Of a DNA stretch of 32,465 nucleotides, positions 1-32,465 are shown piece by piece. The stretch is from assembly GCA_030524715.1 (NCBI GenBank), contig JAUNGB010000062.1, positions 1-32,465 of the forward strand, in the 5' to 3' direction. Source of the DNA: Eubacteriales bacterium (GTDB taxonomy: Bacteria; Bacillota; Clostridia; Lachnospirales; Lachnospiraceae). Below the pieces are notes generated by a model. The model ran no database searches. It was not told the origin of the DNA and saw only the letters and a list, made by a program, of their open reading frames with translations. Position 1 is the stretch's first letter, and every line of letters starts with the position of its first letter. Position numbers and translations under genes: made by a program.

Positions 1-168
1 AAATACAACAAAATACTATAAAATACAATATAATAAACTGCATTTCCTGTAACCCTCTTTATCATGCCAATTATACAAAATCCTAAAAACAGTGTCAAGT
101 CCGGAGCATTGAGCTGTTACAATGCCGGAATACGTTGTTACTGTGAACAGCAACATACGTTCTTTGTC

Positions 169-194
169 ACATCCCACCATCCCTGCATATCATA
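169..194 (+). promoter_or_regulatory. possible mother-cell sigma (sigma-K-like) promoter of the dpaA operon
   Basis: CATATCATA at 186-194 fits the sigma-K -10 pattern CATA-N3-TA. An AC dinucleotide lies 15 bp upstream at 169-170, against a usual spacing of 16-17. The match sits about 29 bp before the dpaA start. Dipicolinate synthase is made in the mother cell under late sporulation sigma factors in known spore formers, so such a promoter is expected here. The match is short and could be chance. The rest of 1-168 is AT-rich and shows no gene. Confidence 0.3.
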
Positions 195-222
195 AAGAAA
201 CTTACATTTTGGGAGTTTGTAA

Positions 223-1107
223 ATGCCATACACCTATGACTATGCAGTCATTGGCGGCGACATGAGGCAGGTCTTCCTTACAGAAAAGCTTGCCATCGAC
301 GCAAAACGGGTCTGTTATTTTGCACTCTACGCCGTACCGGATAAACGCTGTTTTTCTGATGGAGCTTTTGTAACTGCCGCATCCTCTTTGGAAGAAGCAT
401 TAAGCCTTTCCGCCTGTATCATCGGCCCCATTCCCCTCTGCGGGAAGGATGCCTGTTTCAATCAAACTGTACTGGATGAACATATTTCCGAAGAACGGCT
501 TCTTTCCTGCCTGAAATCCGGCCAGTCCTTTTTTGGAGGATGTATCCCCGCAGAATTCCGATCTGCCGCCGACTTAAAAGGCGTGCGCATTTTTGACCTG
601 CTGGAAAATCCCTCCTTATCTTACTTTAATACAATTGCCACAGCCGAGGGCGCCGTCTGCGAGGCGATCAGACAAAGTCCCCAAAATCTCCGAAAAAGTT
701 TTTGCGCCATACTGGGCTATGGAAAATGCGGCCGCACCCTCTTACAGTATCTGAAGGGAATGGAATGCCGGACATACGTTGCCGCCCGCCGGGAAGAAGC
801 CCGGGCCCAGGCAGGCATCCTTTCCGATTACACAGGAACTCTTGAGGAATTTATTTCACATGCCGGAGAATTCGACTTCATCTTTAACACAATTCCTTCC
901 GCAGTCATATCCCTGGAAACACTGAAAAAAATGAAGCCCTCCGTTACGATCATCGATATCGCCTCAGCGCCGGGAGGCGTAGATTTTGAAGGAGCCCGGC
1001 AGCTTGGCCTTACGGCACGGTTATGTCCCGGCCTGCCCGGAAAATATGCTCCTGTCTCATCAGCCGGAGCTATTAAAGAAATAGTTGAAAAAAGTCTTAA
1101 GGAGTGA
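223..1107 (+). CDS. dpaA: dipicolinate synthase subunit A (DpaA/SpoVFA)
   Basis: One of two subunits of the enzyme that oxidises dihydrodipicolinate, from the lysine pathway, to dipicolinic acid, the Ca-chelator of the spore core; it acts in the mother-cell cytosol. The 294-residue protein shows the family N-terminus with YAVIGGDMRQ (residues 7-16), a central Rossmann region with GYGKCGRTLL, and the C-terminal stretch SAPGGVDFEGARQLG followed by CPGLPGKYAPVSSAGA. Length matches SpoVFA (about 295). The ATG at 223 follows GGGAG at 211-215. It is the first gene of an operon with dpaB, whose start lies 5 bp beyond the stop codon. Its presence indicates a spore-forming organism. Identification is secure. 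Confidence 0.95.
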   Translation: MPYTYDYAVIGGDMRQVFLTEKLAIDAKRVCYFALYAVPDKRCFSDGAFVTAASSLEEALSLSACIIGPIPLCGKDACFNQTVLDEHISEERLLSCLKSGQSFFGGCIPAEFRSAADLKGVRIFDLLENPSLSYFNTIATAEGAVCEAIRQSPQNLRKSFCAILGYGKCGRTLLQYLKGMECRTYVAARREEARAQAGILSDYTGTLEEFISHAGEFDFIFNTIPSAVISLETLKKMKPSVTIIDIASAPGGVDFEGARQLGLTARLCPGLPGKYAPVSSAGAIKEIVEKSLKE

Positions 1108-1112
1108 TCCAA

Positions 1113-1691
1113 ATGTCATTAAAAAGAAAGCATATCGGAGTGGCCTTTACCGGCTCCTTCTGCACCTATGAAAAAGTTTTCTGTGAACTTGAAAAACTGG
1201 TAAACGAAGGCGCCGTCCTGCAGACAATCTTTTCTGACGCCGCCGGAAAAACTGACAGCCGGTTCGGAAAGGCGGACGACTTTATAAAGCGGTCAGAGAA
1301 GCTTACCAAAAGCAAGCCCATCATGACTATTGCAGAGGCGGAGCCCATTGGGCCCGGCAGCCTTTTTGATATTCTCGTAATCTTTCCATGCACCGGGAAT
1401 ACCATTGCCAAGCTTGCTAACGGAATCACCGACACACCGGCGCTGATGGCGGCAAAAGCCCATCTTCGGAATAACAAGCCGCTGCTGATCTCCATTTCCA
1501 CCAATGACGCGCTTGGCATGAACATGAAAAATATCGGCCTTTTGATGAATACGAAAAATATTTATTTCATTCCCTTCGGTCAGGATAATCCAAAAACAAA
1601 ACCTAATTCCATGGTCGCCCATACGGAGCTTTTGATCCCGTCCCTGGAGGCAGCGCTGGAAGGAAGACAATATCAGCCTGTCATATGCTGA
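1113..1691 (+). CDS. dpaB: dipicolinate synthase subunit B (DpaB/SpoVFB)
   Basis: Flavoprotein-like second subunit of dipicolinate synthase, working with DpaA. The 192-residue chain starts MSLKRKHIGVAFTGSFCTYE, the typical opening of the family, and has the flavoprotein-fold segments ILVIFPCTGNTIAKLANGITD and DNPKTKPNSMVAH. A GTG at 1104 is in frame, but the ATG at 1113 is preferred because AGGAG at 1099-1103 lies 9 bases before it and the family begins at this point. The gap from dpaA is 5 bp, so translation is probably coupled. No sign of decay. Downstream, asnB follows after 47 bp without a visible terminator, so the three genes are probably cotranscribed. Confidence 0.95.
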   Translation: MSLKRKHIGVAFTGSFCTYEKVFCELEKLVNEGAVLQTIFSDAAGKTDSRFGKADDFIKRSEKLTKSKPIMTIAEAEPIGPGSLFDILVIFPCTGNTIAKLANGITDTPALMAAKAHLRNNKPLLISISTNDALGMNMKNIGLLMNTKNIYFIPFGQDNPKTKPNSMVAHTELLIPSLEAALEGRQYQPVIC

Positions 1692-1701
1692 AGGATTGCA
1701 A

Positions 1702-1721
1702 ATATAGCAAGATATAGCAAG
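1702..1721 (+). repeat. tandem 10-bp direct repeat in the dpaB-asnB gap
   Basis: ATATAGCAAG occurs twice in perfect tandem, just before the asnB ribosome site (AAAGGAG). It may be slippage. No regulatory meaning can be read from it. Confidence 0.6.
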
Positions 1722-1738
1722 AAAAGGAGAATTAAACA

Positions 1739-3589
1739 ATGTGCGGAATTGCCGGTTTCTATAACCCTGATGCAGACTATACGGCAGAGGAATCCAAATG
1801 GAAGCACATTCTGGAGCATATGAACCATGCACAGAAGCGAAGAGGCCCTGATGATGAAGGAACTTATCTTGCCTCCCGCTGCGGCCTTGCACATGTACGT
1901 CTTGAGATCATCGACCTTGTCACCGGACGTCAGCCTATGGTCAGAAAAACAGACGGGCGGGAATGCGCCATTGTCTTTAACGGCGAAATCTACAATATGA
2001 ACGAGCTTAAAGCAGAGCTTATACAGGAAGGGGTCGTCTTTCACACCACAAGCGATACGGAGGTGATCCTGACAGGATATATGCTCCACGGCAAAGATTA
2101 TATCAAAAAGCTTAACGGGATTTTTGCGATTGCGCTGTGGGATTCTGCCCTGGGCCTCATTCATCTGTTCCGCGACCGTCTTGGGGTAAAACCATTATTC
2201 TATACCATAAAGGACAGGACTCTTGTTTTTTCCTCCGAAATCAAAGGGCTGTTCGCCTATCCGGGCATCGAGCCAGTTCTGGACCGTGACGGACTTTGCG
2301 AAATTTTTGCTCTCGGCCCGGCAAAATCTTACGGAAAAGGAGTTTTTAAGGATATTCTTGAGGTTCTGCCGGGACACTGCCTTACCTTTCGCCACGGCGC
2401 TGTCAGAACAGAGGCATACTGGAAGCTGGAAAGCCGTCCCCACGAGGATTCCATGGAAAAAACCATCGAAAAGACCGCATGGCTCGTGGAGGATGCGGTC
2501 AAAAAACAAATGCTCTCTGATATTCCCATCAGTACCTTTCTCTCCGGCGGTGTGGACAGCAGCCTTGTAACTGCCATCTGTGCAAGGGAACTGAAAAAAC
2601 AGGGAAAAGTACTGAATACCTTTTCCTTTGACTTTAAGGATAACAGCAAATATTTCCGCTCAAACTCCTTCCAGCCAAGTCAGGACCGCCCTTACGTGGA
2701 ACAGATGGCCGCCTTTGCGGGTACAAACCATCATTTTCTGGAATGCAGCAATCAGGAGCAGCTAGAATGTCTTTATCAGGCAGTTGATGCCAGAGACTTA
2801 CCCTGTATGGCCGATGTAGAATCCTCCATGCTGTATTTCTGCTCAAAGGTAACTAACTATAATAAAGTAACCCTGACAGGTGAATGTGCAGACGAAATCT
2901 TCGGCGGATATCCATGGTTTCACAGCCCCACGGCCTTCCGGACGGATGCTTTTCCCTGGTCTGCGGACATGGAACCCCGCCAGGTTCTCCTGGATGACAG
3001 TATAATCCAGAGCCTTCACATGGAAGAATACGCCCGGGCCGCCTATGAAAAAACCATCCGCGAAACCCCGGTTCTTCCCGGGGATTCTCCCCAGGAAAAA
3101 AGAAGAAGAGAAATCGCCTGGCTGAATCTCCGCTGGTTTATGGCAACGCTTCTGGACCGCATGGACCGTACCAGTATGCATAACGGGCTGGAAGCCAGAG
3201 TTCCTCTTGCCGACCACCGTATCGTAGAGTATGTATTCAATGTACCATGGCATATGAAATGCCCGGATGGAATCGTAAAAGGGCTTCTCCGTCATGCAGG
3301 CGAGGGATTGCTCCCCAAAGAAATTCTCTGGAGGAAAAAAAGCCCCTACCCTAAAACCTACGACCCTGCCTATGAAAAAATGCTTGGGGAACGGTTGAAA
3401 GAGGTTCTCCAAAGTCCTTCCGCCCCTGTCCGCACCCTGCTTGACCCGAAGAAGGTACGCGCATTTCTGGACAGTCCTTCCGATTACGGAAAGCCTTGGT
3501 ACGGGCAGCTTATGGCAGGCCCTCAGATGCTGGCGTATATGCTGCAGGTAAATTACTGGCTGGAAAAATATCGTATCCGGATATTATGA
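1739..3589 (+). CDS. asnB: glutamine-dependent asparagine synthetase (AsnB type)
   Basis: ATP- and glutamine-dependent amidotransferase of 616 residues. The N-terminal class II glutaminase domain (about 1-210) has the catalytic Cys2 in MCGIAGF, the glutamine-binding NGEIYN at 81-86 and RDRLGVKPLFY at 145-155. The synthetase domain follows (about 240-600), with the pyrophosphate loop SGGVDSS at 269-275 and LTGECADEIFGGY further on. The start is fixed by Cys2, which must be residue 2 after removal of Met, and by AAAGGAG upstream. It follows dpaB in the same direction with no terminator between. Enzymes of this type make asparagine, but some relatives (AsnB of Bacillus, LtsA of Corynebacterium) amidate diaminopimelate in peptidoglycan, and B. 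subtilis AsnO is a sporulation paralogue; the sequence alone does not decide. Confidence 0.9.
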   Translation: MCGIAGFYNPDADYTAEESKWKHILEHMNHAQKRRGPDDEGTYLASRCGLAHVRLEIIDLVTGRQPMVRKTDGRECAIVFNGEIYNMNELKAELIQEGVVFHTTSDTEVILTGYMLHGKDYIKKLNGIFAIALWDSALGLIHLFRDRLGVKPLFYTIKDRTLVFSSEIKGLFAYPGIEPVLDRDGLCEIFALGPAKSYGKGVFKDILEVLPGHCLTFRHGAVRTEAYWKLESRPHEDSMEKTIEKTAWLVEDAVKKQMLSDIPISTFLSGGVDSSLVTAICARELKKQGKVLNTFSFDFKDNSKYFRSNSFQPSQDRPYVEQMAAFAGTNHHFLECSNQEQLECLYQAVDARDLPCMADVESSMLYFCSKVTNYNKVTLTGECADEIFGGYPWFHSPTAFRTDAFPWSADMEPRQVLLDDSIIQSLHMEEYARAAYEKTIRETPVLPGDSPQEKRRREIAWLNLRWFMATLLDRMDRTSMHNGLEARVPLADHRIVEYVFNVPWHMKCPDGIVKGLLRHAGEGLLPKEILWRKKSPYPKTYDPAYEKMLGERLKEVLQSPSAPVRTLLDPKKVRAFLDSPSDYGKPWYGQLMAGPQMLAYMLQVNYWLEKYRIRIL

Positions 3590-3628
3590 TCAGAATACAG
3601 CGGCCCGATACCTTTGCAGGTAAAAAAT

Positions 3629-3659
3629 AAGGGGAAAAGGATTCATTCCCTTTCCCCTT
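3629..3659 (-). terminator. intrinsic terminator of the YczE-like gene
   Basis: A stem of 13 bp with one mismatch pairs AAGGGGAAA at 3629-3637 with TTTCCCCTT at 3651-3659. Read on the - strand it is followed by ATTTTTTA, a U-rich tail, so it should end transcription of the - strand gene that stops at 3708. On the + strand no U-run follows, though the hairpin may also slow transcripts leaving asnB. Confidence 0.75.
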
Positions 3660-3662
3660 GTA

Positions 3663-3706
3663 CCCACCGCTTAGCGCTCTACGCATTTGAAACGTGGGAC
3701 TTCTTA
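3663..3706 (-). other. compact multi-stem segment, possible IS200/IS605-type end or ncRNA scaffold
   Basis: An outer stem CCCAC (3663-3667) / GTGGG (3694-3698) encloses short GCG/CGC-rich stems (CGCTTAGCG, AGCGCT), followed by ACTTCTTA. On the - strand this reads TAAGAAGTCCCAC ... GTGGG. Such end hairpins are typical of IS200/IS605 and TnpB elements and of their guide-RNA scaffolds, but no tnpB lies next to it (a tnpB fragment is found at 11985-12120). It sits between the terminator above and the stop codon of the YczE-like gene. Assignment is tentative. Confidence 0.25.
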
Positions 3707-3707
3707 T

Positions 3708-4349
3708 TTACTTATTCAAAAATGGCTGTGCCACATGCACATTAAAATATTCGATCAATGGTCCCATAAAGAAAGCTGTGATGATCGTTCCGACTCCTAC
3801 GATCTCCCCAAGAGCTGATAAGGACTGCCCTGACAGAAGGAACAGCACCACGCCCAAAACTACGCAGATCAGGTCAGAAACGATACGGCAAACCTTAAAT
3901 GACGCAGGATGCCACTTTTCCGTAATGATCAATGATACTGCGTCATAGGTGGAAACTCCCAGATCCGCTGTAAAATAGAATGCAGACGCCAGACACATTG
4001 CGACAATCCCGATGATCAGCATCACTGCCCTGCCGACGATTCCCAGTTCCGGAAAAACGTCCAATAAAAATTTATGAGAGAAATCAGCTATGTATCCAAG
4101 GAAAAGCAGATTTACCACCGTTGCGATTCCGATCCGATGCCTGTCATTGATCACGCTGAACATCAAAAGACATACATTGGCGATCACATATAAGGTTCCG
4201 AAACTGATAGGAAGCACAGCATCCAGACCGCTCATTAACGACTGAAACGGATCCACGCCAAAGGTCGCACGTTTAAAAAAGCCGACGCTGATCCCGCATA
4301 CCACCACTCCGATGACACTCATTAAAATTCTCTTTGTTTTTTTATCCAT
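3708..4349 (-). CDS. YczE/YyaS/YitT-type integral membrane protein
   Basis: A 213-residue, very hydrophobic protein with about five to six membrane helices (roughly residues 8-25, 42-66, 73-90, 102-128, 147-172, 180-200). It carries the typical family features: GVDPFQSL near residue 31, a glycine-rich first helix, and DLGVSTYDAVSL in the middle. Members are bacterial inner-membrane proteins of unknown function, often predicted to be transporters. ATG at 4349 follows an AG-rich stretch (GGATAAGAGGGA). It stands alone on the - strand with its own promoter (4502-4530), a leader of about 145 nt that can fold (4378-4448) and a terminator at 3629-3659. The family call is good; substrate unknown. 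Confidence 0.8.
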   Translation of the reverse strand: MDKKTKRILMSVIGVVVCGISVGFFKRATFGVDPFQSLMSGLDAVLPISFGTLYVIANVCLLMFSVINDRHRIGIATVVNLLFLGYIADFSHKFLLDVFPELGIVGRAVMLIIGIVAMCLASAFYFTADLGVSTYDAVSLIITEKWHPASFKVCRIVSDLICVVLGVVLFLLSGQSLSALGEIVGVGTIITAFFMGPLIEYFNVHVAQPFLNK

Positions 4350-4377
4350 TCCCTCTTATCCCTTTCTTTTGAATGCA

Positions 4378-4448
4378 TTTGAAAATTCATTCCCGCAATA
4401 TGCATCCCCCACTTTGCGGTATACATCTTGCAGAAAGCAATTTTCAAA
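4378..4448 (-). promoter_or_regulatory. structured 5' leader of the YczE-like gene (candidate cis-regulatory RNA)
   Basis: A perfect 10-bp inverted repeat, TTTGAAAATT at 4378-4387 and AATTTTCAAA at 4439-4448, encloses a second perfect stem CCGCAA / TTGCGG (4393-4398 and 4414-4419). With the promoter at 4502-4530 the transcript would start near 4495, giving an untranslated leader of about 145 nt that contains this two-tier fold and ends 28 nt before the start codon. I do not recognise it as a known riboswitch class. Confidence 0.4.
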
Positions 4449-4501
4449 CACGCTCCAGTACATCATTGCGCTAGTGATTACCCTAAGCGATTATCATTAA
4501 C

Positions 4502-4530
4502 AATATAATACAAGGAATGAAAAATGTAAA
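4502..4530 (-). promoter_or_regulatory. sigma-A promoter of the YczE-like gene
   Basis: On the - strand TTTACA (4530-4525) and TATATT (4507-4502) are 17 bp apart, each one base away from consensus. The nearest gene downstream on that strand is the YczE-like gene, about 150 nt away. Confidence 0.6.
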
Positions 4531-4751
4531 TATTCAAAAAAAATTTCTTTTATATTCCCGCCTGCCATCGCCGCAAGCCCAATAGCCGCTACTGAGTTCT
4601 CCTTATCTCGTAAAATTTGTTAAAACCTTTTCATTCTCAGGATGTACCAACCCGTTTTCCTTTCCAAGCGCAATACATTCCAATGCCACTCCTTACTCTT
4701 TTTATTTTTCTTGTTACAATGCGTTTGTTTAAACCGCTTCTTGTAACCGAT

Positions 4752-4779
4752 TATAATTTACGATAGTAACTATCGGTCA
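4752..4779 (-). promoter_or_regulatory. orphan promoter with 19-bp spacer and central dyad
   Basis: On the - strand TTGACC (4779-4774) and TATAAT (4757-4752) are 19 bp apart. A perfect dyad CGATAG-TAA-CTATCG (4761-4775) fills most of the spacer and overlaps the -35 box by two bases. Over-long spacers with a dyad are the mark of MerR-type promoters, and GATAGTTACTATC also resembles HxlR/MarR-type operators. No intact gene follows for 400 nt, and none starts on the + strand, so the regulated gene may have been lost. The rest of 4531-4879 is AT-rich and holds no gene I can support; a short - strand stretch near 4550-4690 may be decayed coding sequence. Confidence 0.4.
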
Positions 4780-4879
4780 ATAATTTATTTATAAAAAATT
4801 TGTGAACTGCTGTCATCCTATTAAAACTTCTTTCCTTTATATGCCTCCCCTTTCAGTTACAAAGACAATCTGCTTTGAG

Positions 4880-5434
4880 TTAATTTCGATCCTTGCCACA
4901 CTGCCCCTTCCTACTCTGGATCCGACTGCAGCCGCAAGTCATGTCAACCCTTTCCAACTGTAATAATCTGATTTTTTTATCAATTCCTCCCGCATAACCT
5001 GTAAGACTTCCATTGCTTCCCACAACCCGGTGACAGGGAACAATAACAGAAATTCCATTATGCCCGACCGCCCCGCCTACGGCTTGAGCAGACATACGCT
5101 GCAGCCCTCTTTTAACAGCTATTTGTTTCGCGATTTCGCCATAGGTCACTGTCTGCCCGTATGGGATAGTGCAGAGGATTTCCCACACTTCTTTTTGAAA
5201 ATCCGTCCCTGTGAAATGAAGCGGAACGGTAAAATCCGGCTCTTTTCCGGCAAAATAAATATCAAGCCAGTCTTTGACCATTTTAAAAAGAGGGATTTCT
5301 TTTTCTTCATGTTTTTTATCCAGATAAAGGGCAAAATATTTCTGCCCCTCAAACCATAAGCCTGTTAAGCCAACATCATCTGCGGCTAAAAAAATATTTC
5401 CAACAGGAGATTGATAGTGACTGGTATACTGCAT
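4880..5434 (-). CDS. ogt: methylated-DNA--[protein]-cysteine S-methyltransferase (Ogt type)
   Basis: Suicide repair protein that transfers the methyl group from O6-methylguanine to its own cysteine. The 184-residue chain has the small N-terminal domain (MQYTSHYQSPVGNIFLAADD) and the C-terminal DNA-binding/catalytic domain with TGTDFQKEVWEILCTIPYG at about 75-93, and the active-site motif PCHRVVG, with Cys134. An upstream in-frame ATG at 5458 exists, but the ATG at 5434 is chosen because GAGGGGTGG lies 6 bases before it and family members begin MxYTxYYxSPxG. A short Cys-rich tail (residues 164-184) is unlike the core fold and may be an extension of low importance. Promoter at 5478-5506. Confidence 0.92.
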   Translation of the reverse strand: MQYTSHYQSPVGNIFLAADDVGLTGLWFEGQKYFALYLDKKHEEKEIPLFKMVKDWLDIYFAGKEPDFTVPLHFTGTDFQKEVWEILCTIPYGQTVTYGEIAKQIAVKRGLQRMSAQAVGGAVGHNGISVIVPCHRVVGSNGSLTGYAGGIDKKIRLLQLERVDMTCGCSRIQSRKGQCGKDRN

Positions 5435-5477
5435 ATGATTCCACCCCTCATGATTCATCTATACCTCTGTATCTACA

Positions 5478-5506
5478 ATTTTACCATCCGGTCCGGCAAA
5501 TAGCAA
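5478..5506 (-). promoter_or_regulatory. sigma-A promoter of ogt
   Basis: On the - strand TTGCTA (5506-5501) and TAAAAT (5483-5478) are separated by 17 bp, about 45 bp before the chosen ogt start. Confidence 0.5.
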
Positions 5507-5523
5507 TGCAGTTTTTTACATTA

Positions 5524-5546
5524 AATAAAGTCAATTAAATAGATTA
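5524..5546 (+). promoter_or_regulatory. candidate AraC-type operator upstream of the MFS gene
   Basis: The 23-bp stretch reads AATAAAGTCAAT, two bases, AAT, one base, GATTA. It matches 10930-10952 (- strand, rhamnosidase promoter) at 20 of 23 positions. In both places the end of the motif is exactly 33 bp from a TATAAT box. This supports joint control of transporter and rhamnosidase by the AraC regulator encoded at 11044. Confidence 0.65.
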
Positions 5547-5556
5547 TCTGAAGCCA

Positions 5557-5585
5557 TTCCGGATTATTGCAACCTTTTTTATAAT
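5557..5585 (+). promoter_or_regulatory. promoter of the MFS transporter, weak -35
   Basis: A perfect TATAAT at 5580-5585 has only TTCCGG at the -35 position (5557-5562, spacer 17). A poor -35 box with an upstream operator is the layout expected of an activator-dependent promoter. Confidence 0.55.
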
Positions 5586-5631
5586 AAAACCATGGAATCG
5601 ATTCTTAGACTAAAACCCTGGAGGTAATAAT

Positions 5632-6825
5632 ATGACAGCAAACCATCAACTTAAAAAAATAAATTATATCGCTATTCTTTCCCTATTCCTTTTTTCAGGT
5701 GCAGGTTCTTTTATGAATGCAGCGGTACAGACTATGATGGATGCCTGGCCGCAGCTTTCCGGAACAACCGTACGCCTTGTAACCTCTCTGCCCTCGCTTT
5801 TTTCGCTTCCGGTCACGCTCCTTATTGGAAAAGCAGCCGGAAAAAAACTCAGTTACCGCTTCTGCGCTATTTTCGGAACAGCACTTATTTTATTTGCAGG
5901 AATCGCACCATTTTTCGTTTCTTTTAACTGGATGCTTGTTTTAGTATTTCGTGCATTACTGGGAATTGGCGTGGGCTTTATTGCCATGAGAAATTCACTC
6001 ATTCTGACATCCGTTCCGCAAGGACAGCAGACTTCCATGATCGGTTATGGTTCCAGTCTGATGAATGCGGGAGCTATGATTGCAGGACCTGTCGCCGGTA
6101 TTTTGGCCGGGTTGGGCTGGAATTATCCTTTTTTGTTTAACATCTTTGCCGTAATTCCGCTTGTGATTCTGATATTTTATTTGAAAGAACCGGAAAAAGA
6201 CGCAGTTTCAATTTCTGAGAATCCTTTCTGTGAAAAATCCTCTTACCGAAAAACCGACTGGCGTGTTATTTATTACATTGTCATGCAGTTCATTACAACT
6301 GCTGCTTTGTATCCTTTGCTTTCGGGAATGTCTTCCTACATGGCTGCTAATCAAATCGGCTCCGCTTTTATTGCAGGACTGGCAAATTCTGTCTATTGTC
6401 TTGCGGGAGTTCTGATCAATCTGTTTTTAAATCCTCTCATCAGGATTCTAAAAACCCGCATCTTAGGAGTAATGTGTTTCATCTTCGCTGCCGGAATGGC
6501 ACTTATTGTATATCTGCCGTCTATTCCGGCCATCCTGGTTGGCATGGTGCTTGCCGGGCTTTCCTTTAACACTATGATGTCTGTTTTCCAGTTATACAAC
6601 GGAAAAACAGCAGACAACCGCCTGGCTCCCGTCACATCCACCATTCTTATTGCTTCACTAAGTCTTGGCAATTTTGTTTCTGTTTATTTTATTAACTTCT
6701 GTCATACCGTATTTCACAGAAGTACCGATATTGAAAGTACATACTTCGGAAGCATGATCTGCTATCTTATTCTGGCACTGCTGAGTTTTATCATAAAGAT
6801 TGCGCCAAAGGATGAATATCTTTAA
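5632..6825 (+). CDS. MFS transporter, probable sugar or rhamnoside uptake
   Basis: A 397-residue major-facilitator protein with about twelve hydrophobic helices. Between helices 2 and 3 it has a loop of the kind GKAAGKKLSYR, then VFRALLGIGVGFIAMRNS (helix 4) and an N-terminal-half end GSSLMNAGAMIAGPVAGILAGLGW; the middle loop (about residues 183-205) is charged. Start: ATG at 5632 with GGAGG at 5620-5624. It is monocistronic and convergent with the aldo/keto reductase-rhamnosidase operon. The shared operator at fixed distance from the -10 suggests that it imports rhamnose or the sugar set free by the rhamnosidase; this is inferred from context, and the substrate cannot be read from the protein. 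Confidence 0.85.
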   Translation: MTANHQLKKINYIAILSLFLFSGAGSFMNAAVQTMMDAWPQLSGTTVRLVTSLPSLFSLPVTLLIGKAAGKKLSYRFCAIFGTALILFAGIAPFFVSFNWMLVLVFRALLGIGVGFIAMRNSLILTSVPQGQQTSMIGYGSSLMNAGAMIAGPVAGILAGLGWNYPFLFNIFAVIPLVILIFYLKEPEKDAVSISENPFCEKSSYRKTDWRVIYYIVMQFITTAALYPLLSGMSSYMAANQIGSAFIAGLANSVYCLAGVLINLFLNPLIRILKTRILGVMCFIFAAGMALIVYLPSIPAILVGMVLAGLSFNTMMSVFQLYNGKTADNRLAPVTSTILIASLSLGNFVSVYFINFCHTVFHRSTDIESTYFGSMICYLILALLSFIIKIAPKDEYL

Positions 6826-6833
6826 AAAACAAA

Positions 6834-6862
6834 CAGGAGGGAACTTCTAAAATTCCCTCCTG
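6834..6862 (-). terminator. intrinsic terminator of the rhamnosidase-AKR operon
   Basis: CAGGAGGGAA at 6834-6843 and TTCCCTCCTG at 6853-6862 form a perfect 10-bp stem with a 9-base loop. On the - strand it is followed by TTTGTTTTTT. It lies 112 bp past the aldo/keto reductase stop and directly after the stop of the convergent MFS gene, so it may serve both. The stretch 6863-6974 holds nothing else I can name. Confidence 0.8.
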
Positions 6863-6974
6863 AAATATCCCATCAGACCGGCATCAGTACCGCTATCTAT
6901 CATTGCCGCTGATGCTGCTTCCTAAATCTTGTGCAGGCTGAATCCATTTTGCCTGAAATTCCGTTTTTTTCATT

Positions 6975-8090
6975 TTACAATTCCTCCATCATTTCTTTTA
7001 ATTCTATCATATATTCCGGAATACAAAAACTCTGTGGACAATGTTTTTCACAAGAGCCGCAGCCAACGCAGGCCGACGGCTGTTTCTCTTCCGGCAGACT
7101 CTTCAGATTGTTCAGCCTCCATACACCATCCATTTTTGCCGCATTGTAAAATGACAGAAGGTACGGGATATCCAATCCCATCGGGCAGTCCGGACAGCAA
7201 TAGCGGCATTTGGTACAGGGAACAGATGTATTATTCCGAACAATGGCACAGGCTTTTTCGATAATCTTCTGTTCTTCATCGGAAATATCTGCCTCCTTTG
7301 AAATATTTCTGATATTATCGCTCAACTGCGCTTTATCAGACATTCCGCTTAAAATCACCTGTACATTTTTCAGGCTTTTTACCCAACGCATTGCCCAGGA
7401 AGCAACGGATTTGTCAGGCGCCGCTCCTTTCAGCACTGCATTTCCTTTTTCTCCAAGATCCGCCAGCATTCCGCCATGTACCGGTTCCATAACCATAACA
7501 GGAATATCTGCTTCCTCCAGAATTTCATAGAGCGTTTTCGCATCCTCATATAACCAGTCATAATAATTTAACTGAATTTGTACAAAATCCCAGGAACGTA
7601 CCTTGAGCATTTTTCGTAATGCGTCAGCGCTTCCATGGAAGGAAAAACCAAAATAGCGGATTTTTCCTTCTTTCTTCATCTGCTCAAAATATGCAATGCA
7701 TCCATTTTGGAGAATCTCATCCACAAAATAGTCCTGTACTCCGTGGAGCAGATAAAAATCAATATACTCCATCTGCAGCCGTTGTAACTGCTCTGCAAAC
7801 TGTGCCTTATAATCCGGATTTGCCTGAAGATTATATTTATCTGCCACATAATAACTGTTTCTCGGATATTCAGCAAGCGCTTTTCCTACAAATTCTTCAG
7901 ATTTGCCATTATGATAAATATAGGCAGTATCGTAATAATTGATGCCCTGCTTCATGGCTTCATCAATAATCGCTTTTGCACGATCATAGTCGATCGGCTG
8001 CCCCGGTTCGTCTGCTTTTATTGGGAGCCGCATGTTTCCCATGCCCAATCTGGAAAGTTTGATATCATCCTGAAAACTCTTATACTTCAT
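6975..8090 (-). CDS. aldo/keto reductase with C-terminal 2x[4Fe-4S] ferredoxin-like domain
   Basis: NAD(P)H-linked oxidoreductase of 371 residues. The TIM-barrel part (about 1-270) carries the aldo/keto tetrad Asp54 and Tyr59 (NYYDTAYIYH), Lys85 (VADKYN) and His116 (YLLHGVQD). The C-terminal part has two cysteine clusters, CTKCRYCCPDCP and CVGCGSCEKHCP, typical for two [4Fe-4S] clusters. A longer reading frame reaches 8237, but the added residues are basic, low complexity and overlap the rhamnosidase; ATG 8090 has GGAGG just upstream and matches the family start. It follows the rhamnosidase by 20 bp in one operon, so it may act on released rhamnose or on the aglycone; electron partner unknown. 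Confidence 0.9.
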   Translation of the reverse strand: MKYKSFQDDIKLSRLGMGNMRLPIKADEPGQPIDYDRAKAIIDEAMKQGINYYDTAYIYHNGKSEEFVGKALAEYPRNSYYVADKYNLQANPDYKAQFAEQLQRLQMEYIDFYLLHGVQDYFVDEILQNGCIAYFEQMKKEGKIRYFGFSFHGSADALRKMLKVRSWDFVQIQLNYYDWLYEDAKTLYEILEEADIPVMVMEPVHGGMLADLGEKGNAVLKGAAPDKSVASWAMRWVKSLKNVQVILSGMSDKAQLSDNIRNISKEADISDEEQKIIEKACAIVRNNTSVPCTKCRYCCPDCPMGLDIPYLLSFYNAAKMDGVWRLNNLKSLPEEKQPSACVGCGSCEKHCPQSFCIPEYMIELKEMMEEL

Positions 8091-8110
8091 TTCATGTCCT
8101 CCATATTCTT

Positions 8111-10819
8111 TTAAATTTGAAAGGTATAGCTTCCGCTTCCTACTGTTTCTGTTTTTCTTCCCGGCAGCACGATCTCTGCCGTTGTGTTTGCGGGAATCTC
8201 TACGGAAACCACCGTCTTTTCTTTTTCTATCCGCCATGATACAAACGCTTCACCGTAAGGTGTTTCCTCTTTTACCGATGCCCAGCGAAGGCCACAGTCC
8301 AACGCCGGTGCAATCCTGATTTTACGGTATCCCGGAGCTGCTGCCTGCAGGCCGCCCATTTCACGGTACATCCACTCTCCCACACAGCCAAACGCATAGT
8401 GATTATAGCTGTATGTACTGACGGTTCCATCCTCTCCGATCGCTCCCCAGCTTTCCCACATGGTTGTCGCTCCCTTCTCAACTTCATAGAGCCAGCTTGG
8501 GCATTTTGTCTGAAACATCAGCCTGTATGCCACATCACGTTTCCCGTTTTCACACAGAACATCCATCAAAAACGGAATGCTGAGAAAACCTGTGTCAAGA
8601 CATCCGTTGTTTTTCTCAATCATATCACAGAGATGCCCTACCATAAGCGGCCTGACTTCTTCTGTCACAAGGCCGTTTTTCAGGGCAATAACATAGATTC
8701 CCTGAAAATCTGCTTCCATAGTTCCGTCCTCACGGACATATTCCGCAATGAAAGCTGCACGGATCTTTTCATACAGGGATCGGTAATATGCTGCATCCTC
8801 CTTCTGTCCGAGAGCTTCTGCCACCTTTACCATGGTTCTGGCACTGAATGCATAATAAGCGGGCGCCACGATCCCCATTGTTTTATATGCAGTCTGCATC
8901 ATGGCGCTTCCATCCGGATTGCCGAGGACAAGACTTGGAATCAGCCAATCGCCATAATGAAAATCCGTATTCCATAAATAACGGCTTCGTTCTTTTCGCT
9001 CTTCACTCCAGTTTTCGTATCCTTTGGGATGGAAATTTGCAGCACGGCGCCGGATATAACCCATCCATTTTTTCATAGCATCATAGTTTTCCTCCAGGAT
9101 CTGCCTGTCACCGTAAGCCTGGTATACGGCATACGGCACAACAATCACCGCATCACCCCACCCGCAGCTTGTATCCGTATTGGTAGAATGTTTGATAAAA
9201 ATCTCATAGGCTTTCAGATAAGGAACGATCATGGGAACCGCGCCATCCTCCAACTGGTCTGCACGCACATTTGCCATCCATCCGGTCAGAAACGCATCCG
9301 CATTCCGAAGGAAGCAAAGGGTCGGTGAATACGCCATAATGTCTCCTGTCCATCCGGCTTTTTCTCTCTGGGGACAATCTGTGGGAATGGAGATCGTATT
9401 GGCCACCTGACTCCACCAGATATTTTTCTGCAGACGGTTGATCCGCTCTTCTGAGGTTTCAAAATGCCCGATATCCTCCATTTCGCTGGAAAGTACGTGA
9501 ACTTTAAACTGTTCCGGCGTCATATCGCCCGGCCATCCACTGATCCGCACATAACGGAAGCCGTGATACGTGAAATGAGGGCGGTAGGTCTGTCTGCCTT
9601 CTTTTGTAATATACACATCCATCTGTTCTTTGTTGCTTCCCAGAATATTGTGAAAATAATTTCCTTCCTCATCCAGAATCTCCGAATGCTCAAACCTAAT
9701 CGAAATACCGGCTGCTGCTTCCAGTGTAAATTCCAAGTGCCCGGCAACCACCTGCCCCACATCCAGAATCACTTCCCCTTTGGGTGAGCGAAGGATCTCC
9801 TTAGGTACAAGACATTTGATCGTGCGCACAGGCGGAGCATACTGCCCGATCAGGTTGTCCATGGAATATTCCGCCTTTTTTACCGGTTTCCACCCGGAAT
9901 CATCAAAACCCGGACAGCTCCATCCGGCCATTTCCTTCCCTGCATCATACTTTTCTCCAACAAAAAGATCCGAATAGAGAATCGGTCCTGTAGAAGATAC
10001 GCCCCTCTCTGCGCAAATGGTTTCCACTGTGCCATCTTCATAAGTCAGTTCTGCTTCCAGGAGTAGTCCAAGCTTATCTCCATACTGGCAGGAATCGCCG
10101 CTCACACCAACACGTCCTGCCCACCAGCCGTCTCCCAAAATTACGCCAAATACATTTTCTTCGTTTTGAAGCAGTCCGGTCACATCATAGGTCTGATACT
10201 GCAAAATTTTATGGTAGGAAGTATTTTCCGGCGCAAACTCACGGCTGTCTACTCTGCATCCGTTTATTTCTAATTGATAAAGCCCATGGGCAGTAACGTA
10301 TACACGCGCTTTCTTCAAAGCTTTCTTCACCTGAAAAGGGATCCGGATATACTGCGCAGGCTGAAATTCAGCAAAATCCCTCTCTTTTCCTGCGAAACTG
10401 TTCTTACCGACAGTCTCAGTGTCCATCGTCTTGCCCTTCCAACTGTTTTCCGTTGGAATCTGCTCCGGTTCCACCCATCCGCCAACAAAGGCCGTTCCAA
10501 GCCTCCCTGTTTCAAAGCCGCTCTCCATCTCTGCACGGTTTCCATAATTATCCCATACCTTCAAAAGAATCCGGTAAGAAGTCATAGGCCTTGTTTTCCA
10601 GTCCGGTACTGTCACTTCTATACTCTGCCTGGATTCCATTCTTCCCGTATCTGCTTCCAGGATGTCGTCAGAATAAATCCTGATCCGGTAAGCAGTCTGA
10701 AAGACGTTTTTTTCGGAACTGACCAGCTTCCAGCCAAATCTCGGAGTTCGGCAGTCAATGCCAAGCGGCGCTTTCTGATGCTCGACCACCAAATCCTTTA
10801 ATGCTAATTTCAGACTCAT
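8111..10819 (-). CDS. alpha-L-rhamnosidase, glycoside hydrolase family 78
   Basis: Inverting exo-hydrolase that removes terminal alpha-L-rhamnose from plant glycosides or polysaccharides. The 902 residues show the GH78 order: N-terminal fibronectin-like domain (1-105), Bac_rhamnosid_N carbohydrate-binding-like domain (about 155-320, with GDGWWAGRVG), linking beta domain (about 330-445), (alpha/alpha)6 catalytic domain (about 450-815) and C-terminal beta domain (about 820-902). The hallmark DCPQREKAGWTGD is at 481-493, giving Glu486 as probable general acid; TTMWESWGA gives Glu789 as probable base. No signal peptide, so it works in the cytosol on imported rhamnosides. ATG 10819 follows GAGGAGG. 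First gene of the operon with the Fe-S aldo/keto reductase. Confidence 0.95.
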   Translation of the reverse strand: MSLKLALKDLVVEHQKAPLGIDCRTPRFGWKLVSSEKNVFQTAYRIRIYSDDILEADTGRMESRQSIEVTVPDWKTRPMTSYRILLKVWDNYGNRAEMESGFETGRLGTAFVGGWVEPEQIPTENSWKGKTMDTETVGKNSFAGKERDFAEFQPAQYIRIPFQVKKALKKARVYVTAHGLYQLEINGCRVDSREFAPENTSYHKILQYQTYDVTGLLQNEENVFGVILGDGWWAGRVGVSGDSCQYGDKLGLLLEAELTYEDGTVETICAERGVSSTGPILYSDLFVGEKYDAGKEMAGWSCPGFDDSGWKPVKKAEYSMDNLIGQYAPPVRTIKCLVPKEILRSPKGEVILDVGQVVAGHLEFTLEAAAGISIRFEHSEILDEEGNYFHNILGSNKEQMDVYITKEGRQTYRPHFTYHGFRYVRISGWPGDMTPEQFKVHVLSSEMEDIGHFETSEERINRLQKNIWWSQVANTISIPTDCPQREKAGWTGDIMAYSPTLCFLRNADAFLTGWMANVRADQLEDGAVPMIVPYLKAYEIFIKHSTNTDTSCGWGDAVIVVPYAVYQAYGDRQILEENYDAMKKWMGYIRRRAANFHPKGYENWSEERKERSRYLWNTDFHYGDWLIPSLVLGNPDGSAMMQTAYKTMGIVAPAYYAFSARTMVKVAEALGQKEDAAYYRSLYEKIRAAFIAEYVREDGTMEADFQGIYVIALKNGLVTEEVRPLMVGHLCDMIEKNNGCLDTGFLSIPFLMDVLCENGKRDVAYRLMFQTKCPSWLYEVEKGATTMWESWGAIGEDGTVSTYSYNHYAFGCVGEWMYREMGGLQAAAPGYRKIRIAPALDCGLRWASVKEETPYGEAFVSWRIEKEKTVVSVEIPANTTAEIVLPGRKTETVGSGSYTFQI

Positions 10820-10890
10820 AGCTCCTCCTCATCTCCCGGTCGTACCGGGGAATACTAATATCGATCAGCTTCATCTCACTTCTTGTCTTC

Positions 10891-10919
10891 ATTATACAGA
10901 GGAATCTTCCAGATTACCA
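10891..10919 (-). promoter_or_regulatory. promoter of the rhamnosidase operon, weak -35
   Basis: Perfect TATAAT on the - strand at 10896-10891; the -35 position (10919-10914) reads TGGTAA, a poor box. The candidate operator ends 33 bp upstream of the -10. The distance to the start codon is about 70 nt. Confidence 0.55.
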
Positions 10920-10929
10920 TGACCGCCTG

Positions 10930-10952
10930 TAATCAATTAGATTGACTTTATT
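10930..10952 (-). promoter_or_regulatory. candidate AraC operator shared by rhamnosidase operon and regulator gene
   Basis: Second copy of the 23-bp motif described at 5524-5546. It contains a perfect dyad TCAAT-CTA-ATTGA. It overlaps the TTGACT -35 box of the divergent araC-type gene, so one protein bound here could activate the rhamnosidase operon and damp its own gene. Confidence 0.65.
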
Positions 10953-10970
10953 CATTGTTTTCTTTATAAT
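10942..10970 (+). promoter_or_regulatory. sigma-A promoter of the AraC-type regulator
   Basis: TTGACT at 10942-10947 and TATAAT at 10965-10970 with a 17-bp spacer, one base short of perfect. The -35 box lies inside the candidate operator. Confidence 0.75.
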
Positions 10971-11043
10971 TTAATAAAACCATTTTGACCGTTCGAATCT
11001 ATGGTGTGGAGTACAACAGGCAAAGGATCGATGAGGGTAGAGT

Positions 11044-11925
11044 ATGAATTACGGAATGATCATTGATAAACTGAATCATTATGAAAATGATGAATTGTTT
11101 TATAAGGAATATTATAATACGAAAAAGGCAGAATTGCCAGTCGAAGAAATTCTGAAGCGCCACAGGGATGAACAGGAATTGCTGGGATATGTCCTGCATC
11201 CTGAGGATCTGGAAGTCAACCATCTTGAAGAAGGGGATCTCTGTATTATGGCGCCCCATGTCACCCATGGCATTGAAGTATTCGACGACAGCGTGATCTT
11301 AAATATCCTGATCCGCCACAGCACCTTTATGGACATTTTTATCAATACAATCCGGGATAAAACACAAATTTCCATGTTTTTCCTAAATAATATTTATTCC
11401 AAAAAGAAGCTGCCTTATCTTCTGTTTCATACGGATGGCGATCTGACGATCCGGAATTATATCCTGGATATGTATATCGAGCAGAGCAACCTGGATGAAT
11501 TTTCCGACCGAATCATCTGCAGTATCATGACGATATTTTTCACTCAGCTCATCCGGCTTCACAAAAAAAATCTTGAGATTCCGGAGAGTTATAAGCAAAA
11601 AAACGCCTGCGAAAATGATATTTTCAACTATATTGTAAACAACTATGCGGAAACCTCCCTGGAGCAGGTTGCAAAACATTTTCACTTTTCGGTACCCTAT
11701 TGTTCAAAGCTGATCAAAGATATTGCCGGCTGTACATTCTCTGAGTTTCAGGAAAACATCCGGCTGCAGCAAAGCGAGAATTATTTATTATATACCCAGT
11801 TAAGCGTTGCGGATATCAGTGAAAAGATCGGTTTTAAAAATCCGGAAACATTTATCCGAATGTTTAAACGCCACCGAAAAATGACCCCAAGCAAATACAG
11901 GAAGGTCAATACAGGAAACGTATGA
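11044..11925 (+). CDS. AraC-family transcriptional regulator with a shortened sensor domain
   Basis: A 293-residue regulator, divergent from the rhamnosidase operon. The C-terminal part (about 190-290) holds two helix-turn-helix motifs: SLEQVAKHFHFSVPYCSKLI and SVADISEKIGFKNPETFIRM followed by the family end RHRKMTPSKYRK. The N-terminal part has the opening seen in related regulators (MNYGMIIDKLNHYENDELFY) and the end of the cupin (LEEGDLCIMAPHVTHGI), but the middle of the cupin, with its usual HxHxxxE(L/M)xYVxxG block, is absent; the break is near residue 59 (nt 11220). AraC regulators of this architecture are about 340-350 residues, so some 50-60 residues appear lost in frame. Start ATG has GAGGG 6 bases upstream. 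Probable regulator of the rhamnoside genes, perhaps no longer sugar-responsive. Confidence 0.85.
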   Translation: MNYGMIIDKLNHYENDELFYKEYYNTKKAELPVEEILKRHRDEQELLGYVLHPEDLEVNHLEEGDLCIMAPHVTHGIEVFDDSVILNILIRHSTFMDIFINTIRDKTQISMFFLNNIYSKKKLPYLLFHTDGDLTIRNYILDMYIEQSNLDEFSDRIICSIMTIFFTQLIRLHKKNLEIPESYKQKNACENDIFNYIVNNYAETSLEQVAKHFHFSVPYCSKLIKDIAGCTFSEFQENIRLQQSENYLLYTQLSVADISEKIGFKNPETFIRMFKRHRKMTPSKYRKVNTGNV

Positions 11926-11938
11926 TCCTGCCGCATAT

Positions 11939-11985
11939 CCTGTCTGTCAAGAATCAGATTTCTTTGACAGGCAGGGTTTGTTTTG
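11939..11985 (+). terminator. intrinsic terminator of the AraC-type gene
   Basis: CCTGTCTGTCAA (11939-11950) pairs with TTGACAGGCAGG (11964-11975) with one mismatch, followed by GTTTGTTTT. It lies 13 bp after the stop codon. Confidence 0.75.
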
Positions 11986-12120
11986 CGACAGCTTATGCTG
12001 ATAATCCTTTCTGGTATTTACTATTTTCTCATGGCACAACGCGATCTGTCTTTTTGTCTTATAATAATTACTGTTTCCTTTTTCTTTATGCTCTAAAGCG
12101 TGTTTTGTTGTGGCAATCTC
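11985..12120 (-). pseudogene. tnpB: internal fragment of an IS200/IS605-type TnpB
   Basis: The - strand encodes a basic stretch including KHALEHKEKGNSNYYKTKRQ, then IALCHEKIVNTRKDYQHKLS. This matches the conserved TnpB/OrfB segment usually written KLSRKxKGSxNxxKxRxxVAxxHxKIxNxRKDFxHKLS, which precedes the RuvC-like domain. The match starts and ends abruptly: upstream residues look random, and after HKLS the frame runs into the terminator of the AraC gene and stops. About 45 codons of a protein normally near 370-400 residues remain, with no catalytic DED residues, so it cannot act. It shows that an insertion element once lay here. No terminal ends of the element were found in the flanks. Confidence 0.65.
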
Positions 12121-12163
12121 AATTCTATGATACACTATGGCTAAGAACTTTGAAACTGCATAG

Positions 12164-12178
12164 ACTATTATAGATAGT
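12164..12178 (+). promoter_or_regulatory. dyad upstream of the antitoxin gene, possible autoregulatory operator
   Basis: ACTAT-TATAG-ATAGT is a perfect 5-bp inverted repeat with 5-bp spacer, 17 bp before the antitoxin start. Type II toxin-antitoxin operons are normally repressed through such dyads by the antitoxin. No convincing -35/-10 pair was found; TTGAAA at 12154-12159 may contribute. Confidence 0.35.
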
Positions 12179-12195
12179 ACGAATGGAGTGATAAT

Positions 12196-12366
12196 ATGGA
12201 ATTGACAAAGAGCAGACAGGCAGATGCCCTGAACGAGAATGAACATTTCCTGCGCATATTGGATAGAGGAATTGATGATATGGAGGCTGGCAGAGAATTA
12301 CCACTGGATGACGCTTTCAAAAAAATCACAGAATTGAGAGATGCCAGAAGAAATGCACGAGTATAA
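12196..12366 (+). CDS. antitoxin-like small protein of a RelE/ParE-type system (orphan)
   Basis: A 56-residue acidic-basic helical protein: it opens MELTKSRQADALNENEHFL, has RGIDDMEAGRELPLDDAFKK in the middle and ends ELRDARRNARV. This fits the small helical antitoxins found in front of RelE/ParE toxins. GGAG at 12185-12188 lies 7 bases before the ATG. The toxin start (12353) overlaps its 3' end by 14 bp, the usual tight coupling of such pairs. The toxin is truncated, so this antitoxin has no partner here; it may be a harmless remnant or could still bind toxins from elsewhere in the genome. The family call rests mainly on the neighbour. Confidence 0.6.
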   Translation: MELTKSRQADALNENEHFLRILDRGIDDMEAGRELPLDDAFKKITELRDARRNARV

Positions 12367-12472
12367 AGTTATTTTAACCTGGGAAGCAATTTATGATGTG
12401 ACCGATATTACAGACTACATTGAAGCCGAGTTTGGGCAGGCCCGAGCTGACCGTTTCCAAGAAGATATTAAA
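12353..12472 (+). pseudogene. RelE/ParE-family toxin, truncated after 40 residues
   Basis: The N-terminus MHEYKVILTWEAIYDVTDIT followed by DYIEAEFGQARADRFQEDIK is that of RelE/ParE-type toxins, which are usually about 95-110 residues. After Lys40 the frame enters unrelated sequence (PVFPYMCSN and onward) and runs to a stop at 12742, so the strands with the catalytic or contact residues are missing. The break at 12472/12473 coincides with the start of the conjugative-element-like segment, so an insertion or deletion event probably cut the toxin. An in-frame ATG 12 bases earlier (12341) is possible but lies deeper in the antitoxin gene; ATG 12353 fits known family starts. Confidence 0.65.
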
Positions 12473-12730
12473 ATCCCTGTATTCCCCTATATGTGTTCCA
12501 ACATGATTGCCTATGCAATCGGAACACGCACAGCCTGTCCCACAGGCTGCACCTCAAAAACAGCAAGCACTGCCTGTGTCCGGACACACAGGCAAAATCC
12601 CCTGGCCGTCTGCCCGCCGTTTCAGGTGGATTTCATCAGGGAGGCATCCCTGACCCTCTGTGATTTTATTTTTTCTTTACTTGACCGCCCCTGCCGATTT
12701 TGCTACAATTATCCGTGGATACATCTATCC
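12473..12730 (+). other. non-coding, hairpin-rich segment of mobile-element origin; possible oriT remnant
   Basis: Three stems lie in a row: GTGTTCC/GGAACAC with inner ATTGC/GCAAT (12493-12527), CAGCCTGT/ACAGGCTG with a 3-base loop (12531-12549), and GCCTGTGT/ACACAGGC with a 6-base loop (12572-12593). A C-rich stretch and TTTTATTTTTTCTTTACTTG follow. No plausible protein is encoded. It lies directly before the relaxase fragment, where origins of transfer are commonly found, and directly after the cut toxin. Confidence 0.4.
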
Positions 12731-13612
12731 AGACAACCTTGATTATAAGCATTACCATGATTGCAAAAAAAGTTATTGGGATATCCGCAGCCTCAGTGAC
12801 AAATTATGCCAGAAACATGGCCTCTCCGTTATTGAACCGACTGGAAAACGGGGCATGAAATATAAGGAATGGTCGGCAAATAAAGAGGACAAAGGTTGGA
12901 AGATTCAAATACAGAAAGATATCAACCAGACAATCAAATTTTCCTCCACGTATGAGGAATTTCTCGCACTGATGAAGGCAAAAGGGTAGGAAATGAAGAA
13001 CACTTCTTTTGACGAAAACGGTGGAAAATATATTACTTTCCGGCCATTGGAAAAAACCGACCGGTAAGAGGGAGCGCAAGATCTCTCGGTGCAAATTTTA
13101 CCAAAGAGAGGATCAAAGAACGGATAGAGAACGAACGCCGCCGGTCTGTCCCCTTTTCAAAATCCGAAAGAAATGTGCGTCAGATTATCGACACCAGTGC
13201 TGATCCGAAATTTGCGGAAAGCACCGGACTTTTAAAATGGGCTAACAAGGAAAATCTGAAAATTGCGGCAAAGACATATAGCCTTATGACCGGCAAAAAT
13301 ATCCATAATTTTTCAGAATTAAACGAGAGGATTTCTTCATTCCAGGAACAGTCAAAAGCTGCCAATCAAAGCATCGTTTCGCTGGAACATCAGATGCGGG
13401 AATTAGCAGAAACGATCAAATATGCGGAACAATACAAGGAAAACAAATCATATAATGACCGATACGAAAAAGTCAAAGATCAGGACAGATTTCTGCGTAA
13501 ATATGAATCGCATATCATTCTTTTTGCCGGCGCTGAACGTATGCTGCAGCGCAAAGGAATAGATCCGCAGCATATAAATCTGGCAGCGACTCCGCTAAGA
13601 ATCGCTGCCTAG
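12730..13612 (+). pseudogene. relaxase/mobilization nuclease, broken (internal fragment)
   Basis: Coding remnant of a Mob-type relaxase that nicks oriT in conjugative or mobilizable elements. Frame 1 gives YKHYHDCKKSYWDIRSLSDK, then HGLSVIEPTGKRGMKYKEWS and TIKFSSTYEEFLALMKAKG, and meets TAG at 12987-12989; the same frame then continues to about 13060 (KNTSFDENGGKYITFRPL). A frameshift near 13061-13064 moves to the frame that begins VRGSARSLGANFTKERIKER and stays open to 13612, with a coiled-coil-like stretch (SELNERISSFQEQSKAANQS and onward). The N-terminal catalytic domain with Tyr and the His triad is missing, and the C-terminal end is cut after HINLAATP. So it is non-functional and lacks both ends. 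Confidence 0.8.
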
Positions 13613-13615
13613 ATT
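13577..13615. terminator. strong hairpin in the overlap of two converging genes
   Basis: AATCTGGCAGCGA (13577-13589) pairs with TCGCTGCC (13602-13609) and, across a one-base bulge, AGATT (13611-13615): 13 bp in all. It spans the ends of the relaxase remnant (+) and the winged-helix gene (-). U-runs are weak on both sides, so termination is likely but not certain. Confidence 0.5.
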
Positions 13616-14026
13616 TGCATTGAACCGATACCCAACGCCCCACACCGTTTGTATGTAAATCGGCTTTTCTGGATTATCCTCAATCTTCTTTCGGATATGG
13701 CTGATGTGGCTCATGACGATATTGTAATCGCCGGAATACGGTTCATCCCAAAGAAGATCGTAGATAATCTCTTTTGTGAATATCCTTCCTGGACTGCGTG
13801 CCAGAAGATAAAGAATTTCAAACTGCGTGAACGTCAATCCGGCTTCTTTTCCCCGGTGATATACTTCTCTTGTTCCGGGATAGATAGCTAAATCACGAAA
13901 ATATAATATTTTCTCTGCCGTCTGCTCCATATACTCAAAATTTTCTTTATTCATCAACGCTGACACAACTTTATCCGCCACTTCTTCTTCGCTGTCTGCA
14001 AAGGTAATCACAAGCACTTTTCCTAT
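13595..14026 (-). CDS. winged-helix (OmpR/PhoB-type) regulator without receiver domain, start codon ATA
   Basis: The C-terminal two-thirds is a typical OmpR-type DNA-binding domain: RDLAIYPGTREVYHRG, LTFTQFEILYLLARSPGRIF, then SHIRKKIEDNPEKPIYIQTV and WGVGYRF at the end. The short N-terminal part (GKVLVITFADSEEEVADKVV) is not a phosphoacceptor receiver, so it would act as a one-component regulator; such proteins are common next to integrative elements. GGAGGTGAT is followed after 3 bases by ATA-GGA-AAA-GTG, where an ATG would be expected, suggesting loss of the start codon (14024-14026). The alternatives, TTG 14065 or GTG 14017, have no or badly spaced ribosome sites. Expression may therefore be poor. 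Last gene of the hydrolase-DUF4405 unit. Confidence 0.65.
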   Translation of the reverse strand: MGKVLVITFADSEEEVADKVVSALMNKENFEYMEQTAEKILYFRDLAIYPGTREVYHRGKEAGLTFTQFEILYLLARSPGRIFTKEIIYDLLWDEPYSGDYNIVMSHISHIRKKIEDNPEKPIYIQTVWGVGYRFNANLGSDS

Positions 14027-14077
14027 AGTATCACCTCCACTATTCCATAAATTGATCCCCCACAAATATATGCTTCA

Positions 14078-14764
14078 TTAATTCTTTTTCACTAACCGCC
14101 GATTACTTCTCCTGACCGCTTTTGAAAGATAATAACCAATCCATATAAACAAACACATAACCGCCAGATAATCGAGGAAGAAAAAGAAAATAGGTTCTTC
14201 CAAATTGTAGAAAACAAATTCTATTTGCAGGAACATATAGCTTCCGATTTCCCGGTTATAAAAAGCGTAGATTCCATATCCGGCAATGCCAAGTCCCACA
14301 ATCCGCATGATCCATACCTGAACGTCAGATAACTCGCCAAACGCTTTTTTTACCATTCCAAGAATCCCTGCCCAATGAAAACCCAGGTGCAGCGCCATCA
14401 GGATAAAGCCCCAGTATGCCGAGAGCATATGCAGGTTTTGAGCAAATCTGTACCCACTTCTGTGCGGCAGGAAATCAAAGACTTCGCGCGAAATCCAAAT
14501 GCCGCTGATCATGGAACCAGCCATTGTGAGAAAAATGAGAAAAACCAATGCCGTCTGAACCACCCTGTACAGCGTGTATTTCCCTTTGTATGTATTTTTC
14601 AGCCACTTCCTGTTAAGTATATGATGGATTACAAACAGGACAAACATAGCCATTCCAATCCATTCATGCGCCTCCCGTCCGACCAATTCAAAGGCCATAA
14701 GGAGCATCAGAAGGACGACCATTCCAAGATTGACCGCCATCCGAATCATTGGTTTTGTTCTCAT
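14078..14764 (-). CDS. DUF4405-like multi-histidine membrane protein (probable b-haem cytochrome)
   Basis: A 228-residue membrane protein with about six helices (roughly 10-27, 35-50, 66-90, 112-133, 150-168, 192-213). Histidines lie in helix regions in two sets: His33 with His47/His48, and His112 with His126/His130, about 14 residues apart, as in cytochromes that bind b haems between helices. DUF4405 proteins have been linked to transmembrane electron transfer in extracytosolic flavin systems. ATG 14764 has GGAGGG upstream. It is 21 bp after the lipoprotein hydrolase and upstream of the winged-helix gene, in a unit that shares its promoter sequence with the AKR/flavodoxin operon. Haem binding and electron transfer are inferred from the histidine pattern and the context. 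Confidence 0.75.
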   Translation of the reverse strand: MRTKPMIRMAVNLGMVVLLMLLMAFELVGREAHEWIGMAMFVLFVIHHILNRKWLKNTYKGKYTLYRVVQTALVFLIFLTMAGSMISGIWISREVFDFLPHRSGYRFAQNLHMLSAYWGFILMALHLGFHWAGILGMVKKAFGELSDVQVWIMRIVGLGIAGYGIYAFYNREIGSYMFLQIEFVFYNLEEPIFFFFLDYLAVMCLFIWIGYYLSKAVRRSNRRLVKKN

Positions 14765-14785
14765 GTTCTCTTTCCCTCCTGACGC

Positions 14786-15820
14786 TTAATTCATCTGTTT
14801 TTCCCAAAAGGCTACCGCATCGTCCATCCAGCCCTCTGCCGGTGTATCTTCTCCATATCCCCAACCGTGATTCAAATCCGGGTAAACATGAAATTCCGTA
14901 TCAATTCCGGCTGCACTGAGGTTATCAATTCTTTGCTTCATGGAATCCGGGTTGGACATGGTATCATTTTCTCCGATGCAGGCAAAGGTTGCTGGTTCGT
15001 TGCCGGTGTAGTCCTGATAAGCCGTATACTGCATAATAATCGCCGCCGCTGCCGGAAGATCGTCGCCGCCAAATTCCGCAGTCCCATAGGAGCTGATCCG
15101 GGCAACCATCTGCGCTCCTGCGGAACCGCCCCACAGCGAATAGTTCTCCGTGCTGACCTGCAATTCTTCCGCATTTTCAAAGATAAAGGAAATCGCTCTT
15201 GCCAAATCCTCCGTTGCCACACTCAAGCCTCCGGTACGATACTGCAAAACAAACGCATTATAGCCTCTTTCATTCAAATCCAGTGCGTGAGGGAATGCCG
15301 CATGAAGGGATGCCACATAGGAGAATCCGCCTCCGGCATTGACTACAGCGAATGGCGCGTCTGCATCCCCCCGGAAGAAAAACAGCCCGGTATCTTCCTT
15401 TCTCGGATCATCCGCCTTTTCCTCATCCGAATAAATGTCGTAAAAAGTCAGGGTTCCGCTTTCTGCCATATCGCTCATGGCATTTAACGTGTTTACCGAT
15501 GTTGTGACATTCACATTATTGTGCAGCGGAAACATCTCCGCCATATCACTGATCTTCATATCCCCGTCCGGCGTTTCTGTTGGAAACAGGAATCGTCCAT
15601 ATCCCTCAAATACCGGATCATTCATCACATCCGCAATAAGGGTGTCTGCGTCAAATACCGTTTCTCCATTTTCCTGCAGCGGTGTCTGCGCCTCCTGTAC
15701 GGCCTCCGTTTCCTGCTGTATGGCAATTTCTGTGGTATTGTCTTCGTCTGTCTGCGCCGCACAGCCGACCATTCCCATGCCGAGGGACAGGCAAAGCATC
15801 AAAGTAATCAAACGCTTCAT
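14786..15820 (-). CDS. lipoprotein alpha/beta hydrolase (acetyl-esterase/BD-FAE-like)
   Basis: Exported serine esterase-like protein of 344 residues. A signal peptide with lipobox (LGMGMVGC, Cys20) anchors it outside the membrane, followed by a Glu/Gln/Thr-rich linker (21-55). The hydrolase domain shows the oxyanion-region NAGGGFSY, the nucleophile elbow WGGSAGAQM, an acid residue in GENDTMSNPD and the catalytic His in DLNHGWG. ATG 15820 is followed by MKRLITLMLCL, and AGGAGG lies upstream. First gene of a unit with the DUF4405-like protein and the winged-helix regulator, transcribed from a promoter almost the same as that of the AKR/flavodoxin operon. The ester substrate is unknown; acyl or acetyl esters are likely. 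Confidence 0.82.
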   Translation of the reverse strand: MKRLITLMLCLSLGMGMVGCAAQTDEDNTTEIAIQQETEAVQEAQTPLQENGETVFDADTLIADVMNDPVFEGYGRFLFPTETPDGDMKISDMAEMFPLHNNVNVTTSVNTLNAMSDMAESGTLTFYDIYSDEEKADDPRKEDTGLFFFRGDADAPFAVVNAGGGFSYVASLHAAFPHALDLNERGYNAFVLQYRTGGLSVATEDLARAISFIFENAEELQVSTENYSLWGGSAGAQMVARISSYGTAEFGGDDLPAAAAIIMQYTAYQDYTGNEPATFACIGENDTMSNPDSMKQRIDNLSAAGIDTEFHVYPDLNHGWGYGEDTPAEGWMDDAVAFWEKQMN

Positions 15821-15879
15821 CGTATCATTCCTCCTGAAAGTTTTCTGCCCCGTCAGGTGCAGTTTTTATTTACACCCTT

Positions 15880-15949
15880 ATTATAAGAGAAGCGGTTTTC
15901 TAACAGAAGTCTCGCTTTTTTATCAAATATAAACCTGCGGTTATTACTG
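15880..15949 (-). promoter_or_regulatory. LysR-type promoter of the hydrolase-DUF4405 unit
   Basis: TATAAT on the - strand at 15885-15880, 59 nt before the hydrolase start. On the + strand ATAAACC-TGC-GGTTATTA, a near-perfect dyad, begins at 15929, 43 bp from the -10. The block 15880-15949 equals 22112-22181 at 54 of 70 positions with no gap; the best-kept parts are the dyad, CAGAAGT and CGCTTTTTTATCA. Such a dyad about 45-65 bp upstream of the -10 region fits the recognition site of a LysR activator, most likely the one encoded at 22176. Confidence 0.7.
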
Positions 15950-15966
15950 GAATATCGCGATAAGAT

Positions 15967-16014
15967 GGCAGAAAAAGCCCTGCCTTCTAAGTGAAAGCAG
16001 AGCTTTTTCCTGCC
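15967..16014 (-). terminator. intrinsic terminator at the end of the AKR/flavodoxin operon
   Basis: GGCAG, AAAAGC and CTGC (15967-15983) pair with GCAG, GCTTTT and CTGCC (15997-16014) with single mismatches. On the - strand the stem ends in GGGCTTTTTCTG. It lies 7 bp past the stop of the last aldo/keto reductase gene. Confidence 0.75.
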
Positions 16015-16020
16015 AGTTTT

Positions 16021-16863
16021 TTATCTTGCCGCACTTGCCAGACGTTCCACCAGCGCCGGATCGTAGTGTGAAAAGAACACGCTTTTTTCTTCGTCCAGAG
16101 CAGAGATTTTGGCCATATCCGCCTCGTCCAACTGAAAATCAAACACCCGGAAATTTTCTTCCATCCGTTCCCGGTGTACGGATTTCGGGATCACAACAAT
16201 CCCATTTTGTATCAGATAGCGGAGCGCCACCTGCGCCGCCGACTTGCGGTATTTTCCCCCGATTTCCAACAGCACCGGATTGGAAAAGAAGTCTTTCTTT
16301 CCCTCTGCGAAGGGCGCCCATGCCTCCTGCTGCACATGGTATTTATCCATATAGCTTTTTGCCGCTTTCTGCTGATGGAATACATGGGTTTCCACCTGAT
16401 TGACTGCCGGGGGAATCTCCGCAAACTGGCACAGGTCAACCAGTCTGTCCGGGTAAAAATTCGATACGCCGATGGCACGAATCCAGCCCTCGTTATAGGC
16501 TTCCTCCATCGCCCGGTAAGCGCCGTAATAATCCCCAAAGGGCTGGTGAATCAGCATCAGGTCAATGTAGCCTGTCTGTAGTCTGCTCAGGGATTCTTCC
16601 ATTGCCTGCCTTGCCTTTTCATATCCGGCATTGCTGATCCAGATTTTCGTTGTCAAAAACAGTTTCTCACGGGGAACACCGCACATATTTATGGCATTTC
16701 CCACCGCTTCTTCGTTTCCATAGACCTGCGCTGTATCAATCAGGCGATAGCCGGAGGCAATGGCGTCCAATACACATCGCTGTGTTTCTGCGGGGTCAAT
16801 CTGATACACGCCATATCCAAGTACCGGCATTTTGATATTGTTATTCAGCGTTACATATTCCAT
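16021..16863 (-). CDS. aldo/keto reductase (AKR5-like), last gene of the redox operon
   Basis: NAD(P)H-dependent carbonyl reductase of 280 residues. Tetrad Asp43 and Tyr48 (LIDTAQVYGNEE), Lys73 (TTKIW) and His106 ([11 protein letters not shown]) are all present, as is the cofactor motif IPKSVHRERMEEN. The first of two nearby ATGs (16869) lies only two bases from GGAGG, whereas the ATG at 16863 has a spacing of about 7 and gives MEYVTLNN, the same start as the paralogue at 22070; so 16863 is used. Clearly homologous to that paralogue over the full length, more so than to the AKR at 19355. Lies 21 bp after the flavoprotein gene and is followed by a terminator. Substrate unknown. Confidence 0.9.
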   Translation of the reverse strand: MEYVTLNNNIKMPVLGYGVYQIDPAETQRCVLDAIASGYRLIDTAQVYGNEEAVGNAINMCGVPREKLFLTTKIWISNAGYEKARQAMEESLSRLQTGYIDLMLIHQPFGDYYGAYRAMEEAYNEGWIRAIGVSNFYPDRLVDLCQFAEIPPAVNQVETHVFHQQKAAKSYMDKYHVQQEAWAPFAEGKKDFFSNPVLLEIGGKYRKSAAQVALRYLIQNGIVVIPKSVHRERMEENFRVFDFQLDEADMAKISALDEEKSVFFSHYDPALVERLASAAR

Positions 16864-16884
16864 GTTCATCCCTCCGTTTCTGCT

Positions 16885-17421
16885 TCAGGCATGGAGTCCG
16901 TACTGATAAGCCTCCTCCATTGCCGGACTGGATTTAATATCGCCCGGATTCAAAGCGTTTGCACCATAAATTTCGCCCATGATCTTTGAGCCGCGCAGGG
17001 CAAAGGTACAGCCCCGCATACTTTCCATCGTGCTTTCAATGGCCCGCTTAGAATCGGCAGCCGTGGCAATGAAGTAAAATTCCTTATTGATAAGCGTCGG
17101 ATTTCCCGCAAACATCCGGTCGATCATCGTTTTTAACTGTGCGCACATACAGGATTTATAGACCGGCGTTGCCAGAACAAGCACATCCGCCTTGTGCATT
17201 TTTTCCAGAATCCAGTTCATGTCATCCTTCTGCCAGCATTTCCCGCCGTTTTTCCGGCAGGCTTCACAGGCGATGCAGTAGCCGATCTTACAGTCTTTCA
17301 GCAGGATTTTTTCTGTATGATGACCGCTTTTAAGTGCGCCCTCGATAAAGCGGTCGCACAGCAGTTCTGAATTGCTCCCCTTTCTGGGGCTGCTTGAAAT
17401 TACAAGAATCGTTTTGCTCAT
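16885..17421 (-). CDS. cytosolic NAD(P)H-dependent flavoprotein (NADPH-dependent FMN reductase fold)
   Basis: A 178-residue flavodoxin-fold oxidoreductase with the FMN phosphate loop SSSPRKGSNSELL (9-21) and the substrate-side loop TPVYKSCMCAQLKTMIDR. Between them it has a cysteine group, GYCIACEACRKNGGKCWQKDD (Cys49, 52, 55, 62), as in iron-sulfur flavoprotein relatives, so it may hold a metal cluster or redox-active cysteines. GGAGG is 8 bases before the ATG. It lies 12 bp after the Fe-alcohol dehydrogenase and 21 bp before an AKR. It probably passes electrons from NAD(P)H to a small acceptor; which one is unknown. Confidence 0.85.
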   Translation of the reverse strand: MSKTILVISSSPRKGSNSELLCDRFIEGALKSGHHTEKILLKDCKIGYCIACEACRKNGGKCWQKDDMNWILEKMHKADVLVLATPVYKSCMCAQLKTMIDRMFAGNPTLINKEFYFIATAADSKRAIESTMESMRGCTFALRGSKIMGEIYGANALNPGDIKSSPAMEEAYQYGLHA

Positions 17422-17433
17422 TCTAAAACCTCC

Positions 17434-18609
17434 TTACTCCAGACACATCCTGAAAATTTCCTCGATGTCTTTCTGTTTCAATGGCTTAAAACCCGGAAGC
17501 ACATCCCCGCCGCAGGATTTTTTCGCCATAATGGAAAAGTTCTTATCATCGATGCCGATCTCCTGAAAGCTGCGCTTCAACCCAAGCGTATCAAACAGAA
17601 AACCGGACAGGGCTTCAATGCTCTTGCGGGCAATCATCATCGGCTCCAAAGTCGGATCAATACCGAACACATTGACGCCAAACTGCACATACTTCGACAC
17701 CGTGGTTTCGTCCAGACAATATTCCATCCAGCGGGGTGTCAGGATTGCCAGCCCAAGCCCGTGGGTAATGTCATAGAACGCGGAAAGCTCATGCTCCATC
17801 GGGTGACAGCTCCATGCCTGCCGCTTGCCTCCGGTTGCAAAACCATTGATTGCCCAGGAGGACGCCCACATAAGATTTGCCCTTGCCTCATAATTATCCG
17901 GCTGCTCCATCGCAATGGGCGCATATTTGATAACCGTTTTCATCAGCCCTTCCATAAAGCAGTCCAGCATATACAGGTCAGGCTCCATGTTGAAATACTG
18001 TTCCATCACATGGCTCAAAATGTCCGCCGAACCGCAGGCAGTCTGATAACGGCTTACAGAATACGTTGCGGTAGGATCGAGGAAGGAAGCCTTTGGAAGC
18101 AAAGTAGGGGAAACGATACGCCCTAATTTATCATTGGTTTCCGGGTTGGTAATGACGCCGCCGCCATCCATTTCCGAACCGGTTGCCGCAATCGTCAGCA
18201 CAGAGATTACCGGGAGCGCCTTTTCCACCGGAATGGTCTGATCCTTCAGGAAATCCCACGGGTCACGCTCGGTACAGGCTCCAGCAGCCATCCACTTCGT
18301 CGCATCCAGCGTAGAACCGCCGCCAACCGCCAGAAGGACGTCAATCTGCTTTTCTTTGCAGAGAGCAGCGCCTTTACGCACTGTGGCAATCCTCGGATTC
18401 GGGTCAATCCCGGACAGTTCCTCCCATTCCAGACCGGATTTCTTCATCTCCGCGGTTACCGCGTCATAAAGCCCGTTCTTTTTGATGGAACCGCCGCCAT
18501 AGGTCAGGAGCACCCGCTTTCCGTATTTGCTCAGTTCCTCTCCCAGATGGCAGAGCTGATTTTCTCCAAAATACACCTTTACAGGGATGTCATATACAAA
18601 ATTATTCAT
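17434..18609 (-). CDS. iron-containing alcohol dehydrogenase (BDH/YqhD type)
   Basis: Group III NAD(P)-dependent alcohol dehydrogenase of 391 residues, interconverting aldehydes and alcohols. The N-terminal Rossmann-like domain has GGGSTLDATKW (about 96-106); the C-terminal helical domain holds the metal ligands Asp196 and His200 (GSADILSHVMEQY), His269 (SCHPMEHEL) and His283 (DITHGLGLA). Two ATGs are available; the one at 18609 (MNNFVYDIPVKVYFG) has proper spacing from GGAAGG, while 18615 is only two bases from it. The start overlaps the end of the preceding RibD-like gene by 8 bp, indicating translational coupling. It would reduce or oxidise a carbonyl/alcohol pair in the same pathway as the AKRs. 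Confidence 0.93.
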   Translation of the reverse strand: MNNFVYDIPVKVYFGENQLCHLGEELSKYGKRVLLTYGGGSIKKNGLYDAVTAEMKKSGLEWEELSGIDPNPRIATVRKGAALCKEKQIDVLLAVGGGSTLDATKWMAAGACTERDPWDFLKDQTIPVEKALPVISVLTIAATGSEMDGGGVITNPETNDKLGRIVSPTLLPKASFLDPTATYSVSRYQTACGSADILSHVMEQYFNMEPDLYMLDCFMEGLMKTVIKYAPIAMEQPDNYEARANLMWASSWAINGFATGGKRQAWSCHPMEHELSAFYDITHGLGLAILTPRWMEYCLDETTVSKYVQFGVNVFGIDPTLEPMMIARKSIEALSGFLFDTLGLKRSFQEIGIDDKNFSIMAKKSCGGDVLPGFKPLKQKDIEEIFRMCLE

Positions 18610-19351
18610 GTTCATTTCCTTCCTTTCGATTTTTCGGTATGTATGTTAAACGGATTCCGTCGCCTTTCAGCTTTTGTATCGCTTTAAGAGAAAAGGCGAC
18701 GGTTATATCCCACATTGCATAGTTTGAACGGTCAAATACGGTGGCCGTATCCGTTCTTCCGTCGCTTAACGGGCAGATAACAAGGCTCAATTCGTCAATA
18801 CAGCCTTCCTGCAGGAAAGACCAGTTGACAACACCACCGCCGGAAATAATCAGAACATCTATTCCAAAGAATTTTTTCAAACCTTTTAGCAGTGTCCCGA
18901 CCTCTAACTGATCTGCCCCGGCAAACAGATAAGAGATTTTTTGCTTCTGAAGAAACTCCAAATAAGCATCTGATACGCTTTCTGTCAGAACGGATATGAT
19001 ATGGGATTTCGGCTGCCCGGAACGCTCCACCTGATTGGTGTTCCATTTCAGACGCCCTTCCGCATCTACCACCACCGTAAATCTCTCTGCGCTCCTGTCC
19101 GCCACATAGGGTTCCCGTGGAATACGCCGGGTTGTTTCTTTCGGCAGGCGGATATATCCGTCTGCGTACAACTCCGCCTCCGTAACTGCACCGCATAAAA
19201 TTGCGTCTGCGTCATATTCTCTGCGAAGCTCATGGGATGCCTGCCGTACAGGTATCAATTCCTCCGCCCGAAAATAAGAACCGTCGATTTTCCCGTCAAT
19301 GGAACTAAGCATATGGCAAATAACATAGGGGCGGGTTTTGTACAGCTTCAT
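18602..19351 (-). CDS. RibD C-terminal-domain (dihydrofolate reductase-fold) reductase
   Basis: A 249-residue NADPH-dependent reductase-like protein. It opens RPYVICHMLSSIDGKIDG, typical for the RibD-C fold, has the central REYDADAILCGAVT, the FVVV-type strand (RFTVVVDAEG), and the glycine motif IISGGGVVNWSFLQEG close to the end followed by DELSLVICP. It lacks a deaminase domain, so it is not a full RibD, and no riboflavin genes are nearby. It may reduce a pathway-specific carbonyl or heterocycle. Located 3 bp after the upstream AKR and overlapping the alcohol dehydrogenase by 8 bp. GGAGG lies 9 bases before the start. Confidence 0.85.
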   Translation of the reverse strand: MKLYKTRPYVICHMLSSIDGKIDGSYFRAEELIPVRQASHELRREYDADAILCGAVTEAELYADGYIRLPKETTRRIPREPYVADRSAERFTVVVDAEGRLKWNTNQVERSGQPKSHIISVLTESVSDAYLEFLQKQKISYLFAGADQLEVGTLLKGLKKFFGIDVLIISGGGVVNWSFLQEGCIDELSLVICPLSDGRTDTATVFDRSNYAMWDITVAFSLKAIQKLKGDGIRLTYIPKNRKEGNEHE

Positions 19352-19354
19352 TTC

Positions 19355-20365
19355 CTATGCGCCTCCTTCCTGCTTGGATTCGTCCGGCAAAACGGTGCCG
19401 TCAAATACTACGAGTTCCATCCGATCCAGCGCTTCATCAATAGCTTTTACTTCCTGGGGAAGAAGATGAAGGTCTACGGCCCCGGCATTTTCCCGAATCC
19501 GCTCTGCGCTTCTGGAACCGGGAATCGGAACAATGTACGGCTTTTTTGCCAGCATCCACGCCAGAGAAATCTGCGCTGGCGTAGCTTCTTTTTCAGAAGC
19601 ATATTTCCGCACCAGTTCCGTCAGTTCTTCATTTTCTTTATATCCCTTCGGCTTAAACTGGGGCATTATGCTCCGGTAATCCTCCGGGTCTGTAAATGTC
19701 TGATTTTGATAGGCGTCCGTCAGGAAACCATTTGCCAGCGGGCTAAATGCCACAAATCCAATGTTCAATTCTTCCAGAACCGGGAACAGCTTTTCATTCC
19801 ATCTCGCCATCAGGGAATAACGGTTCTGAATGGCTGTAACCGGGCAGATTGCATGGGCTTTCCGCAGGTTTGTTTCATCCACCTCCGAAATTCCCCACCG
19901 AAGGATTTTTCCTTCTTTTATAAAATCCGCCATCAGACCGGCGACTTCTTCCTCCGGTACGGCGGGATCGACACGGTGCTGGTAGTACAGATCAATATGG
20001 TCTACGCCCAACCGTTTCAAGCTGCCTTCCAATGATTTTCGGATTGTCTCCGGTCTGGAATCCAGAACACGCTTTCCATCCGAAGTAATCGTAATGCCGC
20101 ATTTTGTTGCAATCTGCACATGGTTCCGATAAGGAGCCAGCGCTTTTCCTACCAGTTCCTCATTCCACAGTTTTCTGCCATCAGGGTCAAACCCAATATA
20201 CCGCTCCGCCGTATCGAAAAATGTATAGCCTATTTCCACAGATTCCGCCAGTGTTTTTTGTGCTTCTTTCAGATCAGAAGGTGCGCCATAGGCATGGGTA
20301 AATCCCATACAGCCAAGCCCAATAGCAGATACCCTCAAATCCTTTCCAAGTATTCGTTCCTGCAT
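19355..20365 (-). CDS. aldo/keto reductase (YhdN/AKR13-like)
   Basis: A 336-residue aldo/keto reductase of a different branch from the two short ones in the cluster. Tetrad: Asp51 and Tyr56 (FFDTAERYIG), Lys88 (ATKCG), His130 (YYQHRVD). The cofactor-binding end reads IPGSRSAERIRENAGAVDL, typical of the group that covers IolS/YhdN-like enzymes. AAGGAAG precedes the ATG. The gene is 36 bp after the lipoprotein flavodoxin and 3 bp before the RibD-like gene, within the seven-gene - strand operon. Substrate unknown. Confidence 0.92.
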   Translation of the reverse strand: MQERILGKDLRVSAIGLGCMGFTHAYGAPSDLKEAQKTLAESVEIGYTFFDTAERYIGFDPDGRKLWNEELVGKALAPYRNHVQIATKCGITITSDGKRVLDSRPETIRKSLEGSLKRLGVDHIDLYYQHRVDPAVPEEEVAGLMADFIKEGKILRWGISEVDETNLRKAHAICPVTAIQNRYSLMARWNEKLFPVLEELNIGFVAFSPLANGFLTDAYQNQTFTDPEDYRSIMPQFKPKGYKENEELTELVRKYASEKEATPAQISLAWMLAKKPYIVPIPGSRSAERIRENAGAVDLHLLPQEVKAIDEALDRMELVVFDGTVLPDESKQEGGA

Positions 20366-20401
20366 TGTACTTCCTTTCCGACAATATCGAGTTTGTCAAT
20401 G

Positions 20402-21154
20402 TTACTGCTGGCTGTTCAGCCACTCCGTCAATTCCGCCCTGACTTCATCGTTGCCCGTGCTTGCGTTAATCGTAAAGCCCTCGGCAATCTCTGCATCCGG
20501 CGCAAGCTCATCCATCTCCTGTAAGATAGAACCGAAACCGCTGCCGAGATGGATTCCAAACGGAATAATGGTCTTGCCCGACAGGTCGTTCTCATTCAGG
20601 AAGGAAGCAATGGGGCGGGGCATCGAACCCGACCATACGGGTGTGCCGATATAAATCACATCATAATCAGCCAGATTTTCTACCGTGGACTGTAATTCCG
20701 GGAAAGAAGCGTCGTCCAGTTCTTCGTAGGCACGTTCCCTCATAACGTCATATTCCGGGTCATAAGGTTCGCTGACGAGAATCTGGAATACATCTGCGCC
20801 GGTCTGTTCCTGAATGACCTGCGCCATAACCTGCAGATTTCCGCTTTCATTATCTGTATCACGATTCAGACTGGCAGAGGAAATAGCGTCCACACTCATA
20901 CCGCTGGTATCGCCAATATTTTCACTGTAAGCAAAATAAGCAACCAGTGTTTTTCCTCCTGCCGCTGTCTGTCCGGCATCTGCGCTTTCTGTTTCTTGTT
21001 CTGCCGGTGCGGTTTCTTCCTGTGTGGTTTCTTCCGTTGCCGATTCTGCCTGCGTAGTCGGCTCCGTAGTATCATCTGCTTTCGGTGTGTTTCCGCAGGC
21101 GCTAAGGCTGGCGATCAGGCAGCAGGTCAAAAGCATTAAAATTGTTTTTTTCAT
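20402..21154 (-). CDS. lipoprotein flavodoxin (exported, Flavodoxin_4-like)
   Basis: A flavodoxin carried outside the membrane. From ATG 21154 (MKKTILMLLTCC) a signal peptide ends in the lipobox SLSAC (Cys20), then a Thr/Glu/Ala-rich linker (about 21-65) and a flavodoxin domain: KTLVAYFAYSENIGD, a long loop SSASLNRDTD, VIYIGTPVWSGSMPRPIASF and TIIPFGIHLGSGFGSI. A longer frame to 21211 lacks a ribosome site. Flavodoxins are normally cytosolic one-electron carriers, so a lipid anchor places flavin redox chemistry on the outer face. It lies between two AKR genes (64 bp after the first, 36 bp before the second). Together with the DUF4405-like protein under the same promoter type, an outward electron path is plausible. 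Confidence 0.88.
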   Translation of the reverse strand: MKKTILMLLTCCLIASLSACGNTPKADDTTEPTTQAESATEETTQEETAPAEQETESADAGQTAAGGKTLVAYFAYSENIGDTSGMSVDAISSASLNRDTDNESGNLQVMAQVIQEQTGADVFQILVSEPYDPEYDVMRERAYEELDDASFPELQSTVENLADYDVIYIGTPVWSGSMPRPIASFLNENDLSGKTIIPFGIHLGSGFGSILQEMDELAPDAEIAEGFTINASTGNDEVRAELTEWLNSQQ

Positions 21155-21218
21155 CGTCTGATGTCTCCCTTCTTCATTGTGCTTGATTATTTGCGGATAT
21201 GATTTTCTCACCCATTGT

Positions 21219-22070
21219 TTAATCGTGAATCTTCAATCCGTTCAACCGTCTTACCGTGTCAGCAGAATAGTGGTCTAATACCAAACTTTCTCCCTGATCC
21301 AGCTTGCTGATTTGCTCCATATCTTCTGCACTCAAAGCGAAGTTCCATACATCCATATTTTCAACCATGCGCTCTTTGTGGGTACTCTTAGGGATAACGG
21401 CAACGCCTCTTTGAATGTTCCAGCGAAGGACAACCTGCGCAACGGTTTTTCCATATTTATCCGCAATCGCTTTCAGCTCAGGATTCTCAAAAATTCCGCC
21501 CGCTCCCTGTGCCAGAGGACGCCATGCTTCCGGCTGCACACCGTAGGTTTTCATATTGTCAATCGCTGCCGTCTGCGGAAAGAACGGATGAAGCTCTACC
21601 TGATCCACCGCCGGAATTACCTGTGCGTTCAGGCAGAGGTCGGTCAGACGATCCGGGTAGAAATTGCAGACGCCAATCGCGCGGATTTTTCCGTCCTTGT
21701 ACAATTCCTCCATCGCTCTCCACGAACCGTAATAGTCTCCGAAAGGCTGATGGATCAGATACAGGTCGAGATAATCCAGCCCCAATTTATCAAGGGACGT
21801 CTGAAACGCCTGCTTCGTGCTTTCGTATCCGGCGTCCTGTATCCACAGCTTTGTCGTGATAAATAATTCTTCCCGGCGGATGCCGCTTTTCCTGATTGCC
21901 GCGCCTACCGCTTCTTCATTTGCATAAGCAGACGCTGTATCAATCATCCGATAACCGGCCTCCAAAGCATTTGCCACCGCCTGCTCGCACTCCGCAGCAT
22001 CGGTAATCTGAAAAACACCAAAGCCCATCTGGGGCATTTTTACGCCATTATTTAAAGTCACATATTCCAT
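21219..22070 (-). CDS. aldo/keto reductase (AKR5-like), first gene of the redox operon
   Basis: A 283-residue carbonyl reductase with tetrad Asp44 and Tyr49 ([12 protein letters not shown]), Lys74 (TTKLWI) and His107 ([11 protein letters not shown]). The cofactor end reads [22 protein letters not shown] lies 7 bases before ATG 22070. It is a paralogue of 16863-16021: both share [24 protein letters not shown], FYPDRLxDLC and more, indicating duplication within one cluster. The gene starts about 40 nt after the -10 of the LysR-type promoter, so it is the first target of that promoter. Confidence 0.92.
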
Positions 22071-22111
22071 TTCAATACCTCCGTGTATCGCTTGTTTTTG
22101 TTTACGCTCTT

Positions 22112-22181
22112 ATTATACAAAAAGCGGAACCTCCTCAGAAGTCCCGCTTTTTTATCAGGTATAAACCCTCGGTTATTACTG
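22112..22181 (-). promoter_or_regulatory. LysR-type promoter of the AKR/flavodoxin operon, with hairpin ending lysR
   Basis: TATAAT on the - strand at 22117-22112. The dyad ATAAACC-CTC-GGTTATTA begins at 22161, 43 bp from the -10, and overlaps the stop codon of lysR. The 70-bp block is 54/70 identical to 15880-15949. A stem AAAAAGCGG / CCGCTTTTT within it can also act as terminator for lysR, its U-run ending at the -10 box. One stretch thus ends one unit and starts the next. Confidence 0.7.
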
Positions 22182-23084
22182 TTTTTGAATGACCTGCTCG
22201 ATTGCGTCCAGAAATTTCAGCACATTTTCAGACGGTTCCTGTGCGTGAAGAATACCAAAGGGAATTGTATAATCCCACTGCACCGGAATGACCTTCAAGA
22301 GCGGATGCACATCCTTCCATCGGTCTATCGTCATGATCAGATGATTGTTCAATTCACACTGGTTATATGCCTCTGTGCCATAAAAATCAAAAGTTTCAAT
22401 ATGGATTCCCGGATATTCGCTTATAAGATGATCCCGCACAATGTCAATATAAGAGTTCCAGTTCCGCCGGATCAGCATAAGGGTTTCCCCGTCTAAATCC
22501 TCCATTGTCAAAATTTCTTTCCCTGCCAGCCGGTGGCGCACCGGAACAGCAATACGAAGCGGCTCATCTGATAGAAATGTCGCCGCACAGCCCCGCTCCT
22601 CCAAATAGTCATCGTCCAAAACTCCAACCACCAAATCAATGTTTCGTCCGAACGCCCTCTGAATCTCCTTTGCGTTTTCCGGCGTATTTTCAAAGGGAAC
22701 CAGTTGGAATTTCATATCCGGCAGGTATGGATGAATCTGAGGCCACAGGTCAATCAAAAATTGCCCCGGTGTCATAGGCGATGTGCCGATTTTCAGAATA
22801 TGGTCGTTCTTTTCCGCCGCCGTTTTTGCCCGTTCTACCGAGCCTTTGAAATATTGGAGAAGATATGTAGCGTCCTTGTAAAAAGATTTTCCGGCATCTG
22901 TCAATACCAGCCCGCGATGCGTACGGATAAACAATGACACTTCAAGTTCTGCTTCTACGGCATTGATCTGCTTGATAACTGCCGGAGGGGAAATATATAG
23001 ATCTTCGGCGGCTTTATTAAAGCTCCCCATATCTGCCACATGAATAAATGTCTCAAGCTGTAAATTATTCAAGACAGTCACCAT
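22176..23084 (-). CDS. LysR-family transcriptional regulator of the redox island
   Basis: A 302-residue regulator. N-terminal winged helix: LQLETFIHVADMGSFNKAAE and DLYISPPAVIKQINAVEAEL, then LFIRTHRGLVLTDAGKSFY; the effector-binding domain follows from about residue 93 (ILKIGTSPMTPGQFLIDLWP onward). ATG 23084 lies right against AAAAGG; the TTG at 23072 (LNNLQLETF) has better spacing from AAGGATGG, so either may be used. The 5' end overlaps the small HTH gene, pointing to coupling. It is followed by the shared LysR-type promoter. The same promoter block before the hydrolase unit makes it the probable regulator of both units. An N-terminal copy lies at 31553-32020. Confidence 0.93.
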   Translation of the reverse strand: MVTVLNNLQLETFIHVADMGSFNKAAEDLYISPPAVIKQINAVEAELEVSLFIRTHRGLVLTDAGKSFYKDATYLLQYFKGSVERAKTAAEKNDHILKIGTSPMTPGQFLIDLWPQIHPYLPDMKFQLVPFENTPENAKEIQRAFGRNIDLVVGVLDDDYLEERGCAATFLSDEPLRIAVPVRHRLAGKEILTMEDLDGETLMLIRRNWNSYIDIVRDHLISEYPGIHIETFDFYGTEAYNQCELNNHLIMTIDRWKDVHPLLKVIPVQWDYTIPFGILHAQEPSENVLKFLDAIEQVIQKQ

Positions 23085-23283
23085 CCTTTTTTCTGCATTT
23101 CATTTCCTGTCTTGCTCTCCGCGTCCTGTTGTCCACGGGTTTTTGCGCATCTTTAGGAATCATCCATATATGTCCAAAGCGTGTTACGCCTGAAAGCCTG
23201 TTTTCCTCACACAGTTTTTGAACTCGCCGCTCTGATAAATCCCATTTTTTTGCGGTATCCCTCACTGAAATATAATCCAACAT
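23065..23283 (-). CDS. small helix-turn-helix (MerR/excisionase-like) DNA-binding protein
   Basis: A 72-residue protein opening MLDYISVRDTAKKWDLSERR, then VQKLCEENRLSGVTRFGHIW and MIPKDAQKPVDNR. This is the winged-helix pattern of small excisionase/MerR-type proteins (recognition helix in DLSERRVQKLCEE, wing in RFGHIWMIPKDA), often found in mobile elements and as small co-regulators. GGAGG lies 9 bases before the start; a good promoter sits at 23311-23339. The 3' end overlaps lysR by up to 20 bp. In the second copy (near 32041) 176 bp including nearly all of this gene are deleted. Its target is unknown; it may assist or restrain LysR. Confidence 0.8.
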   Translation of the reverse strand: MLDYISVRDTAKKWDLSERRVQKLCEENRLSGVTRFGHIWMIPKDAQKPVDNRTRRARQEMKCRKKDGDCLE

Positions 23284-23310
23284 AGCGCACGCCTCCTTTA
23301 TCCTGATCCT

Positions 23311-23339
23311 ATTATATGCGGAGAAACGAATAAAAACAA
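23311..23339 (-). promoter_or_regulatory. sigma-A promoter of the HTH-lysR unit
   Basis: On the - strand TTGTTT (23339-23334) and TATAAT (23316-23311), spacer 17, about 27 nt before the HTH gene start. The repeat copy at 32071-32099 keeps the same layout with TTGCTT. Confidence 0.7.
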
Positions 23340-23361
23340 GTTAGTTATACCGAAAGTCAGA

Positions 23362-23425
23362 TTATCCCGAATACTTCAAAGAAAGCCAGTAACAAAGGCA
23401 TTTTTTAACGAAATATTCGGGATAA
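23362..23425. repeat. perfect 12-bp inverted repeat in the gap between redox island and GH3 gene
   Basis: TTATCCCGAATA (23362-23373) and TATTCGGGATAA (23414-23425), 40 bp apart; inner bases extend the match to 16 positions with one mismatch. CTTTTT follows on the + strand. It may be a terminator with a large loop, a small inverted-repeat element or ends of a lost insertion. The gap 23284-23633 otherwise holds no gene I can support. Confidence 0.55.
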
Positions 23426-23539
23426 CTTTTTGCTGGTTTGCTTTCCAAACCTGTTTTTCATTCCTATTCTATTAGATGTCTCTAATGCTGGTACGACAGT
23501 CCAAGACAATACGGGCATATCTTTGATCGTTCTCGACAT

Positions 23540-23578
23540 GCTTTTAATGTCATGTTGGATCACAGGGACATTAAAAGC
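23540..23578. repeat. second perfect 12-bp inverted repeat downstream of the GH3 gene
   Basis: GCTTTTAATGTC (23540-23551) and GACATTAAAAGC (23567-23578) with a 15-base loop, 56 bp beyond the GH3 stop codon. It has no U-run on the - strand, so it is a poor standard terminator, but it may protect the 3' end of the GH3 operon transcript. Confidence 0.5.
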
Positions 23579-23633
23579 CGTTTATTTTCAACAGTATGAA
23601 ATCAAATTTTTAGAACAAAGCAGTTTCTTATCA

Positions 23634-26165
23634 TTACGCCAATTTCAGGATTGCATTCAATATACGCCTTGCGCAGACCTGAAGGTTTGCTCTTGTAAGC
23701 CTGTATGGATGGTCTGCGTTTGAAAGTGCATTCATAATATCTTCTTTATCTGTCGGTATTCCCGGCATTGTAAGATCATTTCCTGCTTTTATATTCCCTG
23801 CAGCCGACGCACATGGCCATTTCTCTCCTCTGGATCCCATACCGCCGGTTACCAGCCAGTCCGTCATCACAACTCCCTCATATCCCCATTCGTCACGAAG
23901 CACATCAGTCAGGATATCTCTACAGTTGCAGGCATGTTCTCCGTTTATCAGATTATAAGAAGACATAATAAAGTGCGGCGATTCCTTCTTTACACAGATT
24001 TCGAATCCTTTCAGATAAATTTCACGCATTGCCCGTTCGCTGACATTACTGTTGGAAAAGAAACGGTTGGTCTCCTGATTATTGCAGGCGTAATGCTTGA
24101 TCGTCACTGCACTGTTTGCATGCTTCTGTACACCTTTTGTCATAGCTGCAGCCATCATGCCGCTAAGAAGCGGATCTTCGGAGAAATATTCAAAGTTACG
24201 TCCACACAGCGGAGAACGCTGGATATTCAGTGCCGGCGCCAGCCAGATATGAATGCCGAACCGCTCCATTTCATTTCCTGCCAGGTCTCCACACGATTCA
24301 GCGAGCTGGTCATTCCAACTCTGGGCAATGGCTGTTCCGATTGGAATCGCTGTGCAATAATGATAATAAACCTGTTTTTCATCCTGTTCTTTTTCACTAT
24401 CCGCGCCTGCCATAGCTGCCAGTTCTTCCGCTGAATATACCAGGAACATATCCCCACCTGCCGGCGGACCGCCTTTTGTCTCATTACCTTCCAGAACATA
24501 CTGTGGGCTTATACGGATTCCTGCAGGGCCATCCGCCATCACAAGCGACGGAAGTCCCGTCTCCTGTAATCTTGAAGTAGTCTCTCCTGCCGCTCCTGCC
24601 ACCGTTTTAGAAGCATTTCCGATCACTTCAAGAATATCTCCTGCATCTTTATATGCTCCAATGCAGAGATACGCCAGCTGTTCATCATCAAGTCCTGCTA
24701 TAAAATCCTCTACTGTCTTTTCTTTTGCTGTGACCTGAGCCCAGTTTACAGTTTCTCCCTGTGGTATTTCTTCCGGTTCCTCACTGTATACATTTGCCAC
24801 ACAGGCGATATCTGCCGGATTAATTTCTATTACATGGAGTCCCGCTCTTTCTGAAAGTTCCTCTTCCCCACATTCGAATATCTGCTGAGGTTTCAGATCT
24901 TCAAATTTAGCTGTGCTGATCTTTTTCACGGTTTCTACAACCACTTCTTCTTTCAGCGATATACCGCCTGCGAGCTGTGTAACCTGAGAAGAGTTTCCAA
25001 CACGGACATAATAAACGCCTGCATCCAGAATCCAGGATTCTCTTTCCGGATGATAGGAACTCATAGCGGCAACCGGAAATGTAATCGTAACTGTTTGAGT
25101 CTCACCGGCAGCCAGTTCTTCCGTTTTTGCGTATCCTGCAAGTTCTTTGCAGGGTTTGTCAATTCCATTCCGGGGTGCACAGTAATACACCTGCACTACT
25201 TCTTTCCCCGCTGATGTTCCTATATTTGTCACAGCAGCCTTTACAGAAATATTCCCGTCTTTGTAAGCGACATCCTCCACTTCTGTCTGGAATGTAGTAT
25301 AACCAATCCCGTATCCGAAGGGGTAGGTATTCTTTACACTAAAGGTATCAAAGTAACGATATCCTACATAAATTCCTTCTTTATAATCCGTATCATTGGG
25401 GTCACCGAATCCTTCTGTAGAAGCATAATTATTTATGGGAGCCCAGGTCATTGCAAGTTTCCCGGATGGATAGGCTTTTCCGGTAAGAACATCTGCCAGT
25501 GCATCTCCAACAGGCGTGCCGGGCTGACTCATGAGAAGAATTGCAGAAACCTGCTCTTTCACCGGTTCCAAGTCAACCATACCACCCACATTCAGCACCA
25601 GTACGAACCGCTCATATTTTTCATTCAGAGTTAAAATGTCCCGCACTTCTGTCGGCGTGAGTTTGATATCACCTTCTTTTGCCAACCTGTCCGCACCTTC
25701 TCCGGAAATCCTTGCCAGTACATAAACAGCCGTATCTCCTTCGCCTTCCAGCGGAAGCTGGTAATCTGGCTCCGGTGCGGTTTTCCCCATGGCAAACATC
25801 AGCGGATTTACGTCCAATGCATCCGCCTGCCTTCGCAGTTCCGCAAAATAGGCTCTCTTTGATTCCGCCAGGATTCTGTCATACGCGTCCAGCCATTCTT
25901 TTGTCGTAATCTCAAAGCCGGCATTCTCAAGTCCTTCCTCTACATTTACAAAATGGCGGACATTTACATCCCCGGAACCTGTTCCGCCTTTGATGGTTCT
26001 TCTTGCACCATTTCCATAAAGGGCCAGCCTGCCGCCCGGTCTGATCGGTAATACCTCATCATTTTTCAGCAGTACCATACATTCCGGTGCCATTCTCCGC
26101 ACCTTTTCTATATGTTCTGTTTCAAACGTCTGTATTTCCGGAGATGTAATTCTCAGTTTTTCCAT
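23634..26165 (-). CDS. GH3 beta-glucosidase-like hydrolase with permuted domain order
   Basis: Retaining beta-glycosidase of 843 residues. The usual order of GH3 is reversed: the alpha/beta-sandwich domain comes first (about 25-290, ending in YPFGYGIGYT), then the fibronectin-III-like domain (about 295-405), then a linker and the TIM-barrel catalytic domain (about 485-835). Catalytic-domain marks: LVMADGPAGIR, NIQRSPLCGRNFEYFSEDP, IKHYACNN (Lys690-His691) and the nucleophile motif VVMTDW (Asp769). This order is known from some rumen and gut Firmicutes. No signal peptide, so it acts in the cytosol. ATG 26165 with AAGGTGATC upstream is preferred over GTG 26174. It follows the GPH transporter by 21 bp. 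Confidence 0.92.
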   Translation of the reverse strand: MEKLRITSPEIQTFETEHIEKVRRMAPECMVLLKNDEVLPIRPGGRLALYGNGARRTIKGGTGSGDVNVRHFVNVEEGLENAGFEITTKEWLDAYDRILAESKRAYFAELRRQADALDVNPLMFAMGKTAPEPDYQLPLEGEGDTAVYVLARISGEGADRLAKEGDIKLTPTEVRDILTLNEKYERFVLVLNVGGMVDLEPVKEQVSAILLMSQPGTPVGDALADVLTGKAYPSGKLAMTWAPINNYASTEGFGDPNDTDYKEGIYVGYRYFDTFSVKNTYPFGYGIGYTTFQTEVEDVAYKDGNISVKAAVTNIGTSAGKEVVQVYYCAPRNGIDKPCKELAGYAKTEELAAGETQTVTITFPVAAMSSYHPERESWILDAGVYYVRVGNSSQVTQLAGGISLKEEVVVETVKKISTAKFEDLKPQQIFECGEEELSERAGLHVIEINPADIACVANVYSEEPEEIPQGETVNWAQVTAKEKTVEDFIAGLDDEQLAYLCIGAYKDAGDILEVIGNASKTVAGAAGETTSRLQETGLPSLVMADGPAGIRISPQYVLEGNETKGGPPAGGDMFLVYSAEELAAMAGADSEKEQDEKQVYYHYCTAIPIGTAIAQSWNDQLAESCGDLAGNEMERFGIHIWLAPALNIQRSPLCGRNFEYFSEDPLLSGMMAAAMTKGVQKHANSAVTIKHYACNNQETNRFFSNSNVSERAMREIYLKGFEICVKKESPHFIMSSYNLINGEHACNCRDILTDVLRDEWGYEGVVMTDWLVTGGMGSRGEKWPCASAAGNIKAGNDLTMPGIPTDKEDIMNALSNADHPYRLTRANLQVCARRILNAILKLA

Positions 26166-26186
26166 AGGGATCACCTTCTTTCTCCA

Positions 26187-27524
26187 TTAATTTCCATTTG
26201 CCTGCCTGCGCACTTCCAATTCTTCACGAATCTGGGGAAGCTTTTTGTCGAGATCATAAAATGAAGCTGTAACCGCCATTACGATGCACAGGATAGCCGG
26301 TATATATGTAACAAGTGCCATGATCATGGACATTGCGCTGCCCGGCTGCACATCCAGGCTTCCATCGTAGTGTGCCATCTCCAACAAAACCCCAATAAGC
26401 CCGGCGCCAATGGCAGTCCCTAATTTGCTTGCGATACCTGTGAGGCAGCTTATGGTTCCCTGTGTACGTCTACCGAACTTCCACTCTCCGTAATCCATTG
26501 CATCGATCATGATAGAGTTTGCTATAAACCATGCCGGATAAAATCCCAGATTTGACAGCATACAGGAAACAAATGCAAGCGGCACACTGGAAGGACTGAT
26601 CATTTTGATCATATAACCTGCCGCACCAATAATCGCAAAAACCTTTATCACATTTACAGTACCGAACTTTTTAGAAAGCACCGGCATGATCATCATGATG
26701 AAGATTACAAGAAGAACGGACAGCGAAATAATCGACAGTACCCCGATATCATTCATAAAGTAAATACAGTAATAGTTCATATTTGATATATTGCTGCAAA
26801 TATTTGATATCAGCAATATAATGCTGAATAAAATCGCATATTTGTTTTTTACCAGCAGTATCAGATCTTCTTTTAAATTTGTTTTTTCCCCTTCGTTTCT
26901 CTTAGGAGCGCGGATTTCTTTAATAAATATGAACCGCAGCATACCTATGATTGTAAAAGGCACAACAAGCATCAATGCGATAATTCTCCAACCTTCTTTT
27001 GTCGTTCCGTATGTTGCGATCAGCTGCGGTGTAGCCACCGCTGCGATCAAACTAAAAATAAGAGAGACTACAGAACTAAATGATACGATATCTACACCTT
27101 TTCTCGTGTCATCAATTGCATTAGAAAGATATGGTGCCTCATTACATGTAATCAACGTGCTGAATACTGAATTAATAATGGTATACATTACAAACAGATA
27201 AATCAGGCTTTGTGTCTCTCCCACATTCGGCGCACTGAAAATCAGAATGACAGCAACACCATAGCCGATAATTGCGAGATCATAGGGCCTTGCCTGTCCT
27301 AATTTCGTATGTGTACGGTCAATAATGGCTCCTGCTACAAAGTCCGTAAAACCGTCAAAAATTTTTGAAATCATAAATGCGACACCAACAATACCCGGTG
27401 ACAGTTGCATATAATCGGTAGCATATAAAGTAACATATCCCATCAACGCAGACATTACACATACAAATACTGTTTTTGTTGAGAATAATAATTTAAATCC
27501 TAAACCTGTTTTTTTCTGATTCAT
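26187..27524 (-). CDS. GPH-family sugar:cation symporter (MelB-like MFS)
   Basis: A 445-residue transporter with about twelve membrane helices. The signature of the glycoside-pentoside-hexuronide family is present: FDGFTDFVAGAIIDRTHTKL GQARPY near residues 56-81, with the acidic residues used for cation coupling in helix 2 (Asp57, Asp61), and in the second half AMDYGEWKFGRRTQG. It lies 92 bp after the GH106-like gene and 21 bp before GH3. It should bring in the oligosaccharide or glycoside on which the two hydrolases act. The gap 27525-27616 has no clear signal. Confidence 0.9.
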   Translation of the reverse strand: MNQKKTGLGFKLLFSTKTVFVCVMSALMGYVTLYATDYMQLSPGIVGVAFMISKIFDGFTDFVAGAIIDRTHTKLGQARPYDLAIIGYGVAVILIFSAPNVGETQSLIYLFVMYTIINSVFSTLITCNEAPYLSNAIDDTRKGVDIVSFSSVVSLIFSLIAAVATPQLIATYGTTKEGWRIIALMLVVPFTIIGMLRFIFIKEIRAPKRNEGEKTNLKEDLILLVKNKYAILFSIILLISNICSNISNMNYYCIYFMNDIGVLSIISLSVLLVIFIMMIMPVLSKKFGTVNVIKVFAIIGAAGYMIKMISPSSVPLAFVSCMLSNLGFYPAWFIANSIMIDAMDYGEWKFGRRTQGTISCLTGIASKLGTAIGAGLIGVLLEMAHYDGSLDVQPGSAMSMIMALVTYIPAILCIVMAVTASFYDLDKKLPQIREELEVRRQANGN

Positions 27525-27616
27525 TTTTCATTCCTTTCCGACATCTTTTTGAAAAGATCTCTTTCATCCTTTTATAGCATCCATTTTCATTCCTTTTGAC
27601 TTTTATGCAGGAATAC

Positions 27617-30277
27617 TCATCTACTCGCACATAATCGTACACCTCCAGTCAATCCGGTCTTGCCTGTCGGTTCCGTTATCCCAAGCAGGGCAGTATAAGG
27701 ATTTGCTTTTTCATGCTCCCAGCATTGTCTCTGCAGGGTAGTTGCGACTTCGACTGTAAGTTTATTCTCACCTTCTGTCAGACAACCAGTGAGATTATAC
27801 AGATACGGCGGAGCAATCTGTATCCCAAGGCTTTTTCCGTTTATAAAGACCTCAACGCCCTCATCTGCATCTTCGATCTCCAGATAGATTTTGTCTTGTT
27901 TGTTTGCCGTAAACTTCGTCTCGTATCTTACAAATCCTGAAAACGAAGGCTTTTCTTCTGCCAGTCTGTCAGGAAGTGTAATTTCTTTTCTGTCTGTAAA
28001 ACCAGGATATTCCGAGCTTTCGCAGACACTTCGGAACCACGCTCCGGTTGTGATTTCTTCCCCGTTTCTGCTCGCCTGATCTGAAAATAGACAAGGAGCC
28101 TCACCGAAAACGATAATCAAACTTTTCAACGGTTCCACTGCAATCTTTATATCTACATAATCATCAGTATATGTAGCCTCAACCAAACCGATACAGTTGT
28201 CCCATGCATCATACTGATAACATTTTCCATCATTAGGGACATGCAGAATTCCTTCATACGTCTCGGTTCCCTCATTCACAAGGTAATACAGTTTCTGACC
28301 ATTCTCGTATGTAAGCACTCGGATATAAGGATTTCCCGGCCAAATTTCTGCCTGCTGATCTATCTCCTGCTTTACCTGACCCGTAATATTATCCAGCGAT
28401 ACAATTCTTGCCTGTTCCAGATCGTTCATCGGATTTCCCATGCCATCACAGCATGCTTTCGGAAGACTGTTTATAAAATACACCGGAAATTCTTTTGCCA
28501 GGAGCGCTTTTGCAGCATACACAGTTTCTCTTGGTATTCTTTCAGCTTCAGGTATAATCAGAACCTGATATTTTCTCCCGTTTATGGACAGACCTTTGGA
28601 CAAATCAGTATGATATTCCTTCTCTTTTGCAAACACATCATTGGGGATGATGTCATAAGCAATCTGCGCCTCCGCAAGTTTCCTGGCGGGTTTCTGGAAA
28701 AGCATGGAATCTCCGGTCCACTCTGATTCGGCATGGTAGAGGATTGCGGCTTCCGCCAGTCTTTTCCCATCGCTGATCAAGGTACAGATCCGATTCATAT
28801 ATTTCATCAGGCATCCAAAATGACGGTACTGAGGATTATGTCCATGCGCATAGAAGTGCGGCGGGCAATCCGGATCCGGAAACGGTGCTGCGCTAAAGGC
28901 ATGAGGGACATAATGATTGATTCCCCGTACCATAAAATGATCCGCCAGATATTTTTCCAGCTTTACCCCTTCTTTCCAGCCGTAATTACCGAATATCTCG
29001 CACATAGAGTTTCCCTTTTTAGAAGGATCAATCGAAGCCGCAGAAGCTGCCAGAGCCGCCAGTCCGAAATGATAGAATTCCCCGTCCCTTCGCACCATCA
29101 TATTTCCCATGGTCGGTTCGTCTTCTCCCTGCGGAAGCACCTGCCCTCCTATATCGTCTATTCCCGCCATATCCATTCCGGCGAGAGACCGAAAATAATG
29201 TCCCAATCCGGAACCTGTCCTTGCATGTACATTATCATCCTCAATCACATGCCCAATATACTGGACACCGTGCGCTTTGCACCAGTTTCCAATCTGTTGT
29301 GAAAAGTTCTCCTGAACCAGACTGGTAATGACGTCCATATACTTATAACGTACCTTTGCAGCATCCTCTCCGCACCAATCGTTATCCCACAGCATAAACA
29401 ACCGATCTTTCCAGCTCTTCCCCAGTTCTTTATCCAGATAATCTGGAAGGATATCGCTAAACGGAAGATCCTGATCCGTGCCGAGATAATTCTGCATCCA
29501 GTACAGATGTCCATTTCCAAATTCAGGCTCATCTGAGAAAAATCCTGCTATCGTGTCCCCGAACAAATCCTTGTAGTGCGTATAATGCGGTTCATATACT
29601 GCATCGATCAGTACACGTACCGACTCTGGATCCATCATATTCATGTAATCCCGGTGCGGCCCGCAGTTTCTTGACGTCCCAGTGATCCATAACCTCCATT
29701 TTCCCTGCGGTTTTTTCCACTGCAGGATTCCTCCCCTGACTTTGTCCAATAGCGGACATATTTCTTTCGTATCGTAATTCACTGCCGTCACTGACAGGAC
29801 TTCATCATCATCATATACCGGCTGTCCTTTTAATACTTCGTCTATGACATATTCCTCCAGACCAGTAGGGTGAAACTCCGGTGGAAATTCCTGCATGATA
29901 TCAATTCTGATATCAGCTTCTTCCTCCGTCAGTTCCACAGCAGACGCCAGAACACTTTTTCTGCGAAGCCGCAGCGGACTATTTTTTATCGCCCCATTGC
30001 AAAAGCCTGTGGGGAAATGGCTGTCATCCAGTATCCATACCCGCATTTTAAGCTTCTTTGCCTCATCCAGAATAATATCCAAATCTCTCCACCATTCTTC
30101 TCCGCAGAAATCCGGATGAGGACGACTTTCTACACATACTGCTCCGCAATTGCTGTCTGCGATAACATTCATGTAATGGCGAAGTGTCTTCTCATCTTCT
30201 CCCCGCTGCCAGAAAAAGGGCATGATATGATTCTCCTCCCTATTTTTCAACAAAGCTGTTATTTTATCGATTAACAT
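27617..30277 (-). CDS. glycoside hydrolase, GH106-like (putative alpha-L-rhamnosidase)
   Basis: An 886-residue protein without signal peptide. The N-terminal half has the barrel-like pattern of GH106-related hydrolases: AVCVESRPHP (46-55), EEWWRDLDIILDEAKKLKMR (60-79), VWILDDSHFPTGFCNGAI (80-97) and GFFSDEPEFGNGHLYW (245-260), with Asp249/Glu250 or Glu252 possible catalytic acids. Further on, YIGHVIEDDNVHARTGSGLG and HAFSAAPFPDPDCPPHFYAHG are conserved-looking. The C-terminus (about 760-870) resembles a galactose-binding jelly-roll (KIYLEIEDADEGVEVFINGK). It is first in the operon with the GPH symporter and GH3, opposite an AraC gene. The enzyme family is probable; substrate and linkage are not certain, and it might define a distinct branch. 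Confidence 0.75.
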   Translation of the reverse strand: MLIDKITALLKNREENHIMPFFWQRGEDEKTLRHYMNVIADSNCGAVCVESRPHPDFCGEEWWRDLDIILDEAKKLKMRVWILDDSHFPTGFCNGAIKNSPLRLRRKSVLASAVELTEEEADIRIDIMQEFPPEFHPTGLEEYVIDEVLKGQPVYDDDEVLSVTAVNYDTKEICPLLDKVRGGILQWKKPQGKWRLWITGTSRNCGPHRDYMNMMDPESVRVLIDAVYEPHYTHYKDLFGDTIAGFFSDEPEFGNGHLYWMQNYLGTDQDLPFSDILPDYLDKELGKSWKDRLFMLWDNDWCGEDAAKVRYKYMDVITSLVQENFSQQIGNWCKAHGVQYIGHVIEDDNVHARTGSGLGHYFRSLAGMDMAGIDDIGGQVLPQGEDEPTMGNMMVRRDGEFYHFGLAALAASAASIDPSKKGNSMCEIFGNYGWKEGVKLEKYLADHFMVRGINHYVPHAFSAAPFPDPDCPPHFYAHGHNPQYRHFGCLMKYMNRICTLISDGKRLAEAAILYHAESEWTGDSMLFQKPARKLAEAQIAYDIIPNDVFAKEKEYHTDLSKGLSINGRKYQVLIIPEAERIPRETVYAAKALLAKEFPVYFINSLPKACCDGMGNPMNDLEQARIVSLDNITGQVKQEIDQQAEIWPGNPYIRVLTYENGQKLYYLVNEGTETYEGILHVPNDGKCYQYDAWDNCIGLVEATYTDDYVDIKIAVEPLKSLIIVFGEAPCLFSDQASRNGEEITTGAWFRSVCESSEYPGFTDRKEITLPDRLAEEKPSFSGFVRYETKFTANKQDKIYLEIEDADEGVEVFINGKSLGIQIAPPYLYNLTGCLTEGENKLTVEVATTLQRQCWEHEKANPYTALLGITEPTGKTGLTGGVRLCASR

Positions 30278-30363
30278 AACTTCTATCCTTTCTTAGAATC
30301 TGTCATCCGAAGCGGTCTGACCCTGACGTCCGCCTGATTGAATGCATTGTTTCTATAGATTTA

Positions 30364-30383
30364 CTATGCTTATGATAACATAG
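30364..30383. promoter_or_regulatory. dyad in the divergent GH106-like / araC gap, candidate operator
   Basis: CTATG (30364-30368) and CATAG (30379-30383) flank TTAT-G-ATAA. This 20-bp near-palindrome lies about 60 bp upstream of the araC -35 box and about 85 bp before the GH106-like start. It is unlike the 23-bp motif of the rhamnosidase locus, so the two AraC regulators seem to have separate targets. The promoter of the - strand operon itself is not clear (possible TTAAAA / TATCAT with 17 bp spacing). Confidence 0.35.
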
Positions 30384-30442
30384 AAAAACCTGCTTTTTAA
30401 TGTCTGAATCAAACAGATTTCTACAACCAAACTTAAGATTTC

Positions 30443-30471
30443 TTGACTTTCCCGGATAATAGAATTATACT
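30443..30471 (+). promoter_or_regulatory. sigma-A promoter of the second AraC-type regulator
   Basis: TTGACT (30443-30448) and TATACT (30466-30471), 17-bp spacer, about 33 nt before the start codon. Confidence 0.75.
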
Positions 30472-30504
30472 AGTAAAAAGAAGAAGTAAAGGAGAAAAAC
30501 CGCT

Positions 30505-31551
30505 ATGAAAATTCAGACTTTGGATGCAAATTTAAGACAATTTACAAATGAAGAACAACGCTACCTTTCAGGCGATTATTTTCAATATGATTCCATTCCT
30601 GCATCAGGCTATTACCATGATGAACCGTATCTCCTGTTTGACGTAGCTACCTCACGCAATATTGGCGACCAAAATGATGTCTTTCTGCTAAGTAATTATG
30701 AGAATCTGGCTATTATAAAACAGTCACGCTTTCAGAAAGTTCCCTTTCATATCCATCCATGGGTCGAACTAAATTATATGTATTCAGGAGAATGTATACT
30801 GAAAATCAAAGACACCGTACATGTATTAAAAGAAGGTCAAATGAGTCTTATAGATATGAACTGTCCGCATTCGCTTTCTGAATGCAGGGAGAATGATATA
30901 CTGATTAATTTTATTATTAGCAAAGAATACCTTGACAGCAATTTTTTTAATCGTCTTGCCAAAGATAATTTTCTAACCAATTTTTTCATTGATACGCTTA
31001 ATTCGAAAAAAAGCCATGATAATTTTATAATTTTTCATTCAGAAAACAACTCCAAACTTTCTATATACATCAAGCAGTTTCTTTGTGAATATTATGATAA
31101 TTCAATTGCCTCCAATAATATCCTGGACTGCCTCATGACATTAATTCTCTGTGAACTGATTAATACTTTTGAAAACGATTTATCATATAAGCGACAGAAT
31201 TCTTCCGAAAGTATAGTGATCCCAATTATCCGCTATATTGAACATAATTATAATCAGTGCACTTTAAATAGCACCGCTGAATTCTTTAACATGCACCCAA
31301 ATTATCTTTCTTCTTATCTGAAACGCCATACTGGACTATCCTACAAAGAATTAATTCAGACACAGCGTCTTCAGCAAGCAGCCAGTCTGCTGAAAACTAC
31401 ATCGTTATCTGTTTATGACATTTCATATCATGTAGGTTATTCCAATACGAGTTTCTTTTTTCAGAAATTTAAAGAAAAGTATGGGTGTACACCGAAGGAA
31501 TACAGGAAAAATCCTTTATCCCTCCGTCCTATTCATAATCAGAGGACTTAA
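30505..31551 (+). CDS. AraC-family transcriptional regulator of the GH106/GPH/GH3 operon
   Basis: A 348-residue regulator with complete sensor domain. The cupin region has FHIHPWVELNYMYSGECIL and VLKEGQMSLIDMNCPHSLSE; the C-terminal AraC domain (about 238-338) shows CTLNSTAEFFNMHPNYLSSY, then SVYDISYHVGYSNTSFFFQK and the end KEKYGCTPKEYRKN. AAAGGAG precedes the ATG. It is divergent from the GH106-like gene, the standard place for a sugar-responsive activator of the operon. Compared with the AraC at 11044 it is about 55 residues longer, all in the N-terminal sensor, which supports the idea that the other has lost that part. Its base composition is clearly more AT-rich than the redox island. 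Confidence 0.92.
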   Translation: MKIQTLDANLRQFTNEEQRYLSGDYFQYDSIPASGYYHDEPYLLFDVATSRNIGDQNDVFLLSNYENLAIIKQSRFQKVPFHIHPWVELNYMYSGECILKIKDTVHVLKEGQMSLIDMNCPHSLSECRENDILINFIISKEYLDSNFFNRLAKDNFLTNFFIDTLNSKKSHDNFIIFHSENNSKLSIYIKQFLCEYYDNSIASNNILDCLMTLILCELINTFENDLSYKRQNSSESIVIPIIRYIEHNYNQCTLNSTAEFFNMHPNYLSSYLKRHTGLSYKELIQTQRLQQAASLLKTTSLSVYDISYHVGYSNTSFFFQKFKEKYGCTPKEYRKNPLSLRPIHNQRT

Positions 31552-31552
31552 T

Positions 31553-32020
31553 CTATCGCCCATTGATCAAATCAATGTTCCGTCGGAACGCTCTCTGAAT
31601 CTCTTTCGCGTTTTCCGGCGTATTTTCAAAGGGAACTAGTTGGAATTTCATATCCGGCAGGTATGGATGAATCTGCGGCCACAGGTCAATCAAAATTTGC
31701 CCCGGAATCATAGGCGAGGTGCCGATTTTCAGAATATGGCCGTTCTTTTCCGCTGCCGTTTTTGCCCGTTCTACCGAGCCTTTGAAATATTGAAGAAGAT
31801 ATGTAGCGTCCTTGTAAAAAGATTTTCCGGCATCTGTTAATACCAGCCCGCGATGGGTACGGATGAACAACGACACTTCAAGCTCTGCTTTTACGGCATT
31901 GATCTGCTTGATAACTGCCGGAGGGGAAATATATAAATCTTCGGCGGCTTTATTAAAGCTCCCCATATCTGCCACATGAATAAATGTCTCAAGCTGTAAA
32001 TTATTCAAGACAGTCACCAT
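31553..32020 (-). pseudogene. truncated second copy of the LysR regulator (N-terminal half)
   Basis: The 155-residue frame repeats the first about 151 residues of the LysR at 23084, with few changes (Glu43 to Lys in NAVKAELE, Asp to Gly in KNGHILK, Thr to Ile in SPMIPGQI, Gly to Arg in RRNIDL), then leaves homology at NIDL and ends INGR-stop. It keeps the whole winged helix and linker helix but only part of the effector domain. The promoter and start region are retained. It ends two bases after the AraC stop, in converging direction. It could be inert or could compete for the sites of the intact LysR. Confidence 0.85.
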
Positions 32021-32105
32021 CCTTTTTTAATATAATCCAACATAGCGCACGCCTCCTTTATCCTAATCCTATTATATGCGGAGAAACGAATAGAAGCAAG
32101 TTAGT
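31568..32105 (-). repeat. direct repeat of the lysR/HTH/promoter segment (copy of 22632-23346)
   Basis: Homology starts at CAAATCAATGTT (31568; 22632 in the first copy) and ends after CAAGTTAGT (32105; near 23346). Inside, 176 bp matching 23093-23268 are missing, joining CCTTTTTT directly to AATATAATCC, so the HTH gene is reduced to a start and nine codons (MLDYIKKGW-stop). Both copies point the same way and bracket the GH3-to-AraC module. Confidence 0.85.
32071..32099 (-). promoter_or_regulatory. retained promoter of the truncated lysR copy
   Basis: TTGCTT (32099-32094) and TATAAT (32076-32071), 17-bp spacer, on the - strand, with GGAGG downstream as in the first copy. Confidence 0.6.
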
Positions 32106-32149
32106 ATCATTTTTTCCGTAAGAAGAAATAACAAATTTTTAATCGTAAA

Positions 32150-32189
32150 ACACAAAAAGGCAGAAGATGTATTTTCTACACCCTCTGCC
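32150..32189 (-). terminator. intrinsic terminator of the element gene at 32224
   Basis: GGCAGAAGATGTA (32159-32171) and TACACCCTCTGCC (32177-32189) form a 13-bp RNA stem on the - strand with two G-U pairs, followed by TTTTTGTGTTTT. It lies 35 bp past the stop codon. The stretch 32106-32149 holds nothing else. Confidence 0.85.
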
Positions 32190-32223
32190 ACCATACCTAT
32201 CTTTTTGCTTTTTCCTTATCCGC

Positions 32224-32465
32224 TCAATCCATCCCCCATTCAGGCTTTTTTACAGTATCCTTTGATGTTTGCCCCTTTTGCCCATCCTGGGCAATCCGCT
32301 CTCTGTTTCGTTCCAGCCGTTCCATAATGGATAAATTCTTTTTCTCCGATCTGCCAGTTTCTTTTTGCCCCATATTGTTTAAAATCCCGTCGATCTGGTT
32401 ATAATTTGCCTCCTCCAGTTCTTCCACTTTTGTAAGGGGATTTCTTTCCCTGCGTTCCGCCAGAT
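32224..32465 (-). CDS. C-terminal part of an integrative-element accessory protein (DUF4316/YodL-like), cut by the window edge
   Basis: The - strand frame is open to the right edge, so this is a partial gene; the visible end reads LAERRERNPLTKVEELEEAN, then YNQIDGILNNMGQKETGRSE, and ends QTSKDTVKKPEWGMD. The phrase EANYNQIDGILNN followed by a charged tail with SIMERLERNRERI is typical of the C-terminus of large accessory proteins in Firmicutes conjugative elements (YodL / DUF4316 group). A GTG at 32427 is in frame but is not taken as the start, because homology-like sequence continues upstream of it. A good terminator follows at 32150-32189. With the relaxase relic at 12730-13612, it suggests that the region between is element cargo. 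Confidence 0.6.
   Translation of the reverse strand, partial: LAERRERNPLTKVEELEEANYNQIDGILNNMGQKETGRSEKKNLSIMERLERNRERIAQDGQKGQTSKDTVKKPEWGMD

Follow-up and report, generated by a model that had tools for sequence, protein, structure and literature searches.

Genes of the locus and their conservation

The window analysed here is a 32,465-nt stretch of a gut-type Clostridia genome (Lachnospiraceae; contig JAUNGB010000062.1). Pfam and NCBIfam scans found all genes of an earlier, sequence-only reading in place, and their claimed identities were borne out by Pfam domains, or by below-cut-off NCBIfam matches in the case of the LysR. All features lie on the minus strand and are given from high to low coordinates. 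The first is a LysR-type regulator, the presumed activator of both units (22176..23084), which is matched by many NCBIfam LysR models, each scoring below its own cut-off. It is followed by P1 (22109..22182; footprint and weight matrix), which consists of a LysR operator dyad, a GAGACTTCT-type element and the -10 box TATAAT. Next come the aldo/keto reductase AKR-a (21219..22070; PF00248; 1vp5, 4mhb, 3d3f), 2,5-DKG reductase/YvgN-like and with its D/Y, K and H motifs all present, and a predicted exported lipoprotein flavodoxin of the Flavodoxin_4 family (20402..21154; PF12682, 80 bits against a Pfam cut-off of 24; 4ici, 4j8p, 3klb). The flavodoxin probably starts at ATG 21154 and not at the listed GTG 21211; as read from the sequence, the ATG start gives a signal peptide and the lipobox LSAC with Cys20.

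Further along lie the aldo/keto reductase AKR-b (19355..20365; PF00248, 237 bits), a RibD_C-like reductase (18602..19351; PF01872; 5xv2, 6p8c) and a YqhD/BDH-like Fe-type alcohol dehydrogenase (17434..18615; PF00465, PF25137; 7w9x, 1vlj and 1oj7, the last being YqhD). The dehydrogenase contains the D...H and H...H motifs, scores 272.7 bits against the YqhD model NF011717 (cut-off 645) and, by its sequence, is a relative of YqhD that is not filed as YqhD itself. An FMN_red flavoprotein (16885..17421; PF03358) carries the cysteine motif CX2CX2CX6C, which in the form CX2CX2CX5-6C is present in all nine relatives of more than 40% identity; among solved structures, the flavone reductase FLR (7d38, E 1.5e-13) comes closest to it. 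The DkgA-like AKR-c (16021..16869; PF00248) reaches 247 bits against the DkgA model NF008598, below the cut-off of 425. Beyond P2 (15877..15950; footprint), a second copy of the LysR operator/promoter with a decayed hairpin, follow a lipoprotein alpha/beta hydrolase of carboxylesterase type (14786..15820; PF00326, PF20434, PF07859; lipobox Cys20), a DUF4405 membrane protein predicted to be a di-haem b cytochrome (14078..14764; PF14358, 46.1 bits, Pfam cut-off 26.7) and a winged-helix protein (Trans_reg_C) without a receiver domain (13595..14065; PF00486).

Conservation was assessed in the best 80 of at least 559 esterase relatives (at least 594 stretches), 41 of these loci being shorter than 19 kb. 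Since the longest-ORF script used for gene calling overlooked even the esterase in 7/80 loci, gene counts are lower bounds. All six core categories were complete in 9/80 loci and at least four were present in 46/80 (28 of the 39 loci of at least 19 kb), in agreement with the earlier expectation that the gene set would be kept in other genomes. LysR relatives with 48-58% identity occur in 48 loci, and the esterase gene follows lysR in 33 of 49 cases. Gene content nevertheless varies strongly from locus to locus. Recurring among the annotated transporter families, to which the tally applies (most minor families fall outside the annotation), are MatE (7/80 loci), ABC ATPase (7) and ArsP_1 (6); the MatE exporter-type genes were counted for the detoxification reading set out below. 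The winged-helix gene, with matches in 2/80 loci plus two in the cluster of genome G104, is for that reason probably accessory and outside the conserved set. Gene identities, shared operator and conservation are read directly from the DNA, and much of the gene set recurs, together with the operator, in related bacteria.

Operator and promoter architecture

The two promoters that had been described as near-identical share 80% identity across about 88 nt (15862-15949 versus 22094-22181; 89 aligned columns, blastn E 6e-11), and both fit an architecture kept in relatives. In the footprint of the best 80 loci, this architecture consists of the dyad TTATAACC-N3-GGTATAA, followed by GAGACTTCT and, at 61-63 nt counted from the dyad start, by a -10 box. 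P1 and P2 thus both have an interrupted dyad at a near-fixed distance upstream of the -10 box, which is the arrangement of LysR-type promoters. In relatives, the operator lies 3' of lysR and 5' of esterase, AKR, flavodoxin and Fe-ADH genes. When 52 regions were scanned (49 lysR 3' regions, P1, P2 and C62 of the same genome), a -10 box with at most one mismatch was found at 61-63 nt in 43, i.e., at 62 nt in 33, 61 nt in eight and 63 nt in two, with ties resolved in favour of 62 nt. L108, which is among the 43 but has a poor dyad, was excluded from later alignments.

A weight matrix combined with the spacing gave 81 sites in 55 of the best 80 loci, compared to seven when this DNA was shuffled five times by mononucleotide, the matrix having been trained on many of the sites that it then recovered. 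While 41 of these sites adjoin lysR, 40 do not, and 33 of the latter have a recognised cluster gene within the next 350 nt, namely, ABH (7), AKRb (5), AKRc (4), esterase fusion (4), FLD (3), FMN_red type (3), AKRa (2), PF00756 esterase (2), or Fe-ADH, Flavin_Reduct and permease (1 each). Clusters L121, L125 and L138 each contain at least two operator sites, as does the window. An operator model (R1), derived from 59 training sites that include P1, P2 and the C62 site, was then applied to 200 genomes, and matched in 18 of the 22 with a strong esterase orthologue versus 11 of the 178 others (Fisher p 1e-14); at least two sampled genomes (G067 and G162) hold sites identical to training loci. In the window's own genome, P1 and P2 matched at 1.9e-6 and 8.1e-7, both being training sequences. 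Control of both units by one LysR appears well supported by sequence, because the operator footprint is conserved and the operator is associated with the esterase across the 200 genomes. The co-regulation proposed earlier for the two units was not refuted, P1 and P2 having the conserved operator in common.

A terminator-like hairpin of lysR overlaps P1 (-16.3 kcal/mol), the counterpart at P2 having -4.5 kcal/mol. Hairpin energies average -13.7 kcal/mol at the 41 lysR-adjacent sites, a class in which the L111 site was included, and -6.6 kcal/mol (median -4.5) at the other 40. Being strong beside lysR and weak at the remaining sites, the hairpin reads as the lysR terminator, and a regulatory RNA element was rejected.

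Esterase, flavodoxin and predicted DUF4405 cytochrome

The putative catalytic triad of the hydrolase is Ser233/Asp286/His318; GGSAG and the Asp are invariant in 15/15 aligned sequences and the His is conserved in at least 90%. The esterase adjoins DUF4405 in the window and in some of the best 80 loci. Two additional lipoprotein esterase families recur, one with a representative matching Peptidase_S9 (21 loci) and one with a representative matching PF00756 (15 loci). Moreover, 8 of 15 relatives examined are esterases with an N-terminal part that matches the study's own flavodoxin profile; against Pfam Flavodoxin_4, one of three such fusion members scored 23.9 bits (cut-off 24) and the other two gave nothing.

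The sequence-only reading regarded flavodoxins as normally cytosolic, which is out of date for Flavodoxin_4, since the main text of PMC11334425 describes exported members that are flavinylated by ApbE and bear the motif in an insertion between strand 1 and helix 1. In the window flavodoxin, alignment places the candidate motif DAISSAS (D89-S95; 20870..20890) in this very insertion, with one departure (Gly to Ser) from the ApbE motif D-x-x-[ST]-G-A-[ST] (PMC12052999). Flavodoxins with an insertion motif are lipoproteins in 36/40 cases, compared to 62/91 without (p 0.008), as judged by self-made motif and lipobox patterns, looser than the published motif. ApbE is encoded in three copies in the window's own genome, none of them in the window; it was found in 2/80 best loci, and adjoins ABH in G105 and DUF4405 in G067. 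Because 180 of the 200 genomes contain ApbE, its presence is a weak test. From its motif, the window flavodoxin is predicted to be flavinylated at Ser95.

The DUF4405 histidines His33, His47, His112 and His126, whose conservation the earlier reading had made a point of, are invariant in 27/27 aligned sequences, as is His130. The AF2 model (pLDDT 90.5) has six long helices, two of which carry His pairs 14 residues apart (H33/H47, H112/H126). Comparison of the DUF4405 profile with solved chains by sequence gave four matches (best E 0.77), and a Foldseek search with the model gave no match at E <= 0.001. DUF4405 proteins are described as haem-b cytochromes with four conserved histidines (PMC11334425, main text), and the window protein would likewise bind haem b.

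As for the electron path from DUF4405 to the lipoprotein flavodoxin, the proposal agrees with the system in the main text of PMC11334425, but the two genes lie in separate units of the window, and a tight partnership is argued against by the co-occurrence data. Motif flavodoxins were not enriched with DUF4405 in the best 80 loci (8/20 with versus 16/60 without, p 0.27), nor among flavodoxin-holding loci only (8/18 versus 16/44, p 0.58). Among 29 loci centred on DUF4405, each taken with 1.5-kb flanks, a flavodoxin ORF was found in 17, a motif flavodoxin in five and ApbE in one. DUF4405 and flavodoxin also occur together, without this LysR and esterase, at C144, C6 and C156 of the same genome.

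Proposed function and known systems

The proposal given an even chance here is that the locus is an inducible LysR regulon for hydrolysis and reduction of reactive ester, carbonyl or quinone compounds, i.e., for detoxification, with two transcripts and an envelope arm. The inferred electron path, substrate class and direction of regulation are as follows. About ten structural genes on two transcripts would make up the regulon. LysR would bind the dyad, whose centre is placed some 65 nt before the start of both transcripts on the basis of its spacing to the -10 box, and would activate promoters having a poor -35 box; its inducer is probably the substrate or a product thereof. Ester or lactone compounds would be cleaved outside the membrane by the lipoprotein carboxylesterase. 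The lipoprotein flavodoxin, with FMN probably bound covalently at Ser95 by an ApbE encoded elsewhere in the genome, would exchange electrons with the membrane via the di-haem DUF4405 cytochrome. In the cytosol, two DkgA-type AKRs, a third AKR, the YqhD-like Fe-ADH, the RibD-like reductase and the FMN/Fe-S-type flavoprotein may reduce carbonyl, quinone or enone groups.

Detoxification of ester, carbonyl or quinone-type toxicants is favoured; a tentative and rather unlikely alternative is a catabolic pathway dedicated to a single dietary compound bound as an ester (e.g., a phenolic or hydroxycinnamate ester). In such a pathway, close to the earlier view, surface esterases would release the compound, cytosolic reductases would convert it, and DUF4405 and the flavodoxin would dispose of electrons. 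The recurrence of further lipoprotein esterase families, the flavodoxin-like fusions, the frequent position of the esterase after lysR, and the similarity of the FMN_red protein to FLR all point this way; on the other hand, the strongly varying gene content looks more like a toolbox than a linear pathway, and the recurring annotated transporter families are MatE, ABC ATPase and ArsP_1. An uptake or ring-cleavage gene may be present among the minor families. AKR and YqhD-like enzymes are, moreover, broad carbonyl reductases.

Somewhat less probable still are two functions under one switch, namely, a carbonyl-stress set in the cytosol and, independent of it, an extracytosolic DUF4405/flavodoxin electron outlet acting on different compounds. 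The three places at which DUF4405 and flavodoxin are paired without this LysR and esterase speak for such a division, as do DUF4405/flavodoxin/ApbE clusters described on their own (main text of PMC11334425); the esterase-DUF4405 adjacency in the window and some loci, and the flavodoxin-like part on the esterase in eight loci, speak against it. A chance neighbourhood of unrelated redox genes, although AKRs, LysRs and flavodoxins are common families, is extremely improbable in view of the conserved gene set and the operator footprint with its near-fixed spacing.

It is conceivable, though doubtful, that the exported flavodoxin is itself the reductase of the product exposed by the neighbouring, in some cases fused, esterase, with DUF4405 feeding it electrons across the membrane, the cytosolic reductases finishing the conversion and LysR controlling the whole. 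If true, gut Clostridia would possess an inducible machine for detoxification or biotransformation that spans the envelope and is governed by one conserved LysR operator.

The electron-transfer core is of a known kind; what is new, as judged from the literature searches described below, is the regulon, in which this core is joined by lipoprotein esterases and by carbonyl reductases resembling YqhD and DkgA. The ApbE/DUF4405/Flavodoxin_4 system found by genome mining, for which the available text of PMC11334425 gives no physiological substrate, shares the four-His DUF4405, the exported insertion-bearing flavodoxin and, in some relatives, an adjacent ApbE. In the window, by contrast, no ApbE gene is linked, the genes for DUF4405 and the flavodoxin belong to different units, and the regulon takes in esterases and carbonyl reductases as well; the main text of that paper contains no mention of 'LysR', 'aldo' or 'lipoprotein'. 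The paper also describes MsrQ-/PepSY-like proteins, which similarly hold membrane haem and are proposed to deliver electrons to extracytosolic flavoproteins or reductases, but have low sequence similarity to DUF4405. Among the papers listed in literature searches on the gene set, none was recognisable from its entry as describing the cluster; the available text of PMC8238504 and of a hypochlorite review contains no such cluster, and a C. difficile flavodoxin paper has none of six terms looked for.

Together, candidate regulator, operator and co-regulated enzyme set make the physiological role testable, and the operator model allows candidate regulon members in related genomes to be listed from sequence alone. 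The E. coli YqhC-YqhD-DkgA aldehyde regulon, in the available text of PMC8262776, likewise combines a YqhD-like Fe-ADH and a DkgA-like AKR with a dedicated activator, whereas the window has a LysR-type regulator instead of YqhC, and a membrane cytochrome, lipoprotein flavodoxin and lipoprotein esterase in addition. Lastly, about 100 N-terminal residues of FLR from Flavonifractor plautii (available text of PMC7862272) resemble the window FMN_red protein, the chains being 310 and 178 aa long, respectively, and the likeness being one of sequence.

Gene content and recurrence of the cluster

The cluster is a real feature and recurs in many relatives. The window corresponds to contig C207 of a genome of 5.28 Mb across 210 contigs, and the minus-strand gene order is lysR, promoter P1 (22109-22182), a seven-gene unit (the aldo/keto reductase (AKR) gene AKR-a, lipoprotein flavodoxin, AKR-b, RibD-like, Fe-ADH, FMN_red, and AKR-c), and then promoter P2 (15877-15950), followed by the genes for the lipoprotein esterase, DUF4405, and a winged-helix protein. 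Each cluster gene is backed by Pfam and NCBIfam, and residues expected for activity are present in the AKRs (D/Y, K, and H motifs), the Fe-ADH (D and His motifs), and the esterase (GGSAG, Asp286, His318). A small helix-turn-helix-like ORF of about 72 aa (read by eye; ~23065-23283) overlaps the lysR start. A second, 3'-truncated lysR copy with part of its upstream region lies at 31553-32105 (95% identity over 461 nt and 96% over 77 nt), without most of the small upstream ORF.

From a search for esterase relatives across 84,980 species genomes, the 80 best loci among the matches listed were assessed with flanks of up to 10 kb; many of the named relatives among these matches are Lachnospiraceae. 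The gene caller recovered the esterase itself in 73 of the 80 loci, so gene counts per locus are lower bounds. Flavodoxin was found in at least 54 of these best 80 loci, LysR and Fe-ADH in at least 48 each, AKR-b-like, AKR-c-like, and AKR-a-like proteins in at least 27, 22, and 19, DUF4405 in at least 20, RibD-like in at least 16, and FMN_red in at least 14. When only loci of 19 kb or longer are counted (39 loci), four or more of the six core categories are present in 28; by category, the counts are 28 for LysR, 31 for Fe-ADH, 31 for AKR, 30 for flavodoxin, and 10 for DUF4405. Given 74 DUF4405 matches summed over 200 whole genomes, a random 20-kb stretch would contain DUF4405 well under 1% of the time. 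Among the relatives in these 80 loci, the esterase gene is next after lysR in 33/49 cases. The gene set is colinear in [Clostridium] methylpentosum (Oscillospiraceae), and part of it, operator included, is present in Trichococcus pasteurii (Lactobacillales).

Recurrent additions in related clusters are extra lipoprotein esterases and a Flavin_Reduct protein; a MatE exporter (7/80 loci) or an ApbE gene (2/80) is sometimes added. Another recurrent addition is an esterase that carries a flavodoxin-like N-terminal part (8/15 relatives examined). Such fusions (L125 12890-14260; also L119, L129, L138, L140, L151, L176, and L182) join a degenerate flavodoxin-like part (own profile; Pfam ≤23.9 bits) to a BD-FAE/Abhydrolase_3 esterase. 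A DUF362 lipoprotein and an ArsP_1-type permease occur singly or paired (L168 5393-6376, L145 7554-8468, L198 3-1557, L224); in L224, an operator site directly precedes the DUF362 gene.

A putative LysR operator

P1 and P2 share 80% identity. When relatives were aligned over the stretch that follows lysR, a dyad emerged, TTATAACC-TTT-GGTATAA, then the block ACTG-ATGAAC-NAA-NN-GAGACTTCT and, beyond it, a TATAAT-like box. This box lies 61-63 nt from the dyad start in 43 of 52 regions (49 lysR 3' regions, P1, P2, and the paralogous locus on contig C62). A scan that combined a weight matrix with the spacing and covered all 80 loci (1.31 Mb) yielded 81 sites in 55 loci, versus 7 sites in 6.54 Mb of shuffled DNA. 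A recognisable lysR adjoins 41 of the 81, and 33 of the other 40 lie within 350 nt before a cluster gene.

A 49-position model built from 59 sites was applied, with stricter filters, to 200 family-level genomes, one per genus. It matched 29 genomes, i.e., 18/22 of those in which the esterase orthologue is strong (E < 1e-60) versus 11/178 others. At the 29 sampled sites, lysR lies upstream in 11 and a recognised cluster gene downstream in 18 (one at 1.3 kb; own count); 9 lack a recognised neighbour both upstream and downstream, partly because matrix and model chose different places. The proposal of the sequence-only reading that one switch controls both units is well supported at the sequence level by the alignment, scan, and genome survey, and the cluster is very probably co-regulated. 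From the operator placement we infer that LysR would activate rather than repress.

In the own genome, the model identified P1, P2, C62 (these three being training sites), C150, C127, and three sites on C121 with E below 0.002, and two further sites with E near 0.5. The C62 locus encodes LysR (56%), esterase (49%), Fe-ADH (39%), and a lipoprotein flavodoxin; C150 carries an AKR-like ORF, C127 an AKR pair, and C121 fragments of FMN_red, RibD, and AKR. The C121 stretch (L199 8939-10002) is apparently a decayed copy of part of the cluster, with operator sites nearby.

Envelope and cytosolic arms

The electron-transfer core belongs to a known kind, and the regulon around it is what is new. According to passages of PMC11334425, flavinylation occurs in Flavodoxin_4 proteins bearing an insertion after strand 1, apbE co-localises with both DUF4405 and flavinylated Flavodoxin_4, and extracytosolic members show signs of flavinylation. 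The window flavodoxin has an insertion of the type described there, containing the candidate motif DAISSAS; in aligned homologues, either [VI]DA-x-x-[GS]AS or no insertion at all is common. ApbE has no copy in the window and three elsewhere in the genome. In 90 loci, the 98 flavodoxins with a lipobox comprise 36 with the motif, 35 with a classical P-loop, and 27 with neither (4, 12, and 17 for those without a lipobox). The lipobox rule was positive for 52/80 esterases, 6/83 AKRs, 0/56 Fe-ADH, 0/51 LysR, 0/20 DUF4405, and 0/16 RibD proteins. Thus, the motif is absent from some exported flavodoxins of these clusters, which, if right, departs from the remark on extracytosolic members in those passages.

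A DUF4405 protein binds haem b, as stated in part of PMC11334425. The histidine pairs 33/47 and 112/126, which had been named for possible haem sites, are conserved, with H33, H47, H112, H126, and H130 invariant in 27/27 aligned sequences. In the AF2 model (pLDDT 90.5), H33/H47 lie on helix 30-50 and H112/H126 on helix 105-129, each pair 14 residues apart, which is the spacing of cytochrome b. Single ORFs fusing a membrane cytochrome (DUF4405), a formylglycine-generating-enzyme-like (FGE-sulfatase) domain, and Flavodoxin_4 occur in L102 (1492-3672), L103 (1-2181), and L105 (178-2157). More loci with DUF4405 plus flavodoxin lie in the own genome (L038 on C144, L039 on C6, L040 on C156, L046 on C40), with other LysR-like genes and AKRs on C144 and C6.

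For the cytosolic arm, the closest solved proteins are carbonyl reductases, namely, 7w9x, 1vlj, and YqhD (1oj7) for Fe-ADH, and 1vp5 and YvgN (3d3f) for AKR-a. Parts of PMC8262776 describe YqhC as the E. coli activator of yqhD and dkgA and give YqhD a protective role against aldehydes. FMN_red is similar to the N-terminal part of the flavone reductase FLR. Together, these likenesses and the YqhC precedent favour a cytosolic arm that reduces carbonyl, enone, or quinone groups.
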